Assembly: GCA_023512135.1 (NCBI GenBank)
Contig: JAIMAG010000004.1
Span: 62,001-126,000, forward strand
Length of the DNA: 64,000 nucleotides
Direction: 5' to 3'
From: Terriglobia bacterium
GTDB lineage: Bacteria; Acidobacteriota; Terriglobia; Acidiferrales; UBA7541
Below the pieces are notes generated by a model. That model did not search any database, was not told the origin of the DNA, and was given only the letters and a program-made list of their open reading frames with translations. Of the stretch, positions 1-64,000 are shown one piece after another. Position numbers and translations under genes: made by a program. Position 1 is the first letter of the stretch. Every line of letters starts with the position of its first letter.

Positions 1-189
1 CGCACCGCCGGCATCGCCCCGCAGCGACTCGATGCCGCGCGCAACTATCAGCGTCGCGCACAATTCCTGCTCGACTTCGTCGAAGCGGAAAATTCCATGG
101 GCTTCCATGCCCCGCAGGAAGCCATGCGCATCCTAGCCCTGTCGATCGAAAATGCGCGCCGCGGCCAGGTCGCACTCCGCCGCGAATGA
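1..189 (+). CDS. nrfA: C-terminal end of ammonia-forming cytochrome c nitrite reductase (NrfA-like), partial
   Basis: Only the last 62 codons lie in the window; the 5' part is upstream. The reading frame contains the sequence DFVEAENSMGFHAPQEAMRI, which I recognise as the conserved C-terminal segment of pentahaem c552 nitrite reductases; the His in GFHAPQE is the type of residue that serves as a distal haem ligand there. NrfA reduces nitrite to ammonium in the periplasm. No CxxCH haem motif falls in this fragment, so the call rests on this tail alone. The stop at 187-189 lies just upstream of the likely start of the CapA-like gene, so the two may be co-transcribed. Confidence 0.72.
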   Translation, partial: RTAGIAPQRLDAARNYQRRAQFLLDFVEAENSMGFHAPQEAMRILALSIENARRGQVALRRE

Positions 190-202
190 GGCCTGCCGGC
201 CC

Positions 203-1276
203 GTGCTTCCCCGAAACTGTTTGAGCGGGCACCCGCAACAGCGGCTGGCTGGCGCAGCCGTGCTGCTCGTCGCGCTGGCTGCCTGCTCGCGTCCCGCACC
301 GGTCGAACCCGTTCCGGCGGCTTCGGCACCGCAACCCGCGGAAGTCACAGTTGTAGCGGTGGGTGACATTCTGCTGGGACGTCGGTTGGGCCGGGCCATG
401 GCCGAAGCGAACGATTTCACGCTGCCGTTTCGAGCACTCGGCACCGAACTGGCCGCGGCGGGGATTACCTTCGGCAATCTGGAAGGCCCGTTTTGTGCTG
501 CGCCACCGTATCCGGAGGCCGGCATGGTGTTTCGCGTGCATCCGGAGGCCATTGCCGGGCTGCAGAGGGCCGGCTTCGATGTGCTCTCGCTGGCGAACAA
601 TCACGCGCTCGATGGTGGCTATTCCTGTCTGCGCTTCACACTCCGGCATCTGCGCCAGGCGGGCATCCTGGCGGTCGGCGCCGGCGAAACTTTTGACGAA
701 GCCCATGCGCCCGCCGTGGTCGAGCGACACGGCATCCGTTTTGCTTTCCTGGCTTACACCTATGCCGGTCACCGCGACGTGCCCGGGACGAAGGGCCCGG
801 TCATCGCCGGCCGCAATCTGGAGCACGTGCGTCGCGACGTGACGGTTGCACTCGAGCAGGCGGATGTCGTGCTGGTTTCGCTGCACGACGGGGCCGAATA
901 CACACGCCGTGTGGCCAGCGAAACCGAACAGTTTGCCCGCGCCACCATCGAAGCGGGCGCCACGGCCGTCTTCGGCCACCATCCCCACGTACCGCAGCGC
1001 ATCGAGGCCTACCGCGGAGGCTGGATCTTTTATTCGCTCGGCAATTTCGTCTTCGAGCAGCGCGCACCCGGAACCCGCACCGGTCTGATGGCGCGGCTGA
1101 CTTTCGTCGGTCGCGCTCTCGAGCGAGTCGAAGCGATTCCCGTTTTTATCGAACCGCTCTCGCAACCACGGCGCGCCACCGCAGCGGAAGCTCGCGACAT
1201 TCTGCAAAGTATCGGCTGGAACGATTCGACGCTCTGGGTTCGCGCGAAACCTTCTCCGGCGGCTGCGGCACGCTGA
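203..1276 (+). CDS. CapA-family (PGA_cap) metallophosphatase-like lipoprotein
   Basis: About 357 residues. The frame is open from an ATG at 152, inside the previous gene, but a GTG at 203, 11 nt after a TGAGG sequence, is the more likely start; a TTG at 221 is also possible. It gives a lipoprotein signal peptide ending in the lipobox LAAC (Cys28). The body has the CapA/PgsA hallmarks: VGDILLGR near residue 53, GNLEGPFC, LANNHALDGG and GHHPHVPQ followed by YSLGNFVFEQ. Relatives are calcineurin-like enzymes tied to capsule or poly-gamma-glutamate synthesis, but many are of unknown substrate. No capsule genes are nearby, so a specific role cannot be assigned. It is expected to be anchored to the envelope facing the periplasm. 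Confidence 0.85.
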   Translation: MLPRNCLSGHPQQRLAGAAVLLVALAACSRPAPVEPVPAASAPQPAEVTVVAVGDILLGRRLGRAMAEANDFTLPFRALGTELAAAGITFGNLEGPFCAAPPYPEAGMVFRVHPEAIAGLQRAGFDVLSLANNHALDGGYSCLRFTLRHLRQAGILAVGAGETFDEAHAPAVVERHGIRFAFLAYTYAGHRDVPGTKGPVIAGRNLEHVRRDVTVALEQADVVLVSLHDGAEYTRRVASETEQFARATIEAGATAVFGHHPHVPQRIEAYRGGWIFYSLGNFVFEQRAPGTRTGLMARLTFVGRALERVEAIPVFIEPLSQPRRATAAEARDILQSIGWNDSTLWVRAKPSPAAAAR

Positions 1277-1328
1277 AGGCTGCGGCGCTGCGCCGACCAC
1301 TCCGGGACGCAGACCCGCAGAACCGAGC

Positions 1329-1889
1329 TCAGCCGGATGTTTCCCTCGGCAGCTCGACCAGTTCGATCAGCACTTTCTGGCCTGCCGGCGTCGTGGTCAG
1401 GAAAAAGTTCACGCGGGTCTGGTTGGCTCCGGCGCGCGGTTCCGGGTAGACCGCACGGACGCCCAGATGGTCGAGCAAACGGGTGGCCCGGTCCACATCC
1501 GTGACCGGGTATTCCACCTGCTGAATGCCTTCACCGAATTTTTCCAGAAAACGGGCGATGGCGCCCTGGCCGGTGCGCGTGGTCAGGATGTCGAGCTGAG
1601 CTGCTTCCGTGTGCAGTTCGAACTCTTCCGCGTCCTGTTCCGGTGGCACCTGAGCCAGCGGCGGATGGCCCCAGGCTGCGCGGATGCGCTGGAAAGTCTC
1701 GCGCTGCACCGCCACGCCTACGGTGGGCGGGCGGGTCAGCAAGACCGCGAGTTCCGGGTCTTTGCGCCAGCCCTCCACCACCGAGTCGCCCAGTGCACGC
1801 CCGCATCGGTAGAGTTTCCCTGCGGCCTGCTCGCGCGTGGAAGCATCGGCTGCGCTCAGCTCCGCGATCCACTGCTGCAGCTCACTCAC
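1329..1889 (-). CDS. VOC (glyoxalase/epimerase-like) domain protein coupled to terC
   Basis: 186 residues, soluble, no signal peptide. After an N-terminal helical segment of about 45 residues, the rest reads like a vicinal-oxygen-chelate fold: GIQQVEYPVTDVDRATRLLD, a 'hLGVRAVYPEP' segment, then GQKVLIELVEL at the end, as in methylmalonyl-CoA epimerase and glyoxalase relatives. The metal-binding pattern is incomplete: the usual His of the 'IHHV' motif is replaced (IQQV), so activity is doubtful. Its start overlaps the terC stop by 8 bp, so the two are translationally coupled. Function unknown; a regulatory or binding role is as likely as catalysis. Confidence 0.6.
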   Translation of the reverse strand: MSELQQWIAELSAADASTREQAAGKLYRCGRALGDSVVEGWRKDPELAVLLTRPPTVGVAVQRETFQRIRAAWGHPPLAQVPPEQDAEEFELHTEAAQLDILTTRTGQGAIARFLEKFGEGIQQVEYPVTDVDRATRLLDHLGVRAVYPEPRAGANQTRVNFFLTTTPAGQKVLIELVELPRETSG

Positions 1890-2874
1890 CGGAACCCTCG
1901 GGGAACTCCTGCGTCGGGGGCGGAACGGTCTGCTGCATCTTGCGGGACCGCTCCAGGGCTCGCTGCTCGGCTTTGGACGCGGCCACAGATGCCAGCACGG
2001 AGGTCGTCAGCACCGCGGCCACCACCCCCAGCGAGAGACCGATTGGCACGTGCACCCACTGCACCGCGAGCATCTTCGTGCCGATGAAGATCAGAACGAT
2101 GGAAAGTCCGAGGCTCAGATAGCGGAAGTAGGGCAGAATGCCCGCCAGCAGGAAATAAAGCGCGCGCAGCCCCAGGATGGCGAACACGTTCGAGGTGTAC
2201 ACAATGAACGGATCGCGCGTGATGGCAAAGATGGCCGGGATGGAATCTACGGCGAAGGCCAGATCGGTGGTTTCCACCACGAGCAGGACCAGGAACATCG
2301 GCGTAGCATAAATCGCTTGCCCGCGGCGGATGAAAAATTTCTGCCCCTGGTAGGTTTCCGTCACCCGCAGATATTTGCGTGCCCAACGAAAAACCGGATT
2401 CTGCTCCGGGCGGATATTTTCCGGTTTGTGGCGGAGCATCTTCACGCCGGTGAAAATGACAAACGCGCCGAAAACATAGAGGATCCATTCGAACCGTTCG
2501 ATCAGCTCCACGCCGAGCCAGATCATCAGCCCGCGCATGATGAGCGCGCCCAGAATGCCCCAGAAAAGCACACGGTGCTGATAACGGGGCTCCACACCGA
2601 AATACTGGAAGAGCGCCACGAACACGAAAATGTTGTCCACGCTGAGCGATTTTTCGATCAGATAACCGGTCAGAAATTCCAGGCCGCGCTGATGGCCGCT
2701 GTAGTACCAAATACCGGCATTGAACAGCAGTGCCAGCACCACCCAAACGGTGCTCCAGGCAGCCGCTTCGCGGAGCGAAACGACGTGAGCCTTGCGGTGA
2801 AACACACCCAGATCGAGCGCCAGCATCAGCAGCACAAACACGTTGAACAGAATCCAGAGCGTCAGGGTGCCCAT
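1882..2874 (-). CDS. TerC/Alx-family integral membrane protein
   Basis: 330 residues with about eight or nine hydrophobic segments. The family signature is clear: SLSVDNIFVFVALFQYF near residue 78, and a second acidic signature VVETTDLAFAVDSIPAIFAI in the middle, the paired Asp-containing helices typical of TerC. The family includes Alx/MeeY-type proteins linked to manganese export and metallation of secreted enzymes, and tellurite-resistance TerC. No other ter genes are nearby, so tellurite resistance should not be assumed. The gene lies 45 bp after an exported protein gene and overlaps the VOC gene downstream. The short gap leaves no space for a yybP-ykoY manganese riboswitch. Confidence 0.9.
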   Translation of the reverse strand: MGTLTLWILFNVFVLLMLALDLGVFHRKAHVVSLREAAAWSTVWVVLALLFNAGIWYYSGHQRGLEFLTGYLIEKSLSVDNIFVFVALFQYFGVEPRYQHRVLFWGILGALIMRGLMIWLGVELIERFEWILYVFGAFVIFTGVKMLRHKPENIRPEQNPVFRWARKYLRVTETYQGQKFFIRRGQAIYATPMFLVLLVVETTDLAFAVDSIPAIFAITRDPFIVYTSNVFAILGLRALYFLLAGILPYFRYLSLGLSIVLIFIGTKMLAVQWVHVPIGLSLGVVAAVLTTSVLASVAASKAEQRALERSRKMQQTVPPPTQEFPEGSGE

Positions 2875-2919
2875 GGTTCGGAAGTGTCTGGATCGTCTTT
2901 GGGAGTTTTCATTGCGCGG

Positions 2920-3750
2920 CTATCCCGAGGGTGGTTTGCCGTTCAGGTTAGAGAGTTCGATGCGTGTGACGGCTCCCGGGCGAACCGCTACCGGCACGTC
3001 CCAGCGCAAACGGACGTCGCCGACCAGGGCTTCGCCCTCCAGCGTGCTGAGCCAGTACTGGCCGGCGGGCACGTTCACAAACCCGGCCCGGCCCTCCAGA
3101 TCGGTTTCGGCCCGTGCGGCCAGATAGCGGGTTTGAGCCAGCTCCAGCGCGCGGTGGCGAACGCGACGCCGGCGTTCAGCTTGTTCCCGTCGCCAGCGCT
3201 GTTCTGCATCCAGGTGCGTCAGGTAGAGGTCCATCCCGTCTTTGGTGTGCGGCATGGTTTCGATCGTCTTCCGCACTCGCTCCAGGTATTGCCGCTTTTC
3301 CCGCTCGTACTTTTCGGGATTGCGTTCCCGGTCCCGTTCATCGTATCTGGCACGAGGAAACCCCACGGTGACGTCGCCGGCATTCCGGGCCAGATACGCT
3401 TCCCGGAATTCGGGCACGTTCAGGATATCGTCCGCGCTCAGTTCCCGGGTGAATTCCGTGCCGGAGAGTTGCGCGGATTGCTTGCGCAGCATCCATTGTT
3501 TCAGCTCGGGCGACACTTTCAAGCTTTCGACAAAGGCGGCGAAGTCTGCCGGGGGTTCAGCCCGCTCCGCTTCCGCCTGAAGCTCCGCAAAGCTTTTCGT
3601 CAGCAGGAAAATGGGCAGGCTGCGCACCGGTTCGGGGCGTCCGGCTGTGGGTGCGACACGTACGACGATTTCGAGTGTGCCGGGCTGAGCGCTCAGCGGG
3701 AATGCAGCGAGCAGCAGAATGGCGCAGCGGCAAAGTGATTTGCTGCTCAT
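2920..3750 (-). CDS. Exported protein of unknown function
   Basis: About 276 residues. The frame starts at 3762 but an ATG at 3750 gives a compact signal peptide (CAILLLAAFPLSAQ, cleaved after SAQ or so) and lies 10 nt after a -10-like box, so I prefer it. The mature part is rich in Arg/Glu between residues 110 and 220, predicted long helices. It ends in a segment 'AGFVNVPAGQYWLSTLEG' resembling a beta-sandwich carboxypeptidase-regulatory-like domain. I do not recognise the family. It precedes terC by 45 bp on the same strand, so the three genes probably form one operon. Confidence 0.65.
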   Translation of the reverse strand: MSSKSLCRCAILLLAAFPLSAQPGTLEIVVRVAPTAGRPEPVRSLPIFLLTKSFAELQAEAERAEPPADFAAFVESLKVSPELKQWMLRKQSAQLSGTEFTRELSADDILNVPEFREAYLARNAGDVTVGFPRARYDERDRERNPEKYEREKRQYLERVRKTIETMPHTKDGMDLYLTHLDAEQRWRREQAERRRRVRHRALELAQTRYLAARAETDLEGRAGFVNVPAGQYWLSTLEGEALVGDVRLRWDVPVAVRPGAVTRIELSNLNGKPPSG

Positions 3751-3760
3751 ACCTTCGCCC

Positions 3761-3769
3761 ATCTTAACA
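3761..3769 (-). promoter_or_regulatory. Extended -10 candidate for the exported-protein/terC operon
   Basis: On the minus strand this reads TGTTAAGAT, matching TGn plus TAnnAT. The -10 ends 10 nt before the ATG at 3750, which would give an almost leaderless mRNA. No good -35 was found, so this is tentative. Confidence 0.35.
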
Positions 3770-3908
3770 AATCCAGCTTCCGCTGCACATGGTCATGTCG
3801 CAGCCATTCTTGCCTCAGGGTTGTCCGGTGGCGACGACCGCTTTTCTCGCCGCTGGGGTCAGCCCCGGCTGGACACACTCTCTCCCCGGGGGAGCGTTCC
3901 GAACATGC

Positions 3909-5093
3909 TCACAATAGACGGAAGGTCACTTCGATGGGAACGCGCACGGCCACGGGCCTGCCGTTCGGGCCGATCGCGGGCTTGAAAATCCACTCGCGCA
4001 CCGCTTCGATGGCTTTTTCATCCAGACCGAGCCCGACCCCTTTGATCACCCGGATGTTCGTGGCCCGCCCGTCCGGGGTAATGATGGCTTCCAGCAGTAC
4101 CGTGCCTTGATATTTTGCCTTGCGTGCTTCTTCGGAATATTTCGGGTCCGGGCAGTAATCGCAGGTCGGGTAGCCAACGCCGCCGCGGCCGGGGCGATAG
4201 ACCCCTCCACCGAATCCGCCACCTTCGCCGGGGCCGAAGCCGCCACCTTCGCCGCTGCCCACCCCGCCGCCTTCGCCGGTGCCAATCCCGCCGCCTGACC
4301 CCGGCCCACCGGAACCGGTGATGAGTTTCTGCAGTGGGTCGCCCCAGTTGGGCAGGTTGTTGTTGGCGACGAGGACTTCCGGCGGACCGATCAGTGTTGG
4401 TTCGATAGCCATCTTGGGTGCAGGGTTTTTCGGTACTGCCAGCGGCTTGGCCAGTTGCTTGACGTCGAAGCGAGGCAGACGCCCCTTGGTCGCAGGAATG
4501 GGGTTGCGCTCACCGCCGCTACCACCGCCGCGGGGTTTTTCGCCACCGGGTGGCAGTGTCAGCTTGTAGTCGCCGATGTCCACGGGTACCACGGTTTTGA
4601 CTGTGGTGGGTGCGACCGTTTCCGCTCGCCGGGCCAGGGGCAAGGTGAGCAACACAATTGCCAGCAGATGCAGCGCCACGGAGATGACCTGACTCTGGAG
4701 ATAGTTCTGGCGTCGCGGCCAGATGTCTTCCACACGAACCGGCTTCGAAGTTACCTGGAGGGGCGGCAACTTCGGCGGTGCGATCAGGTCGCGCAGGTTC
4801 CGCCAGAACCTGCGCGTGCTCGACTCCCAGGCAACCAGCAGCCGCCCGTCCGGTTTGGCGTGGCGCAGGTGCGGCGGCAGGGGACGGAACAGCTCACGCA
4901 GATTTTCCCAGAAGCCGGCCCCAAAGCTCATATCCCCCAGCGAGCTGGGCGTATTGGGGGGAACTTTGACGGGTCGCTCGCTCAGATAATCTTTCAGGCG
5001 GGAAAAGAAACCCTTCACCCATGGTTCGCTCGGCACCTGAAATCGAGGCATCCAATCGCGCTGCGGTATCCGATTCGGCTCCTGGACTGCCAT
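3909..5093 (-). CDS. Energy transducer TonB-like protein with long cytoplasmic N-terminus and Gly-rich linker
   Basis: 394 residues. Unlike classical TonB it has a cytoplasmic region of about 134 residues before its single membrane segment (residues 135-154). Next come a basic/Pro-containing spacer, a Gly/Glu-rich repeat (about 262-300) and a C-terminal TonB domain (about 315-394) with YSEEARKAKYQGTVLLEAII and AVREWIFKPA. The CDYC pair just before the TonB domain is unusual. TonB couples the proton-motive force to outer-membrane receptors; two Oar-like receptors are encoded at 17.5 and 23.8 kb, but partners cannot be fixed. No exbB/exbD is adjacent. The start has a GGGAGA sequence about 9 nt upstream. 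Confidence 0.85.
   Translation of the reverse strand: MAVQEPNRIPQRDWMPRFQVPSEPWVKGFFSRLKDYLSERPVKVPPNTPSSLGDMSFGAGFWENLRELFRPLPPHLRHAKPDGRLLVAWESSTRRFWRNLRDLIAPPKLPPLQVTSKPVRVEDIWPRRQNYLQSQVISVALHLLAIVLLTLPLARRAETVAPTTVKTVVPVDIGDYKLTLPPGGEKPRGGGSGGERNPIPATKGRLPRFDVKQLAKPLAVPKNPAPKMAIEPTLIGPPEVLVANNNLPNWGDPLQKLITGSGGPGSGGGIGTGEGGGVGSGEGGGFGPGEGGGFGGGVYRPGRGGVGYPTCDYCPDPKYSEEARKAKYQGTVLLEAIITPDGRATNIRVIKGVGLGLDEKAIEAVREWIFKPAIGPNGRPVAVRVPIEVTFRLL
4195..4310 (-). repeat. In-frame repeat encoding GEGGG-type glycine-rich linker of the TonB-like protein
   Basis: Three 8-residue units of the form GEGGG(V/F)G(S/P) and partial flanking units lie at about residues 262-300 of the TonB-like protein. The DNA is a degenerate 24-bp tandem repeat. 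It probably spans the periplasm as a flexible linker and may vary in length between strains. Confidence 0.7.
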
Positions 5094-5180
5094 CGCTTCG
5101 TTCTCTCCCGTCGTGGACGGGCTGGGCTGCCACCGTAAGATTTAGATTCCTTCCGGACCAAAAGGATGTCTGGCGTCCGG

Positions 5181-5209
5181 CTGACAGCGGTGCCAAATCA
5201 TTGTAACAT
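5181..5209 (+). promoter_or_regulatory. sigma70-type promoter for ileS
   Basis: CTGACA (5181-5186), a 17-nt spacer and TAACAT (5204-5209). Transcription would start near 5216, about 63 nt before the ileS ATG, in the 167-bp gap between ileS and the divergent tonB-like gene. Confidence 0.55.
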
Positions 5210-5278
5210 ACCCGCCTTGCTGTTCGAGGATAGTTTCTGCCTGGTCAACGGCGCCGTCAAGTGCCACAGAGCGATTCG

Positions 5279-8086
5279 ATGAACAAACTGCGCGACTTCA
5301 AGTCCACACTGAATCTGCCTCAGACCAGTTTCCCGATGAAGGCCAATCTGCCGGAGTCCGAGCCCCGTCAGCTTGCTGCCTGGGAGCAGATGCGTCTGTA
5401 CGACCGCATCCAGCAGGCGCGTCGCGATGCGCCCCTGTTTGTGCTGCACGACGGTCCCCCCTATCCCACCGGAGAAATTCATCTGGGCACGGCACTGAAC
5501 AAAATCTTGAAAGATATGGTCGTCAAATCGCGAACGATGGCGGGCTTTCGCGCGCCCTACGTGCCGGGCTGGGATTGCCACGGCTTGCCCATCGAAACCC
5601 AGGTGGAGAAAGAGTTGGGGCCGCGGAAGGCCTCCATCTCCCCGCAGGAGTTTCGCGCGCTGTGTCGCGAGTTCGCAGCCCGCTACGTGGAGTTTCACCG
5701 GCGCGATTTCAAACGGCTGGGCGTGTTCGGCCGCTGGGAAGAACCATATCTGACGATGAGCAGCGACTTCGAAGCGCGCATCGCAGAAGCATTCCTGACC
5801 TTCGACGCCCGGGGCTATGTCTATCGCGGTCGCAAGCCGGTCTACTGGTGCATCTACGACCGCACGGCGCTGGCAGAAGCCGAGGTCGAATACGAAGACC
5901 ACACCAGTCCTTCGATCTGGGTCCGCTTCCCGGTGGTTCGGGATGGAGTGATTGCACCGTTCGGCCCCGAAACCAGTGCCCTGATCTGGACGACCACCCC
6001 GTGGACCCTGCCGGCCAACCGCGCCCTCGCCTTCCACCCCGAACTCGACTACACGGTTCTCGAAACCGACCAGGGAGCCCTGTTGGTGGCCGCCGCACTC
6101 GCTGCCCAGGTGGCTACGACACTCGGCCTGCAGGTCAAGGGCACGCGCGGTTGCTGGAAAGGCAGGGAACTGGAAGGGATCGAATTCCGCCACCCGTTCC
6201 TCGAGCTGCGCGTGCCGGCGGTGCTGGCCGATTACGTCACGCTCGAGCAGGGCAGCGGCATTGTCCACACGGCTCCGGGCCATGGCGCCGAAGATTTCTA
6301 CACCGGGCAGAAGTATGGCCTGGAAACCTACGCCCCGCAGGACGACGACGGTCGCTTCCTCGAGGGGCTGCCCGAATACGTGGGCAAAACCGTCTTCGAA
6401 GCAAATCAGCCCATCATCGAACTGTTGCGTCGTCGCGGAGCGCTGCTGGCCGAAGGCACCCTGCGCCACAGCTACCCCCACTGCTGGCGCTGCCACCGAC
6501 CGGTCATTTTTCGTGCGACCGAGCAGTGGTTCATCAATCTGGAGCATGCCGGGCTGCGCGAGCGTGCGCTGGAAGAAATCCGCAAAGTTCGCTGGATCCC
6601 CGCGTGGGGCGAAGAACGCATTCACGCGATGATAGCCACCCGGCCGGACTGGTGCATCTCTCGCCAGCGCGTCTGGGGCGTGCCGCTGGTGGTTTTCTGG
6701 TGCGAGCAGTGTGGCGCACGGCTGCAGGACTATCCAGCACTGGCCAATGTGGTGCGCTGGTTTGAACGGGAAGGCGCCGATGCCTGGTACACCCGCTCGG
6801 CCGAGGAATTGCTGCCCCCGGGCACGCGCTGCCGGTGCGGCGCCGCGCGCTGGCGCAAAGAGCGCGACATCCTCGACGTCTGGTTCGAGTCCGGCTCCTC
6901 GCATCTGGCCGTGCTCGACCCGGCGCGGAAAGAATGGCCGGCCGATCTCTATCTGGAAGGACCGGATCAGTACCGCGGCTGGTTCCACAGCTCGCTGCTG
7001 GTGGCCATCGGGGTGCGCGATGCGGCCCCGTACCGGGCCGTGGTGACGCACGGCTGGACGCTCGATGAGCAGGGCCGGCCGATGTCGAAATCGCTGGGCA
7101 ACGTGATCCTGCCGCGCGAGATCTGCGAAAAATGGGGCGCGGATCTGCTTCGCGTCTGGGTGGCCTCGCAGGACTACCACGCCGACCTGCGCATGTCCGA
7201 ACGTGTGCTCACGCAACTGTCCGAGACCTATCGGAAGATCCGCAACACGTTCCGTTTCGCTCTCGGCAACCTGCACGATTTCGACCCAGCTCGTCACACC
7301 GTTCCCGACCCTGCGATGGAAGAGCTGGATCGCTGGATGCTCCATCGCACCGCCGAGCTGGTGGCGCGTTGCCGGCAGTGGTACGAGGCCTACGAATTCC
7401 ATCGTGTCTTCCACGCGGTCCATGACTTCTGCGTCACCGAATTGAGCGCGTTCTACTTCGACGTGCTGAAAGACCGGCTCTACACCTTTGCCGCTGCAGA
7501 CCCGCGACGGCGCTCGGCGCAGACGGCTGTCTACCGCATCGCCCATGCGCTGGTTCGGCTGATTGCGCCGATGCTGGTGTTCACCGCCGAAGAAATCTGG
7601 AAGCACCTGCCGCGCCAGGCCGACGATCCGGAGAGTGTGCATATGGCGCTCTTCCCGGATGCCGCGTCGCTTCGCCCGCCACTCACCGATGCGCAGCGAG
7701 CGAACTGGGAGCAGTTGCTGCGCGTGCGCGACGAGGTGCTGCGCGCGCTCGAACAGGCCCGGCAGGCGAAACGGCTGAACGCCTCGCTCGAGGCCCGCAT
7801 CGTGCTCGGCGCCGAAGGCGCGCTGGCCGGGCTGCTCCGCGAATACGCCGCCGCTCTGCCGGCGCTCTTCATCGTCTCGCAGGTGGAGCTCGTCGCGGCT
7901 GGCCCGCCGGCTCAGCGTTCCGAGCGCATGCCGGAGCTCTACCTCGCGGTGCAGCGTGCCGAAGGCAGCAAATGCGAACGTTGCTGGAACTATTCGACTC
8001 GCGTCGGCCAGGACAAAGAATTCCCAACGCTGTGCGAGCGCTGTGTGCCGGTGGTCAGCGCGCTCGAGCGCAGCACGGCTTCCTGA
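5279..8086 (+). CDS. ileS: Isoleucyl-tRNA synthetase
   Basis: About 935 residues, normal for a bacterial class Ia IleS, acting in the cytoplasm to charge tRNA-Ile. The ATG at 5279 matches the family N-terminus (DFKSTLNLPQTSFPMKANL); a GTG at 5261 would add six residues. The nucleotide-binding motif is GEIHLGT (residues 65-71; the last His of the HIGH signature is Thr), and MSKS lies at residues 602-605. CP1 editing-domain features are present (WTTTPWTLPANRALAF). The C-terminus has a zinc finger of two Cys pairs starting CERC at residue 899. lspA starts 1 nt after the stop. ileS-lspA-lgt-rluD form one plus-strand block. Confidence 0.98.
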   Translation: MNKLRDFKSTLNLPQTSFPMKANLPESEPRQLAAWEQMRLYDRIQQARRDAPLFVLHDGPPYPTGEIHLGTALNKILKDMVVKSRTMAGFRAPYVPGWDCHGLPIETQVEKELGPRKASISPQEFRALCREFAARYVEFHRRDFKRLGVFGRWEEPYLTMSSDFEARIAEAFLTFDARGYVYRGRKPVYWCIYDRTALAEAEVEYEDHTSPSIWVRFPVVRDGVIAPFGPETSALIWTTTPWTLPANRALAFHPELDYTVLETDQGALLVAAALAAQVATTLGLQVKGTRGCWKGRELEGIEFRHPFLELRVPAVLADYVTLEQGSGIVHTAPGHGAEDFYTGQKYGLETYAPQDDDGRFLEGLPEYVGKTVFEANQPIIELLRRRGALLAEGTLRHSYPHCWRCHRPVIFRATEQWFINLEHAGLRERALEEIRKVRWIPAWGEERIHAMIATRPDWCISRQRVWGVPLVVFWCEQCGARLQDYPALANVVRWFEREGADAWYTRSAEELLPPGTRCRCGAARWRKERDILDVWFESGSSHLAVLDPARKEWPADLYLEGPDQYRGWFHSSLLVAIGVRDAAPYRAVVTHGWTLDEQGRPMSKSLGNVILPREICEKWGADLLRVWVASQDYHADLRMSERVLTQLSETYRKIRNTFRFALGNLHDFDPARHTVPDPAMEELDRWMLHRTAELVARCRQWYEAYEFHRVFHAVHDFCVTELSAFYFDVLKDRLYTFAAADPRRRSAQTAVYRIAHALVRLIAPMLVFTAEEIWKHLPRQADDPESVHMALFPDAASLRPPLTDAQRANWEQLLRVRDEVLRALEQARQAKRLNASLEARIVLGAEGALAGLLREYAAALPALFIVSQVELVAAGPPAQRSERMPELYLAVQRAEGSKCERCWNYSTRVGQDKEFPTLCERCVPVVSALERSTAS

Positions 8087-8087
8087 G

Positions 8088-8585
8088 ATGGCTGGGTTTG
8101 CCCGCGCTGGCCGGTTCTGGTTGGCCGCAGGCGTCCTGCTCGCGGACCAACTGGCCAAGGCAGCCGTGCTGGCCCGTATACCGGAACATGCCAGCCGGGA
8201 GGTCCTCCGCGGATGTTTCAATCTGGTGCATATCCGGAATCGTGGCATCGCCTTTGGATTGCTGTCCGATGTCAGTGCCTCCTGGCTGAATGCGGCGCTG
8301 ATGGTTTTCTCCTTCGCCGCGATCGTTTTTCTGGGTTGGCTGCTCGTGACTGGCCGCGCTGGCTACCGGCTGGGCCGTGTCGGTCTGGCCTTGATGCTCG
8401 GCGGTGCCGCCGGCAATTTGGTGGATCGGTTGGTGCGGGGCAGCGTGATAGATTTCATCGACCTGTACGCCGGCGATTTTCACTGGCCGGCGTTCAATCT
8501 GGCCGATTCAGCCATCACGGTTGGCGCAGTGCTGGTCGCCGTGGAACTGTTTTTGCGCCGTGAACCGGAGCGCAGCGCCCCGTAG
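8088..8585 (+). CDS. lspA: Lipoprotein signal peptidase (signal peptidase II)
   Basis: 165 residues with four predicted membrane helices. It cleaves prolipoproteins before the diacylglyceryl-Cys in the inner membrane, after Lgt has acted. The catalytic aspartates are Asp113 in GNLVDRL and Asp140 in NLADSAI, and the conserved N-terminal DQLAK (20-24) and NRGIAFG (51-57) motifs are present. The ATG at 8088 is 1 nt after the ileS stop; the open frame extends further upstream inside ileS but without homology. The placement after ileS and before lgt fits its role and is a conserved order in many bacteria. Confidence 0.96.
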   Translation: MAGFARAGRFWLAAGVLLADQLAKAAVLARIPEHASREVLRGCFNLVHIRNRGIAFGLLSDVSASWLNAALMVFSFAAIVFLGWLLVTGRAGYRLGRVGLALMLGGAAGNLVDRLVRGSVIDFIDLYAGDFHWPAFNLADSAITVGAVLVAVELFLRREPERSAP

Positions 8586-8699
8586 CCGGACTCGGCAAAA
8601 AGCCGCGGCGCACCAGCACCTGCGATGGATGGAGAGTTTCGCGGGCCCGGGCTCGGGTTGGTTTCGCTGCCCGGCAGCCGCAGCGTTGGGACGACAGCC

Positions 8700-9485
8700 A
8701 TGTATCCGGTGCTGTTTCAAATTGGCGGTGTGACCATCTACAGCTATGGTGTGCTGGTCGCTCTCGGTGTGCTGGCTGGGCTGTGGCTGGCACGACGACA
8801 GGCTGCTGCGGCCGGGCTCGATGCGGAACGCGTTTGGAACCTAGGCATCTACATGGTGCTGGCGGCGCTGGTCGGCGCCAAGCTCTGGCAGATTGCCGTG
8901 CACTGGGGAGACTACGCGGCAGACTGGAGCCAACTGTTCAGCCTGGCCACGCTGCAGGCCGCCGGCATGTTCTATGGCGGACTGCTTGCCGCGCTGGCCG
9001 TGGCCCTGCTCTATGTGCGCATGGCCCGGCTCGACTTCCTGGCTCTGGCCGATGTCTACGCCGCGCCGCTCGCTCTGGGCCATGCCATAGGACGGCTGGG
9101 CTGCTTCGCTGCCGGCTGCTGCTGGGGCAAGCCGACCGCAGCGGCCTGGGCCGTGACCTTCACTGATCCGCGTGCCGAGGAGCTGGTCGGTGTGCCTCTG
9201 CACCAGAGTCTGCACCCGACGCAGCTCTACGAAGCGCTGGCCAATTTCCTGATTTTTGCCGGATTGTGGCGGCTCGGGCGACGCCGGCAGTTCCCGGGTC
9301 AGGTGTTTGCCGCGTACGCCATGCTCTACGGGTTGGCGCGCGGTGTAATCGAGTTCTTCCGAGCAGACCCGGATCGCACGCTGCTGTTCGATGGCCAACT
9401 CTCGCTGATGCAGATTGTCAGCGCCGCTCTATTCCTGCTGGGCATGTGGTTGTGGCGGCGGGGACAACGGCAGCCGGCTCGTTGA
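8700..9485 (+). CDS. lgt: Prolipoprotein diacylglyceryl transferase
   Basis: 261 residues, about seven membrane helices. It transfers diacylglycerol from phosphatidylglycerol to the lipobox Cys, the first step of lipoprotein maturation. The ATG at 8700 gives the standard N-terminus (MYPVLFQIGGVTIYSYG). The family signature HAIGRLGCFAAGCCWGKPT is intact, and LHPTQLYEA and RGVIEFFR near the C-terminus match Lgt. The 114 bp between lspA and lgt show no coding signal or obvious promoter. CapA-like, BamD and other lipoproteins in the window are its expected substrates. Confidence 0.96.
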   Translation: MYPVLFQIGGVTIYSYGVLVALGVLAGLWLARRQAAAAGLDAERVWNLGIYMVLAALVGAKLWQIAVHWGDYAADWSQLFSLATLQAAGMFYGGLLAALAVALLYVRMARLDFLALADVYAAPLALGHAIGRLGCFAAGCCWGKPTAAAWAVTFTDPRAEELVGVPLHQSLHPTQLYEALANFLIFAGLWRLGRRRQFPGQVFAAYAMLYGLARGVIEFFRADPDRTLLFDGQLSLMQIVSAALFLLGMWLWRRGQRQPAR

Positions 9486-9544
9486 CGGCTGCGGGCGCCC
9501 CGGTTGCGCTGGCGGGGCACCGACAGTTGCGCTACCGTAAGGAT

Positions 9545-10579
9545 GTGGTTGCGAATTCCTCTTCTTCCGCTGGACCGTCGGCTGCTTTGTCGGCGCCATC
9601 GGTGCGCACGTTTTCTGTCGAACCCGAAGCGGCCGGGCAACGGCTCGACCGCTACCTGGCCGAGCGTCTGCACGAGCTCAGTCGTACGCGCATCCAGGAA
9701 CTGATTGCGCAGGGCCACGTACGGCTTTCCGGTGCGCCTGCCCGCCCTTCGACAAAGGTTTGTGCTGGTCAGCAGATTACGGTCGAAGTCATTCCCCGGC
9801 CTCCGCTGCGAGCCGTTCCCGAGCCGATTCCGGTAGAAATTCTCTATGAAGATGACGACGTGGTCGCGGTGAACAAACCGGCCGGCATGGCTGTGCACGC
9901 CGGAGCCGGTCTGAGCAGGGGCACACTGGTCAACGCGCTGCTGCATCGCTACGGACGACTGTCCGGAGCCGCCGGCGAGCTTCGACCGGGCATTGTGCAT
10001 CGGCTTGACAAGCTGACCTCGGGTGTCCTTCTGGTGGCCCGCCACGACGCCGCCCACCGGGCCCTGGCAGAACAGTTCCGCCGCCGCGAAGTGGAAAAGC
10101 TCTACCTGGCGCTGTTGCACGGGAGCCTCCCCCGGTCAGCGGGCTGCATCGAACTGCCAGTGGCCCGCGATTTGCGCCGCCGCATCCGCATGACCACTCG
10201 CCGCCAGGAAGGTCGGGCGGCGCGCACCGACTGGCGCGTGCGCTGCCGCTTTCCGGCGTTCACGCTGGTGGAAGCCATCCCTCACACCGGGCGCACGCAT
10301 CAGATTCGCGTCCATTTTGCTGCGCTCGGCCGCCCGGTGGTCGGCGATACCCTGTATGGCGCGCCGCGGCAGGTACGCGTCGGTCGGCAGACGCTGCCCC
10401 TGCTCCGCCGATTTTTCTTGCATGCTGCGCGCATCACCTTTCAGCACCCCTGCCGAGATGAACGCATCTGCGTCCGTGCACCGTTGCCGGTGGAGTTGCG
10501 GCAATTCCTGGCCCAGCTCGCCGCAGCCTGTGGGGTTCCGACGGATTCCGTTGACCGTGCGGTTGCCGACTTCCTATAA
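9545..10579 (+). CDS. rluD: RluD-family 23S rRNA pseudouridine synthase
   Basis: About 344 residues from a GTG at 9545; another GTG at 9602 is possible, and the start is uncertain because neither has a well-placed ribosome site. An S4 RNA-binding domain (QRLDRYLAERLHELSRTRIQ) is followed by the RsuA/RluD catalytic domain with HRLDKLTSG (catalytic Asp155) and GRTHQIRVHF. The family converts specific uridines in 23S rRNA helix 69 (positions 1911/1915/1917) or tRNA to pseudouridine. The first 20 residues are Ser/Ala-rich and not conserved. It is the last gene of the ileS block; its stop codon overlaps the -10 box of the next gene's promoter. Confidence 0.88.
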   Translation: MVANSSSSAGPSAALSAPSVRTFSVEPEAAGQRLDRYLAERLHELSRTRIQELIAQGHVRLSGAPARPSTKVCAGQQITVEVIPRPPLRAVPEPIPVEILYEDDDVVAVNKPAGMAVHAGAGLSRGTLVNALLHRYGRLSGAAGELRPGIVHRLDKLTSGVLLVARHDAAHRALAEQFRRREVEKLYLALLHGSLPRSAGCIELPVARDLRRRIRMTTRRQEGRAARTDWRVRCRFPAFTLVEAIPHTGRTHQIRVHFAALGRPVVGDTLYGAPRQVRVGRQTLPLLRRFFLHAARITFQHPCRDERICVRAPLPVELRQFLAQLAAACGVPTDSVDRAVADFL

Positions 10580-10580
10580 T
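10551..10580 (+). promoter_or_regulatory. sigma70 promoter for the first vWA gene, embedded in the rluD 3' end
   Basis: TTGACC (10551-10556), an 18-nt spacer and a perfect TATAAT (10575-10580). The TAA stop of rluD is part of the -10 box. Only 12 nt separate the box from the ATG at 10593, so the mRNA would have a leader of about 5 nt. Confidence 0.7.
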
Positions 10581-10592
10581 TTTTTTGAAGTC

Positions 10593-11636
10593 ATGAGACA
10601 GCGTTGGGCACTGCCGATTCTGCTGATGGTTGCAGCCCTGGTGGCGGCCGGCGGGGCGGCGCAGCGCCCGGCCCCGCAACCCCCGGAACCGGTCTCTCCG
10701 CAACAGCCCATCGTGACCACCGTGGACCTGGTGAACATGGTCTTCACCGTCACAGACCGGCGCGGCCAGTTTGTCACCAACCTCACCCGGGATGACTTTC
10801 AGGTGTTCGAGGAAGGGCAGGAGCAGAAAATCGAATTCTTCAGCCAGGAAACCGATCTCCCGCTGCGCATCGGGTTGTTGCTGGATACTTCCAACAGCAT
10901 CCGCAACCGCCTGCAGTTCCAGCAGGAGGCTGCAATCGATTTTCTGCACCTGGTGCTCCGGCGCCGCAAAGACCAGGCGTTTCTGATGACCTTCGATAAC
11001 GAGCCGGCGGTCGTCGAAGAATTCACCGATGACGTCGGCACGCTGCAGGAAGCCATTCTGCGCCAGCGCGCCGGCGGGGCCACCGCGCTCTACGATGCCA
11101 TTCATTATGCCTGCAGTCAGCGCCTGATGCAGCCGCCGCTGCCCGCCGGGGACAATCCCGAAGTGCGCCGCGTGCTCGTTTTGCTCAGCGACGGTAAAGA
11201 CAGCATGATTTACGGCAAATCGTTGCGCGAAGCCCTCGAAGCCTGCCAGCGCGCCGAAGTCGCCATCTACGCCATCAGCACCAGCACCGACTGGCTGGCT
11301 TTTCGCGGCAGTGACAAGGAGAAGGCCCCGGAGAAATATCACTTCACCGAAGGCGACAAGGTGCTGGCCCAGTTGGCCGAAGAAACCGGCGGTCGCGCCT
11401 TCTATCCCTATCGCCGCGACGACCTGGCCCAGTCGTTCGCCGACATCGGCGACGAGCTGCGCAGCCAGTACTCGCTCGCCTATGTCCCCACCAACCGCAT
11501 CGCCGACGGCCGCTTCCGGTCGGTGCAGATTAAAGTCCGGGGGAAAGATCTGACGGTGCGCTCCCGCAAAGGGTACTACGCGCCGCGGCCGGTGCAGCCA
11601 CACCGCGTCGTGATCGGCAGCCCCTCGGGATATTAG
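10593..11636 (+). CDS. Exported VWFA-domain protein (acidobacterial VWFA-related family), vWA1
   Basis: 347 residues. Signal peptide (residues 1-23, ending GGAAQ), then a beta-sandwich-like segment 'VFTVTDRRGQFVTNLTRDDF..VFEEGQEQKIEFF' and a von Willebrand A domain. The MIDAS-like motif is DTSNS, with VLLSDGKDS further on. The C-terminus ends with the family tail 'LRSQYSLAYVPTN...VRSRKGYYAP'. This is the family once named 'VWFA-related Acidobacterial domain' (TIGR03436). No enzymatic role is known; vWA domains usually bind proteins through a metal ion. It is the first of three paralogues within 3.2 kb. Confidence 0.88.
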   Translation: MRQRWALPILLMVAALVAAGGAAQRPAPQPPEPVSPQQPIVTTVDLVNMVFTVTDRRGQFVTNLTRDDFQVFEEGQEQKIEFFSQETDLPLRIGLLLDTSNSIRNRLQFQQEAAIDFLHLVLRRRKDQAFLMTFDNEPAVVEEFTDDVGTLQEAILRQRAGGATALYDAIHYACSQRLMQPPLPAGDNPEVRRVLVLLSDGKDSMIYGKSLREALEACQRAEVAIYAISTSTDWLAFRGSDKEKAPEKYHFTEGDKVLAQLAEETGGRAFYPYRRDDLAQSFADIGDELRSQYSLAYVPTNRIADGRFRSVQIKVRGKDLTVRSRKGYYAPRPVQPHRVVIGSPSGY

Positions 11637-11648
11637 CGCTGCGCGCAC

Positions 11649-12644
11649 TCAGTTCGCTGCGGCCGGTGCGTAATAGCCTTTCCTGGACAGCACCTTCACT
11701 CCGCTGCGGTTGACCCGCACTTCCACCTTGCGAAATTTTCCGTCGCGCCGGTTGTTCGATGAATAGTAGCCGAGCGTGTACTGGCTGCGCAGCTCCTGGG
11801 CAATCTGCTCGAAGGCTTCGTCGAGCCGTTTCTCGTCGCGCAGGAAGATGGCCCGTCCACCGGTTTGCTCAGCCAGCCGGCGGGCCACGCCCGCGCCGCT
11901 CGGTCCCCCGAAGCCGTAGAAGCCCGGGTCGGTGATGACCACGAAGTGAATCACGGTGTCGCTGCGCTGGGCTGCCTCGAGGGCCTGCTCGAGCCGCATC
12001 TGGCTGCCCGCGTCCACTGCGTCGGAGAGGATGAGCAGCGCCTTGCGCCCGGCCTCGCGACGCAGTTTTTCCTGGCAAGCCAGCCAGATGGCGTCGTACA
12101 GGCGCGTGCCCACCGGACCTGCCCGCGGCAACGGGCCGTCGGGCAGCGGGGCGTTGATCGTCGCGCGCCGGATGCCGCCTTCGAGCTGTGCGAGCGAGTC
12201 CGTGAAATCGCTCAGCAGGTCCACGTTCACATCAAAGCTGATCACCAGCGCCAGGTCGCCGTGACGCAGCACTCGCGCGAGGAACCGCAGGGCTGCCTGC
12301 TTTTCCTCCTCGAGAATGCGTTCGACGCTGATGCTGGTGTCCAGTAACACACCCAGAGTGATCGGCAGGGAAAGCTCGCGCGAGAAGAACTCGATCTTCT
12401 GTTCCTGCCCGTCCTCGAAGACACGGAAATCCTGCGCACTGAGGTCGGTCACGATCCGCTGGTTCCGGTCGCGAACCGTCACGAACAGATTGACCAGACG
12501 CGCTTCGGCGCGAATCGGTTCCTGCGGTTCCTGCCGGATTGCCGGCACGGCCTGCGTGACGAGAGTCAGTCCGGTCAGGGCAGCACACACCGCGGCCACT
12601 AGAATCGTTTGCGTCACTGCCGGCGAAGAGTTTCTGGCGCTCAC
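11649..12644 (-). CDS. Exported VWFA-domain protein (acidobacterial VWFA-related family), vWA2
   Basis: 331 residues from a GTG at 12644; the frame is open to 12740, but this GTG is preceded by GGAGA at 10-nt spacing and gives a clean signal peptide (ILVAAVCAALTGLTLVTQAV). It shares the family order with vWA1: 'VFVTVRDRNQRIVTDLSAQDFRVFEDGQEQKIEFFS' (shown in part), MIDAS DTSIS, LLILSDAVDAGS, and the tail LRSQYTLGYYSSNNRRDGKF with VLSRKGYYAP. It is convergent with vWA1 (12 bp apart) and divergent from vWA3. Periplasmic or surface location is expected. Function unknown. Confidence 0.87.
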   Translation of the reverse strand: MSARNSSPAVTQTILVAAVCAALTGLTLVTQAVPAIRQEPQEPIRAEARLVNLFVTVRDRNQRIVTDLSAQDFRVFEDGQEQKIEFFSRELSLPITLGVLLDTSISVERILEEEKQAALRFLARVLRHGDLALVISFDVNVDLLSDFTDSLAQLEGGIRRATINAPLPDGPLPRAGPVGTRLYDAIWLACQEKLRREAGRKALLILSDAVDAGSQMRLEQALEAAQRSDTVIHFVVITDPGFYGFGGPSGAGVARRLAEQTGGRAIFLRDEKRLDEAFEQIAQELRSQYTLGYYSSNNRRDGKFRKVEVRVNRSGVKVLSRKGYYAPAAAN

Positions 12645-12775
12645 GGTATAATTTTCTCCGGCAACAACCGCGATGCTGTCCCTGCGGGATTGGATGCCCG
12701 GAACCGGCGAGCGGCTGACCAGCCGTGCGGTGTCCACCACGCATCCAATTCTCCGGCAGCAGCGGGGCTGATTGT

Positions 12776-13783
12776 ATGCGGAGCCGGACGTATTTCGGAA
12801 TGCTCGTGCTGGCGGCGCTGCTGGCCGGCTCGCCCGCGGACATTCAGAACCTGCCCGCCCCTCCGGCAGAACCGGCGCTGGTGGTGGTCCCTGTGACCGT
12901 GAAAACCGCCGACGGGGAATTCCTGTACGAACTTCGCCGGGAAGACTTCCGCATCCTGGAAGACGATGTCGAGCAGGAGATCGCCCTGTTCAGCGCGGAG
13001 CCGCGGCCGCTGAAAGCAGTGGTGCTGCTCGACAACGCGTTGCGTCCGCGGCAGGCGGAAATGGTGCAGCAGTCGCTCGGGGCCATCGCGGGGGGCTTTG
13101 GCCCGTTCGATCATGTGGCGCTGGCCTCGTTCGAGTTTTCCTTTCGCCAGGAGTCTGATTTCCTTTCCGACAACGATCGACTGTACGAACGGCTCCGCGC
13201 CCTGAAACTTTCGGCGGAAGCTGCGGAACGCGGCGGCTCGCAGACCCGGCCACCCCGGGTCGATGCGAACCCAGGCGCTGCGCCGCCGCCCCGGCGAATC
13301 GGCCTGCTGGGCGGCGAAGGAAAAAATCTTCATGACGCCATCTACGAAGCAGCACGGCTGCTGCAGGAACCCGCTGCCGAGCAACGGAAAATCATTCTGG
13401 TGATCACCGACGGAGCCGTCTCGCGCGAGAGCCGGATGCCGTTCGATCACGTGCTGCGCGAACTGCTCCATCAGGGGATTACGGTGTACGCGGTCGGCAC
13501 CAACCCGGGCCTTTTGCGCGGCCGGGCAGAGGTGCTGGAACGCTATGCTGCGCGCACCGGTGGCGAAGTTTTCTATGCCGAAAATCGGGCAGCGCTGGAA
13601 AGCGCCTACGGCCGGATCACCGAGCAGGCTCGCTACGCCTACACGCTCGGCTATGTGCCTCGCAAAACCGATCGCACCCGCGACTACCACGCGATCGAAG
13701 TCCGCGTGCGCCGCCCGAATTTGACTGTGCTCGCGCGCGAAGGCTACTTCCTCAGCGGCGCAGCTGGAAGCAGCGCGCCCTGA
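12776..13783 (+). CDS. Exported VWFA-domain protein (acidobacterial VWFA-related family), vWA3, divergent MIDAS
   Basis: 335 residues from the ATG at 12776. The N-terminus is a signal peptide (MLVLAALLAGSPADIQ region). It has the same domain order as its neighbours, with LRREDFRILEDDVEQEIALF and the tail YAYTLGYVPRKTDRTRDYH. The MIDAS position reads DNALR rather than DxSxS, so metal binding is probably lost. A loop rich in Pro/Arg (about residues 155-185) is inserted. It starts 131 bp from the divergent vWA2; the gap has a TATAAT at 12647-12652 on the plus strand but no matching -35. Function unknown. Confidence 0.84.
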   Translation: MRSRTYFGMLVLAALLAGSPADIQNLPAPPAEPALVVVPVTVKTADGEFLYELRREDFRILEDDVEQEIALFSAEPRPLKAVVLLDNALRPRQAEMVQQSLGAIAGGFGPFDHVALASFEFSFRQESDFLSDNDRLYERLRALKLSAEAAERGGSQTRPPRVDANPGAAPPPRRIGLLGGEGKNLHDAIYEAARLLQEPAAEQRKIILVITDGAVSRESRMPFDHVLRELLHQGITVYAVGTNPGLLRGRAEVLERYAARTGGEVFYAENRAALESAYGRITEQARYAYTLGYVPRKTDRTRDYHAIEVRVRRPNLTVLAREGYFLSGAAGSSAP

Positions 13784-13817
13784 AGTGGTTTCGGTCCGCC
13801 GCGCACGCACTTTCTTC

Positions 13818-13846
13818 TTGACATCCCTCGGAGCTGACCGTATAGA
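13818..13846 (+). promoter_or_regulatory. Near-consensus sigma70 promoter of the small Lys-rich peptide gene
   Basis: Perfect TTGACA (13818-13823), exactly 17 nt, then TATAGA (13841-13846). It is the closest to consensus in the window and should be strong. The predicted start near 13853 leaves a leader of about 76 nt with a GTTCC/GGAAC hairpin just before the ribosome site. Confidence 0.78.
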
Positions 13847-13928
13847 ACAATCCGGAGCGCGCGCTCGCAGGGCTTCGAGCGAGCTGTCCGCGTTCCGAGG
13901 GGAACAGAAAAAAAGGAGACAATGCGCG

Positions 13929-13985
13929 ATGGCTAAGAAAGCAAAGAAGGCTGCCAAGACCGCGAAGAAGGGCAGCAAGTGCTGA
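13929..13985 (+). CDS. Very small Lys/Ala-rich peptide gene (18 aa), or dual-function small RNA
   Basis: The 18-residue product is MAKKAKKAAKTAKKGSKC: eight Lys, five Ala, one C-terminal Cys, and no acidic residue. AAGGAG at 13913-13918 is 10 nt before the ATG. An overlapping ATG at 13922 opens a 4-codon frame too close to the ribosome site to be used. The gene has its own consensus promoter (13818-13846) and intrinsic terminator (14009-14043), giving a transcript of about 190 nt. Composition resembles histone-H1-like or nucleic-acid-binding tails, so binding to DNA, RNA or the ribosome is an inference. The transcript could also act as an RNA, since its 5' part has two small hairpins. I know of no named family. 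Confidence 0.6.
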   Translation: MAKKAKKAAKTAKKGSKC

Positions 13986-14008
13986 GCAGCCTTCGAGAGT
14001 GCACCGCC

Positions 14009-14043
14009 AGCGGGGCGCCCCGTGCGCCCCGCTTTCTTTTTTG
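14009..14043 (+). terminator. Intrinsic terminator after the small Lys-rich peptide gene
   Basis: A perfect 10-bp stem AGCGGGGCGC / GCGCCCCGCT with a 5-nt loop, followed by TTCTTTTTT. It ends 36 bp before the end of the convergent helicase gene. Confidence 0.9.
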
Positions 14044-14078
14044 CTGGGGACTTCGCCGGATGTTTCGCGGTGTCGTTC

Positions 14079-17060
14079 CTATTCAGCCGGTTCTGGGCGG
14101 TTGGGTGCTGGCACCGACAGCTCCGGCTGCTCGTGTTCCGGGCAGATCGGCTGAAACTCGCAGGTGCGGCAGGCGAAGCCGGGCCGTGCAGGAAAGTGCT
14201 GGGCACGAATTTCGTCGGCAACTTCCAGCACGCGCTGTTCGGCTTCGGCCAGCTCTGCAGCGCTGCGCGTGGTGGAGACGGCTTCGTTCGTGGTCAGATT
14301 GTAGAAGGTCAGTCGCACCGGCTCGTAGCCCAGCACCTCGCGGGCGCCGAGCGCGTACAGGCTGAGTTGTAAACTCCGGTCGGCCGTCTTCTGGTCCTGC
14401 GGATTGCCCGTTTTGTAGTCGACGATTTCCACTTGGTTGCGGCTGCCCGCGCGGTTGATCTGGTCAATGCGTCCGGTGACGACGACGTTGCGCTCCAGAG
14501 CCAGTTCGAAGCGGCGTTCCTGGGCTACCACGCGCGGCGGCGCCGCCAGGTAGCTCTGGCAGAAGGCGCGCAACTGGTCGAGCCCGGCTTTTTTGTACTC
14601 CTCGCGCTGGTAGGCGTCGCGGAAGCCTGCGTCCGACCAGTTCCGTTCGTAAATCTCCTGCACCTCAGAAAATTCGGGACGGAATCCTTTGTGCACTCGA
14701 GCCACAAATTCTTTGATCGTCGTGTGCATCAGGTTGCCGAACGTCACGGCAGCCTGGGGCCCGCCCGACAGGCCCCACACATGGCCGAACAGGTACTTCA
14801 TCGGACAGCGGTCGTATGTGTCGATTGCGGAAGCACTCAACTGCAGCGGTTCCGGCGCGGGTGGATGGAATTGCCGCGCCCACTCTCCGATGCGCGAGTC
14901 CACGCGAGACTCCGGGCCGCGGCGCGGGAAGAGCTGCGTGTTTCGTGGTGGCGCCGGCGCCACACTCGGCGTCAGGCGCACGACGTCGTTCCGAGCCATC
15001 AGCTCCGCGTTCATCAGGATGTCTTCGAGAAACGGCGAGGGCTTGGTGCGCCGGTTGACCACAGCCGTCAGCGTCAGCTCGCGCTGTGCGCGCGTCAGGG
15101 CCACGTAGAACAGCCGGCGCTCCTCCTGTATGTGCACGTTGCCTTCCGGCAGGGCTTCCTTCATCAGTGCGGTCGGAAACTCCAGCACCGGCTGGCGCGC
15201 CCGGGCCGGGAAGGCGTCCTTGGAGAGCCGCAGCAGAAACACGTACGGAAACTCCAGTCCCTTGGCCCCATGGACGGTCATCAACTGCACGGCATCGCCT
15301 GGGGATTCTTCTTCGAGAGCCAGGATGGCGTTGGCTTCCTCGAAATATCCGAGGTATTCGATCAGCTCGGCCAGTTTTTTCGTTTCGCTTTTGCGTTCCC
15401 ACTCAGCGATGAAACGCAGCAGCCGGTCCAGGTAGCGGCGATCCGGGTCCGCAGGCAGAAGGTTCAGTTGCAGACCGTCCAGCAGTAATTCGACGAGGGC
15501 GCTTGTGTTAACCACCGAAGCACGTCTGTGCAGGGCGTCGATCCACGGTTGCAGCTCGCCGAGGCGCGCACCGGGCCGGAGCTCCGGCAATTCGTTTTGC
15601 GCTTCGGCCAGCACCGCCCACAGACTGCGTCCGCGGCTGCGGTCGGTACGCTGCGCAAGACGAACCAGGTCGGCCGGCTGCAGTCCCCAGGCCGGCGCCG
15701 CCAGCACCCGCGCGCAGGCGACATCGTCGGCCGGGTTGTCCACCAGGCGCAGATAGGCGATCACGTCGCGTACCAGAGGATTTTCCAGAATGGAAAGATT
15801 GCGAATCACAAATGGCAGGCCACGACGGCGCAGCTCGGCGACCAGGCGCTCGCGGTGCGTGTGCATCCGGTAGAGCACGGCCATCTCGCTCCAGGAACGT
15901 CCTTCAGCGTGCAGCCGCTCTAGCTCGTCGGCCACCCAGAGGGCTTCTTTTTCCGCGTCCTCGAATTCAACGATGCGGACCGGCACCCCGGGCGGATTGC
16001 GGGTGAACAGCTCCTTGTCGGGTAGATAGCGATCGCGGTTATGGCGGATCACCGCTCCGGCCACGCGCAGGATGCGTTGCGTCGAACGGTAGTTCTGCCG
16101 CAGCGCAATGTGAGGCTGCACGGGCCGTGGATTCCCGGCAGCGAATTTTTCCACGAACAGCTTGAAGCTCCCGAAAGAGGCGCCGCGAAATCGGTAGATG
16201 GCTTGGTCGTCGTCGCCGACGGCGACGATGTTGCGCCGGTCCCCCGCCAGCAACCAGAGCAGTTCGATCTGCGCAATGTTGCTGTCCTGGAATTCGTCCA
16301 CCAGGATGTAGCGGTAGCGCTGTTGCTGCAGGTGGAGCAGATCCGGGTTGGCGCGCAGCTCCATCACCGCGCGCAACAGCAGCCCGCCAAAGGTCACCAG
16401 ATTCCGCTCCCGCAGCATCCGCTCGCTTTCGAGGAATGCGCGCGCGACCTCTTGCTGGCGGGCCAGCTCCTCCTGGCGCGCTGCGCGAGTTTCCGCGTCC
16501 AGACGTCTTTGCTCTCGCGCGAAGTCTCGGGCCAGGTTGTCCACGTACTGCAGGTAATCTTCCGGCGTGACCAGTTCGTCCTGGCAGCGCGAGAAAAACT
16601 GAGTGAAGTCGCTCAGAAATCGTCCCGGCTCGGCCAGCTTGAAATAGTGCTTCAACTGCAGGCGCGGCAGGTTGCGCCGCAGCAGAATCCAGTAGTCTAC
16701 TTCGTCGAGCACGCGAAGTGCGGGATTGAGTTGCGTCAGCAGATGGTGACAGAACGCGTGGTAGGTCCCCAGCCAGACGCGCTCGCCCCGTTCCCCGGCC
16801 GAGCGCACCACGCGATGCTTCATCTCGGCTGCCGCTTTTTCGGTGAACGTCAGCCCCAGGATCGCTTCCCCGGGTAAGTCGGGTTGCGAAAGTAAAAGAT
16901 GCCGAATCCGTTCCGTGATGACCCGCGTCTTGCCCGTCCCGGCTCCGGCCACCACGAGCAGCGGACCTTCGTCGTGCAACACTGCGGCGCGCTGCTCGGG
17001 GTTCAGGTGAAGGCTTTCTTCGCCGCCGTGCGGGCCCGGCATTTGCAAAATTTTCGCCAT
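14079..17060 (-). CDS. UvrD/Rep-family ATP-dependent DNA helicase fused to a PD-(D/E)XK nuclease with Fe-S type cysteines
   Basis: 993 residues, a UvrD-like superfamily-1A helicase with a C-terminal AddB/RecB-like nuclease. Walker A is AGAGTGKT (38-45), Walker B is ILVDEFQDS, and motif III is GDDDQAIYRFRGA. The C-terminal 250 residues have GNLMHTTIKEFV and VEIVDYKTG, the nuclease core. Cysteines are placed as in AddB/Cas4-type iron-sulfur nucleases: one in YDRCPMKYL, and CRTCEFQPIC near the end. Such fusions act in recombination or repair of DNA ends. No addA/recC partner is adjacent. A TAGGAT box lies 8 nt before the ATG. Confidence 0.88.
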   Translation of the reverse strand: MAKILQMPGPHGGEESLHLNPEQRAAVLHDEGPLLVVAGAGTGKTRVITERIRHLLLSQPDLPGEAILGLTFTEKAAAEMKHRVVRSAGERGERVWLGTYHAFCHHLLTQLNPALRVLDEVDYWILLRRNLPRLQLKHYFKLAEPGRFLSDFTQFFSRCQDELVTPEDYLQYVDNLARDFAREQRRLDAETRAARQEELARQQEVARAFLESERMLRERNLVTFGGLLLRAVMELRANPDLLHLQQQRYRYILVDEFQDSNIAQIELLWLLAGDRRNIVAVGDDDQAIYRFRGASFGSFKLFVEKFAAGNPRPVQPHIALRQNYRSTQRILRVAGAVIRHNRDRYLPDKELFTRNPPGVPVRIVEFEDAEKEALWVADELERLHAEGRSWSEMAVLYRMHTHRERLVAELRRRGLPFVIRNLSILENPLVRDVIAYLRLVDNPADDVACARVLAAPAWGLQPADLVRLAQRTDRSRGRSLWAVLAEAQNELPELRPGARLGELQPWIDALHRRASVVNTSALVELLLDGLQLNLLPADPDRRYLDRLLRFIAEWERKSETKKLAELIEYLGYFEEANAILALEEESPGDAVQLMTVHGAKGLEFPYVFLLRLSKDAFPARARQPVLEFPTALMKEALPEGNVHIQEERRLFYVALTRAQRELTLTAVVNRRTKPSPFLEDILMNAELMARNDVVRLTPSVAPAPPRNTQLFPRRGPESRVDSRIGEWARQFHPPAPEPLQLSASAIDTYDRCPMKYLFGHVWGLSGGPQAAVTFGNLMHTTIKEFVARVHKGFRPEFSEVQEIYERNWSDAGFRDAYQREEYKKAGLDQLRAFCQSYLAAPPRVVAQERRFELALERNVVVTGRIDQINRAGSRNQVEIVDYKTGNPQDQKTADRSLQLSLYALGAREVLGYEPVRLTFYNLTTNEAVSTTRSAAELAEAEQRVLEVADEIRAQHFPARPGFACRTCEFQPICPEHEQPELSVPAPNRPEPAE

Positions 17061-17239
17061 CGCTGGCTATCCTAGCGCAAGGCTCGAATAGAATCAGCAC
17101 GCAAGCTTCGGCAGCCTCGTGAGAGAGCTGGGCATTGGCATGGCATTCTGCTGCTATCGAAGGTGTTTTTCTGCCGCTGGATTGTCCGCATTGAGTTGCG
17201 CGTCTTGTCGGATTCGACTAACGGAGGCAGAGCTAAGCA

Positions 17240-17539
17240 TGCGAAACTATCATCCCACAATGGAAAAATACAAAAAATTGTAGCAGATTATGTTTTTCGG
17301 AATAGAATTCACGAAATTTTTAGCTAAAAACACGAATTCGATAATTTAAGTTTTTTTTTTTCAATAGAATAATTTCCTAGTGTGAATGGTCTTGCACTTG
17401 CAGATTTTCTTTTGGGGTGGGAGTTTACATTGTATTTTCTGGTCTGCTGTCGAGTCGTTTCTTGCCTAAACCAGCGGACTTGACTTCCACCTAAAATCAG
17501 GTTGCATTCAATGTCAGGCAAGGAGGAAAGCTAACCCCT
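17240..17539 (+). promoter_or_regulatory. AT-rich intergenic regulatory region upstream of TonB-dependent receptor 1
   Basis: The 479 bp between the helicase start and receptor 1 hold no convincing gene. From about 17240 the sequence turns strongly AT-rich, unlike the rest of the window. It contains a perfect 14-bp palindrome TTTTTAGCTAAAAA (17317-17330) between two GAATTC sites, an 11-T run (17351-17361) and TTGACT (17480-17485) without a good -10 at 16-18 nt. AAGGAGG at 17520-17526 is the ribosome site, 13 nt before the ATG. The promoter cannot be placed with certainty. Confidence 0.5.
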
Positions 17540-20500
17540 ATGCGTAAGTTCCTGATATTTTTATCCTTAGCGGCGCTGACGTTCGTGCTGGTTCCGGGCG
17601 CGCAAGCGCAAACGGAAACGGGCACGGTAACGGGCGTCGTTACGGACCCTTCTGGCGCGGTGGTGCCTGACGCGCAAGTGGTGGCCAAGTCGGTAGCCAC
17701 CGGCGCAGAGCGCTCCACCCGCACCAACGAGAGCGGGGTCTATGTGATCTCGAATCTGCTGCCTGGAATCTACGACATTCGAGTCAACGCTTCCGGTTTT
17801 GCTAGCTGGCTGCAGCGCGTACAGGTTACGGTCGGTGCGCGCGTGACGGTGAATGCGCAACTCGAAGTCGAACGGGCAGTGGAAACCGTCGAGGTTCTGG
17901 CAGCAGCCGGTGTAGTAGTCAACACCGCGGACCAGACCCTGAGCCAGGTGATCGACTCGAAGAAAATCACCGAGCTGCCCACGCTGACCCGCAATCCCTA
18001 CGCTTTGGCTGCCACGGCCGGCAACGTTTCCGAGGCCGACCCGAGCGGACGTGGCGTTGGGGTAGCCATCAACGGTCTGCGGGCAGCTTCGACGGCCATC
18101 CTGCTCGATGGTGCCACCAACAGCGACGAATTTACGGCCACGGTCGGCCAGGCAGTTCCGCTCGATTCCGTGCAGGAATTCAGCCTGCTGACCAACAACT
18201 TTACCGCGGAGTTCGGCCGCGCCTCGGGCGGGATTGTCAACGTGGCCACCAAGTCGGGTTCCAATGAGTACCACGGTACCGCCTACTGGTTCGGCCGCTA
18301 TTCCGCGCTGACCTCGAACAGTTTTGTCAACAACGCGTTTGGTCTGCCGAAGACCCGGTTCACCCGCAACCAGTTCGGCTATTCGGTGGGTGGGCGGATC
18401 GTGCACGACAAGCTGTTCTTCTTCCAGAGCACGGAATGGACTCGGGTGCGCAGTTTCGACCGGGTAATCGCGCTGGTGCCGACGCCCCAGTTGCTTGCTG
18501 TGGCCCATCCGAACACCCAGAACTTCTTCAGCACGCTGGGTACACGCAAGTCGAATCTGACCGTGCTCAACACTCTGACCAAAACCAGCGCGACAAATAT
18601 CGGCGGGACAACGGTGTGCAACACCACGGGCCCCTGCGCAGCCCTGCCGGTCGGGTTTCCGATGTTCGATCGCGTCCAGTATGCTGTGCCGTCTGACGCC
18701 GGTGGCGGTGATCCGCAGAACACCTACTCACTGGTGGGACGCATTGACTGGATCGTGAGCCCGAACACACAGGTCTACGGCCGGTATGCTCTGGAAGACC
18801 AGGAATTCCTGGAGGGCAGCAATGCGAACAGCCCGTATCAGGGGTTCGATACCGGAGCAACAACCTTCAACAACAACGTTCTGATTTCCGTCACTCACAC
18901 CTTCAACCCGCGTCTGGTCAGCCAGTCGAAAATCGTGTTCAACCGGCTGAATCAGGAGCAGCCGCTCGGACAGTTCCCGAACGTGCCGACTCTTTTCTTC
19001 CGTACCGTACAGACGCGCGTGGAAGGCACCCTGACGGCCCTGCCCGGCTATCTGCCCTTCAACCCGGGCGTGGGCATTCCGTTCGGTGGCCCGCAGAATT
19101 TCGGCCAGGTGTACGAAGACGTCAGCTACACCCGCGGCTCGCACCAGTTCCGGTTCGGCGGTTCCTATGTGTACATTCAGGACAATCGGACCTTTGGTGC
19201 GTACGCCAACCCGTCGCTGACGCTCGGTTCGAACCTGCCGAACGCGATGGATGCTTTCCTGAACGGTGTGTTGCTGTCGTTCCAGTCGGCCGTAGACCCG
19301 CAGGGCAAATTCCCGTGCCGGTTCCCGTTGATTGCGGGGCAGCCGTGCGGGCGTGACCTGAACGGGGACGGCCTAATCACCGGTTCGGAAATCGATCCCA
19401 CGGGAACGCTCACGCTGCCCGTCGGACAGCCGAGCTTCAGCCGCAGCAACCGCTACCATGAATTCGCCTTCTACGGGCAGGATTCCTGGCGCGTGTCGCG
19501 GACCTTCACGCTGAACTTCGGGCTCCGCTGGGAGTACTTCGGCGTGCAGCACAACAAAGACCCGCGGCTCGATTCGAACTACTACGATGCCGTGACCGGT
19601 TCCATCTTTGACCGCATCGCCGGCGGCAGCGTTTCGATTGCTCCGCTCAGCCCGATCGGCGGTCTGTGGCGCAAAGACTGGAACAACTTTGCCCCGCGCG
19701 TTGGTTTCGCCTGGGACATTTTCGGTGACGGGCGCACCAGCCTGCGCGGCGGCTACGGCATCGCCTACGAGCGGAACTTCGGCAACGTCACCTTCAACGT
19801 CATCCAGAACCCGCCCAACTATGCGGTCGTCTCGATCATCTCCAACGTAGACGTGTCGGGGAATATCCCGATTTCGACCGACATTCTGGGCCCGCTGGCT
19901 GGGTCGAGCGGCACGAAGGCATTGCCGCCAGTCAGCCTGCGGAACGTGGATGCAGAAATCCAGACGGCCTACGCCCACTTCTGGAGCCTGTCGCTGGAGC
20001 GCGAGTGGTGGAAGAACTTCCTTGTGGCGCTCGAGTACTCCGGTTCGAAGGGCGTCGACCTCTACTCGCTCACTGACCCGAACCGGCCTGGTTCCGGCAA
20101 CGTCTTCCGGGGCCTTCCGTGCCAGACACCGGGCAGCCCGGTTGGATGCCGCGACCGCCTGACCACGCAGTTGATTGACGGCAACGGAGACGGCATCCCG
20201 GAGACCCGGTTGAACCAGTACACGAACCTGAACCGGCGCGGGCAGCAGGGTGAGTCGCTGCACAATGCCTTCAACCTGCGCGTGGAGCTGAACAACTTCG
20301 CGAACACCGGGCTCACGCTGCGCACGAACTACACCTGGGCCCACACGTTCGATAACACCAGCTCCACGTTCAGCGAGAGCAGCAACGACTTCAACCTGGG
20401 TCTGCTCGATCCGTTCGATCCCAAGGTGGACCGCGGCAACGCCGCATTCGACATTCGGCACCGCGTCGTCATCAGCGGCATCTGGGAGGTTCCGTTCGCA

Positions 20501-21025
20501 CGGAATACCACGGGCGTGTGGCGGCGCGTGCTGCATGGCTGGCAGTTGAGCCCGATCTTCACGGCCAGCACCGGTTCGCCGTTCTCCATCTGGGATTGCA
20601 CGTTCGCCTTCTTCGCGGTCTGCCCGCGGATGGTGCTGGTGGGTCCGATTGCCCGCAAGGGTCCGGACAACCCGCCGGCTTCGGGCACACCGGCGGAGTT
20701 CCGCTACATCGACATCCCGTCGGGATCGGTGGGCACCTACGTCCATCCGATTACCCAGAACGGCGAGTTCGGGCCGTTCCCGGCCAACATGACGCCGCGG
20801 AACTGGTTCCGGGGTCCGGGTTCGTGGAACTTCGACATCGGCATCATGAAGACCACGCAGATCACGGAGCGCTACTCGCTCCAGTACCGGGCCGAGTTCT
20901 TCAACGCCTTCAACCACGCGAACCTGTTCGTGCTCGGCAGCTCGGCCGAAGTCAACAACGGCTTCGTGTCGGCGCGCAGGGACGGGCGTCGCAACATCCA
21001 GATGGCGTTGAAGCTCATCTTCTAA
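17540..21025 (+). CDS. TonB-dependent receptor, Oar-like with carboxypeptidase-regulatory N-domain (receptor 1)
   Basis: 1161 residues. Signal peptide 1-24 (ends GAQAQ), then a carboxypeptidase-regulatory-like domain of about 85 residues (GTVTGVVTDPSGAVVPDAQV through NASGFASW). A plug domain follows, with AVPLDSVQEFSLLTNNFTAE and FGRASGGIVNVATKSGSNEY, and then a large beta-barrel. It ends in MALKLIF, the terminal aromatic residue expected for Bam-dependent insertion. Oar-like receptors of Acidobacteriota are thought to import glycans, peptides or other ligands, but the substrate is not predictable here. No SusD-like partner follows. A strong terminator closes the gene, so it is probably monocistronic. 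Confidence 0.93.
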   Translation: MRKFLIFLSLAALTFVLVPGAQAQTETGTVTGVVTDPSGAVVPDAQVVAKSVATGAERSTRTNESGVYVISNLLPGIYDIRVNASGFASWLQRVQVTVGARVTVNAQLEVERAVETVEVLAAAGVVVNTADQTLSQVIDSKKITELPTLTRNPYALAATAGNVSEADPSGRGVGVAINGLRAASTAILLDGATNSDEFTATVGQAVPLDSVQEFSLLTNNFTAEFGRASGGIVNVATKSGSNEYHGTAYWFGRYSALTSNSFVNNAFGLPKTRFTRNQFGYSVGGRIVHDKLFFFQSTEWTRVRSFDRVIALVPTPQLLAVAHPNTQNFFSTLGTRKSNLTVLNTLTKTSATNIGGTTVCNTTGPCAALPVGFPMFDRVQYAVPSDAGGGDPQNTYSLVGRIDWIVSPNTQVYGRYALEDQEFLEGSNANSPYQGFDTGATTFNNNVLISVTHTFNPRLVSQSKIVFNRLNQEQPLGQFPNVPTLFFRTVQTRVEGTLTALPGYLPFNPGVGIPFGGPQNFGQVYEDVSYTRGSHQFRFGGSYVYIQDNRTFGAYANPSLTLGSNLPNAMDAFLNGVLLSFQSAVDPQGKFPCRFPLIAGQPCGRDLNGDGLITGSEIDPTGTLTLPVGQPSFSRSNRYHEFAFYGQDSWRVSRTFTLNFGLRWEYFGVQHNKDPRLDSNYYDAVTGSIFDRIAGGSVSIAPLSPIGGLWRKDWNNFAPRVGFAWDIFGDGRTSLRGGYGIAYERNFGNVTFNVIQNPPNYAVVSIISNVDVSGNIPISTDILGPLAGSSGTKALPPVSLRNVDAEIQTAYAHFWSLSLEREWWKNFLVALEYSGSKGVDLYSLTDPNRPGSGNVFRGLPCQTPGSPVGCRDRLTTQLIDGNGDGIPETRLNQYTNLNRRGQQGESLHNAFNLRVELNNFANTGLTLRTNYTWAHTFDNTSSTFSESSNDFNLGLLDPFDPKVDRGNAAFDIRHRVVISGIWEVPFARNTTGVWRRVLHGWQLSPIFTASTGSPFSIWDCTFAFFAVCPRMVLVGPIARKGPDNPPASGTPAEFRYIDIPSGSVGTYVHPITQNGEFGPFPANMTPRNWFRGPGSWNFDIGIMKTTQITERYSLQYRAEFFNAFNHANLFVLGSSAEVNNGFVSARRDGRRNIQMALKLIF

Positions 21026-21048
21026 TCGCCGAATCCAGAACCGACCTC

Positions 21049-21080
21049 CCGGGGAGCCTGCGGGCTCCCCGGTTTTTTTT
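21049..21080 (+). terminator. Intrinsic terminator after TonB-dependent receptor 1
   Basis: A perfect 10-bp stem CCGGGGAGCC / GGCTCCCCGG with a TGCG loop, followed by eight T. It begins 24 bp after the receptor stop codon. Confidence 0.93.
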
Positions 21081-21094
21081 CTGCGAATTGACGA

Positions 21095-21123
21095 TTGATT
21101 TCCAGAGCGCCTCGGAGTAGTGT
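21095..21123 (+). promoter_or_regulatory. Promoter candidate for the exported TPR gene
   Basis: TTGATT (21095-21100), a 17-nt spacer and TAGTGT (21118-21123). It gives a leader of about 33 nt that includes the GGAGG ribosome site at 21153-21157. Confidence 0.5.
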
Positions 21124-21162
21124 GGTACCGCTTTATCCCTTGCCACTTGCACGGAGGCTGTG

Positions 21163-22173
21163 ATGCGTTTCCTGCGCTGCCTTCCGCAAGCCTTGCTGGC
21201 CTGCCCGGTGTTGGCGTTTTTTGTCCTGTGGGTGATGACCGTGGCGCCGGTGTCTGCCCAGGAACGCCCTCTGGGCCAGTTCGTAGATTTGCATGTGCGG
21301 GTCTATGATCAGCAGGCGGAATCGCCTGTAGACCGCGCCCGCGTCGAATTGCTCCGTTTCCCCGACGGGGTGCTCGCCCTGGCGTTCACCGACGGAACCG
21401 GTCGCGTCAGTTTTCCGCGCCTGGTGCCCAGTTCCTACTGGGTGCGCGTCCAAGCCGAGGGATACCACAGGGTCGAGGTCAATGTGGACATTCGCCGCGG
21501 TGACTACTCCCGCGATGTGAGCGTTCCCCTGACGCGCATTCAGCCGCTTCCCGCGACACCCTCGGGCCAGGCCATTTCCCTGCGCATGCTTTCCCTGCCC
21601 GATGGTGCCGTGAAAGCGTTTCGCCGCGGCCTGGAATCGCTCCAGACGAAGAAAAAGCCGCTGGAAAGCCTGGAACACTTCCGGCAGGCCATCCGCGAAG
21701 CGCCGGAGTATTACGAAGCCTACTTCATGCTGGGGACAGCTTACTGGGAGCTGCGGCGGAACAGCGAGGCCGAAACCGCGTTTCGAAAAGCACTCGAGCT
21801 GAATCCAAACTACCTGTACCCGTATTATCCGCTGGCGGTATTGCTCACCGCGCAACGGCGGTTCGACGAAGCCGAACAATTGTTGCGCCGGGCCATGGAA
21901 CTGGACCCCGATGGCTGGCAGTGGCCATTTGAGATGGCTCGCTGTCTGGTCGGACGGAACAACTGGGTGCAGGCCCTCGAATATGCCGAACTCGCCCGTT
22001 CCAAATCCAACGCGCCGCCGAAAGTGCACCTGCTGCTGGCCGATCTCTACTCCGGCTTGGGACAGAACGAGAAAGCCATCGAGGCCCTGGAGACCTATCT
22101 TCGACTGGAGCCGCAGGGGCCGTACGCAGCCCAGGCAGACAAAGCGCTCGCTGACCTGCGCCGTCGGAACTAG
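21163..22173 (+). CDS. Exported TPR protein with carboxypeptidase-regulatory-like domain
   Basis: 336 residues. GGAGG is 5 nt before the ATG at 21163. A signal peptide ends near PVSAQ. Residues about 40-120 look like a beta-sandwich domain (VDLHVRVYDQQAESPVDRARVELL, quoted in part, through VPLTRIQ). About four or five TPR repeats follow (PLESLEHFRQAIREAPEYYE; FDEAEQLLRRAMELDPDGW). TPR arrays mediate protein contacts, and in the periplasm often support envelope assembly. It may serve the receptor upstream, but a terminator and a separate promoter lie between them. Function unknown. Confidence 0.8.
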   Translation: MRFLRCLPQALLACPVLAFFVLWVMTVAPVSAQERPLGQFVDLHVRVYDQQAESPVDRARVELLRFPDGVLALAFTDGTGRVSFPRLVPSSYWVRVQAEGYHRVEVNVDIRRGDYSRDVSVPLTRIQPLPATPSGQAISLRMLSLPDGAVKAFRRGLESLQTKKKPLESLEHFRQAIREAPEYYEAYFMLGTAYWELRRNSEAETAFRKALELNPNYLYPYYPLAVLLTAQRRFDEAEQLLRRAMELDPDGWQWPFEMARCLVGRNNWVQALEYAELARSKSNAPPKVHLLLADLYSGLGQNEKAIEALETYLRLEPQGPYAAQADKALADLRRRN

Positions 22174-22191
22174 GATTTTTCTGCTTCGCGC

Positions 22192-23643
22192 TCAGCGTTC
22201 GTTGCGGGATGCAATTTTCTGGTACCAGACGATGTGATCGCCGTCGTCCGGGCGGTCCGAATAAACTGTGGTGCGATAACCTACCGATCGAATGCCCATC
22301 CCGGGAACCTCAGGCACGGCGTTGTTGGAAAGCAGCAGCCCGCCCGGGCGCAGCATGCGGGTCAGATTTGCCAGCGCCAGGCCCTGCTCGAACGCGTCGT
22401 AATACACCAGGATATTCGTGGCCACAATCAGGTCGAAACCTTCCCGGTTGGCATCCAGCGCCAGCCGCTGCACGACGATGTTCAAATCCACGGGTTCGAT
22501 CCGTGCCACGACCTCCGGCTGCACCCGCACGGCGCGAATCTGCAACCCGGCCAGCGCCGGCGGCACACGCGCAGGAGTCGCCGGTACTCCAACCTGATCC
22601 CCGAATGACCGCCAGTACGCGATGAAATCGGGGTTCCAGCGAACCTGCGGGTCGCGTGGAAGCTGGATGGTGTAGGGGCGCCCTCGGCGGGCCGCCTGTT
22701 TTGCTTGTGTCAGGTGGGCGTTGACCTGCGGATTGATGTCCAGCGTCACCACGTCCACTCCGCCGGCCGCCGCCAGGCCGAGCCGGCGCAGTGAATCCAC
22801 TACGGCCACCGGCTGCAGAGACTGCAACGGATAGAAATCGTACGCCGTTTGCTTGTCGGCAAAGTCCAGTCCCGGTCCCAGCACCGTCACGCGCTGCACG
22901 CTGTGCGGCGCCAGCAGTCCGCGGTCGCGCAGCTCCGCCAGCGATTCCTGAACGGCAAAGTTCGGCACCAGCGAGGTGTCCACCGAAAGGCCGCGGTCGC
23001 GGAAAAGTTGCGAGCGTTCGATGAACTGCTGCGTGGGCTCTTCCAGCGCACGGGCGGTGGCCAGCAGCTCGGCATAGTGTGCCTGCTGCTGGCTGATGCG
23101 AACAAACACCGCCAGCAGGTACCGGCGAATAGCGTCGTGCGTTTCCGGGACGGTGACGTCGAAGCCTTTTGCCTGCAACAGCCGGCGAGCGATCGCGAGC
23201 CGTTCGTTTCCCTCCGGCTGAGCGAGCGCCCGCAGGAAATCGTCCATGCGAGCACGCAGCAGCAGGCCGAACTGCCGGCCCGCTTCGCGCGCGGCCTCGT
23301 CGGTTGCGCCTGCCGGATTCCCCGCCAGCAGGTCCGCTGGAGTGACCCGTCGCTGGTTCGTGAAACTGGTGCCGAAAAGTACCAGGTTGACCAGCGACTC
23401 CTCCTCTCCGGCGGTCACCCGGGCGCGGATTTCGGCATCGCGTGCCCGGACCCAGGCGTCCCAGGCGGATGTCGCGTCGGGTTCGGACGAGCGCAGCTCG
23501 GCGGGCAACTGCTCGCGGAAATGCTCCAGCACGCTGCGGGCTTCTTCCCAGGAGAGATAGACCACCGACCACCGGCCCGGAGTCGCAGCGACCAGCAGCA
23601 CGCACAGAGTTGTACAGAACACACGGAGTGTTCGGGCCCGCAT
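22192..23643 (-). CDS. SAM-dependent methyltransferase-like protein with predicted signal peptide
   Basis: 483 residues. The first 22 residues look like a cleavable signal (LRVFCTTLCVLLVAATPG). The middle is helical and unfamiliar. The C-terminal half has a Rossmann methyltransferase pattern: VTVLGPGLDFADKQT as motif I (atypical GPGLD), VVTLDINPQV as the acidic strand, FDLIVATNILVYYDAFEQGL and LRPGGLLLSNNAV. SAM is cytosolic, so a genuinely exported enzyme would be puzzling. The N-terminus may instead be a membrane anchor, or the fold may have lost SAM binding. The ATG lies 7 nt after a TATACT box. Family not recognised. Confidence 0.65.
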   Translation of the reverse strand: MRARTLRVFCTTLCVLLVAATPGRWSVVYLSWEEARSVLEHFREQLPAELRSSEPDATSAWDAWVRARDAEIRARVTAGEEESLVNLVLFGTSFTNQRRVTPADLLAGNPAGATDEAAREAGRQFGLLLRARMDDFLRALAQPEGNERLAIARRLLQAKGFDVTVPETHDAIRRYLLAVFVRISQQQAHYAELLATARALEEPTQQFIERSQLFRDRGLSVDTSLVPNFAVQESLAELRDRGLLAPHSVQRVTVLGPGLDFADKQTAYDFYPLQSLQPVAVVDSLRRLGLAAAGGVDVVTLDINPQVNAHLTQAKQAARRGRPYTIQLPRDPQVRWNPDFIAYWRSFGDQVGVPATPARVPPALAGLQIRAVRVQPEVVARIEPVDLNIVVQRLALDANREGFDLIVATNILVYYDAFEQGLALANLTRMLRPGGLLLSNNAVPEVPGMGIRSVGYRTTVYSDRPDDGDHIVWYQKIASRNER

Positions 23644-23650
23644 CCCCGCC

Positions 23651-23659
23651 AGTATAGCA
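23651..23659 (-). promoter_or_regulatory. Extended -10 promoter for the methyltransferase-like gene
   Basis: Minus-strand TGCTATACT, a near-perfect extended -10, ends 7 nt before the ATG at 23643. This predicts a leaderless transcript. The -35 is weak. Confidence 0.5.
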
Positions 23660-23689
23660 GAGACCGGTCAGATGCCCGGCGGGCCCGCA

Positions 23690-23740
23690 GAGACAAAACG
23701 TCGGGGTGCCACCGCTCCCCGAAAGGAGTTGTGGCACCCC
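23690..23740 (-). terminator. Terminator hairpin after TonB-dependent receptor 2
   Basis: A 10-bp inverted repeat GGGGTGCCAC / GTGGCACCCC (23703-23712, 23731-23740) with an inner CTCC/GGAG pairing. In the minus direction it is followed by GACGTTTTG, a short T tract. It lies 22 bp after the receptor stop. Confidence 0.75.
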
Positions 23741-23761
23741 GGGTGGTTTTGCCTAAGTGAA

Positions 23762-26700
23762 CTAGAAGCGGATGCGTGCGCCGAACTGCATCTGACGCGC
23801 CGTGTACAGCGTGTTGCTGGTGCTCCGCACGGCAAGGAAGGAGTTGTTCGGCGTCAGGCAGCCACGGAAATCGCTCGCCGAGATGCCCAGCCGGGTGGCG
23901 CTACAGGGAGCAGCCGGATTCGAGCTCGACGATGCAAAGAAGAACATTCGATTGTCCACGGAGAAGCCGTTCGTATGGTTGAACAGATTGAAGGCTTCCC
24001 AGAGGAATTCGAACGTGGTTCGTTCCGTCAACCGGAACTCGCGGGTGATGCGCAGGTCGACGACCTTCAACGCCGGCGTCGTGAACAGCGTGTTCCGCGG
24101 AATGAACGGCACGCGGCCGTTGACGGGTCCGCCGGTGCTGCTGATCACGGCACAGGTCAAGCCGCCGTTGAAGGCGCAGGAAGGACGGCTGCCCATCTGT
24201 GCTTCCACCGGGCGTCCATCCTGCACGCGGATGACTCCCGAGGCGCGCCAGCCACCGATGAGGGCTTTCAAACCGGCGTTGTCGGTGTAGTCGCCCCAGG
24301 GCATCACCCAGGTGGCGTGGAAGATGAAGCGGCGTCGGATGTCGATGTCCGACAAACCATACTCGGAGCGCAGGTCGAAGGGGTTCAACGGGTTGGTCGT
24401 GCCGGCAAACGTGCCGTTCACGCCGGCCACCTGACCGTTGTCCCGCGCCTGCGACCAGGTGAAGTTCGCGTCGAAGAAGAAGCGTTCGCCGCGACGCCGC
24501 ACGCGCAGCAACATGCCGTTATACCAGGAGTTGATCACGCTCTTGCCCATCAGGATCACGCCCACGCGCGGGTTCGGTCGCGGCACCGCGCCAGACCAGA
24601 ACGGCACCTGGAAGGTGCGCTGCAGGCTGTTGGAAGCATCCAGCACGGCATAGGTGGCAGTCGAGTCGGGCCGGGGCAGGTTCGCATCCACAAACACCGG
24701 CAGGCGCTGGCCGCGCGAACCCACATAGCTGACCGATACGCTCATGTTCCAGAACAGTTCGCGCTCGACCGCCAGGTCGTATTGGTGCACGATCGGGTTG
24801 ACGAAATCCGGTGCCAGCACGTCGACCACAGCGCTACCCCGTGCGCTGGGGAACGCCGCCAGAAATTCTTCCAGACTGTTGAAGTTGTTCCGCGGCACCG
24901 GCCCGCTTGTACCGAAAATCGGGCCGAAGGGCGGCGCGGTGTCGGGCAGCGGAAAGACCACGTTCGGTGCAATCGGGGCGCCCGGCGTTGACGGCGTGAA
25001 GCTGAACAGCTGCTGGAAGACTCCGTTCTGGAACAGGTGGACGAAAATCGAGCTGTTCTGCGTGCGGCCGTAGTAGATGCCGTAGCCACCGCGCAACACT
25101 GTTTTTTGCGCACCACCCAAGCCCCAGGCAAAGCCGAAGCGCGGGCCCCAGTTGTTCGTGTCGGTATTCAGGCGGGCCGTCTCCGGCACTGCCGGGTTGG
25201 CCTGCACGACCTTGGGCATGTCCTGCAGCTCGTACCGGAGGCCGAGGTTGATGGTCAGCGAAGGCAGCAGCTTGATGTTGTCCTGGATGTAGAAATTGTA
25301 GTCGTTCGTGGTGAAGAAGCCCTTGCCGCTGCCCGTAATCGGGTCCACGGTCTGCACGAAGCTGGAATAGCGGCGGGTACCGTCGAAAATGTCGCTGACG
25401 AAGTTGTTCAGCGCGGTGGTCCCCGAGTAGTTGTACACGCCGCCGCCCTGGAACAGGTTCTGGAGATTGTCGCGGACGTGATTGATGTCGAGCCCGAATT
25501 TGAACTGATGGCGGCCCCGCAGGTAGCTGACATTATCGGTCCACTGGAAACGCTTTTCGTTCGGGAAGGCGCCGCGAGGCAGGAAGTTGGGCATGCCGAA
25601 GCTTGCCGCGCCGGAGATGGTGAACGAAGGCCCCGAAGCGTTCGGCGTCTGCCGTTCGAAATCCCGTCCGTACTGGAAACGGGCTTCGTTGACCACATTG
25701 GGGGTGATCACGTAGGTCCAGGTGACCGTCAGGAATTCGTTGTCCACCAGGTCGGTGCCGTTGGCCAGCGCCGTCGAGGTCAGCACTGGCGAGGTCAGAA
25801 TGCCGTTGGGGGATTTCCAGCGCAGGATGTTGAACACACCGCTGATGCGGTTGCTCGGATCCAACTGATAATCGAGCTTGGCCAGGCCCAGGTACTGATC
25901 GCCCTTGCGCGGTGCGATGGTATTGGTTATCGCGGCCAACGCAGCCAGCACCTCCGGACAGCGCGGATGGGTGCAGCGTGCCGCCTGCGAGTTCGGATCC
26001 GATGTGTCGAAGAAGTTGGCGTTGAAGGGAATGATCACCGCTGGGAAGTTCCGCTTCTGCTGGTCGTAGTTCAGGAAAAAGAACAGTTTGTCAGCAACCA
26101 GCGGACCGCTCAAGGAACCTCCGAACTGCTGCCGGCGCTCATCCGGTTTGGGCTGGCCGCTGGCATTGGCGATCGGGTCGCGCGCCAGCCAGAGGTCATC
26201 GCGGATGAAATAGAAGAAATCGCCGTGCAGGACATTGCTGCCCGAGCGAGTGACCGCGTTCACGATTCCGCCGGCCGCGCGGCCGTATTCTGCACTGTAG
26301 GCCGCGGTTTGGACCTGAAATTCTTTGATTGCGTTCAGGCTATAGCCGTAGGCGATGCGGGTGCGCCCGCGCGCCTCGCTGAAGAACGCCTGGTTGTTGT
26401 CCGCGCCGTCCACCATGTTGTTGTTGTACAGAGAGTTGATCCCGCGAAAACTGATGCCGCCGAAACCGCCGTCTTCGCTCACACCCGGGGTCAACAGCAC
26501 CAGATTGTCCCAGCGGCGGCCGTTCAACGGAATGTTCTCGAGCGCCCGCTCGCCGATGATCTGGCTAACTTCGAACTTTTCGGTTTCCACCAGCGGCAGC
26601 TCCGTGGTGACGACCACCGTTTCCCGCGCTTCCCGCAGCGGCAGCTCCAGGTCCAGCGTGACCGTCTGGCCCACCTCCACGGTGATGTTCTCCCGCTTCA

Positions 26701-26992
26701 CCTCGGCAAAGCCTTCCTTGCGCACGGTCACCTCGTAGCGGCCGGGCTGCAGAAACGGTGCAGCAAATCGTCCTGCTTCTGTTGTGGTCAACCGGATCTG
26801 GGCTCCGGTGCCTACGTTCCGAACGATCACTTCGGCTTCCGGCACCACCAGGCCGCCGGGGTCGGTCACCGTGCCGTTGATTTGTCCGGTACCCGCGGTC
26901 TGCCCCGATGCCGTCGCTGCCACACCGAGCGTCAACCCCAGCGCGGCCAGCAGACACAACACCCCGTTTCGCTTTCGTTTCTGTGCGTGCAT
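23762..26992 (-). CDS. TonB-dependent receptor, Oar-like with carboxypeptidase-regulatory N-domain (receptor 2)
   Basis: 1076 residues. The ATG at 26992 has AGGAGG 5 nt upstream; the frame extends seven codons further. A signal peptide of about 31 residues ends near ATASGQ. A regulatory-like domain (GQINGTVTDPGGLVVPEAEV) follows, then a plug with FRGINSLYNNNMVDGADNNQ and YGRAAGGIVNAVTRSGSN. The barrel ends in QMQFGARIRF with the terminal Phe. No SusD partner is adjacent. It differs strongly from receptor 1 outside the plug, so the ligands are probably different. It has its own promoter with an inverted repeat at 27109-27157 and its own terminator. Confidence 0.93.
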   Translation of the reverse strand: MHAQKRKRNGVLCLLAALGLTLGVAATASGQTAGTGQINGTVTDPGGLVVPEAEVIVRNVGTGAQIRLTTTEAGRFAAPFLQPGRYEVTVRKEGFAEVKRENITVEVGQTVTLDLELPLREARETVVVTTELPLVETEKFEVSQIIGERALENIPLNGRRWDNLVLLTPGVSEDGGFGGISFRGINSLYNNNMVDGADNNQAFFSEARGRTRIAYGYSLNAIKEFQVQTAAYSAEYGRAAGGIVNAVTRSGSNVLHGDFFYFIRDDLWLARDPIANASGQPKPDERRQQFGGSLSGPLVADKLFFFLNYDQQKRNFPAVIIPFNANFFDTSDPNSQAARCTHPRCPEVLAALAAITNTIAPRKGDQYLGLAKLDYQLDPSNRISGVFNILRWKSPNGILTSPVLTSTALANGTDLVDNEFLTVTWTYVITPNVVNEARFQYGRDFERQTPNASGPSFTISGAASFGMPNFLPRGAFPNEKRFQWTDNVSYLRGRHQFKFGLDINHVRDNLQNLFQGGGVYNYSGTTALNNFVSDIFDGTRRYSSFVQTVDPITGSGKGFFTTNDYNFYIQDNIKLLPSLTINLGLRYELQDMPKVVQANPAVPETARLNTDTNNWGPRFGFAWGLGGAQKTVLRGGYGIYYGRTQNSSIFVHLFQNGVFQQLFSFTPSTPGAPIAPNVVFPLPDTAPPFGPIFGTSGPVPRNNFNSLEEFLAAFPSARGSAVVDVLAPDFVNPIVHQYDLAVERELFWNMSVSVSYVGSRGQRLPVFVDANLPRPDSTATYAVLDASNSLQRTFQVPFWSGAVPRPNPRVGVILMGKSVINSWYNGMLLRVRRRGERFFFDANFTWSQARDNGQVAGVNGTFAGTTNPLNPFDLRSEYGLSDIDIRRRFIFHATWVMPWGDYTDNAGLKALIGGWRASGVIRVQDGRPVEAQMGSRPSCAFNGGLTCAVISSTGGPVNGRVPFIPRNTLFTTPALKVVDLRITREFRLTERTTFEFLWEAFNLFNHTNGFSVDNRMFFFASSSSNPAAPCSATRLGISASDFRGCLTPNNSFLAVRSTSNTLYTARQMQFGARIRF

Positions 26993-27108
26993 TTTTCCTC
27001 CTGCCCCATCCACGAGATGTGCACTTTTTTCACGGCACGCTGCTGTCCGGGTTCTGGGGTTTTGCAGGAGCTTTTGACTGAAGGCCCGGGCAGCGCGTTC
27101 CGTCCCTG

Positions 27109-27157
27109 CTCACATCCGATTCAGCGTTACTCTAGGGTTGGGATGTGAGCCTGTCAA
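27109..27157 (-). promoter_or_regulatory. Promoter of TonB-dependent receptor 2 with overlapping inverted-repeat operator candidate
   Basis: Minus-strand TTGACA (27157-27152), a 17-nt spacer and TAGAGT (27134-27129). A 9-bp inverted repeat CTCACATCC / GGATGTGAG (27109-27117 and 27141-27149) brackets the -10 box, half-site centres 32 bp apart (about three helical turns), typical of a dimeric or looping repressor. The remaining 130-nt leader shows no riboswitch I recognise. The rest of the 421-bp gap before hpt (26993-27413) holds only the hpt promoter. Confidence 0.65.
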
Positions 27158-27344
27158 GGCTACCGGCTGTGGATTACCGGCCGATGAAAGCGTCATCACA
27201 GGGTTGTGAAAAAAACCGGCCCTGTCTGCGAGTCTCCTTCGAACTCGGCCTCTGCTGCAACGGGCTTTACCGTCCCCGGGAGCCGACTCCGTGGGGTGCC
27301 TTTTGCCGCCCGCTGCTCTGTGCCGGTGGCGTCCAGGGCCCGGC

Positions 27345-27373
27345 TTGTCAAGGCTGGTGCAGTGCGTTAGAGT
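27345..27373 (+). promoter_or_regulatory. Promoter of the hpt-rpiB-deoC operon
   Basis: TTGTCA (27345-27350), a 17-nt spacer and TAGAGT (27368-27373). The start near 27380 leaves about 34 nt before the hpt GTG, including GAGGAG at 27398-27403. Confidence 0.55.
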
Positions 27374-27413
27374 ACGCGCCTGTTTCTGCGAATCGCTGAG
27401 GAGTCCTGCCGTC

Positions 27414-27959
27414 GTGGCCACCCGCCGCCGAAAAGAGCTGAAGGTGCTGATTCGTCAGGCCGAAATTCAGCGGGCCGTTCGACGCATCGCCCGGCAGATC
27501 GAGCGCGACTTCCAGGGTCAGCGCGTGCATCTGATCGGCGTGCTCAAAGGGGCCTGCATCTTCCTCAGCGATCTGATCCGCGAAATTCATCTGGACGTCT
27601 CGCTGGACTTCATGGCCGTAGCCAGCTACGGCAAAGGGAAACAGTCTTCCGGCCAGGTGCGTCTGCTGAAGGATTTGGACACGAGTATCGAGGGCCTGAA
27701 CGTGATTCTGGTCGAGGATATTCTGGACACGGGGCTGACGCTGAACTACCTGTGCCGAATTCTCGAACAGCGCAAGCCGCGCACGCTGCGTATCGCCGCC
27801 CTGCTCGACAAGCCCTCGCGCCGCATCATCCCGCAGGTGCAGGCTCACTATCTGGGGTTCGAGATTCCGAACGAATTTGTCGTCGGCTACGGCCTGGATT
27901 ACGCCGAACGCTATCGCAATCTGAGGGACGTCTGCGTGCTGTCGCAACCCCCGGAGTAA
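27414..27959 (+). CDS. hpt: Hypoxanthine (guanine) phosphoribosyltransferase
   Basis: 181 residues. It salvages hypoxanthine or guanine with PRPP to give IMP or GMP in the cytoplasm. The GTG at 27414 is 10 nt after GAGGAG. Family motifs are all present: LIGVLKGACIFLSDLIR near the N-terminus, the flexible-loop SYGKGKQSSG, the PRPP-binding VILVEDILDTGLTL, and IPNEFVVGYGLDYAERYRNL at the C-terminus. The rpiB-like gene begins 3 bp after its stop. With rpiB and deoC downstream, the operon links nucleobase and (deoxy)ribose-phosphate handling. Confidence 0.96.
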   Translation: MATRRRKELKVLIRQAEIQRAVRRIARQIERDFQGQRVHLIGVLKGACIFLSDLIREIHLDVSLDFMAVASYGKGKQSSGQVRLLKDLDTSIEGLNVILVEDILDTGLTLNYLCRILEQRKPRTLRIAALLDKPSRRIIPQVQAHYLGFEIPNEFVVGYGLDYAERYRNLRDVCVLSQPPE

Positions 27960-27962
27960 GCC

Positions 27963-28586
27963 ATGCCGCGCAGCGTGCTGACGGCCAGCGACCTGGACGG
28001 GATTCCGAACGGCGGCGAAGTCTGCATCCCGCCGGGGACGCTCGTCACTCCACTGGCGCGCGAAGAAGCCGAACGACGCGGCATCTCCATCCGGCTCGCG
28101 GAACCAGAAGGTGTGGCCGGTCCGCAGGCGCGGGTCGTGGCGATCGGCGCCGACCACGCCGGCTTCGAACTGAAGCAGTATTTGCTCGGCCTGCTCCGCG
28201 ATGCGGGATACTCGGTGCTGGACTTGGGCACGCACAGCGCCGAGCCGGTCGATTACCCGGATACGGCCGAAGCCGTTGCCCGCGCTGTCGTGCGGGGCGA
28301 AGCGTGGCGCGGCATCGTGATCGACGGCGTCGGAATCGGCAGCTCGATCGCCGCCAACAAACTGCCCGGTGCGCGCGCCGCACTCTGCTATGATCGCATC
28401 ACCGCGCGGAACAGCCGCGAGCACAACGATGCCAACATCCTTGCGCTGGGCGCGCGCCTGATTTCCCGCGAACTGGCCCGGGAGATCGTGGCGGTCTGGC
28501 TCGAAACGCCGTTCGCCGGCGGACGGCATCAGCGCCGCGTCGAAAAAATCCGCGCGATCGAGCTGCGCGCGCTCGAGCACCGTTGA
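27963..28586 (+). CDS. RpiB/LacAB-family sugar-phosphate isomerase with EutQ-like N-terminal extension (likely microcompartment type)
   Basis: 207 residues against about 150 for ordinary RpiB. Residues 58-200 are the RpiB fold: VVAIGADHAGFELKQYL, YPDTAEAVARAV, GIGSSIAANKLPGARAALCY and SREHNDANILALGARL. The catalytic Cys of RpiB (in the usual CGTGIG) is Asp121 here (IDGVGIG), so the reaction or mechanism may differ. The first 45 residues (LTASDLDGIPNGGEVCIPPG, then TLVTPLAREEAERRGISI) resemble the start of EutQ, a microcompartment-linked protein. Ribose-5-phosphate/ribulose-5-phosphate isomerisation is the default prediction. deoC follows after 36 bp; together they recall sugar-phosphate microcompartment loci. 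Confidence 0.8.
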   Translation: MPRSVLTASDLDGIPNGGEVCIPPGTLVTPLAREEAERRGISIRLAEPEGVAGPQARVVAIGADHAGFELKQYLLGLLRDAGYSVLDLGTHSAEPVDYPDTAEAVARAVVRGEAWRGIVIDGVGIGSSIAANKLPGARAALCYDRITARNSREHNDANILALGARLISRELAREIVAVWLETPFAGGRHQRRVEKIRAIELRALEHR

Positions 28587-28622
28587 GCAGATCGCAGATT
28601 GCAGTTCGCCAGAGACGACGCC

Positions 28623-29567
28623 ATGCAGCCACACGAGCTCGAACAGCTCATCCGCGCTGTCGCCGAGGAAGTCTTGAACTATCTCGGCGGCAGCGGAACG
28701 CCCCCCGCGCAGACTGAATCCGACGAAGCCCCGTGCACGGACTGCGATCAGCGCTGCATCGAACGCTGCGCCCGCCGCGCCAAACAGGTGGTTGCCGCCG
28801 GCGCCGACCGCCTCTCGGCCAGCGCGCCCATCGGCACCGTGGATGCCGACCTGGCTCCCCTGATCGACCATACTCTGCTGCGTCCGGAAGCTACCCGCGA
28901 CGACATCGAGCGGCTCTGCCAGGAGGCGCTGCGATTCGGTTTCGCTTCCGTGGTGGTCAACCCCTGGTACGTTCCCCTGGCCGCTGAGCGGCTCCGCGGC
29001 TCCCGTGTGCGGGTCTGCACGGTCGTGGGATTTCCGCTCGGGGCCACACTGCCGCAGGTGAAACTCTACGAAACCGAACAGGTGCTCAAGCTCGGCGCCG
29101 AAGAAGTGGACATGGTCCTGAACATCGGTGCGCTGAAGTCCAGCCAGGACGAGGTCGTCGAAAGCGACATCCGCGGCGTCGTCGAAGCCTGCCACCGCAC
29201 CGGCGCTATCTGCAAGGTCATCCTGGAGACGGCCTTGTTGACCCTGGAAGAAAAAGTGCGGGCTTGCCTCGCCAGCAAGCGCGCCGGCGCCGATTTTGTG
29301 AAGACTTCGACTGGTTTCGGCCCGGGTGGCGCTACGGCCGAAGATGTGGCCCTGATGCGCTGTGTGGTGGGTCCGGAGATGGGCGTCAAGGCTGCCGGCG
29401 GTATCCGCTCGCTCGAGGAGCTGCGCCGCATGGTTACGGCTGGCGCCACCCGCATCGGTGCCTCGGCCTCCGTCCGTATCCTCGAGGAAGCCCGTGCGGG
29501 CACGGCTGGTCGTTCCGCTGCGCTATCCACTGCGTCGTCGCCGCCGTCCTTCCGCACGACGTACTGA
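28623..29567 (+). CDS. deoC: Deoxyribose-phosphate aldolase with N-terminal encapsulation-peptide-like helix and four-Cys motif
   Basis: 314 residues against about 220-250 for plain DeoC. The core starts near residue 72 ([20 protein letters not shown]) and has the class I aldolase residues: Asp in [13 protein letters not shown], the Schiff-base Lys in [15 protein letters not shown] and the second Lys in GVKAAGGIR. It cleaves 2-deoxyribose-5-phosphate to acetaldehyde and glyceraldehyde-3-phosphate. Residues 4-21 ([18 protein letters not shown]) form an amphipathic helix like microcompartment encapsulation peptides. A flexible linker and C-x2-C-x3-C-x3-C (Cys38, 41, 45, 49) follow. The ATG at 28623 keeps the helix at the very N-terminus. 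Acetaldehyde is a toxic intermediate such compartments contain. Confidence 0.9.
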
Positions 29568-29660
29568 GCCGCAAAAAAAGTCAGCTTCCACTGTACCGAA
29601 CAGTGCTCGGCATCCTCCACAGGCTTTTGAATGGGCCCGATGAGCGACCGGGGAATAGGG

Positions 29661-29829
29661 TATACTGGTGTGTAGTTCTGCTGCAGAATCGTTCTGCGGC
29701 ATCGAACCGGCTGCGCAAGCCATCGCGGCATGACGTTCCTTGCACCGTGCTGGAGGAACGCCCTGCCGCCGGGGAGGCCATGATTTCCTCGCCCGTGCGG
29801 TTGTTGCCCGGCACGGACTGCAGAGAACC
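29661..29829 (+). promoter_or_regulatory. Possible promoter and structured leader of the GAF-phosphatase gene
   Basis: TATACT at 29661-29666 lacks a good -35. The following 160 nt contain TTCTGC/GCAGAA and CGTTCCT/AGGAACG inverted repeats. No gene is visible between deoC and 29830. Confidence 0.3.
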
Positions 29830-31581
29830 ATGGAAACGGCGGAAAACAAGCTGCAACTGGATGTGCCGGCGGAAGTGCTGGCCACCCTGGTCGAGATCGG
29901 CGAAGAGATCAACGCCTCGCTCGATCTCGACGAAGTGCTTTCTCGCGCGGCTGCCCTGATCAAGCGGCTGATCGACTACGAGGTATTTGCCGTCTTGCTG
30001 CTGGACGAGCGCACCGGCGAGCTGTACTTCCGCTTCGCCATCGGCCACCGCCCCGAAGTGGTCGAGCACTGGCGCATCCCGCTGGGCAAAGGCATCGTAG
30101 GCACGGTGGCCCAGACGCGGCAGCCGCTGCGCGTGCCCGATGTCTCGCGCGAGCCGAACTACATCAATGCGCTCGATACCGTGCGCTCCGAGCTCGCGGT
30201 GCCTCTGCTGTACAAGGGGCGCGTGATTGGCGTGCTCGATATTCAGTCCTCTCGGCCCGACGATTTCACGCGGGACCAGCAGAACATCCTGACGCTGCTG
30301 GCCAGTCGCATCTCCATTGCCATCGAAAACGCGCGCCTGTACGAGCGCGCGCGCCGCCAGGCCGAATCCCTGCTGCTGTTGAACGAGATTGGCCGGGAAA
30401 GCAGCTCGATCCTCGACCTCGAAGCGCTGCTCCGGCGCGCCGCGGAGCTGGTCAAGCGGGTGATCGACTATCAGATTTTCAGCATTCTGCTGTACGACGA
30501 GCGCCTGCAGGCCTATCGCCGCCGCCTCACGGTGAAGTATGGGGAAAGCATCGTGGAGCGTCACATGGCGGTGGCCGGCGAGGGCATCATCGGCGCGGCC
30601 GTTTCTCTGCGCCGGCCCGTGCGGGTGGCCGATGTCACCGAAGACCCGCGCTACATTCCGTTGAACCCGGAGACGCGTTCCGAGCTGGCCGTGCCCATGA
30701 TTTTCCAGGACCGGGTGATCGGCGTGCTCGACCTGGAAAGCCCCGAGTTCAACTACTTCACGGAAGAGCACGAGCAGGCCCTTTCGATTCTTGCAGCCCA
30801 ACTGGCCGTCTCGATCGAAAATGCCCGTCTCTACGAAAAGCTGGCGCGCGAAGAAGCGCGCATGGAACGCGAGCTGCAGGCGGCGCGGCGCATCCAGGGC
30901 GCGTTGCTGCCGGCGGTGCCTGCTGAGGACTTCGGTGTCGAGCTGGCCGCGCGCTACCTTTCCGCACGCGAGGTGGGCGGCGATCTCTACGACTTCATCC
31001 GCTACACCCCGCAGCAGTTGGCCGTGATGCTCGGAGACGTCAGCGGCAAGGGTACGGCCGCCGCACTCTACGGTGCCGTAGCCATCGGGATTTTGCGCAG
31101 TGCTGCCCAGCAGAAACTCCCCCCGGCCGAGTTGCTGCAACGGCTGAACGACCTGATCTGTGAGCGCCGCGTGGATGGCCGCTTCATGACCCTGACCTAT
31201 GCCACCTGGAATCGTGCCAAGCACAAGCTGCGCATTGCCAATGCCGGCCAGGCGCAGCCGATGCTCCTGCATGGTGGCCGCTGCGAGAAAATTCCCTTGA
31301 CGGGTCTGCCTGTGGGCATCGAACCGGGCGTTGCCTACGACGAATTGGCCTTCGTGCTGGACCCGGGCGACGTGCTGCTGTTCTACTCCGACGGCATCAC
31401 CGAAGCGACCAGCGAATCCGGCGAGCAGTTCGGCACGGAACGGTTGCGAGACCTGTTGCTGGCTCACGCTGCGGCCTCCGCAGCGGAAATCGCCGATCGG
31501 ATCATGGACGCGGTCGAAGACTTCGCCGGCAGCGCTGCTCTGGCCGATGATCGCACGCTGGTGGTGCTGAAGGTGAAGTGA
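29830..31581 (+). CDS. Two-GAF-domain PP2C (SpoIIE/RsbU-type) serine phosphatase
   Basis: 583 residues from the ATG at 29830. Two tandem GAF domains (about residues 20-185 and 195-365) have matching patterns such as IPLGKGIVGTVAQTRQPLRV and MAVAGEGIIGAAVSLRRPVR. A short coiled coil (ARMERELQAARRIQGALLP) links to a PP2C/SpoIIE domain with metal-binding motifs EVGGDLYDFI, LGDVSGKGTAAAL, FYSDGITEA and ALADDRTLVVLKV. Such proteins sense small ligands through GAF and dephosphorylate anti-sigma-factor antagonists. No anti-sigma partner is adjacent. Its last codon overlaps the lysA start (GTGA), so the two are translationally coupled despite unrelated functions. Confidence 0.93.
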   Translation: METAENKLQLDVPAEVLATLVEIGEEINASLDLDEVLSRAAALIKRLIDYEVFAVLLLDERTGELYFRFAIGHRPEVVEHWRIPLGKGIVGTVAQTRQPLRVPDVSREPNYINALDTVRSELAVPLLYKGRVIGVLDIQSSRPDDFTRDQQNILTLLASRISIAIENARLYERARRQAESLLLLNEIGRESSSILDLEALLRRAAELVKRVIDYQIFSILLYDERLQAYRRRLTVKYGESIVERHMAVAGEGIIGAAVSLRRPVRVADVTEDPRYIPLNPETRSELAVPMIFQDRVIGVLDLESPEFNYFTEEHEQALSILAAQLAVSIENARLYEKLAREEARMERELQAARRIQGALLPAVPAEDFGVELAARYLSAREVGGDLYDFIRYTPQQLAVMLGDVSGKGTAAALYGAVAIGILRSAAQQKLPPAELLQRLNDLICERRVDGRFMTLTYATWNRAKHKLRIANAGQAQPMLLHGGRCEKIPLTGLPVGIEPGVAYDELAFVLDPGDVLLFYSDGITEATSESGEQFGTERLRDLLLAHAAASAAEIADRIMDAVEDFAGSAALADDRTLVVLKVK

Positions 31582-32888
31582 ACTCCGCCCTGCCGATGCC
31601 TGACCGCGGCCTGCTTCCCGATTCGTCTCCGAACACTCCGGCTGCCGTGGACTTCGGCTACCGGCGCGGGCAGTTATGTGCCGAGGGGGTGGCGCTGGAG
31701 CGCATCGCGGCGGCTGTCGGCACGCCCGCTTATGTCTACAGTCGGTCGGCGATCGAGCGTGCCTTCGCGCGGCTCGAAGCGGTCTTCCGCGGCCTGCCGC
31801 ACACGATTTGCTACGCGGTCAAGGCCAATTCGAATCTGGCCATCCTGCGGCTGTTCGTGCGGCTGGGCAGCGGGTTCGACGTCGTTTCCGGCGGAGAGCT
31901 CGAGCGCGTGCGCCGCGCCGGCGGTGCGCCCGGCCGCATCGTGTTCTCCGGGGTGGGCAAGACGCGGGAAGAAATCCGCGAAGCCCTCCGTGCGGGCATC
32001 CTGCTGTTGAACGTCGAGTCCGAGGCCGAACTGGAACTGGTGGCCGAACAGGCCGCCCGGCTCCGGCGGTCGGCTCCGGTCAGTTTGCGGGTCAACCCGG
32101 ATGTGCGCGCAGGCGATCATCCGCACATCCGCACCGGCCATCACACGCACAAGTTCGGCCTGGATTGGCCGGAGGCGCGCCGGCTCTACCTGCGTCACCG
32201 CCGGCACCGCTGGTTGCTCTGGCGGGGCATCAGCGCACACATTGGCTCGCAGATTCTCCGCGTCGAGCCGTTCCGTCGCGCCGCCCGACGTTTGGCGAGC
32301 TACGTGGGCGACCTGGCCCGCATGGGGATTCGGCTGCGCTATCTGGATTTCGGTGGTGGCATCGGGGTGCGCTACTGGCGCGAGCGACCGTTCGCGTTGC
32401 GGGACTACGCCCGCACCGTATCGGCAGCTTTTGCGCCGCTCGGCTGCCATCTGCTGCTGGAGCCGGGGCGGTTCCTGGTGGCGCATGCCGGAGTGCTGTT
32501 GACCCGCGTGCTCTACCTCAAGCAGGTGCGCCATCGAACGTTCGTCATCGTGGATGCCGCGATGAATGATTTTCTTCGACCGACGCTCTACGGCGCCGTG
32601 CATCCCATCACCACCGCGCGGCAGGATTCCCGGGGCCGGCGCCGACGCGTGACCCTCGTCGGACCCGTCTGCGAAACCGGAGACTGTTTTCTGCAAGACT
32701 GGCCGCTGCCGCCGGTGCGCCCAGGTGACCTGCTGGTGCTCTGGGGAGCGGGCGCCTACGGGATGGTGCTCGCCTCGAACTACAATTCGCGGCCGCGGCC
32801 GGCCGAGGTGCTCGTTTCAGGCAATCGTTTCCGCATCATCCGCCGACGCGAAGCCCGCAGCGACCTCTGGCGCGGCGAACGACCCTGA
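31578..32888 (+). CDS. lysA: Diaminopimelate decarboxylase
   Basis: 436 residues, PLP fold-type III. It decarboxylates meso-diaminopimelate to L-lysine, the last step of lysine synthesis, in the cytoplasm. The PLP lysine is Lys82 in CYAVKANSN. GISAHIGSQ, LDFGGGIGV, EPGRFLVAHAGVLL and GPVCETGDCF are all typical, and GAYGMVLASNYN lies near the C-terminus. The GTG at 31578 overlaps the preceding stop by 4 bp; an ATG at 31596 would remove six residues. It could also be another amino-acid decarboxylase of the family, but the CETGD and EPGR context favours LysA. Confidence 0.93.
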   Translation: MNSALPMPDRGLLPDSSPNTPAAVDFGYRRGQLCAEGVALERIAAAVGTPAYVYSRSAIERAFARLEAVFRGLPHTICYAVKANSNLAILRLFVRLGSGFDVVSGGELERVRRAGGAPGRIVFSGVGKTREEIREALRAGILLLNVESEAELELVAEQAARLRRSAPVSLRVNPDVRAGDHPHIRTGHHTHKFGLDWPEARRLYLRHRRHRWLLWRGISAHIGSQILRVEPFRRAARRLASYVGDLARMGIRLRYLDFGGGIGVRYWRERPFALRDYARTVSAAFAPLGCHLLLEPGRFLVAHAGVLLTRVLYLKQVRHRTFVIVDAAMNDFLRPTLYGAVHPITTARQDSRGRRRRVTLVGPVCETGDCFLQDWPLPPVRPGDLLVLWGAGAYGMVLASNYNSRPRPAEVLVSGNRFRIIRRREARSDLWRGERP

Positions 32889-32912
32889 GCAGCGCGCCGA
32901 GCCAGGGCTGCG

Positions 32913-34622
32913 TCACGGTTCGCTGCGGTACACCACCCGCCCGCCCACGACAGTGAATCGCACCTGCACATCGGCAATGGACTCCGGCGGAATGGCAAAC
33001 AGGTCGGCATCGAGCACCACCAGGTCAGCCAGTTTGCCCGGAGTCAGGGTGCCTTTGGTGGCTTCGGCAAACTCGGCGTAGGCGGAGCCCAGCGTGTAGG
33101 CCCTCAAAGCTTCTTCCAGCGTGATCTTCTGCTCGGGAAACCACCCGTTCGGGTGTTTGCCGTCCAGCGTGCGCCGGGTCACAGCCGCATAGATGCCGGT
33201 GAATGGATTCAGGGGCGCCACCGTCCAGTCCGAGCCAAACGCCAGCACCACGCCGGCGTCGAGCAGGGTTCGGAACGCATAGGTGGTCCGGCAGCGTTCG
33301 GCGCCGATCCGCTTTTCTGCCCAGCGACCGTCATCGATGGCGTGGTACGGCTGCATGGACGCGATGACACCGAGCTGGGCGAATCGGGCGAAGTCGTCCG
33401 GATGGATGTGCTGGGCGTGCTCGATGCGCCAGCGCCGCGCCACACCCGGTGACGCGTCCGGCATGGAGCCATCCCAGGCCGGATTCTGCCGCGCCGCTTC
33501 CGCATACGCTTCCAGGATCATCCGATTCGCGCGGTCGCCGATGGCATGGATGCACAGTTGCAGCCCGGCCCGGTCGGCGCCCAGGATCATCTGCCGGATT
33601 TCCGGTTCCGGATACATCGCCAGGCCGGACGTCTCCGGTGCATCCAGATAAGGCGCAAAAAAAAGCGCTGTGCTGGAGCCCAGTGAGCCGTCTGCAAACG
33701 CCTTCAGCGCGCCGATCTTCAGCCAGTCGTCGCCGAGGCCGGCGCGAATGCCTGCATCCGCCAGCGATTTCCACTGGGCAATCGGCAGGATGCTGTAGAT
33801 GCGTGCGGTCAACCGCCCCTGCCGACGCAGCGCCTGATAAACGCGCAAGTCAGCCGGGCTGCTGATGTCGTGAATACCGGTCAGTCCGAACCGGTTCGCT
33901 TCCGCCAGCGCCGCCAGCACTGCCCGGGTGCGCTGTTCCTCGCTGGGTTCCGGGATGACGCGCTCGACCAGCTCCATGGCGGCATCTTTCAGCACGCCGG
34001 TCGGTGTGCCGTCGGCGTCGCGCACGATGACCCCGCCCGGCGGGTCGGGCGTCTGGCGCGTGATGCCGGCGCGTTCAAGAGCCAGCGTGTTCGCCAGTCC
34101 CATGTGTCCATCGTAGCGGCGAACAAAAACGGGATGGGCGGTGGTCAGCGGGTCGATCCAGCTCCGATGCGGCAGCGGGTCTCCGCCCCACAGCTCATGA
34201 TCCCACGTGCCACCCAGAATCCATTCTCCCTTGGGCAGGCGGTTGGCGAATTCGCCGATGCGGCGGGCGAATTCCTCTGGAGTGGCCGCGTCGCGCAGGT
34301 CCACGCGGGTCAGTTGCAGGCCGCCGCTCGAGAAGTGCACGTGCGAGTCAATCAGCCCGGGCAGAACGCTTTTGCCGCGCGCGTCCAGCACCAGCGTTTC
34401 CGGCCCGATCCAGGCGGCGATTTCTGTGTTGGTGCCTACGGCGGTGATACGGTCTCCGACGATGGCCACTGCCTCGGCGTGCGGGTGGGCGCGGTCGCCG
34501 GTCCACACGCGTCCGTTTCGCACGACCAGTGTCGCACCGGCTGGTCGGCTCGTCTGCGGAGCGTGCGTCACCACCAGGGCCACAAACAGGAAAAGAAAGC
34601 TCAGCAAAAACAGCATCCTCAT
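32913..34622 (-). CDS. Exported amidohydrolase (YtcJ-like metal-dependent hydrolase)
   Basis: About 569 residues. The ATG at 34622 overlaps the nadK stop as ATGA and starts a signal peptide ([19 protein letters not shown]). The mature part begins with the amidohydrolase-3 pattern [15 protein letters not shown]-like strand and [13 protein letters not shown], the HxH metal motif. [35 protein letters not shown] and [20 protein letters not shown] are standard for the YtcJ/AepA group. The chemistry is hydrolysis of an amide or ester bond; the substrate is unknown. It is the last gene of the mutM-to-nadK operon. Confidence 0.88.
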
Positions 34623-35488
34623 CGCTCTGCCCACTTCAATTTGTTGCGCAAAATCTCGAAATACGTTCGCCGCGCCGGACGCACCAGCCGCAGCACCCGC
34701 GCCGATTTTCGCACCACGACGCGGTCTTCTTCCTGCAGGGCGACGCCCACCTGCCCGTCAATCGTCAGAAATACGCTCTCCGCGCCGGCGCGGAACGTCA
34801 CTTCGATGCTCATCCGATCCGGGATCACCAGCGGCCGGTTTGTCAGCATGTGCGGGCAGATCGGCGTGATGATGAAGGCGTCCAGCACCGGATAGACGAT
34901 CGGCCCCCCGGCCGAAAGCGAGTAGGCCGTCGAACCCGTCGGCGTGGACAGGATCAGGCCGTCGGCGCGGAAGCTGCACACGTAGATATCGTCAATGCGC
35001 AGATCGAACTCGATCATCCGCGCCAGTGCAGTTTTGTTCAGCACGGCATCATTCAGTGCGCGGTGACTTTCCACGACGCGGCCTGCGCGGACGACTTCGG
35101 CTTGCAGCAAGGGCCGTTCACTGATGCGGTGCCGGCCGGCCAGCACCTGCTCGAGCACCGGATAGAGCTCTTCGAGCGTCACGCTGGTCAGAAACCCCAG
35201 CCCGCCCAGGTTGACGGGCAGGATGGGTACCGGACGTTCGCCGACGCTGCGTGCGGTGGCCAGCAGCGTGCCATCGCCGCCGAGCACGATCAGCATGTCC
35301 GCCTGAGCCGAGAGCGCTTCCCGCGGCACGCAACGCTCCTGCTGCCCGATGCAGGACGCCGTTTCCTGGTCGTAGATGTACTCGAGTCCGTGTCGCTGCA
35401 GCCAGTCAAACAGGGCGGGCACCACGGCGCTCACCGCCTCTTTGCGTGGTTTCGAAACGATGCCGACGATGCGGATCGGCTCAGCCAT
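34619..35488 (-). CDS. nadK: NAD kinase
   Basis: 289 residues. It phosphorylates NAD to NADP with ATP or polyphosphate in the cytoplasm. The diagnostic motifs are [11 protein letters not shown] (catalytic Asp72) and [19 protein letters not shown], with NRPLVIPD and the substrate-contacting [14 protein letters not shown]. Length is normal. Its stop overlaps the amidohydrolase start by ATGA. A TAGAAT box at 35497-35502 lies 8 nt before the ATG, so an internal promoter is possible. Its position after tlyA follows the widespread xseB-ispA-(dxs)-tlyA-nadK order. Confidence 0.96.
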
Positions 35489-35496
35489 GGCTGCCG

Positions 35497-35526
35497 ATTC
35501 TACTCCAGCCGGCCGGCAGGGGACAG
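35497..35526 (-). promoter_or_regulatory. Internal promoter candidate for nadK
   Basis: Minus-strand CTGTCC (35526-35521), an 18-nt spacer and TAGAAT (35502-35497). The -10 ends 8 nt before the ATG, so the message would be leaderless. Confidence 0.4.
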
Positions 35527-35530
35527 CCGC

Positions 35531-36295
35531 TTATCGCGAATCGGCAGGTTTGCGGCGCGCACGGAGGAAAAACTCCTGGTTGCCCTCGGCGCCAGCCAGC
35601 CGGCTGGGCACTACTCCGCAGACCTCCAGCCCCGCCGCCTCCGCTGCACGGCGCACACGCTCGATGGCTCGCGCCTGCAGCTCCGGCTCGCGTACGATTC
35701 CGCCGCGACCCACCGCCCCTCGCTCCAGTTCGAACTGTGGCTTGACCAGAATCAAAAACTCCGTTCCGGGGCGCGCCAGTGATACCAGCGCTGGCAGAAG
35801 TTTCGTCACGGAGATAAAGGAGACGTCAACCGTCACCAGCTCGACCGGCTCGGGAATATCCTGCGCGGACAGGTAGCGGGCGTTTTTCTCCACCGGAATG
35901 ACCCGCGCGTCCTGGCGCAGCTTCCAGGCGAGCTGGCTGGTGGTGACGTCCACTGCATAGACGCGCGCGGCTCCCCGCTGCAGCAGGCAGTCGGTGAATC
36001 CCCCTGTCGAAGCGCCAATGTCCAGACAGACTTTGCCCTCCACGGGCAAGCGGAAGTCTTCGAGCGCTCCGGCCAGCTTTTCGCCACCGCGGCTGGCGAA
36101 GCGGAGCCGCGTGCTGCGCAGCTCGAGCCGGGCGCCGGCGGCCACCCGGGCGCCGGCCTTGGTCACCGGTTTGCCGTCCACCCACACTTCGCCGGCCAGA
36201 ATCATGGCCTGTGCCTTGGTGCGGGATTCGGCCAGGCCGCGTTCCGCCAGCAGCGCATCCAGTCGGATTGTTTTCGCGGCAGAGCGTCCGGCCAT
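35531..36295 (-). CDS. tlyA: TlyA-family rRNA 2'-O-methyltransferase
   Basis: 254 residues: an N-terminal S4 RNA-binding domain (IRLDALLAERGLAESRTKAQ, to about residue 65) followed by an FtsJ-like methyltransferase. SAM motif I is VCLDIGASTGGFTDCLLQ, then VYAVDVTTSQLAWKL, VTVDVSFISVTKLLP and LVKPQFELERGAVGRGGIVR. In mycobacteria TlyA methylates C1409 of 16S and C1920 of 23S rRNA; shorter homologues can modify only one. It may also have the haemolysin annotation of its family, which is not supported by its mechanism. It lies 24 bp after ispA in the same operon. Confidence 0.94.
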   Translation of the reverse strand: MAGRSAAKTIRLDALLAERGLAESRTKAQAMILAGEVWVDGKPVTKAGARVAAGARLELRSTRLRFASRGGEKLAGALEDFRLPVEGKVCLDIGASTGGFTDCLLQRGAARVYAVDVTTSQLAWKLRQDARVIPVEKNARYLSAQDIPEPVELVTVDVSFISVTKLLPALVSLARPGTEFLILVKPQFELERGAVGRGGIVREPELQARAIERVRRAAEAAGLEVCGVVPSRLAGAEGNQEFFLRARRKPADSR

Positions 36296-36319
36296 GGAGG
36301 TTTTCAGCCGGCGGCTGAG

Positions 36320-37201
36320 CTAGGCCCGTCGGGCCACGAGAAAACTGGCGAGTGCCCGCAGGTTGTCGGCGCGTTCGCCATAGGGCTCCAGCGCGGCGAC
36401 CGCCCGCTCCAGCAGTTCCTGAGCAAAGGCCCGCGAGCGCTCCAGCCCATACAGGGCCGGATAGGTTGCTTTCTTCTGGGCGAGGTCTTTGCCGGCTGTT
36501 TTGCCCAGGGCTGCGGAGGATTCTTCCACGTCCAGAATATCGTCCACGACCTGAAAGGCCCATCCGATATCTTCGCCGAAGCGCCGCAGCCGCGCCAGGT
36601 CGGCTTCGGTGGCGCCACCGCTGAGCGCTCCGGCGGTTACAGCGGCGCGGATTAACGCTGCAGTTTTCGCGCGGTGGATGAACTCCAGCATGGCGGGCTC
36701 GATGGGCTTGCCCTCGGCTTCCAGGTCGGCCACCTGGCCGCCGACCATCCCGCCGCGAGTGCCTGCGGCCAGGGCCACTTCGTGGATGATGGCCACGCGG
36801 CGCTCGGCGGCCAGCGGCGCGGCCGCCAGTGTCTCGAATGCCAGCGTGAGCAGGGCATCGCCGGCCAGGATCGCCGTCGCTTCGCCGAACGCCTTGTGGC
36901 AGGTGGGCATGCCGCGGCGCAGGTCATCGTTGTCGAGCGCGGGCAGATCGTCGTGGATCAGCGAGTAGGTGTGGATAAATTCAATCGCGCAACCTACGGC
37001 CAGGGCCGCCTGCGCATTGGCCTCGAAGATGTGCGCCGTTTCCAGACAGAGAATCGGCCGGATCCGTTTGCCGCCCGCAAACACAGAATAGCGCATCGCC
37101 TGGTGCACCGACGCCGGCGGTGTGTCCGCAGCGGGAAGCAGCAGATCCAGGGTCTCTTCAATCGCGCGGCGGTCGGCTTCGAAGAATGCGGGAAAGTTCA
37201 T
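36320..37201 (-). CDS. ispA: Short-chain polyprenyl diphosphate synthase (FPP/GPP synthase type)
   Basis: 293 residues from the ATG at 37201. It condenses DMAPP/IPP to geranyl and farnesyl diphosphate for quinones, hopanoids and undecaprenyl phosphate. The first Asp-rich motif is HDDLPALDNDDLRRG (Asp84, 85, 90), preceded by GGKRIRP; the second is FQVVDDILDVEESS. Two residues between the Asp pairs in the first motif are the bacterial type I signature. Typical relatives are followed by dxs, but here tlyA comes next. The stop-to-start gap to tlyA is 24 bp. Confidence 0.94.
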   Translation of the reverse strand: MNFPAFFEADRRAIEETLDLLLPAADTPPASVHQAMRYSVFAGGKRIRPILCLETAHIFEANAQAALAVGCAIEFIHTYSLIHDDLPALDNDDLRRGMPTCHKAFGEATAILAGDALLTLAFETLAAAPLAAERRVAIIHEVALAAGTRGGMVGGQVADLEAEGKPIEPAMLEFIHRAKTAALIRAAVTAGALSGGATEADLARLRRFGEDIGWAFQVVDDILDVEESSAALGKTAGKDLAQKKATYPALYGLERSRAFAQELLERAVAALEPYGERADNLRALASFLVARRA

Positions 37202-37232
37202 GCCAGGCAGTTCCCGGAGGGGCGGGCAGCGT

Positions 37233-37511
37233 TCACCCGGAGTTTTCTTCTTCCTCGTTGCCAGCCTCGAACGGTTTTGCGGCCAGCGTGCCATCGGCCT
37301 GTTTCAGCAGAATTTCGACGCGGGCTTCGGCTTCTTCGAGCTGTTTCTGACAGGCGCGGGAAAGTTCCACGCCTTCTTCGAACAACTTCATCGCTTCGTC
37401 AAGCGAAACATTCGCTGCTTCCAGTTTGCGCACGACTTCTTCCAGTCGCGCCAGCGACTTCTCAAAATCCAGTTTTTTTGCCGCCTCGCGCTTGCTGGAT
37501 GCGGGATTCAC
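37233..37511 (-). CDS. xseB: Exodeoxyribonuclease VII small subunit
   Basis: 92 residues from a GTG at 37511. The family core is FEKSLARLEEVVRKLEAANV followed by LDEAMKLFEEGVELSRACQK, two helices of the XseB fold. With XseA it forms a large complex that degrades single-stranded DNA from both ends. The XseA gene is not in the window. The C-terminal 25 residues are acidic and unconserved. It sits 12 bp after mutM. Confidence 0.94.
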   Translation of the reverse strand: MNPASSKREAAKKLDFEKSLARLEEVVRKLEAANVSLDEAMKLFEEGVELSRACQKQLEEAEARVEILLKQADGTLAAKPFEAGNEEEENSG

Positions 37512-37523
37512 GTCGGCACGCTC

Positions 37524-38342
37524 TCAGTGCTGGCAGCCCGGGCAGTAAAACGTCGAACGATGGCCCTGCCGGATGCGGCGGATACGCCGGCCGCAGCGCG
37601 GGCAATCCCGCCCTTGCCGTTGATAGACGGCGAGCATCGCTTCGATCCCGGGCATCGTCCACTCCGGGTTGCTCAGATCAGGCTCCGGCTTCAAGCAGCA
37701 TTCTATCCCACGCCGCAAAACCTCAACAATGGCTTTGTGCAGCCGTCGCACCTGCACACCCTTTAGACTGCTGGCCCGGCGCTTCGGGTGCAAACCGGCG
37801 TGCCAGAGCGCCTCCGCCGCGTAAATATTGCCGAGGCCGGCGATCTGCGTCTGTTCCATCAGGAACGGTTTCAGTGGACGGCGGCTGCGCCGCAGCAGGG
37901 CCTGCAGCCGCGCGACTGTGAACGCGCGCGTGAGCGGCTCCACGCCCAGCGTGCGAATCCCGGCCGACTGCTCTGGATGTTCCAGCCAGTGCACCCGTCC
38001 CAGGTGTCGAGGGTCGGCGTACGCCAGCGTGCCCCGCTCGAGTTCCCAGGCCACGTCCACGTGTCCGCGCAGGCGGTGGTCGGCAAACCAGAAGATGGCT
38101 CCGCTCAGTCGGAAGTGCAGGGCCATCCAGCCGGCGTCCTGGGGCGCCAACCGCAGCAGCAGGTATTTGCCGCGCCGTGTCACGGCTGCAATGCGCCGTC
38201 CCAGCACTCGAGTGCGGAACTGGCGTGCGGTCTGAGGCCGCAACACGATGGCGTGCCGCACATGGACCGCACGAATCTGCTGGCCGCAGAGTTGCGGACG
38301 CAGCAGGCGAACCAGCGCTTCCACTTCGGGCAGCTCGGGCAT
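37524..38342 (-). CDS. mutM: Formamidopyrimidine-DNA glycosylase (Fpg/MutM)
   Basis: 272 residues. The ATG at 38342 gives MPELPEVEAL, and Pro2/Glu3 are the catalytic N-terminus exposed after Met removal. It removes 8-oxoguanine and other oxidised bases and cleaves the abasic site. PFLMEQTQIAGLGNIYAAEA is the helix-two-turn-helix. The C-terminal zinc finger is CPRCGRRIRRIRQGHRSTFY-CPGC, with all four cysteines. Lys in the beta-turn (RRGKYLLLRL) is present. A stretch of about 40 codons upstream is open but outside the gene. AGGA is near the start. Confidence 0.95.
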   Translation of the reverse strand: MPELPEVEALVRLLRPQLCGQQIRAVHVRHAIVLRPQTARQFRTRVLGRRIAAVTRRGKYLLLRLAPQDAGWMALHFRLSGAIFWFADHRLRGHVDVAWELERGTLAYADPRHLGRVHWLEHPEQSAGIRTLGVEPLTRAFTVARLQALLRRSRRPLKPFLMEQTQIAGLGNIYAAEALWHAGLHPKRRASSLKGVQVRRLHKAIVEVLRRGIECCLKPEPDLSNPEWTMPGIEAMLAVYQRQGRDCPRCGRRIRRIRQGHRSTFYCPGCQH

Positions 38343-38376
38343 ACCTGTTCCTGCGGGGTACGGCAGGCGCCGCCGA

Positions 38377-40749
38377 TCAGTCTGGCAGCAGCCGCAGGGT
38401 GTGTCGGCGCACCCGCTGCCAGGCTGCGTCGGAAAACGGAGGCCGCAGCGCACGCCCCTCAAACCAGGCCGGGAATTGATCCCGGTAGTGTGGGCTGGGC
38501 CACTGTCCGGACTGGCCGGTGGGGATGAGCAGGATGGAGTTGTCCCAGTCGGCCGTGTCGGCCACGAAACGCATCGCCGGCCCGAATCGCCGCCCGGTTT
38601 GTTTCACGGTGTGCGGGGTGCCTGGCTGCGGCAGTGGGCCAATGCTGAGCAGTGAGCGCAACATGCCCGACCGTCCCAGCGGATGCAGAATCTCGAGCGG
38701 CACGAGCTTGCCCCACTCCCAGTGATTCGGGTTCGCCGTGCCGGTCTGCGTCGCCAGTTGTTCCAGCGCGGCTTCGGCTGCGGCCAGCAGCAGCGCGTCG
38801 TAGCTGGCAACTCCCTCGGGGAGCCAGTGGGCGGGCCGCTCCTGCAGGATATTTTCCAGAAAAACGGAGCTGCGGAACCAGCTGTATTGCTGCGTCTGCT
38901 CGCCCAGGTGCGGTGTGAGCAGCCGCTCGAGCAGCTCGCGCCGCACCGCGTCCGCAAATGCCGTCTCTACCGAGTCGACCCGCGCCAGCCCGTCCCAGCT
39001 CTGCAGCCGGTCGAGCAGCGTGCGCAAGCGCGGGTCGCGCGGAGGCACGTGTTCGGCCGCCTTGAGCAAGGCCCGTGCCAGTGTCAGGTGCGGCAGGCTG
39101 AGCACGTCAGTCTGGATGCGCAGAAAATCTTCCGGGCGGAATTTTTCTCCGCGCTGCATCTGCTCTTCGAGCAACTGGTGGATGCGCGCGGTACGATGTG
39201 GTGCCACCCAGTTTTCGGTCAGGTGGTGCGGGTAGCTCGGGCCAACCACGCGGGCATTCGCGGTGACGAGTATGCCCTCGCGGGGGTTCAGCACCTGCGG
39301 CAATTCCGCAAACGGAATGTAGCCGATCCAGTCATGGTCGTCGGTTTCGCCGGCCATTGGTACCGCGCCGTTGCCCTGGCGGCGGATGGGTACACGCGCC
39401 GGCAGCACGTAGCCGATGTTCCCGTCCACGTCAGCGTAAACGGTGTTTTGCGCTGGGCCGACGATTTCCTGGCTCACGGCGAGGAATTCCTCCCAGTTCC
39501 GCGCCCGCCCCAGCCAGAAGAAGCGTGCGCCGAGCCCGCCCGGTTCGGTGGCGACCCAGCGCATGGCGTAGCCGCGCGAACCCTCCCGCACCACCACGGG
39601 CCCGTGCGCGGTTACCAGCACGTCGTGCACAACGTCATCCTGGCCACGCACGCGAATGACTTCGCGGCGCACTTCTGCCGCTACCCAGCGGCCATTCCGC
39701 AGATACTCGTGGGAGGTCTCATCGCGAAAGGTTTCTATGTAGAGGTCCTGCACATCGGCGCCGTTGTTCGTGAATCCCCAGGCGATGCGTTCGTTGTGCC
39801 CGATGATGATCAGCGGCACGCCGGGCAGGGCAAAACCACGCACGTTCCAGCCGGGTGCGGTGATTTGCAGCAGATACCAGATGCAGGGCAGCTCGAGGCG
39901 CAGGTGCGTGTCGTTGGCCAGCAGAGGCTTGCCCGAGTACGTCCAGGCTCCCGAAACAACCCAGTTGTTGCTGCCGACCGCCACGGTCAGGTCCTCGACC
40001 GGCTCTAGGAACGGCATAAAGGTGGCGGTGTGGTCTTCGACCGGACGCTGCAGGAACTCAGTCCGATGACGCAGCGGGGTCGGCACGCTTCCGCCAACGA
40101 CGTAGTGGTCCAGCGGCGAATCCACGACGTAGAGTTCCCGGGCACGTGCCTCCCCCAGGCGCGCAGTCACTCTGGCCCGATTCAGCTCGCTGCGCCACGA
40201 CGAGGCCAGCACGCGATACATGTACGCTGCCACCAGCAGGGTGTCGCGCGGGGTCCACGGCCGCGGTTCGTAGCGCAGCACGGTGAACTCCCAGGGCAGC
40301 CGTCCGCGCTGCTGCTCGAGGTAGCTGTTGACTCCGGCCGCATAGGCTTCCAGCAACTGCCGCGAATCGTCGTCGAGCAGCGCCGCATCGCGCTCTGCGG
40401 CTGCGCGGAATCCCAGGGTGCGCGCTTCGCGGTCAGACTCCAGGGTGGCGGCGCCGAAGATTTCTGAAAGCTCGCCGGCGGCGGCGCGGCGAATCAGATC
40501 CATCTGCCAGAGACGGTCCTGCGCGAGCAGAAAGCCCTGGGCGGTGGCAGCATCGAGCAACGACGCCGCGCGGATGCGTGCTACGCCGAGCGGGTCGCGT
40601 TCGATGACGACCTCGGCGTCGAGCGCGGGCAGCGAAGCGGTGCCCTCGTACTCCGGCAGGGCCCGGTACACAACCCACCCAGCGACGAGCAGCGCCAGCC
40701 CGAGCAGCCCTACCGCCAGATACAGTATCTTTCGCAGGACGTTGCGCAT
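38377..40749 (-). CDS. Penicillin acylase family protein (Ntn hydrolase)
   Basis: 790 residues. A single N-terminal membrane segment (residues 9-29) anchors or exports it. The family matures by autocatalytic cleavage before a Ser nucleophile; here it is Ser260 in AVGSNNWVVSG, which gives an alpha chain of about 230 residues and a beta chain of about 530. IERDPLGVARIRAASLLDAA, GFLLAQDRLWQMD, RRAAAGELSEIFG and GFTNNGADVQDLY are standard. Members cleave penicillins, acyl-homoserine lactones or other acyl amides; the substrate is not predictable. It begins the minus-strand operon through nadK. Confidence 0.93.
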   Translation of the reverse strand: MRNVLRKILYLAVGLLGLALLVAGWVVYRALPEYEGTASLPALDAEVVIERDPLGVARIRAASLLDAATAQGFLLAQDRLWQMDLIRRAAAGELSEIFGAATLESDREARTLGFRAAAERDAALLDDDSRQLLEAYAAGVNSYLEQQRGRLPWEFTVLRYEPRPWTPRDTLLVAAYMYRVLASSWRSELNRARVTARLGEARARELYVVDSPLDHYVVGGSVPTPLRHRTEFLQRPVEDHTATFMPFLEPVEDLTVAVGSNNWVVSGAWTYSGKPLLANDTHLRLELPCIWYLLQITAPGWNVRGFALPGVPLIIIGHNERIAWGFTNNGADVQDLYIETFRDETSHEYLRNGRWVAAEVRREVIRVRGQDDVVHDVLVTAHGPVVVREGSRGYAMRWVATEPGGLGARFFWLGRARNWEEFLAVSQEIVGPAQNTVYADVDGNIGYVLPARVPIRRQGNGAVPMAGETDDHDWIGYIPFAELPQVLNPREGILVTANARVVGPSYPHHLTENWVAPHRTARIHQLLEEQMQRGEKFRPEDFLRIQTDVLSLPHLTLARALLKAAEHVPPRDPRLRTLLDRLQSWDGLARVDSVETAFADAVRRELLERLLTPHLGEQTQQYSWFRSSVFLENILQERPAHWLPEGVASYDALLLAAAEAALEQLATQTGTANPNHWEWGKLVPLEILHPLGRSGMLRSLLSIGPLPQPGTPHTVKQTGRRFGPAMRFVADTADWDNSILLIPTGQSGQWPSPHYRDQFPAWFEGRALRPPFSDAAWQRVRRHTLRLLPD

Positions 40750-40758
40750 GGCGGTGCG

Positions 40759-40787
40759 AGTCTAGAGCAGCATCCCCCCGCGGACAA
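40759..40787 (-). promoter_or_regulatory. Promoter of the penicillin acylase-mutM-xseB-ispA-tlyA-nadK operon
   Basis: Minus-strand TTGTCC (40787-40782), a 17-nt spacer and TAGACT (40764-40759). Only 9 nt lie between the -10 box and the ATG, giving a leader of 2-3 nt, if any. Confidence 0.6.
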
Positions 40788-40862
40788 GTTGGAACTGGAG
40801 GTTCGCCGTGGCGACGGGAAAGCCCTGCTTGCCTCCGGCTGGCTTGGTAGAATAGGAGTAAC

Positions 40863-41027
40863 ATGGTGAACGCCGGCATCTTGTCCAATCCCGACGCGCA
40901 GGTCTGGTCGCTGTGGTGGCCGGTCCTGCCGGCCGCCGCATCGGAAGCGCAGGGCGAGCCGTTCGGCCCGCACGAGGAACCGGCGCGCGGCGAGCGGTCG
41001 CTGCGCGAGGCCACATGGCTGCTCTGA
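40863..41027 (+). CDS. Small protein of unknown function (54 aa)
   Basis: ATG at 40863 is preceded by AGGAG at 4-nt spacing and by the extended -10-like sequence TGGTAGAAT (40845-40853); one of the two may be coincidence. The 54-residue product begins MVNAGILSNPDAQVWSLWWP and ends EATWLL. It has four Trp, an Ala/Pro-rich middle and an acidic/basic second half, with no signal peptide or cysteines. Nearly all third codon positions are G or C (about 90%), as in real genes here. The next gene starts 61 bp later on the same strand. Function unknown; an antisense shadow cannot be fully excluded. Confidence 0.5.
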   Translation: MVNAGILSNPDAQVWSLWWPVLPAAASEAQGEPFGPHEEPARGERSLREATWLL

Positions 41028-41088
41028 GCTCTGGCTCGGCAGCCGGGGAACGACGGCGTCGCTGGGTGTCGGACGGCCGGATGCGCCC

Positions 41089-42456
41089 ATGATCGGTTTA
41101 CGCCTGTTTGCGGTGCTGTTGCTGACCGGGCTCAACGCCTTTTTCGTCGCGGCTGAATTTTCGCTGGTCGCCATGCGGGCCTCGCGCGTGCGTCAGCTGA
41201 TCGAAGAAGGTCACAGCGCCGCGCGGGTCGTGCAGTGGCTGCAGGCCGACCTGGATCGCGTGCTCTCGGGCGTGCAGTTGGGCATCACCTTCGCCAGCCT
41301 GGGACTCGGCTACGTGGGCCAGACGACGTTCGCGGCGCTCTTCCAGAACGCCCTCTCCTGGATGCCTTCCACGCAGGCGTTGCTGGTGGCAAATACGGCT
41401 GCCGTGGTGCTGGCGTTTTCCCTGATCACGTTTCTGCACGTGGTGCTGGGTGAGCTGGTGCCGAAAAGTCTGGCGCTGCAGACCACGGAGCGGCTGGCGC
41501 TGCTGGTGGCTCGACCCCTGCACTGGTTCATCACGGTTTTCCGCTGGCCGATCGACGCCTTCGACGGTGCCGCGCGCGTGATGGTTCGCTGGATGGGCGT
41601 GGCCAACCCCCACAGCCATTCGTTGGTGCACTCGCCCGAGGAACTTCTCGTGCTGGTCGAGCAGGCGCGCGAACGGGGCCTGGTCCAGGCCCGCGAACAA
41701 CGGTTCATCGAAAGTGCTCTGGAGCTCAGCCGGATTCAGGTGCGCGAAATCATGGTGCCGCGTCCGGATCTGCATGTTCTGCCGGTCGAGGCCAGCCTGG
41801 AAGAAACGCTGCGCGTTTTTGCTACCACGCAGCGTTCCCGCCTGCCCGTCTATCAGGGCACGCTTGACCACATCTTGGGCTTCGTGCACATCAAAGACAT
41901 TTTCTGGATTCTGCTGGACCGCGAGCGCCGCATCGAGGAAGGTGCCGCGCCGCCCCCGTTCAACCTGCGCCGCATCCTGCGCGATGTGCTGATTGTGCCG
42001 GAGGGCAAGCCGGTCAGCGAACTGCTGCTCGAGATGCGCTCCCGGCGAATGGGGCTGGCGATGGTCGTGGACGAACACGGCAGCATCCTCGGCATGGTCA
42101 CCCTGGAAGACATCCTGGAAGAAATCGTCGGCGAGATTCACGACGAATTCGACGTGCCCGAGCAGCCCGCACGGCTCGCCGACGGCGCGATGATCTTCGA
42201 CGGCTCTACGAAACTGCGCGACCTCGAAACGCAGTACGAAATCGACCTGCCCGATGACCCGGCGTATGAAACCATCGGCGGCTTCGTGCTCGCCCAGCTC
42301 GGCTTCATCCCCCGCGGCGGCGAAACCTTCGACTGGGACGGGCTGCGGTTCACCGTGCTGGAAATGGATCGCCGTCGGGTGGCCCGCGTCAAGATTCAGC
42401 AACTGAAAACCGACGCCGGAGCCGCAGATCCCTCTGCGGGCAAAACGCCGTCCTGA
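41089..42456 (+). CDS. CNNM-family (HlyC/CorC) integral membrane protein with CBS pair
   Basis: 455 residues. The N-terminal CNNM/DUF21 transmembrane domain spans about residues 1-185 (NAFFVAAEFSLVAMRASRVR; HVVLGELVPKSLALQTTER). A CBS pair follows (about 205-330: VREIMVPRPDLHVLPVEASL; MGLAMVVDEHGSILGMVTLE), then a CorC_HlyC domain (about 350-440). Related proteins export or sense Mg2+ or Co2+; 'hemolysin' is a historical name. There is no second metal gene nearby. The ATG at 41089 has no strong ribosome site. The SAM hydrolase gene is convergent 21 bp away. Confidence 0.93.
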   Translation: MIGLRLFAVLLLTGLNAFFVAAEFSLVAMRASRVRQLIEEGHSAARVVQWLQADLDRVLSGVQLGITFASLGLGYVGQTTFAALFQNALSWMPSTQALLVANTAAVVLAFSLITFLHVVLGELVPKSLALQTTERLALLVARPLHWFITVFRWPIDAFDGAARVMVRWMGVANPHSHSLVHSPEELLVLVEQARERGLVQAREQRFIESALELSRIQVREIMVPRPDLHVLPVEASLEETLRVFATTQRSRLPVYQGTLDHILGFVHIKDIFWILLDRERRIEEGAAPPPFNLRRILRDVLIVPEGKPVSELLLEMRSRRMGLAMVVDEHGSILGMVTLEDILEEIVGEIHDEFDVPEQPARLADGAMIFDGSTKLRDLETQYEIDLPDDPAYETIGGFVLAQLGFIPRGGETFDWDGLRFTVLEMDRRRVARVKIQQLKTDAGAADPSAGKTPS

Positions 42457-42477
42457 GCGGCGTGGCGGTCAGGATGG

Positions 42478-43272
42478 CTAGCCGATTTCGATGGTGAGTT
42501 CGGCGCCGCGGGTCACACCGAGCTGGCGTGCCGCGCTGCCGCGGTTGAGGGAAATCTCCAGAAACCCGCTCGAGCCGACGATGGCGAAGGGTTCGCCGGT
42601 CGGTGCATCGCTGTAGATGGCGCGCAGCGTGGTGATTTGCCTGCCGCCGATGTGCAGACGGAACGGGCGCCCCTGCAGCAGAATTTCCGGGATATCTTCG
42701 GCGGTCACGCTGGTCACCAGATTGCCGAAGCTGTCCACGCGCAGCACGACGCCGCGCACGGCTCCATCGCTGCGCCGGGCGCGCGGAAGCGCAAACCGGA
42801 CGAAATCGTGGACCTCTTCTCCGAAACTCTGGGGCTGCCAGGTTTTCGTCAGCCAGGCGGCCACCGGGGCGAAGATGTCGCGTCCGTGGAAGGTGTTGCT
42901 CACCGGATGCAGAAAGTAGTGGTCGGCCGTGATGTGGCGCACCGAAAACGTGGCCTCGCGCTCGTAGATCATCGAAAGCACACCGTTGTCGGGAGCGACG
43001 AAGTAGTGCTGCTCGCCGGTCACCAGGATCGGACGCCGCTGAGAGCCCACGCCCGGGTCCACCACCACGACGTGTACCGTCCGCGGCGGAAAGTAACGGT
43101 AGGCCTGCCCGATGGAAAGCGCACCGTCCAGGATATCGAACGGCAGGACGTGGTGGTTGATGTCCACGATGCGCGCTTCCGGATTGATTTTCAGGATCAC
43201 GCCTTTCAGCGTACCGACCAGATGGTCCCGCAGGCCGTAGTCGGTGGTCAGTGTGATGACTGGAATGGGCAA
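42478..43272 (-). CDS. SAM hydrolase (SAM hydroxide adenosyltransferase, DUF62 family)
   Basis: 264 residues if started from the TTG at 43272. An upstream ATG at 43308 is in frame but lies only 3 nt from the promoter's -10 box, so it cannot be reached by a normal transcript. The TTG start gives the family N-terminus (MPIPVITLTTDYGLRD), with GGGG 6 nt upstream. The enzyme class converts SAM and water to adenosine and methionine. The conserved residues are present in LRDHLVGTLKGVI, VVDPGVGSQRRPI and TFHGRDIFAPVAAWL. Fluorinase and chlorinase are distant relatives; the halide-binding loop is absent. Confidence 0.9.
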   Translation of the reverse strand: MPIPVITLTTDYGLRDHLVGTLKGVILKINPEARIVDINHHVLPFDILDGALSIGQAYRYFPPRTVHVVVVDPGVGSQRRPILVTGEQHYFVAPDNGVLSMIYEREATFSVRHITADHYFLHPVSNTFHGRDIFAPVAAWLTKTWQPQSFGEEVHDFVRFALPRARRSDGAVRGVVLRVDSFGNLVTSVTAEDIPEILLQGRPFRLHIGGRQITTLRAIYSDAPTGEPFAIVGSSGFLEISLNRGSAARQLGVTRGAELTIEIG

Positions 43273-43311
43273 TCGGGTCCCCGTCTCGGTGATTTTTGCG
43301 CGCCGCATCGC

Positions 43312-43340
43312 AACCTAGCCGACGCGCTCGAGCTTGTCAA
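43312..43340 (-). promoter_or_regulatory. Promoter of the SAM hydrolase gene
   Basis: Minus-strand TTGACA (43340-43335), a 17-nt spacer and TAGGTT (43317-43312). It lies in the 116-bp gap between the divergent SAM hydrolase and msrP genes and decides the downstream TTG start. Confidence 0.65.
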
Positions 43341-43388
43341 GGTCAGGTTGTCCTTCCAGCAGACAGTCTGTGCTACCATGGTTCCTCT

Positions 43389-44339
43389 GTGCTGATTCGC
43401 GTCCCCAAACCCTGGACAGTGCCCGAACGGTTCGTCACGCCGGAGCCGGTTTATCGCGCACGGCGCCGCTTTCTGCAGGATGCCGCGCGGCTGATTGGTG
43501 CGGGGCTGGCTGCGCCCGGGCTGTTGTTGCGTGCCGCGAGCCAGGCCGCTCCGGCCTATGCGCCGTTGAACGCGCCGCGGAATCCCCGCTTTGAAAAAGT
43601 CGAAGGGCGGCCCATTGCGCCGGAATCCATCGCCGCCGGCGTCAACAATTTTTATGAGTTCACACTGGAAAAAGAGCGGGTGCAGGTCCTGGCCGCGCGC
43701 TTCCGTTCGCGACCCTGGCAGGTGGAAGTGAGGGGGCATGTCGAGAAGCCGTTTCGCTTCGACGTCGACGACCTGCTCCGGCGCTTCCCGCTGGAAGAAC
43801 GCGTCTATCGCCACCGCTGTGTGGAGGCCTGGTCCATCGTGGTGCCCTGGGTTGGCTTCCCGCTGCGACAATTCGTGGAATGGTGCCGGCCCACGGCCCG
43901 GGCAAAATACCTGCGCATGGTCAGTTTCTATCGTCCGCAGGAGGCTCCGGGGCAGAGCGAGATGCGCTGGTATCCTTGGCCCTACTACGAGGCGCTGCGG
44001 CTCGAGGAAGCCACCAACGAGCTGGCCCTGCTGGTCGTGGGCAGCTACGGCCACATCTTGCCGAATCAGAACGGCGCTCCGCTGCGGCTGATTGTGCCGT
44101 GGAAATACGGCTTCAAATCCATCAAGTCCATCACCCGGTTCGAATTCACCGAAAAACAGCCACGCACGTTCTGGAGCGACGTGGTGCCGCGGGAATACGA
44201 CTTTGCCGCCAATGTGAATCCCCGGGTGCCCCATCCGCGCTGGTCGCAAGCCACCGAGCACGAACTGACGCTCGACCGCCGCATACCCACCCTGCCCTAC
44301 AACGGCTACGGAGAGTTCGTCGCTCATCTGTACCGCTGA
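43389..44339 (+). CDS. msrP: Protein-methionine-sulfoxide reductase catalytic subunit MsrP (YedY)
   Basis: 316 residues from a GTG at 43389; an upstream part of the frame lacks homology. The N-terminus carries a Tat signal (RRRFLQD followed by a hydrophobic stretch). The mature protein is a periplasmic molybdopterin enzyme of the sulfite-oxidase fold that reduces oxidised Met residues. The molybdenum ligand is Cys144 in YRHRCVEAWSIVVPWVGFPL. Also typical are MVSFYRPQEAPGQ, GHILPNQNGAPLRLIVPWKY and FKSIKSI. No msrQ (haem membrane partner) is next to it, so electrons must come from elsewhere. The start codon has no clear ribosome site. Confidence 0.93.
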   Translation: MLIRVPKPWTVPERFVTPEPVYRARRRFLQDAARLIGAGLAAPGLLLRAASQAAPAYAPLNAPRNPRFEKVEGRPIAPESIAAGVNNFYEFTLEKERVQVLAARFRSRPWQVEVRGHVEKPFRFDVDDLLRRFPLEERVYRHRCVEAWSIVVPWVGFPLRQFVEWCRPTARAKYLRMVSFYRPQEAPGQSEMRWYPWPYYEALRLEEATNELALLVVGSYGHILPNQNGAPLRLIVPWKYGFKSIKSITRFEFTEKQPRTFWSDVVPREYDFAANVNPRVPHPRWSQATEHELTLDRRIPTLPYNGYGEFVAHLYR

Positions 44340-44372
44340 GCGAATCTGTAGCGGCGCGCGCCCCGGACTTGC

Positions 44373-44401
44373 TTGACGGCGCCGCCCGCGAACCCTATGC
44401 T
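44373..44401 (+). promoter_or_regulatory. Promoter of the cysteine desulfurase-mnmA pair
   Basis: TTGACG (44373-44378), a 17-nt spacer and TATGCT (44396-44401). Start near 44408, giving a 36-nt leader. Confidence 0.6.
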
Positions 44402-44443
44402 GGGAAGCGGTCGTGCCGTAGTTTGCCGGCTGCCCATCGCGTC

Positions 44444-45622
44444 ATGATGCGTCGCATCTATTTCGATCACAACGCCACCACGCCTGTGGATCCGGCGGTG
44501 CGGGAGGCCATGCTGCCCTATCTCAGCGAGGTCTTCGGCAACGCCAGCTCGATTCACTCCTTCGGTCAGCAGGCGCGGGCGGCTGTCGAACGCGCACGTC
44601 AGTCCGTCGCGGCGCTGCTGGGCGCCCGTCCGGCCGAGATCGTCTTCACCAGCGGGGGCACCGAAGCGGACAACCTGGCGATTTTCGGCATCGTGCACGC
44701 CGCCGGCGGTGCGCGCAAGCACGTGATCACCACGCAGATCGAGCATCACGCGGTACTGAATGCCTGTCAGGCTCTGCAGGAGCAGGGCGTTGCCGTAACG
44801 TTCCTGCCTGTGAGCTCCGATGGTCTGGTCGACCCGGACGACGTCCGCCGCGCACTGCGGCCGGAAACCGTGCTGATCACGGTCATGCATGCAAACAACG
44901 AACTGGGCACCGTGCAGCCGATTGCCGAAATTGCCCGGATTGCTGCCGAAGCGGGCATCCCGTTCCACACCGATGCCGTGCAGTCCGCCGGCAAGCTGCC
45001 GGTCGACGTCGAATCGCTGGGCGTGGATTTGCTGTCGCTGTCGGCGCACAAGCTCTATGGCCCCAAGGGGGTCGGCGCACTCTACATCCGCCGGGGAGTG
45101 CATCTGCGGCCGTTGCTCTACGGCGGTCACCACGAACGGGACCGCCGCCCGGGCACCGAAAATGTTCCCGGCATTGTGGGCTTGGGCCAGGCGGCAGCGC
45201 TGGCCCGGCAGCGCCTGAGCGAAGAGGCAGTGCGGCTGGCCGCCCTGCGCGACCGGCTCGAGCGCGGCCTGCTCGAGCGCATTCCGCATCTGCGCGTCAA
45301 CGGGGCCCGCGCACCGCGCACGCCGAATACAACCAACATCACCTTCTCCTTCATCGAAGGAGAGGCGCTGGTGATTGCCCTCGACCTGAAGGGCGTGGCC
45401 TGCTCGACCGGCGCCGCCTGCTCGTCCGGCGCCGTCGAGCCTTCCCATGTGCTGACGGCCATCGGCTTGCCTCCCGAAGAGGCCCGCGCCAGCTTGCGCT
45501 TCAGCCTGGGCCACGCGAATACCGAGGCGGATGTCGACTACGCCCTGAACGTCATTCCGGATGTCGTCGAGCATCTGCGCCAGCTCTCCCCGCAGTACAA
45601 AAGGCAGCCGGTGGCACGCTGA
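44444..45622 (+). CDS. Cysteine desulfurase (NifS/IscS family)
   Basis: 392 residues. The start is ATG at 44444 or 44447, both giving the family N-terminus RRIYFDHNATTPVDP. It takes sulfur from cysteine as a persulfide for Fe-S clusters and tRNA thiolation. PLP binds Lys203 in SLSAHKLYGPKG. The active-site Cys326 sits in STGAACSSGAVEPSHVL, the group I (IscS/NifS) type loop. The gene is followed by mnmA after 78 bp, so tRNA 2-thiouridine is its most evident destination here; a general role is possible since no other iscS is seen. Confidence 0.95.
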   Translation: MMRRIYFDHNATTPVDPAVREAMLPYLSEVFGNASSIHSFGQQARAAVERARQSVAALLGARPAEIVFTSGGTEADNLAIFGIVHAAGGARKHVITTQIEHHAVLNACQALQEQGVAVTFLPVSSDGLVDPDDVRRALRPETVLITVMHANNELGTVQPIAEIARIAAEAGIPFHTDAVQSAGKLPVDVESLGVDLLSLSAHKLYGPKGVGALYIRRGVHLRPLLYGGHHERDRRPGTENVPGIVGLGQAAALARQRLSEEAVRLAALRDRLERGLLERIPHLRVNGARAPRTPNTTNITFSFIEGEALVIALDLKGVACSTGAACSSGAVEPSHVLTAIGLPPEEARASLRFSLGHANTEADVDYALNVIPDVVEHLRQLSPQYKRQPVAR

Positions 45623-45700
45623 ACCGGATGTGTTCGGGTTCGGCGCGCCCCGGGAGGCTGTGAGGCGGATTCCGCACAGAGCAGGGGCAGGAATAGCAGG

Positions 45701-46822
45701 ATGAGTGAAGTCGCACAGAAGATTCGACCCGTTGTCGTAGCCATGAGCGGCGGGGTGGATAGCTCGACCGTCGCGGCGCTGCTGCACCAGTCCGGGCAGC
45801 CGGTCATCGGGTTGACCATGCAGCTCTGGAATCAGCGCCGCTTCCCGCACCTGGTGCCGGCCGACGCCCGCAGCGGTCGCTGCTGCTCGCTCGACGACGT
45901 CTACGATGCCCGGCGCGTCGCCGAGCACCTGGGCATTCCCTACTACGTCGTGAACTATCAGGACCAGTTCGAGCAGGCGGTCGTCCAGCCCTTCGTGCGC
46001 GCGTACCTGGACGGGCGCACACCGGTGCCGTGCACGCTGTGCAACAATCATCTGAAGTTCGACCAGTTGCTGCGCACCGCGCGACAGATTGGCGCCGAAC
46101 GACTGGCCACCGGGCATTACGCTCGGCTGCGCTTCAATCCCACCAGCGGCCGCTACGAACTGCTGCGTGCCGTAGATGCCTCGAAGGACCAGTCGTACTT
46201 TCTCTGGGGCCTTACCCAGGAGCAGATGGCGGCTACGCTGTTCCCGCTCGGGCACCGCACCAAGGCCGAAGTCCGCGAGCTTGCCGCCCAGCTACGGCTG
46301 CCTGTGGCCCACAAGCCGGAAAGTCAGGAAATCTGCTTTGTTCCTTCGGGAGATTACGTCGCGTTTATTGAAACCTATCTGGGCGCTCAGGACGGGAAGC
46401 GGATTGGAGAAGAAGGCGAGATTGTGACCACCGACGGCCGCGTCGTCGGCAGACACCAGGGGCTGCATCGTTACACGGTTGGGCAGCGCCGCGGTCTGGG
46501 GTTGGCCACCGGAGCCCCGCTCTACGTGGTGGCCATCGATCGCGCCACCAATCGACTGATTGTGGGCGAAAACGACGCGGTGCGGCGCGACACCTGCGAA
46601 GTCGAAGGCGTCAACTGGATTGCCTTGGCCCGACCCGCGCGTCCGGTCTCGGCGCAGGTCAAGATCCGCCACCAGCACGATCCCGCCGAGGCCACCATCG
46701 AGCCGGGCCCGGATGGCACGGCCCGGATTCGTTTCCGCATACCCCAGCGGGCCATCACCCCGGGCCAGGCAGCCGTGTTCTATCAGGACGATTTGGTGCT
46801 GGGCGGCGGCTGGATTCGTTAG
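45701..46822 (+). CDS. mnmA: tRNA-specific 2-thiouridylase MnmA
   Basis: 373 residues. It uses ATP and a relayed persulfide to thiolate U34 of Lys, Glu and Gln tRNAs. The PP-loop is AMSGGVDSS (residues 14-22). The active-site cysteines are Cys114 (in PCTLCNNHLKF) and Cys212 (in SQEICFVPSGDY), with Cys111 an extra nearby cysteine. HRYTVGQRRGLGL is typical. Its partner cysteine desulfurase precedes it. The stop codon shares its TTAG with the convergent glycosyltransferase gene (4-bp overlap). Confidence 0.97.
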   Translation: MSEVAQKIRPVVVAMSGGVDSSTVAALLHQSGQPVIGLTMQLWNQRRFPHLVPADARSGRCCSLDDVYDARRVAEHLGIPYYVVNYQDQFEQAVVQPFVRAYLDGRTPVPCTLCNNHLKFDQLLRTARQIGAERLATGHYARLRFNPTSGRYELLRAVDASKDQSYFLWGLTQEQMAATLFPLGHRTKAEVRELAAQLRLPVAHKPESQEICFVPSGDYVAFIETYLGAQDGKRIGEEGEIVTTDGRVVGRHQGLHRYTVGQRRGLGLATGAPLYVVAIDRATNRLIVGENDAVRRDTCEVEGVNWIALARPARPVSAQVKIRHQHDPAEATIEPGPDGTARIRFRIPQRAITPGQAAVFYQDDLVLGGGWIR

Positions 46823-47511
46823 CGCAAACTCGAACGGGCGCTCCGCCACCTGGCAAACCAGTCGCGCAGTGCCGGACAGAGCTCCGGGCGTGCGAGCAGC
46901 AACCGTTCCGCACGCCGCAAGTCTGCGGGCCGGTCGAGATCGAAGTCGCGCGGCAGCAGGAGCCAGCTCGCACCGCATCTGCGCAGCGCGCGCAGGGTCG
47001 CGGCCAGCACGCGTTCGCTGCCCCAGGGAATTCCTTCGAACAGCTCGGGCAGGAACCGGCGCGTACCGACCAGGTAATACCCGCCGTCTGCAGCAGGCCC
47101 CAGAACGACGTCGGCATCCACCAGAGCACGGAACGCCGCGCGCAACCGTTCGACACCCATCCAGGGCGAATCGCTGCCCACGGCGACGATGCGCTCTGCC
47201 CCTTCGCGGAAACCCCGGCGGAAGGCCCGGGCCAGCCGGTCGCCCAGCGAGCCGCGACCTTGCGTGCCGACTCTCCAGTGGCGCCCAAGTCCGAGCCGGT
47301 GCGCAAATTGCCGCGCGTTCCCGGAGCCTGCGGCCAGCAGCAGCCACCGCTCCGCATCGCCGCAGGTTTCGACCATGCGCAGGGTGTCCTGCAGGCAGGC
47401 CCGGTGCAGCTGGGCCGCTTCGCTGGCCGAAAGGGTGCCGACCAGGCGCGTTTTCACGCGTCCGGCACGGGGCAGTTTGGTCAAGACCAGGATCTGGTTT
47501 CTGGCAGGCAA
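46819..47511 (-). CDS. TIGR04282-type glycosyltransferase (DUF2064)
   Basis: 230 residues from a TTG at 47511 (no ATG available upstream of the conserved part). The core LVLTKLPRAGRVKTRLVG is the family signature, followed by AVGSDSPWMGVERL and GPAADGGYYLVG, the metal- and nucleotide-binding segments of a GT-A fold. These proteins are usually near arsenosugar, membrane-lipid or polysaccharide genes. No such genes are around here, and the donor and acceptor are unknown. It converges with mnmA by 4 bp. Confidence 0.85.
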   Translation of the reverse strand: MPARNQILVLTKLPRAGRVKTRLVGTLSASEAAQLHRACLQDTLRMVETCGDAERWLLLAAGSGNARQFAHRLGLGRHWRVGTQGRGSLGDRLARAFRRGFREGAERIVAVGSDSPWMGVERLRAAFRALVDADVVLGPAADGGYYLVGTRRFLPELFEGIPWGSERVLAATLRALRRCGASWLLLPRDFDLDRPADLRRAERLLLARPELCPALRDWFARWRSARSSLR

Positions 47512-47566
47512 CTGCGTCGGGAGATGCTTCGGCCCCGAGTTGCGTGGGGCTCCCGGTTCGATGGAT

Positions 47567-48073
47567 TTAGATGAACAAGCTCTCTTCTGGGTGCTCGGCG
47601 GAACGCTGCGGCGAGCGTTCGATGCCGCGCAGCACTTCCAGTCCGGCCTGAATGCCCTTGATCAGAGCTGCGATTTTCTGGGCCGGGCCGGAGACCGAAC
47701 GTCGCAATTCCTGGCCGGCGCTCTCCACCGCTTCGAGCGCACCGGTGATCAATTGGTCGGCGCGGATGATCTGCAACCGCAGCCGATCGACCGCTTCGGT
47801 GAACAAACGATCCACCTTGACCGCCTGCGCCCGGGCCAGGTGGGTGATTTCAGCGACGTCGGCCGCGGCGCTGGACAGGCGCGGCTGCACATCTTCCATC
47901 AGGGTTTGCAGCCGGGAAAGCACGGGGAAAATCCGCGCCTGCAGCTCCGCCGTCGTGCGCGCGATGCGCTCGTTCATCTGACGGAACTGCAGGTACAGGG
48001 CGATCAGAATCCCCATCTGCAAGATGATCGCTGCTGCCGCCACAAGGACAAATGTCTGCAGCCAGATTTCCAT
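47567..48073 (-). CDS. Membrane-anchored coiled-coil protein (DUF948-like)
   Basis: 168 residues: one N-terminal transmembrane segment (residues 5-27, FVLVAAAAIILQMGILIALY) then almost continuous helix with heptad-like spacing through about residue 140. Similar to DUF948 'YtxG'-like proteins that often pair with YtxH proteins, and here a YtxH gene precedes it by 13 bp. Likely an inner-membrane protein with a role in stress or envelope maintenance, but this is an inference from the pairing. The GAGGG near the start is a plausible ribosome site. Confidence 0.7.
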   Translation of the reverse strand: MEIWLQTFVLVAAAAIILQMGILIALYLQFRQMNERIARTTAELQARIFPVLSRLQTLMEDVQPRLSSAAADVAEITHLARAQAVKVDRLFTEAVDRLRLQIIRADQLITGALEAVESAGQELRRSVSGPAQKIAALIKGIQAGLEVLRGIERSPQRSAEHPEESLFI

Positions 48074-48086
48074 CTACAGCCCTCGA

Positions 48087-48374
48087 TTATTGCGCTTTGG
48101 CTTTTTCGTACGCTTCGCGGCCGGCTTCGATGGCGGCACTGACCTGCTGCCGCTGCCGCGACACCGCTTCTTTGCCGCGCTCGAGCACTTCCTCGGCGCG
48201 TTCCCGCAGCTCGCGGGCCTTCCGCTGTGCGTATTCCTTACCTTCCTCGGCTTTCTTCGCCAGATACTCCCGGGTCTCTTCACCCGACTTCGGCGCAAAC
48301 AGAATGCCCAGCAGTGCGCCGATGCCGAGACCCACCAGGAAATAGCTGATTTTCGCCCCCGTGTTCTCGCTCAT
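48087..48374 (-). CDS. YtxH-domain small membrane protein
   Basis: 95 residues from the ATG at 48374, which has AGGAGG 5 nt upstream. A single hydrophobic segment (residues 8-25, ISYFLVGLGIGALLGILFAP) is followed by the YtxH signature KSGEETREYLAKKAEEGKEY and a long charged helix, rich in Lys/Glu/Arg. YtxH proteins belong to stress regulons in Bacillus; the molecular role is unknown. Same operon as the DUF948-like gene. Confidence 0.88.
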   Translation of the reverse strand: MSENTGAKISYFLVGLGIGALLGILFAPKSGEETREYLAKKAEEGKEYAQRKARELRERAEEVLERGKEAVSRQRQQVSAAIEAGREAYEKAKAQ

Positions 48375-48391
48375 GTTGACCTCCTGCTTGC

Positions 48392-48420
48392 ACGCTAACA
48401 CACGCGCCGCCGCGATTCAA
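48392..48420 (-). promoter_or_regulatory. Promoter of the ytxH operon
   Basis: Minus-strand TTGAAT (48420-48415), a 17-nt spacer and TAGCGT (48397-48392). Start near 48385, just upstream of the AGGAGG. Confidence 0.5.
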
Positions 48421-48479
48421 GCCGTTCCGGCCGTTGGCCTCTTTGCGGTGCGAGGCAGGAATGCACGCCGGTACGGTTC

Positions 48480-50327
48480 CTAGGTTGTGTGGGCGCGTTC
48501 CAGAATCGTGCGCGCCTGCCGCGCAGAAATGACCTGGGTCAGCTCTTCGAAGCTGGCCTGGCGGATGCGGGCCACGCTGCCGAACCGCCGCAACAGTTTT
48601 CGCGCGGTGGCCGGGCCGATCCCCGGCAGGTCGAGCAGCTCGCTGCGCACCTGCCGGCGGCCGCGGCGCTCGCGGTGGAAGCGAACAGCGAAGCGATGCG
48701 CCTCGTCCCGAATCTGCTGGATCAGGTGCAGCAGGGGAGAATGCCGCTCCAGCCGTATCGGCTCGTCTTCTTGCCCCAGCACGTAGAGGATCTCTTCTTT
48801 CTTGGCGATGCTGGCTACCGGCTGATTGATGATCTCCAGCGCTTCGAGTGCCTGAGCGGCGGCGTGCAACTGGCCGATACCGCCGTCAATCAGGATCAGG
48901 TCCGGCAGAGGCTTTTTCTCTGCCCGCAGGCGACGGTAGCGCCGCTCGACGGCTTCGCGCAGACTGGCGAAGTCATCGCGGAGCACCGGCAGAGGCGTTG
49001 GGCTGCCCCCTTCGGCTGACGGAGCGGCAGCAGCAGCGCCGCGCACGATGTATTTGCGGTAGTCCGATTTCTTCATCCGTCCGTTTTCCCACACGACCAT
49101 GGAAGCCACCGTGTCGGCGCCCTGGAGGTGGGAGACATCGAAGCATTCGATCCGCCGGGGCGGCGCCGGCAGGTTCAGGGTGGATTCCAGAGCCTCGAGA
49201 ATCGCTTCGGTCGAAGGCTGGCGGACGCGGAACCGCTGCTCGAAGCAGTGTCGCGCGTTGCGCTCGACCAGTTCGACGAACGCCCGCTTCGTGCCTCGCT
49301 GCGGCACCAGAATCTCCACGCGATGGCCGGCCCGTTCGCTGAACATCTCTTCCAGCAGCGCACGGTCTTCGCAGTCGGCCGGCACGTGGATGTACCGCGG
49401 CAGGTAGCTGGCTTCCAGATACAACTGCTTCAGCAGGGAAGTGAGGAATTCGGAAGGATCGAATTCTTCCAAATCTTCCCAGTAGAAATCGCGACGGTCC
49501 ACCACGCGGCCGCCGCGGATGTGAAACAGATTCGCAGCCACCAGGGGTGGCTCGGCGTACCAGGCGAGCACGTCGGTATCGGCCCCTTCGGCCGCGGCAA
49601 TTTTCTGGCGCTCTTCGATCTCCTCGAGCGTACGCAGCAGGTCGCGCAGCGCCGCGGCCTGCTCGAACCGCTGCTCGCTGGCCGCCTGCTCGATTCGCGC
49701 CAGCAGACGGGCGCGTAACTCCTGGCGGCGGCCTTCCAGAAACATGCGCACGTCGCGCACCGCTTCCGCATAGGCGGCCTCGGAGACCAACCCGGGCACG
49801 CACGGTCCCCAGCAGCGGTGGATGAAGTACTGCAGGCACGGCCGGGGATGCGGTCGCGTCAGGTCTACCGTGCAGGAGGGCACTTTGAACCAGCGGTGGA
49901 TGAAATGCACGATGCGGTGCGCCAGGCTGTGCGGAAAATAGGGACCGAAGTAGAGCGAGCCGTCTTTCTTCAGCCGCCGCGTCACATAGACCCGCGGATA
50001 GTTTTCGAACACCGTCATGCGAATGTAGGGATACGTCTTGTCGTCCCGCAGCAGGACGTTGAACTTCGGCCGGTGCTGCTTGATGAGCTGATTTTCCAGC
50101 GCCAGGGCTTCGCGCTCGTTGTCCACCACGATGCAGTCGACATCGGCGATTTCCCGCACCAGTGAGCCGGTCTTGGCGTCGGCCAGCCGCCCCTCGCTGA
50201 AATACGACCGCACCCGGTGGCGCAGCGAGCGCGCCTTGCCCACGTAGATCACGGCGCCCTGCACATCCTTGAACAGGTATACCCCGGGCTGCGCCGGCAG
50301 GCTGGAAACCTTCTGGGTCAGGTCCAT
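48480..50327 (-). CDS. uvrC: Excinuclease ABC subunit C
   Basis: 615 residues from the ATG at 50327. It cuts on both sides of a lesion in nucleotide excision repair with UvrA (53.9 kb) and UvrB. The GIY-YIG nuclease has GVYLFKDVQGAVIYVGKARS; a UVR motif (AASEQRFEQAAALRDLLRTL) recruits UvrB; an RNase H-like domain carries RIECFDVSHLQGADTVASMV and LILIDGGIGQLHAA; a helix-hairpin-helix pair (LLDLPGIGPATARKLLRRFG) ends it. The 91 codons upstream in frame lack homology. A TPR gene is divergent. Confidence 0.97.
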   Translation of the reverse strand: MDLTQKVSSLPAQPGVYLFKDVQGAVIYVGKARSLRHRVRSYFSEGRLADAKTGSLVREIADVDCIVVDNEREALALENQLIKQHRPKFNVLLRDDKTYPYIRMTVFENYPRVYVTRRLKKDGSLYFGPYFPHSLAHRIVHFIHRWFKVPSCTVDLTRPHPRPCLQYFIHRCWGPCVPGLVSEAAYAEAVRDVRMFLEGRRQELRARLLARIEQAASEQRFEQAAALRDLLRTLEEIEERQKIAAAEGADTDVLAWYAEPPLVAANLFHIRGGRVVDRRDFYWEDLEEFDPSEFLTSLLKQLYLEASYLPRYIHVPADCEDRALLEEMFSERAGHRVEILVPQRGTKRAFVELVERNARHCFEQRFRVRQPSTEAILEALESTLNLPAPPRRIECFDVSHLQGADTVASMVVWENGRMKKSDYRKYIVRGAAAAAPSAEGGSPTPLPVLRDDFASLREAVERRYRRLRAEKKPLPDLILIDGGIGQLHAAAQALEALEIINQPVASIAKKEEILYVLGQEDEPIRLERHSPLLHLIQQIRDEAHRFAVRFHRERRGRRQVRSELLDLPGIGPATARKLLRRFGSVARIRQASFEELTQVISARQARTILERAHTT

Positions 50328-50379
50328 CGTTGGCAGTAGAATGGATGCCGAAGCAACGCTTCGGGCGGCTCCGCCTTCC

Positions 50380-50388
50380 ACTATAGCA
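50380..50388 (-). promoter_or_regulatory. Extended -10 promoter of uvrC
   Basis: Minus-strand TGCTATAGT (50388-50380). Start near 50373 gives a 46-nt leader. The -35 is poor, as expected for an extended -10 promoter. Confidence 0.5.
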
Positions 50389-50419
50389 GAGCGGTGGCGA
50401 ACCGCTCCACACGGCTGGC

Positions 50420-50824
50420 ATGCGTGCGCTGCGTACCGTCTGTGCCCTGGCGGCAGGCGTGTTCCTGCTGAGCGCGGTCGGTGTGTTCCCGCAGGAACCG
50501 CAGCCCGAACCGCCGCCTTTCGATCCGCTCCGGGCCGAAAAAAACGTCGAGGTGGGCCGCTTCTACCTGAAAAAAGGCAACTACCACGCCGCCATCGCAC
50601 GCTTCCAGGAAGCCCTGCTCTACAAACCCAACTACGCCCTGCCGCACAAATTGCTCGGGGAAGCCTACGAAAAAATCCGGCAGCCGGAAGAAGCCCTCAG
50701 GCACTACGAGCGCTACCTGGAAATTCTGCCCGCCGCCGAAGACGCTGCCAAGATTCGCAAACGCATCGCACGACTGAAACGCGAGCTTGAGCAGCAGCGA
50801 CGTCCCGCCCGAAGGGATGGCTAG
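50420..50824 (+). CDS. Exported TPR protein, small
   Basis: 134 residues. Signal peptide 1-24 (LRTVCALAAGVFLLSAVGVF region), then a Pro/Glu-rich spacer and two TPR repeats (NVEVGRFYLKKGNYHAAIAR and ALPHKLLGEAYEKIRQPEEA). The C-terminus is basic. It converges with the SprT-like gene, sharing the CTAG that holds both stop codons. Role unknown; a short scaffold of the envelope is likely. Confidence 0.75.
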   Translation: MRALRTVCALAAGVFLLSAVGVFPQEPQPEPPPFDPLRAEKNVEVGRFYLKKGNYHAAIARFQEALLYKPNYALPHKLLGEAYEKIRQPEEALRHYERYLEILPAAEDAAKIRKRIARLKRELEQQRRPARRDG

Positions 50825-51534
50825 CGCCAGCGCGCAAAGAAGCGTTGGGCGCGCTCCCATTCGGCGAACTGTTTTTCTTCGCGCCGGAAGTGGACGGAAT
50901 GGGTCTGCAGGCCGCAGCGGGAACGCCGCGCCGGATGTTTGACGTGCAGCATTTCGTGGAAGAGGACGTACTCGACCGCGTAGCGGGGCACACTCGGCCG
51001 GTCGAGCCGGCGGTTCAGCACAATCTGTTTCAGCGCCGGGTCGAACACGCCGAGCTGCCGCGTCCACGCGCGACAACTCCAGCCGAGCCGCGGCGGCCGC
51101 AGACGCCCGCCGAAGTAGCGCCGGTTCAACTGCCGGAACAACTGCTCCAGGTCGTAGCAACGGCCCCGGGGATTGTCCGCTGGGCGCCGTCCCCGTGCGC
51201 GTCGCAGCCGCTGCAGTTTCCGCCGGGTGCGCTCCGCCAGTGCAAATTCGCGGTACTGCTGCCGCAGAGCCGGCGGCAACTGCCGACGGTACAGCCGTGC
51301 CAGCAGCAGGGCGGCCGCGGCTTCCTGCACGCGCAACGGCGCGTCGCGCAGCAGATCGCTCAGTCGCACCTGGGCGACCTGTTCCCGAAGCCGGATCGTG
51401 TGCGTCAGACCCGCATAGGGATAGAACTCCACACGAAACGCTGGGGGGCGGCCCGGACAGCCCAGCCGCGTGAACATGCGCAGGAACAGCCGCGCACCAC
51501 CCGGAACCGGAATGCTACCCGTGGCCGCTTTCAT
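50821..51534 (-). CDS. SprT-like zinc metallopeptidase family protein
   Basis: 237 residues, very Arg-rich. The zinc motif HExxH is HEMLHVKH (residues 193-200) in FHEMLHVKHPARRS, and the upstream DLEQLFRQLNRRYFGGRLRP is the SprT-like N-terminal helix seen in SprT and YgjP proteins. The Arg-rich region (110-130) may bind nucleic acid. SprT-like proteins include the DNA-protein crosslink protease Spartan; the link with uvrA, in the same coupled operon, supports a DNA-related role but remains speculative. Last of the five-gene uvrA operon; start overlaps the upstream stop by ATGA. Confidence 0.75.
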   Translation of the reverse strand: MKAATGSIPVPGGARLFLRMFTRLGCPGRPPAFRVEFYPYAGLTHTIRLREQVAQVRLSDLLRDAPLRVQEAAAALLLARLYRRQLPPALRQQYREFALAERTRRKLQRLRRARGRRPADNPRGRCYDLEQLFRQLNRRYFGGRLRPPRLGWSCRAWTRQLGVFDPALKQIVLNRRLDRPSVPRYAVEYVLFHEMLHVKHPARRSRCGLQTHSVHFRREEKQFAEWERAQRFFARWR

Positions 51535-52049
51535 GAAGGACGACGCCGCACCGGCGGCGGCGCATATTCTTCTTCGGCCTTGCGGGCCTCGGCCAGTGCG
51601 TCTTCGGTGCCCAGGATGGCGTCTTCGAGCGTTTCGCGGTAGCTTTCCAGTTCTGGACCCTTTTCAAGCAGCGACTTCAGATAGGCGAGAAATTCTGTCG
51701 CTTTGGTTTTCATCCGCTGGATGCCGCTGCGGATTTCCTCCTGCTTTTCGCGACCCAGATCAATCAGCTCGGCGGCGTCGTCCACGCAGCCGACATAGGC
51801 ATTCAGCAGTGCGTTCAGGCGTTCGGCGCGGCGACGGTCGTGGTGGCCGCGGTGCAGCTCGTAGTCGAATTTTTTGAGCCGGTCTTCGGCAAATTCCAGG
51901 AACAGTTTGATGCGCAGGTCCGTGGTTTCGGCATCCCGGATTTTGTCCGCTTCCGGGGCGGTCAGATAGTCGCGTTTCTGGGTTGCCACCGGTTGCAGGT
52001 TGGCGGCGCCGAACAGGATGAGGAAGCTCCACAGCAGGATGCGTTTCAT
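51531..52049 (-). CDS. Exported protein of unknown function (uvrA operon gene 4)
   Basis: 172 residues. Signal peptide 1-24 (LLWSFLILFGAANLQPVATQ). The mature part is helical and charged, with an LNALLNAYVGCVDDAAELID segment and a Pro/Arg-rich C-terminus, and no family I recognise. Start and stop overlap both neighbours by 4 bp (ATGA), implying strict co-translation with the preceding protein. It may work with the exported 179-residue protein encoded just upstream. Confidence 0.7.
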   Translation of the reverse strand: MKRILLWSFLILFGAANLQPVATQKRDYLTAPEADKIRDAETTDLRIKLFLEFAEDRLKKFDYELHRGHHDRRRAERLNALLNAYVGCVDDAAELIDLGREKQEEIRSGIQRMKTKATEFLAYLKSLLEKGPELESYRETLEDAILGTEDALAEARKAEEEYAPPPVRRRPS

Positions 52050-52585
52050 GAGGATCCTCCTCGGCGGGGTGGCGGCGCCGGCTGGGTTTGCGGCAGCGGT
52101 CGGGGGCGCCGCGGGAACAGCATCTCGAGCAGTCTCTGGTTGATCTGTTCGAGCTGCTCGTGGATGGCTTCGAACGGTTCTCGTTGCTGCACCGGAAGTG
52201 CGCTGATCGTCTGCTCGAGGTCCCGAAGGCTGCGTCGCAGATGAATTTGCAGGTGGCGGAAGCCGCTCGACTGCCGCTCCGCATTGCGGCCGCTGTTCTC
52301 CAGGCCCGTAAAGGCCACCCGGGCGAGCTCGTGGTATTCCTCCAGGGTGCGCAGCGCCGCTTCGTACTGTTCCGCGCGTACCTGCTGGTGCACCAGTCTC
52401 ATCAGCTCCTCGCCGAGGGGCGGAAAGCGCCGCGCCTTTTCCACCGGATTGACTTCGCGCTCGAACCGTTCGCGTCGCTCGGCGATTTTTTTCGGGTCCT
52501 GCAGAAGGCCGGAAGCTTCGCCGGGTACGAGCAGCAGGGTCAGAACGGCAACCAGCCTTGCGATGGGTCGGCCTGTCTGCCTCAC
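52046..52585 (-). CDS. Exported protein of unknown function (uvrA operon gene 3)
   Basis: 179 residues. Signal peptide to about residue 27 (LVAVLTLLLVPGEASG). The rest is mainly helical with Leu/Glu/Arg-rich heptads (residues 75-155) and a Pro-rich C-terminal tail of about 20 residues. No family recognised. It overlaps the TPR gene upstream and the next gene downstream by ATGA. Probably periplasmic, and possibly a partner of the TPR protein. Confidence 0.7.
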   Translation of the reverse strand: MRQTGRPIARLVAVLTLLLVPGEASGLLQDPKKIAERRERFEREVNPVEKARRFPPLGEELMRLVHQQVRAEQYEAALRTLEEYHELARVAFTGLENSGRNAERQSSGFRHLQIHLRRSLRDLEQTISALPVQQREPFEAIHEQLEQINQRLLEMLFPRRPRPLPQTQPAPPPRRGGSS

Positions 52586-53892
52586 CGTTTCCGCTCCAGT
52601 TCCCGTTTCAGGGTGCGCGCGCGCTGCCGTGCCTGAAAGGTTTCTCGCGGATTGGAGCCGTCGTCGCGCGCAAGGAATTCCTCGTAGGCGCGCAGTGCTT
52701 CTGGCTTCCGTCCCAGTTTATCGTAACAGACCGCTCGGAGAAACCAGGTACCGGGCGCGAGCCTGCGGCGTTCCCCGAGCTGATCAAGCGCGGCCAGTGC
52801 CGCCTCGTAGTGCCCGGCCAGAAACAGGGTTGCGGCCAGATCGCCGAGCGCAGTCGTGTCCTGCGAGTCGAGTTCCAAGGCGCGGCGCAGGGCCCGTTCT
52901 GCGGCCGGAAAATTGCGCAGCTCCAGATAGACCCGCCCGAGCTGTGCGTAGGTGCGGGCGTTGTCGGGCTCGAGAGCCGCGGCTCGTTCGAGACTCGCGG
53001 CGGCTTCCGCGTGTTGGCGCAGCCCGATCTGTGCCGCGGCACGCAGCCGGTGCAGTCGTGCCGTAGACGGACCGGCTGCCCGCACCCGATCCAGCTCGGC
53101 CAGGGCGGCTTCCCAGCGCTCCAGGTCCAGGTACACCGCCGCGAGCTGCAGCCGGCTGTCGTAGTCCTCCGGCTGGGCGGCCAGATAGGCTTCCAGCTCC
53201 GGCACGGCCGCCTCGAGTTTTCCCTGTGTGATCAGGCTCTCGGCCAGTCCGAGCCGTGCCGCCGCCGCGTCCGGCTTTCGTTCAAGCGCAGCGCGAAAGG
53301 CCACTTCGGCTGCGGCCGGCTGATTGGTGCGGAGCAGCACGCGGGCCAGCGCAAAGTGCGCGTCGAAATTTTTGTCGTCCAGCCGGATGGCTTCGCGGTA
53401 GCGCGCAACCGCCGGTTCCATCTGGCCGGAACGTTCCAGCGCCAGGCCCCAGAGGTAGCGGGGTTGCGCCGCATCGGTCAGCAGGGCACTGGCGCGCGCC
53501 AGGTGGGGCACCGCGGCGGCCGGGTCGGCGTCGAGCAACAGTAGGCCGAGATGCAAATGGGCTTCGGCGAAATCGTCTTTCAGCGCTACGGCGCGTTCGT
53601 ATGCGGCGCGGGCCGGCTCGCGCTCGCCCAGTGCCGTCAGCGCATAGCCGAGCTGGAACTGCGCGTGGGCATCGTCAGGCTCTTCGGCCAGGAACCGCCG
53701 CAGGGCCTGCACGGCGCCGGCGTAGTCCTCTCGAGCGAGAGCGGCTTCGGCTTCGGCCAGCAGGGCTTGTCGCGCAGGCGGTTTCGGCGTCGCGGGCCGC
53801 TGGGCGGACTGCTGCGCAAACAGCGGCGCGAGCACGTGCGCGGCCAGCACGCCTGCCAGCATCCACTGCAAAACAGACAGCCGTCGTTTCAT
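52582..53892 (-). CDS. Exported TPR-repeat protein (uvrA operon gene 2)
   Basis: 436 residues. Signal peptide 1-27 (MLAGVLAAHVLAPLFAQ). About ten TPR repeats follow, from ALLAEAEAALAREDYAGAVQ to LGRKPEALRAYEEFLARDDG, with the usual A/G-L-Y pattern at the helix contacts. The ATG at 53892 overlaps the uvrA stop (ATGA). A longer open frame upstream lies inside uvrA and has no homology. It is the kind of periplasmic scaffold found in many Acidobacteriota; the partners encoded downstream are unknown. Confidence 0.85.
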   Translation of the reverse strand: MKRRLSVLQWMLAGVLAAHVLAPLFAQQSAQRPATPKPPARQALLAEAEAALAREDYAGAVQALRRFLAEEPDDAHAQFQLGYALTALGEREPARAAYERAVALKDDFAEAHLHLGLLLLDADPAAAVPHLARASALLTDAAQPRYLWGLALERSGQMEPAVARYREAIRLDDKNFDAHFALARVLLRTNQPAAAEVAFRAALERKPDAAAARLGLAESLITQGKLEAAVPELEAYLAAQPEDYDSRLQLAAVYLDLERWEAALAELDRVRAAGPSTARLHRLRAAAQIGLRQHAEAAASLERAAALEPDNARTYAQLGRVYLELRNFPAAERALRRALELDSQDTTALGDLAATLFLAGHYEAALAALDQLGERRRLAPGTWFLRAVCYDKLGRKPEALRAYEEFLARDDGSNPRETFQARQRARTLKRELERKR

Positions 53893-56783
53893 GCCACCGG
53901 ATTTGCTGTCGCCGCCGGGTCGAGCACGCGGGCCAGGAACCGGCCGGTGTGCGAATGCGGATTCCGCGCCACCTGTTCCGGCGTGCCCGTGGCCACCACG
54001 CGTCCGCCGCGCTCGCCGCCTTCCGGACCGAGGTCGATCACCCAGTCGGCGGATTTGATGACGTCCAGATTGTGCTCGATCACCAGCAGGGAAGCCCCGC
54101 CGTCGAGCAGCCGACGAAAGCAGCCGAGCAATTTTTGAATATCGTCGAAGTGCAGCCCGGTCGTCGGCTCGTCCAGGATGAACAGCACACCCTGGTTCTC
54201 CTCCCGAGTGAGATGCGCCGCGAGCTTCAGGCGTTGTGCTTCGCCGCCGGAAAGCGTGGTCGCCGACTGGCCCAGCCGCAGGTAGCCGAGTCCGACTTCT
54301 TCGAGAATTTTCAGCCGCGCCGTCACGCGGGGCACCGCGGCGAAAAAGGCCAGTGCTTCGCGCACCGTCATCTGCAGGACTTCGTGGATATTTTTGCCCC
54401 GGTAGCGCACCTCGAGCACGCTGCTCTTGAAGCGGGTGCCGCGGCATTCTTCGCACACCAGCTCGACGTCGGCCAGAAACTGCATCTCCACGGTGACGGT
54501 GCCGTCGCCCTGGCAAGCCTCGCAGCGTCCGCCGGGAATGTTGAACGAAAACGAGCCCGCCGTCAGATGCCGCTTTTCCGCATCGGGAGTCGCGGCAAAC
54601 ACCTCGCGAATCGCGTCGAAGGCTTTCAGGTAGGTGGCCGGATTGGAGCGCGGGGTGCGTCCGATGGGCGATTGGTCCACCAGCACAATCTCGCGCAGCA
54701 GATGATCGCCTTCGAGCCCGTCGCAGACGTTGCGAACGTTGGCGCCGCTGCGTTTGGCCCGCCAGGCTTTTTCCAGTACCTCGTAGACCAGCGTGGATTT
54801 GCCCGAACCGGAAACGCCCGTGACAGCGACCAGCAGCCCGAGCGGAATGTGCACATCGATGTTCTGCAGGTTGTGGACCCGCGCACCGCGGATGCGCAGG
54901 AAGCGATCGGGCTGTGGCGCGCGTCGCTGCGCCGGCAGCGGAATGCGCAGCTCACCGGCAAGATAGCGTGCGGTCAGCGAATTCGTGTTCCGGTTCTCCA
55001 GCAGTGCCGCGCGCGGACCCGCGAACACCACGCGACCCCCCTGCTCGCCGGCGCCGGGGCCGAGGTCGATCACATAGTCGGCGGCGGCGATCGTTTCCGG
55101 GTCGTGCTCGACCACCAGGATCGTGTTTCCCAGGTCGCGCAGGCTCCGCAGGATGGCGATGAGCTGGTGCGTGTCGCGGGGATGCAGCCCGATCGAAGGT
55201 TCGTCCAGCACGTACAGCGTGCCCACCAGTTGCGAGCCCAGCGAAGTGGCCAGTTGGATCCGCTGCGCCTCGCCGCCGGAAAGCGTCGAAGTCAGTCGGT
55301 CCAGCGTCAGGTAGTCCAGCCCCACTTCGTCCAGAAAGCGCAGTCGCTGCCGGACCTCGTCCAGAATTTTTCCGGCGATGCGCAACTGAGTTTCGCTCAG
55401 TTCCAGTGTGGAGAAGAACTCGCGGGCCTGGCGAACGGTCAGCCCGCAGACATCGGTGATGGACCGACCGGCCAGTCGCACGGCCCGTGCTTCGGCACGG
55501 AGCCGCGTTCCGTTGCACTCGGGACAGGTCGTATAGCCGCGGTAGCGGCTCAGGAACACCCGGATGTGGAGTTTGTACTTCTTCCGCTCCAGCCAGTTGA
55601 AAAAGCCGCGCACCCCGACGAAACCGGCATCGGCATCGCCTTCCAGGATGCGCTCGCGCTGCGGTGCCGGGAGCCGGTGCCACGGCACGTCGAGCGGGAT
55701 GCCGGCGGCGCGCGCATAGCGCCGCAGCTCGATCTGAAACTGTCGGTAGCGCGGCTTGTTCCACGGATCGATCGCGCCCTGGGCCAGGGTTCTGCTTTTG
55801 TCGGGAACCACCAGGTCGGGATCGAAATCAACAGTGTTGCCGAACCCCTGGCAACGCGGACAGGCCCCATAGGGACTGTTGAAGGAAAACAGCCGCGGCT
55901 CGGGTTCCTCGAGCGCCAGGTCACAGCGCTTGCAGGCGAACCGTTCGCTGAACCTCAGTCGCTCCGGCGCTCCGGCCGACTCGGGGACGAACTCCAGAAT
56001 GGCTTCGCCGCGGCCTTCCCGGTAGCAGATTTCTATGGAATCCACCAGCCGCGAACGCACGTCCGGCGCCACCTGCAGGCGGTCGACCAGCACGAAGACC
56101 GGCCGTGCAAAATCCAGCTCGAGCAGCGATTCCGGGTGCGCAAATTCGAACACGCGGCCGTCCTGATACAGGCGGTTGAAGCCGCGGCGCTGCAGGGCAG
56201 CGAGGGTCTGGCGGATGGCTTCACCGGATGGTGCCTGCGCCTTCCGGCTGTGTCGGCTCGCGGGCGGGGCAGGGAAGTGCAGCGGGAACAGCACGACGAA
56301 GCGGCGCCCTTCAGCAAACGCGAGCACGCGCGCGGCGATTTCATCTACGGTGTCGCGCTGTACCGGTTCGCCGCAGCGGGGGCAGCAGGTGGTGCCGATG
56401 CGCGCGTACAGCAGCCGCAGGTAGTCGTAAATTTCCGTGGCCGTGGCTACGGTCGAACGGGGATTCCGCGTAGTGTTTTTCTGCCGGATGGCCACGGCCG
56501 GCGCGAGGCCTTCGATTTCGTCCACGTCGGGCTTTTCCATTCGCTCCAGAAACTGCCGCGCGTAGGCAGACAGTGATTCCACATACCGCCGCTGGCCCTC
56601 GGCATAGAGGGTGTCGAACGCGAGCGAAGATTTCCCCGATCCGCTTACTCCGGTGATCACCGTGATGGCGTTGTGAGGAATGTCCAGGTCAATGTTTTTC
56701 AGATTGTGCACCCGCGCGCCGCGCACGCAGATGGCGTCGCCGGCAACGAGCCGACTCGTGACCGCTTCCGGTCGGGTGGCCAA
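53889..56783 (-). CDS. uvrA: Excinuclease ABC subunit A
   Basis: 964 residues from a TTG at 56783, chosen because GGAGG lies 5 nt upstream; the frame is open further but unconserved. It is the ATP-dependent damage sensor of nucleotide excision repair. The two ATPase cassettes have Walker A GVSGSGKS (residues 45-52 and in the second half), Q-loops, signature LSGGEAQRI / LSGGEAQRL and Walker [14 protein letters not shown] / [13 protein letters not shown]. Zinc modules include [12 protein letters not shown] with CPRC, and CEACQGDG with CEECRGTRF. Downstream genes are coupled by ATGA overlaps; uvrC lies nearby in a different transcript. Confidence 0.97.
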
Positions 56784-56897
56784 TCTCTCCTCCGGATGGA
56801 ACGAAAACTTTCCCCTGGCAGGTCCAAAGCCCTGTGCGTCACCACGACGCAGCCAGCCGCACCTCGGCTGGCGTGGCCTGCCTCCTGTAAACTTTCC

Positions 56898-56903
56898 ATT
56901 ATA
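56898..56903 (-). promoter_or_regulatory. TATAAT -10 box upstream of uvrA
   Basis: A perfect TATAAT on the minus strand, with no clear -35 at 16-18 nt. It would start the uvrA operon message about 107 nt before the TTG. Confidence 0.4.
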
Positions 56904-56989
56904 GGACACCGCCGCCCGAGGAACCCAGGCCGGAATCCCCGCTCATTTCGACCGGACGCTCTGCGGAAAATTGCGAGGGAACGATGGAG

Positions 56990-58366
56990 TCAGCCGCGCA
57001 CCCGTTCCCGGTCGGTCAGCGAAGCCTCGCCCGACTGAGATTTTTCCAGTTCGCGGCGCAGGATCTGCTCGGCCAGCGGACGCAGCGCTTCCCGGGCAGC
57101 CTGTTCGATTTGCGGCAGCAGGCGTTCGACCAGTTTGTCCACAACCGATTCCAGCAAAGCTGGGTCCGGGGGTGCGGCCGCAGGGGTTGACTCTACCAGC
57201 TCGTCTGAAGAGGCTTCCTGGGTTGGCTCGGACGCCTGCGAGGTGGCCGGAGCCGACCATGCGGCGGGGAGCGGCGCATCTTCGCCGACCAGGTCAGGCA
57301 CGGCGAAATCGGATGTTGCTTCGGGGATAGAAGAAATCGGAGCGATTGTCGGCAGTTGCTCCTCTGGCGGTGCAGAGAATGTTTCGACAGCGCTGCGGAC
57401 TGCATCGGTTTCGGCCGCAGCCTCGGGCACGGTCGCGACTTCTTCCGTTCCTGCCGTCCCGGACGAAACCGACGGAGCCGTCTCTGCCGGCACCGGAGGT
57501 TCTGCTGCTGCAGCGGGTTCCTCCAAACTCCAGCGGGAACTCGGCGCGAAGATCGCAGGATCCTGCGGAGCTTCCACGCGCAGTTTTTCAGCCAGCGGTT
57601 CCGGGAAATCTTCAACGAGCGGCTGGGCTTGGGTGGGCGGTGCAGGTGGCGGAGGCTGTGGTGTTTCGCTTTCCGCTTCGTCAAAGCGCCAGCCAGGCCA
57701 AACAGGCAGGTGAAAGGAATCGTCGGCGGCTTCGTTCGTTCCGCCAGGTTCGTCAGAGCTCTTTTCTGCCGGCGGTGATACGACCGGGGCGTCAGTTCGA
57801 ATCGTCTCGGATTCGAGCAACTCCTGGAAAGCCAGCGGGGAATCTTCACTTCGGATCTCGAGCCGGCTCTGCCCGACGGCGAACTCTTCGACTTCCGGTT
57901 CCGGCTCGGCCACTGCTTCGGTGGGTGGTGCTGGAGCAGTGGCCGACGGCGGGCTGAGCGGAGTCGATGGCGTGCGTGGGGGCTGTGGTTCCGGCGCGAC
58001 GCCAGCCAGTTTTGCTTTCACCAGGTTGATCAACGGATCCGGGGGCACGAACGGTTTTTTCAGGACACCATCGGCGCCGACCCGGCGCACTTCTTCGTCG
58101 TCGAGTGGGTCGAAAGCTCCAACCAGCAAAATGACGGGGATGCTGGCCAGTTTGGGGTTCTTTTTGACGAACTCGCACACTTCGTACCCATTCCGCACGG
58201 GCATGAAGACGTCGGCCAGGATCAGGTGGGGGCGGTAGTCGGCCAGCTTACGCACGGCGGCTTCGCCGTTGCCGACAGCGACGACCTCGATATCGTGGTC
58301 CTTCAGCGCCAGCGTAACCATCTTCTGGATGTTGCTGTTATCGTCTGCAACCAGAACCGAATACAC
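56990..58366 (-). CDS. Receiver-domain protein with long acidic Pro-rich linker and helical C-terminus
   Basis: 458 residues from a GTG at 58366 preceded by GAGGGG. Residues 1-125 are a CheY-like receiver with Asp8/Asp9, phospho-acceptor Asp52 (LILADVFMP) and Lys104. The Thr/Ser expected after the fourth strand is Val82, so signalling may be altered. Residues about 130-400 are a disordered Pro/Glu/Ala-rich stretch. The last 45 residues form a conserved-looking amphipathic helical segment (LVERLLPQIEQAAREALRPL). The receiver-linker-helix plan is like polar-organising or motility proteins, but there is no recognised output domain. No histidine kinase nearby. Confidence 0.85.
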   Translation of the reverse strand: MYSVLVADDNSNIQKMVTLALKDHDIEVVAVGNGEAAVRKLADYRPHLILADVFMPVRNGYEVCEFVKKNPKLASIPVILLVGAFDPLDDEEVRRVGADGVLKKPFVPPDPLINLVKAKLAGVAPEPQPPRTPSTPLSPPSATAPAPPTEAVAEPEPEVEEFAVGQSRLEIRSEDSPLAFQELLESETIRTDAPVVSPPAEKSSDEPGGTNEAADDSFHLPVWPGWRFDEAESETPQPPPPAPPTQAQPLVEDFPEPLAEKLRVEAPQDPAIFAPSSRWSLEEPAAAAEPPVPAETAPSVSSGTAGTEEVATVPEAAAETDAVRSAVETFSAPPEEQLPTIAPISSIPEATSDFAVPDLVGEDAPLPAAWSAPATSQASEPTQEASSDELVESTPAAAPPDPALLESVVDKLVERLLPQIEQAAREALRPLAEQILRRELEKSQSGEASLTDRERVRG

Positions 58367-58500
58367 AGAACACCCCTCTACTGGAACCTCTCTATCCCAC
58401 ACACGCCTGCCTCTCGTATTGGTAGCATCCGCCTGCTGGGCAGTCAACGGAAACAGGTCGGGCTGGTGCTGAAATGGAATCGTCCTTTCGTACAGGGAGG

Positions 58501-59733
58501 TCAGTTGGGTCTGCGGGTGCTGGAGGATTCTTCTTCAGGCTTCTTTTTTTCTTTCTCTTTTTTCTTCTTGTCGTTTTCGGGCTTCTGGCCGGGCTTTTTC
58601 GACGAAGATTCACCGTCGGAGCTGCCGGAGGGATTGGCCGACGGGGTCTGGCCGGGCTTGGCGTCGGTCGGGAGCTGGCTGGTGGCCGCCACCTCGCCGG
58701 TGGTGGGGGAGGTGGCCACGATGCTGGCCGTGCTGCCGCCCGGCTGCGGCTCGAACAGGGTGGTGCCCGGTTGCTCCGAAGGCGGCGTCAGGGTGGGCTT
58801 GCCGGTGCGGGCGGCCATGGAGACGTCCGGGCCGGTCTTGAAGATGCCGAGCAAAGTGCGCCCCAGGAAGCCAGGCCGATCCACGGGAGTTTCGCGTTCC
58901 TGCTGGGCGCGGGCCAGTGCTGCCGGGTCTGGCTGGGGCACTGGCACGTTCCAGGCGAGCAGTTTTTCCTTGGCCCGCTCGGCCAGCGGAGAAAGCGGGT
59001 AGAGGCGAACAATCCGCTCGTAGAATTTCGAGGCCACTTCGATCTGTTCGGCGCGTTCGAAGGCGTCTGCCAGCATCCAGTTGGCTTCATCAGCTTTGCT
59101 GTAGAGCGGGTATCGCTCGACCAGCTCGATCAGCCGCCCGGCCGCAGCACGCAGATTTCCCTTGATGAAGTAGAAACGGGCGATGCGATATTCGCCTTCT
59201 GCGATCACTTCTTGCACTTCCCGCAGCCGCTGTTCGGCGATCGGCGCCAGTTCATGCTCGGGGTATTCGAGCAGGAAGGTTTGCAGTTCGGCTTCGGCCA
59301 TGCGCGCATTGGTGCGGTCGCGGTCCGGCTTTTCCATGCGCTGGTAGTAGGCCATGGCGATCTGCATCTGAGCGTAAGCTGCCTCGGGGAGAAAGGGGAA
59401 AAAAACGCGGAAGTCGCGATATTCGGCGATGGCCTGTGTGAGCCCCGAAGTACCGCCTTCCTTGTAGTAGGAATCCGCGATGCCGAGCTTGGCCTTGGCG
59501 AGATACTCGCTGTCGGGATAGGTGCTGATCAGCGTCTGCAGCAGCAGACGGCCCGCCGCGTGGCGTCCCTTGCGGATGTCTTCCAGTGCCTGCTCATACA
59601 GAACGCGGTCGGGTGCGACATTGCCTTGCAGGTCGGCAGGATTGACCCGCCGGGCACGGCCACAGCTCGAGGTGAGCGCCGCCAGCAGGACGGCCATTCC
59701 GATCCACCGCGTGTTCTGTCCAATCCGCAGCAT
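58501..59733 (-). CDS. bamD: BamD-like outer membrane assembly lipoprotein with Lys/Glu-rich tail
   Basis: 410 residues. A signal peptide ends in an imperfect lipobox (LTSSC, Cys24). The N-terminal 250 residues match BamD/YfiO: YEQALEDIRKGRHAAGRLLL, YPDSEYLAKAKLGIADSYYK, FPFLPEAAYAQMQIAMAYYQ and YPEHELAPIAEQRLREV, i.e. TPR repeats. BamD is the essential lipoprotein partner of BamA for outer-membrane protein assembly. A 120-residue Pro/Thr-rich segment and a poly-Lys/Glu tail at the C-terminus are not in E. coli BamD. The start codon overlaps the rpe stop (TGATG). Confidence 0.85.
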   Translation of the reverse strand: MLRIGQNTRWIGMAVLLAALTSSCGRARRVNPADLQGNVAPDRVLYEQALEDIRKGRHAAGRLLLQTLISTYPDSEYLAKAKLGIADSYYKEGGTSGLTQAIAEYRDFRVFFPFLPEAAYAQMQIAMAYYQRMEKPDRDRTNARMAEAELQTFLLEYPEHELAPIAEQRLREVQEVIAEGEYRIARFYFIKGNLRAAAGRLIELVERYPLYSKADEANWMLADAFERAEQIEVASKFYERIVRLYPLSPLAERAKEKLLAWNVPVPQPDPAALARAQQERETPVDRPGFLGRTLLGIFKTGPDVSMAARTGKPTLTPPSEQPGTTLFEPQPGGSTASIVATSPTTGEVAATSQLPTDAKPGQTPSANPSGSSDGESSSKKPGQKPENDKKKKEKEKKKPEEESSSTRRPN

Positions 59734-60407
59734 CACACCTTCTGGGCCAGTGCGGTTTCGGCCGCCTGTTTCAGGCGCCGGACCGCTTCGGCCGGATCGC
59801 CCGCGTGAAAGATCGAAGTGCCCGCCACCAGAATTTCTGCTCCCGCGCGCACCAGCTCCCCGACATTTTCCGGGCCGACGCCGCCGTCCACCTCAATACG
59901 ATACGCGAATGGATTGCGTGCACGCAACTCCCGCAATTGCTGAATCTTGCCCAGCGTCGCGGGGATGAACTTCTGTCCGCCGAAGCCCGGGTTGACCGAC
60001 ATGACCAGGACGAAATCCACCCGATCCAGGATCTCGCTGAGCGTAGCGACGGGTGTGGCCGGATTGAGCACCACGCCCGGACTGGCACCGCATTCGCGGA
60101 TCAGGGCCACGGCGCGGTCCAGGTGTGGCGTGGCTTCCTGGTGGACGGAAATCATGTCTGCCCCCGCTTCGGCAAACGCTGCAATGAAGCGCTCCGGCCT
60201 CTCCACCATCAGATGCACATCCAGCGGCAGTGCGGTTGCTTTGCGCAACGAGGCCACCACGGGCACACCGATGGAAAGGTTCGGCACGAAGTGCCCGTCC
60301 ATTACGTCCACGTGGAGCAGGGAAGCTCCGCCCTGTTCGACGGCGCGAACTTCTTCGCCCAGAGCGGCAAAGTTCGCGGCGAGAATGGAAGGCGCGATTT
60401 GGATCAT
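59733..60407 (-). CDS. rpe: Ribulose-phosphate 3-epimerase
   Basis: 224 residues, TIM barrel. It interconverts ribulose-5-phosphate and xylulose-5-phosphate in the pentose phosphate pathway. [67 protein letters not shown] and [12 protein letters not shown] are all present, including the metal His/Asp pairs. GGAAGG is 4-5 nt before the ATG. A TGCTAGAAT promoter overlaps the end of the PASTA gene. It is coupled to bamD by a TGATG overlap. Confidence 0.97.
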
Positions 60408-60438
60408 CCAACCTTCCGGAAACGCGTCTTGCTGCCGG

Positions 60439-61320
60439 TCATTCTAGCATACGGGGCGAGGCGACTGGGACGGAGATTTGCAGGTCGATGACGGCACCGG
60501 CGGGCACGCGGGCACCGCTCCGGGGCGACTGGCCGACCACCACGCCCGCCGGCATACTCTCGACTGCTATGGTTTCGATTGCTCCTGACCGCAGGCCAGC
60601 AGCAGCGAGTCGCCGCTGCGCCTGGGCCAGCGGCAGCCCGACGAGGTCCGGCATCACATAGGCCGGCTCGCGCGCGCCGAGTGAGACGAGCACGTTGACC
60701 CGTGCCGTACCCGTGTTTCGGGTCTGCGGCGGCGGGTTCTGCCGGACAATGCGGTCCGCTTCGTAGTCGGGCAGATAGACCGCAGAGACCTGACCCAGCT
60801 CCAATCCCAGCTTGGGCAGCTCGAGACGCGCCACGCGCAGGCTGCGCCCCTCGAGCAGCGGCGTGGGCACCTGCTGAGGACCGCGGCTGACCACGACAAA
60901 GACGCGTTGCCCCACCTTCACCACAGTTCCCGGCGGCGGACTCTGCCGCACCACGCGGTCTTCCGGCAGGGCACTGTAGACTCGGTCGAGTACCTGCAGA
61001 CCGAGTTGCTGCCGCGCCAGCAGGGTCTGCGCTTCCGAGGTGGTCAATTCTTCCAGCCGTGGCACTTCGACTTCCTGGCGCCGGACGGCAATCTGGATGG
61101 TGAGGATGAAACTGAGAAAGGCAGCGGCACCGAGGACGAATGCAGCGACGCCAAAGCGGATCAGCGCGAGCAGTCGCCGTTGCCAGGGACTGAGCGGCGG
61201 CTCGGTGGCCCCCATCCCGCTGGCCACCCTGCCATAGGACCAGGCTTTGCGCGCAGCGTCTGCGGCCGCTTTTCTGACCGCGGCTGCGTGTCTACGCCAG
61301 TGTCGCGGTTCCTCTGCCAT
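60439..61320 (-). CDS. Membrane-anchored protein with three PASTA domains
   Basis: 293 residues. A cytoplasmic basic N-terminus (about 50 residues), one membrane segment (about residues 54-76, [20 protein letters not shown]) and three extracytoplasmic PASTA domains (about 82-147, 150-215, 220-285) with markers [40 protein letters not shown] and [25 protein letters not shown] domains bind muropeptides and are usual in Ser/Thr kinases and PBPs; here no kinase or transpeptidase domain exists. It sits in the def-fmt-rsmB-rpe block, as in several other lineages. Confidence 0.88.
60441..60449 (-). promoter_or_regulatory. Extended -10 promoter of rpe-bamD
   Basis: Minus-strand TGCTAGAAT (60449-60441), overlapping the PASTA stop codon. 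Start near 60434 gives a 27-nt leader with GGAAGG. Confidence 0.5.
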
Positions 61321-61355
61321 CGAAGAAACAAGCTAGCATGCTCGCCCGGGCAGCT

Positions 61356-62777
61356 TCAATGCGACTCGGTCAGCTCGATAGCCACCGCGAAGAAGCCGTC
61401 GGTGCCGTGCTCCGGCGGAAACGTGCGGAACACGCCGCCCGTCGCCAGACGGGGCGCCGCCAGCGCGGCCACTTCCGCGGCCGGAGCCAGAAGCGCTTCG
61501 GGTCTGCCCCCGGCCCTCAGGTGCGGGGACAGGGCAGCCGCCATGCGCGTCGGTTCGACCAGCCGGGCGTGGGGCAGCCCAGCCAGCACTTCCGCTACGA
61601 CCTGTTCGTTTTCTTCCGGCTCGAGCGAGCAGGTGGAATAGACGAGCCGGCCGCCCGGAACCAGCGTTGCCAGCGCGTTGCGCAGCAGGGCCACTTGGCG
61701 CGCGTGCAGCTCATCCAGATCCCGCGGACGGAGCCGCCAGCGAATTTCCGGATTGCGAGCCAGCGTGCCGGTACCGCTGCACGGCGCATCGAGCAAAATC
61801 CGCGAAAAACATGGTTTCCAGGGCAGCGGCGCCGTTGCGTCCAGCAGCACCAGCGCAACGCCGCCGGTGCCGGTGCGAACAAGCTGCTGCCGCAGCACGT
61901 GCAACCGGTGTTCGTAGCGGTCCGCCGCTACCAGGAACGCGCCGGCAGCTGCCGTGCGCGCCAGCGCCACAGTTTTTCCTCCCGGTGCGGCGCACAGATC
62001 GAGCACGCGGGCACCCGGCTCGACCGCTAGCAGCAGCGGCACCATCTGCGAGGCTTCGTCTTGCAGAGAAATCCGACCGGTGCGGAAGGGCAAAGTCTGC
62101 GTCGGACTGCCCCCGCGGAGCAGCAGCGCGCGTTGCAGCCAGCGGCCGGGCGCCACCTCGAGCCCTTCCCGGCGCAGCTCCTCCGCTATGGTTTCCGGGT
62201 TATTTGGTGGATGGACCGCGCAGGCCAGCGGGGCAGCCATGTTATTGGCCTGCAGCAGAGCTTCCGTGCGTGCCGGGCCGAACGCCGCCAACCAGCGCTG
62301 CACGAGCCAGGTGGGATGGGAGTGCAGCACTGCCAACCGCTCGATGCCGGACAGGTTGGCCGGCAGCAGCGTTTCAGCCGGCCGGTCAGCTTCTTCGGCC
62401 ATGCGGCGCAGCACGGCGTTGACGAGCGCGGCTGCCGAACGCACGCCGGCGCGTTTGGTCCACTCGACCGATTCGTTCACCGCCGCATGGGCAGGGATGC
62501 GGTTCAGAAACCGCAACTGATAGGCACCCAGGCGCAGAGCCAGGCGCACGGGCACATCCAGTGCTTCCGGTGGGCGCGGCAGATGCCGGGCCAGCAGAAC
62601 GTCGAGTAGACGCTGCCAGCGGAGCACCCCGTAGACGAGCTCCGTGGCCAGCGCGGCGTCTTCGCGTCGCACCGGGCTGCGGAGACGGGCGTGCAGCAGG
62701 TCGGCGGCGAAGGCGGCTTCGCGCTCGACCCGCAGCAACACCTCCAGGGCCATCTCGCGTGCCGGACTGATTCCCAT
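61356..62777 (-). CDS. rsmB: 16S rRNA (cytosine-967-C5)-methyltransferase RsmB
   Basis: 473 residues: an N-terminal NusB-like RNA-binding domain (AREMALEVLLRVEREAAFAA to about 130), then a class I methyltransferase. SAM motif I is VLDLCAAPGGKTVALAR. Motif IV has LLDAPCSGTGTLARNPEIRW and motif VI has LVYSTCSLEPEENEQVV; the two Cys (DAPC and STC) are the catalytic pair of 5-methylcytosine enzymes. It methylates C967 of 16S rRNA. Its position after fmt follows the very common def-fmt-rsmB order. Confidence 0.95.
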   Translation of the reverse strand: MGISPAREMALEVLLRVEREAAFAADLLHARLRSPVRREDAALATELVYGVLRWQRLLDVLLARHLPRPPEALDVPVRLALRLGAYQLRFLNRIPAHAAVNESVEWTKRAGVRSAAALVNAVLRRMAEEADRPAETLLPANLSGIERLAVLHSHPTWLVQRWLAAFGPARTEALLQANNMAAPLACAVHPPNNPETIAEELRREGLEVAPGRWLQRALLLRGGSPTQTLPFRTGRISLQDEASQMVPLLLAVEPGARVLDLCAAPGGKTVALARTAAAGAFLVAADRYEHRLHVLRQQLVRTGTGGVALVLLDATAPLPWKPCFSRILLDAPCSGTGTLARNPEIRWRLRPRDLDELHARQVALLRNALATLVPGGRLVYSTCSLEPEENEQVVAEVLAGLPHARLVEPTRMAAALSPHLRAGGRPEALLAPAAEVAALAAPRLATGGVFRTFPPEHGTDGFFAVAIELTESH

Positions 62778-62855
62778 CGTTGCCAGGCTAGCTTACGCGG
62801 CTGCGCTGCCCGCGCAAACACAAGCGGAGAATGCGTCGTCGGCCTGCGCGCACGG

Positions 62856-63794
62856 TCAGCTTTCGAAGGCTTCGCCGGGACGCAGGCGAGCGCCGCGCAG
62901 GAACTCTGCGGCCGAGACGCGCGCACGGCCTTCCAGGTGCAGAGTTTCCAGCTCGAGCGCCGTGGCTTCTCCGCAGGCGACCCACAGCCGTTCGCCCCGC
63001 GGTAGCAGGGTGCCGGGAGGCGCGACCACCGGGCGTTCGAGCTGGGCCGGCCGGCCCCACAGATGACACAACTTGCCCCGAAAGCGGCTGAATGCGCCCG
63101 GCCAGGGCTGTACCCCGCGCATGTGGTTGTAGACCTGCGGGGCCGGCTGCGACCAGTCGATCCGGCCGTGCTCTTTTTTCAGCATCGGAGCGAACGTGGC
63201 CTGTTCGTGATCCTGCTCCACGGGAACGATTTCGCCGGCGGCCAGTTTGCGCAGAGTTTCGAGCACCAGGGGTGCGCCTTCCCGGGCCATGCGCGCAGCG
63301 AGCTCCGCGGCCGTTTCGTCGGGGCCGATCATGATCTCTTTCTGGAGCAGAATCGGGCCGGTGTCGAGTCCGGCGTCGATTTTCATGGTGGTCAGGCCGG
63401 TGCGGGTCTCGCCGCGGATAATGGCCCATTGAATGGGTGCCGCGCCGCGGTACTTCGGCAGCAGAGAGGCGTGCAGGTTGATCCAGCCGAGCGGCGGAAT
63501 GGACAGCAGCGACGCCGGAATGATCTTTCCATACGCGATGATGACCACCGCATCGGGAGCTTGTCTGCGGAAAAAATCATGCGCGGATTCCGAGTTGATC
63601 TTCTCCGGCTGGTAGACGTGCACGCCCGCTTCGAGCGCCACCCGCTTGACCGGAGGCGCCGTCCATTGCTGGTCCCGGCCCGCCGGACGGTCCGGCTGCG
63701 TGACGACGGCGGCCACGGTGATGTCCGGTGCGGCCAGCAGGGCTTGCAGTGCGGGAACAGCAAACTCCGGCGTGCCGCAGAATACGATGCGCAT
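62856..63794 (-). CDS. fmt: Methionyl-tRNA formyltransferase
   Basis: 312 residues. It formylates initiator Met-tRNA using 10-formyl-THF. The N-terminus is MRIVFCGTPEFAVPALQALL, then IIAYGKIIPASLLSIPPLGW, NLHASLLPKYRGAAPIQWAI (the catalytic Asn-His and the tRNA-loop) and TGLTTMKIDAGLDTGPILLQ. A C-terminal beta-barrel domain follows. A TGATAGAAT box 9 nt before the ATG suggests its own, leaderless promoter besides read-through from def. Confidence 0.97.
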   Translation of the reverse strand: MRIVFCGTPEFAVPALQALLAAPDITVAAVVTQPDRPAGRDQQWTAPPVKRVALEAGVHVYQPEKINSESAHDFFRRQAPDAVVIIAYGKIIPASLLSIPPLGWINLHASLLPKYRGAAPIQWAIIRGETRTGLTTMKIDAGLDTGPILLQKEIMIGPDETAAELAARMAREGAPLVLETLRKLAAGEIVPVEQDHEQATFAPMLKKEHGRIDWSQPAPQVYNHMRGVQPWPGAFSRFRGKLCHLWGRPAQLERPVVAPPGTLLPRGERLWVACGEATALELETLHLEGRARVSAAEFLRGARLRPGEAFES

Positions 63795-63803
63795 GACGGC
63801 GGG

Positions 63804-63812
63804 ATTCTATCA
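63804..63812 (-). promoter_or_regulatory. Extended -10 candidate for fmt
   Basis: Minus-strand TGATAGAAT (63812-63804) in the 77-bp gap after def. The start would fall about 2 nt before the ATG. No -35 match found. Confidence 0.4.
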
Positions 63813-63871
63813 GAAGCTCTGAGGCTGGGCGCGCGGCACCCCGGAGCCGCGCAGCTCAGCCGGCGGCGTGG

Positions 63872-64000
63872 CTACCACTCGCCCCGTTTCTGCAGTTTGC
63901 GTACGCGGCGACGAATCAGGTCGCGCTTGAGCAGGCTGAGATGCTGGATGAAGAGCACGCCGTTCAGGTGGTCAATTTCGTGACAGAACGCGCGCGCCAG
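63872..64000 (-). CDS. def: Peptide deformylase, C-terminal end (partial)
   Basis: The last 42 codons are in the window. They contain the third PDF motif, [20 protein letters not shown], with the HExxH metal/catalytic residues, followed by a short basic tail ending KRGEW. Deformylase removes the formyl group from new proteins. The rest lies beyond position 64000. Confidence 0.92.

Follow-up and report, generated by a model that had tools for sequence, protein, structure and literature searches.

Does the 226 bp segment at positions 13818 to 14043, situated between a VWFA gene and a helicase gene, represent a gene, and if so does it act through its peptide, through its RNA, or through both? 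Throughout this report, "the window" refers to the entire stretch of DNA analyzed, which is 64,000 nucleotides long and derives from a Terriglobia bacterium. A sequence-only reading of the segment had proposed that it contains a promoter, a ribosome site, an 18-codon Lys-rich frame, and an intrinsic terminator. All four are indeed present, and the coordinates and composition given for them are correct. As judged from the comparisons described below, the segment is almost certainly a real gene rather than a chance pattern.

Anatomy of the locus

The features of the locus are provided in Table 1. The -35 box of the promoter, TTGACA, extends from 13818 to 13823, and the -10 box, TATAGA, from 13841 to 13846, with a spacer of 17. 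The -10 box agrees with the consensus TATAAT at only four of six positions and lacks the final T, and the promoter was thus overlooked by a stock scan. Near-consensus promoters of this grade are rare in the 64-kb window. Indeed, a scan requiring at least 10 of 12 matches and a spacing of 16-18 yielded, besides this promoter, just one more + strand site and a single - strand site. The top + strand match, TTGACC-18-TATAAT at 10551-10580 (11/12), lies just before the first of three adjacent paralogous VWFA genes (10545-13783), which belong to the Acidobacteria-specific TIGR03436 family and alternate in strand.

Table 1. Features of the microgene locus and its neighbors in the window.
Feature	Position	Strand	Basis
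Upstream neighbor, VWFA-domain protein TIGR03436	12725..13783	+	NCBIfam 5e-42; same neighbor in most in-family copies
Promoter, sigma-70-type TTGACA-17-TATAGA	13818..13846	+	Sequence; similar boxes and spacing in 52 units
Stem-loop P1 (predicted), 5' transcript start	13853..13897	+	RNA fold, 9-pair outer stem
Box A, CGAGGGGAA; most relatives carry GGGGAGA or a close variant	13896..13904	+	Alignment of 34 units, coding and non-coding
Shine-Dalgarno site AAGGAG	13913..13918	+	Sequence; GGAG-type site before relatives' Lys frames
Box B, ATGCGCG, abutting the start codon	13922..13928	+	Near-invariant among 34 units; absent in genus g6
Microprotein ORF, 18 aa, MAKKAKKAAKTAKKGSKC	13929..13985	+	25 homologous frames; pN/pS 0.17; codon-position test
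Intrinsic terminator, GC stem-loop and T-rich tract	14009..14042	+	Stem-loop 14009-14033; compensatory pairs in g4
Convergent neighbor, UvrD/PcrA/AddA-like helicase with PD-(D/E)XK-like C-terminal part	14079..17060	-	NCBIfam

We infer that transcription starts at about 13853. The fold energy calculated for the window's whole transcript is unexceptional, with a z value of -1.4. The frame opens with the ATG at 13929, closes with the TGA at 13985, and specifies eight Lys residues, zero acidic residues, and a C-terminal Cys. The terminator stem-loop is formed by 10 pairs, nine of which are G-C. The helicase displays NCBIfam matches to PcrA/Rep/UvrD/AddA that fall under the cut-offs, along with a weak match to Cas4 at its C-terminus.

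Distribution of the unit

The C-terminus of the helicase, which was matched in 87 of the 89 family genomes, served as the anchor for locating relatives, and the adjacent region was taken from most of these. Units were sought by their anatomy, namely a promoter followed by a terminator 134-247 nt downstream. Fifty-two units with a shared anatomy were identified, 25 of which code for a Lys-rich peptide and 27 of which do not. All but one belong to the window's family, where they are spread over nine genera, or ten codes when the window's own is counted, namely g1 (that of the window), g2, g3, g4, g5, g6, g8, g9, g11, and g13; the remaining unit is from a genome of a different family. Across the 52, a TTGA-type -35 box and a TA-rich -10 box are similarly spaced, and a GC stem-loop with a T tract ends every unit, but the latter was itself a search criterion. 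Beyond the 52, there is an extra coding copy in genome G006, which has no recognized promoter, and an extra non-coding copy in G004, which was found by a sequence model.

In G001, the other genome of the window's genus, the whole unit is retained with 88% identity, and its peptide is MAKKAKKAAKSAKKGSKS. The arrangement had been considered too orderly for chance, and its preservation in this sister species and in 50 more genomes, mostly in the same place, upholds that view. In pattern searches run on 95 genomes from the order and 399 from the class, the peptide turned up once per genome, with the in-family copies near the VWFA gene or the helicase. In the two cases read in which another gene parts the helicase from the VWFA gene (G076 and G087), the microgene stays beside the latter. 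In some g6 genomes (L189 and L190), the helicase is separated from the microgene by a peptidase-like gene. The whole unit is absent from several genomes, including near-complete ones, and because many genomes are without it the unit is dispensable.

When a sequence model spanning the promoter to box B was applied to 200 class genomes, all clear matches came from the family of the window, and a phylum-wide pattern search revealed no convincing relatives. A profile built on the peptide alone found just 4 of 101 genomes and missed known members, and is too weak for proof of absence. A search of named genomes with the helicase returned four close loci only, among them entries designated 'Terriglobia bacterium', 'Candidatus Acidiferrales bacterium', and 'Acidobacteria bacterium' MAG, which places the window in the Terriglobia of the Acidobacteriota and probably in Ca. 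Acidiferrales. The database entry of the window's congener (L183, JAIMBE010000075.1) reads 'Bacillota bacterium isolate HOT.MB2.40', although by its locus it belongs with the acidobacterial family, and the record is probably a mislabelled MAG.

Several candidates were rejected. In family f9, the full-length matches to the promoter-to-box B model (R1) lie in a conserved coding region and have no promoter at the model start. The MKKKVKK...RKR frames of family f7 are the C-terminal end of a larger basic ORF beside a PcrA/UvrD gene. This ORF, of ~50 aa, follows the PcrA/UvrD gene on the same strand (L192 near 2834, L193 near 2812, and L194 near 3011), ends in ...KKKVKK..RKR, and may be a further small basic protein that is conserved. 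The candidate in G088 seems to be the end of a more extended Lys-rich stretch immediately upstream of an aminoacyl-tRNA-synthetase-like gene.

The Lys-rich frame and the RNA elements

Lys-rich frames occur in g1, g2, g6, g11, and g13, and in genome G051 of family f12, and their consensus is MKKKxKKxxKKxxKKGK. The 25 tallied peptides are 13-18 aa in length with a mean Lys content of 57% and a net charge of +7 to +10. None contains F, H, I, L, N, Q, R, W, or Y; the G006 peptide, which is outside the tally, has N, Q, and R. The sequence-only reading had stressed the terminal Cys and the lack of acidic residues. Both hold for the window's peptide but are not family traits, since G001 has Ser in place of the Cys and acidic residues are common in the g6 peptides.

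Differences in length between frames amount to whole codons. Among 12 frames of genus g6, each of 17 codons, pN/pS is 0.166, a value from frames that are short, mutually related, and composition-biased. Variable columns number 5, 7, and 15 of 16 at codon positions 1, 2, and 3, respectively. With relatedness not corrected in either test, a third-position excess as high arose in 1 of 100,000 permutations of these frames; of the codons that differ, a share of 0.56 was synonymous versus a permutation mean of 0.17, with 0 of 2000 permutations reaching 0.56. The g13 pair shows five synonymous and no non-synonymous differences; the g1 pair, with one and two, respectively, is uninformative alone. Judged by these patterns of substitution, the frame is under selection at the protein level, and such selection indicates that it is very probably translated wherever it is present. 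The conserved anatomy, the synonymous character of the changes, and the absence of a longer homologue all support the proposal that the locus is a free-standing gene encoding a small basic peptide. Both the Lys pattern and the terminator, the conservation of which had been suggested as a check, are kept in relatives.

The frame in G051 (L188, 5512-5556) encodes a 14-aa Lys-rich peptide, MKKTAKKAAKKKGK. It has a similar promoter and terminator and occupies an unrelated genomic place. This frame is plausibly homologous to the family peptide, although convergence is also possible.

Units lacking the Lys frame are found in g3, g4, g5, g8, and g9, and in G014 of g2. As can be seen from the alignment, these retain the promoter, the terminator, box A (as GGGGAGA or a close variant), and box B (ATGCGCG, or TTGCGCG in G112) with similar spacing. 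The other possibility raised by the sequence-only reading, a small RNA that also specifies a peptide, is likewise supported, since a motif-bearing unit persists without the peptide in five genera and in a single species from a sixth. In the coding forms of g1, g2, g11, and g13, the same boxes flank the ribosome site and the frame begins right after box B. The g6 units have the peptide and lack boxes A and B as defined, and thus the RNA element and the peptide need not act jointly.

The ribosome site is replaced by other sequence, such as GTTC, in g4, most of g3, and G014. In g5, GGAG still occupies its place and a conserved frame is absent. A hairpin surrounding box B, referred to as P2, takes the place of the frame in g4, and is formed by GTTCC...GGAAC or, in G103, by GCTGC...GTAGC. 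For P2 and the terminator in g4, two-sided changes were observed in 8 of 26 pairs, a number as high being reached in 6 of 500 shuffles, and slid structures scored worse. Note that the covariation in P2 consists of two pairs in a single sequence, G103. A search for perfect complements of the conserved loop, GCGCATGAACTA, returned mainly the locus itself, and no shared target was seen. The RNA probably has a role of its own.

The G014 unit, in which ATGCGCGATGTAG is found and the ribosome site reads GTTC, retains the promoter and terminator; the most suitable interpretation is that the frame was lost recently within g2. On the VWFA tree, which is unrooted, the coding and non-coding states require at least three switches. 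Loss of the frame rather than gain would account for the peptide-less genera, the direction not being proved by an unrooted tree.

Function of the unit

The gene is apparently undescribed and is not assigned here to any named family. Searches of Rfam at gathering and relaxed thresholds gave chance-level matches only, far under the curated scores, and a PDB profile search, a weak test with a profile of 17 positions, found no matching solved chain. Nothing like this gene was named in the open-access literature searched. A type I toxin was rejected given that the 25 peptides are devoid of F, I, L, W, and Y and are not hydrophobic or membrane-spanning; as for an antisense RNA of such a system, no promoter-like site was found on the - strand in 12000-16000.

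The anatomy corresponds to that of a dual-function small RNA: a predicted short, independent transcript that has a promoter and an intrinsic terminator of its own, and a small frame with signs of protein-level selection. The conservation of the RNA unit where the frame is missing may reflect a function of the RNA itself. In the enterobacterial dual-function RNA Spot 42, the SpfP peptide is 15 aa (PMC11188072), and Yersinia has an SgrS RNA that lacks sgrT (PMC4021124). With both systems the present unit shares a short transcript bearing a very small frame, and with SgrS/SgrT it also shares retention of the RNA in some species without the frame. The Acidobacteriota peptide, however, is far more Lys-rich, and its transcript matches no known RNA in Rfam; any base-pairing activity would be hypothetical. 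In composition the peptide resembles the histone H1-like tails of AlgP, PhaF, and chlamydial Hc2 in its Lys, small residues, and likely disorder. DNA binding has been described for KPAA peptides of the AlgP/PhaF type, as has an association between AlgP and polyphosphate granules (PMC9239181). The known tails are rich in Lys, Ala, and Pro. Here, the complete protein would be free, 13-18 aa long, without a folded domain, and specified by its own promoter and terminator.

The explanation we favor, and consider likely on the strength of these sequence comparisons, is a dual-feature small RNA/microprotein gene whose peptide acts by charge on a polyanion. A single-copy gene would give rise to a transcript of ~190 nt. 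In the genus of the window, as in four or more further genera, the transcript would serve as the mRNA for a cytosolic, unstructured, cationic microprotein of 13-18 residues, and outside g6 it would also bear boxes A and B as RNA-level elements, with a possible regulatory role. In the remaining genera, the RNA would have been retained after loss of the frame and, for the most part, of the ribosome site. Translation from a good ribosome site would yield a tiny peptide of net charge +7 to +10, which would most likely act by charge alone, binding DNA, RNA or the ribosome, or polyphosphate as histone H1-like tails do. Electrostatic binding is suggested because charge and length are conserved rather than the exact sequence. 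Binding to some polyanion is slightly favored on balance, the particular target being a guess.

Were the unit a plain microprotein mRNA, the peptide alone would matter, the boxes would be ordinary 5' untranslated sequence, and the peptide-less units would be decaying remnants. The g6 units with a peptide and no boxes, the genomes from which the whole unit is gone, and G014, which resembles early decay, would all fit; decay alone, however, would not predict the conservation of boxes, promoter, and terminator over five peptide-less genera or the g4 hairpin with its compensatory changes, and we consider this account unlikely. The converse account, a structured small RNA in which the Lys-rich frame is incidental, untranslated A/G-rich sequence, accommodates the motifs retained where the frame is absent. 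It is very improbable in light of the third-position variation, the low pN/pS, the whole-codon length changes, and the conserved ribosome site and charge.

A very small ribosome-associated protein, similar in composition to tiny basic ribosomal proteins and not a general polyanion binder, would be consistent with the good ribosome site and promoter, the shortness, and the extreme basicity of the peptide. Such a role is improbable given the absence of the unit from many near-complete genomes, its restriction to one family so far as seen, and the lack of Arg in the 25 tallied frames; the PDB profile result, weak as it is, also points away from it. A short frame followed by a terminator also brings to mind a leader peptide or attenuator. 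The next gene is convergent, however, so there is nothing downstream to control, and gene order contradicts this reading, which can hardly be entertained.

Within the favored dual-feature explanation, a more specific form can be put forward tentatively: a lineage-specific, free-standing 'naked tail' microprotein of 13-18 aa and +7 to +10 charge carried on a small RNA, with the peptide and RNA functions separated by genus, such that some genera would hold both, one mainly the peptide, and several the RNA only. If true, few known bacterial proteins dedicated to polyanion binding would be as short as the 'naked tail'.

The locus provides evolutionary evidence for translation at 13-18 codons, which is under the usual calling size of annotation pipelines, in a phylum, the Acidobacteriota, in which small RNAs and small proteins have been little studied. 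Because lineages with peptide plus RNA, with mainly the peptide, and with the RNA only occur naturally, the two functions can be separated by comparison. The locus also suggests that peptides acting by charge only may persist as stable genes in their own right.
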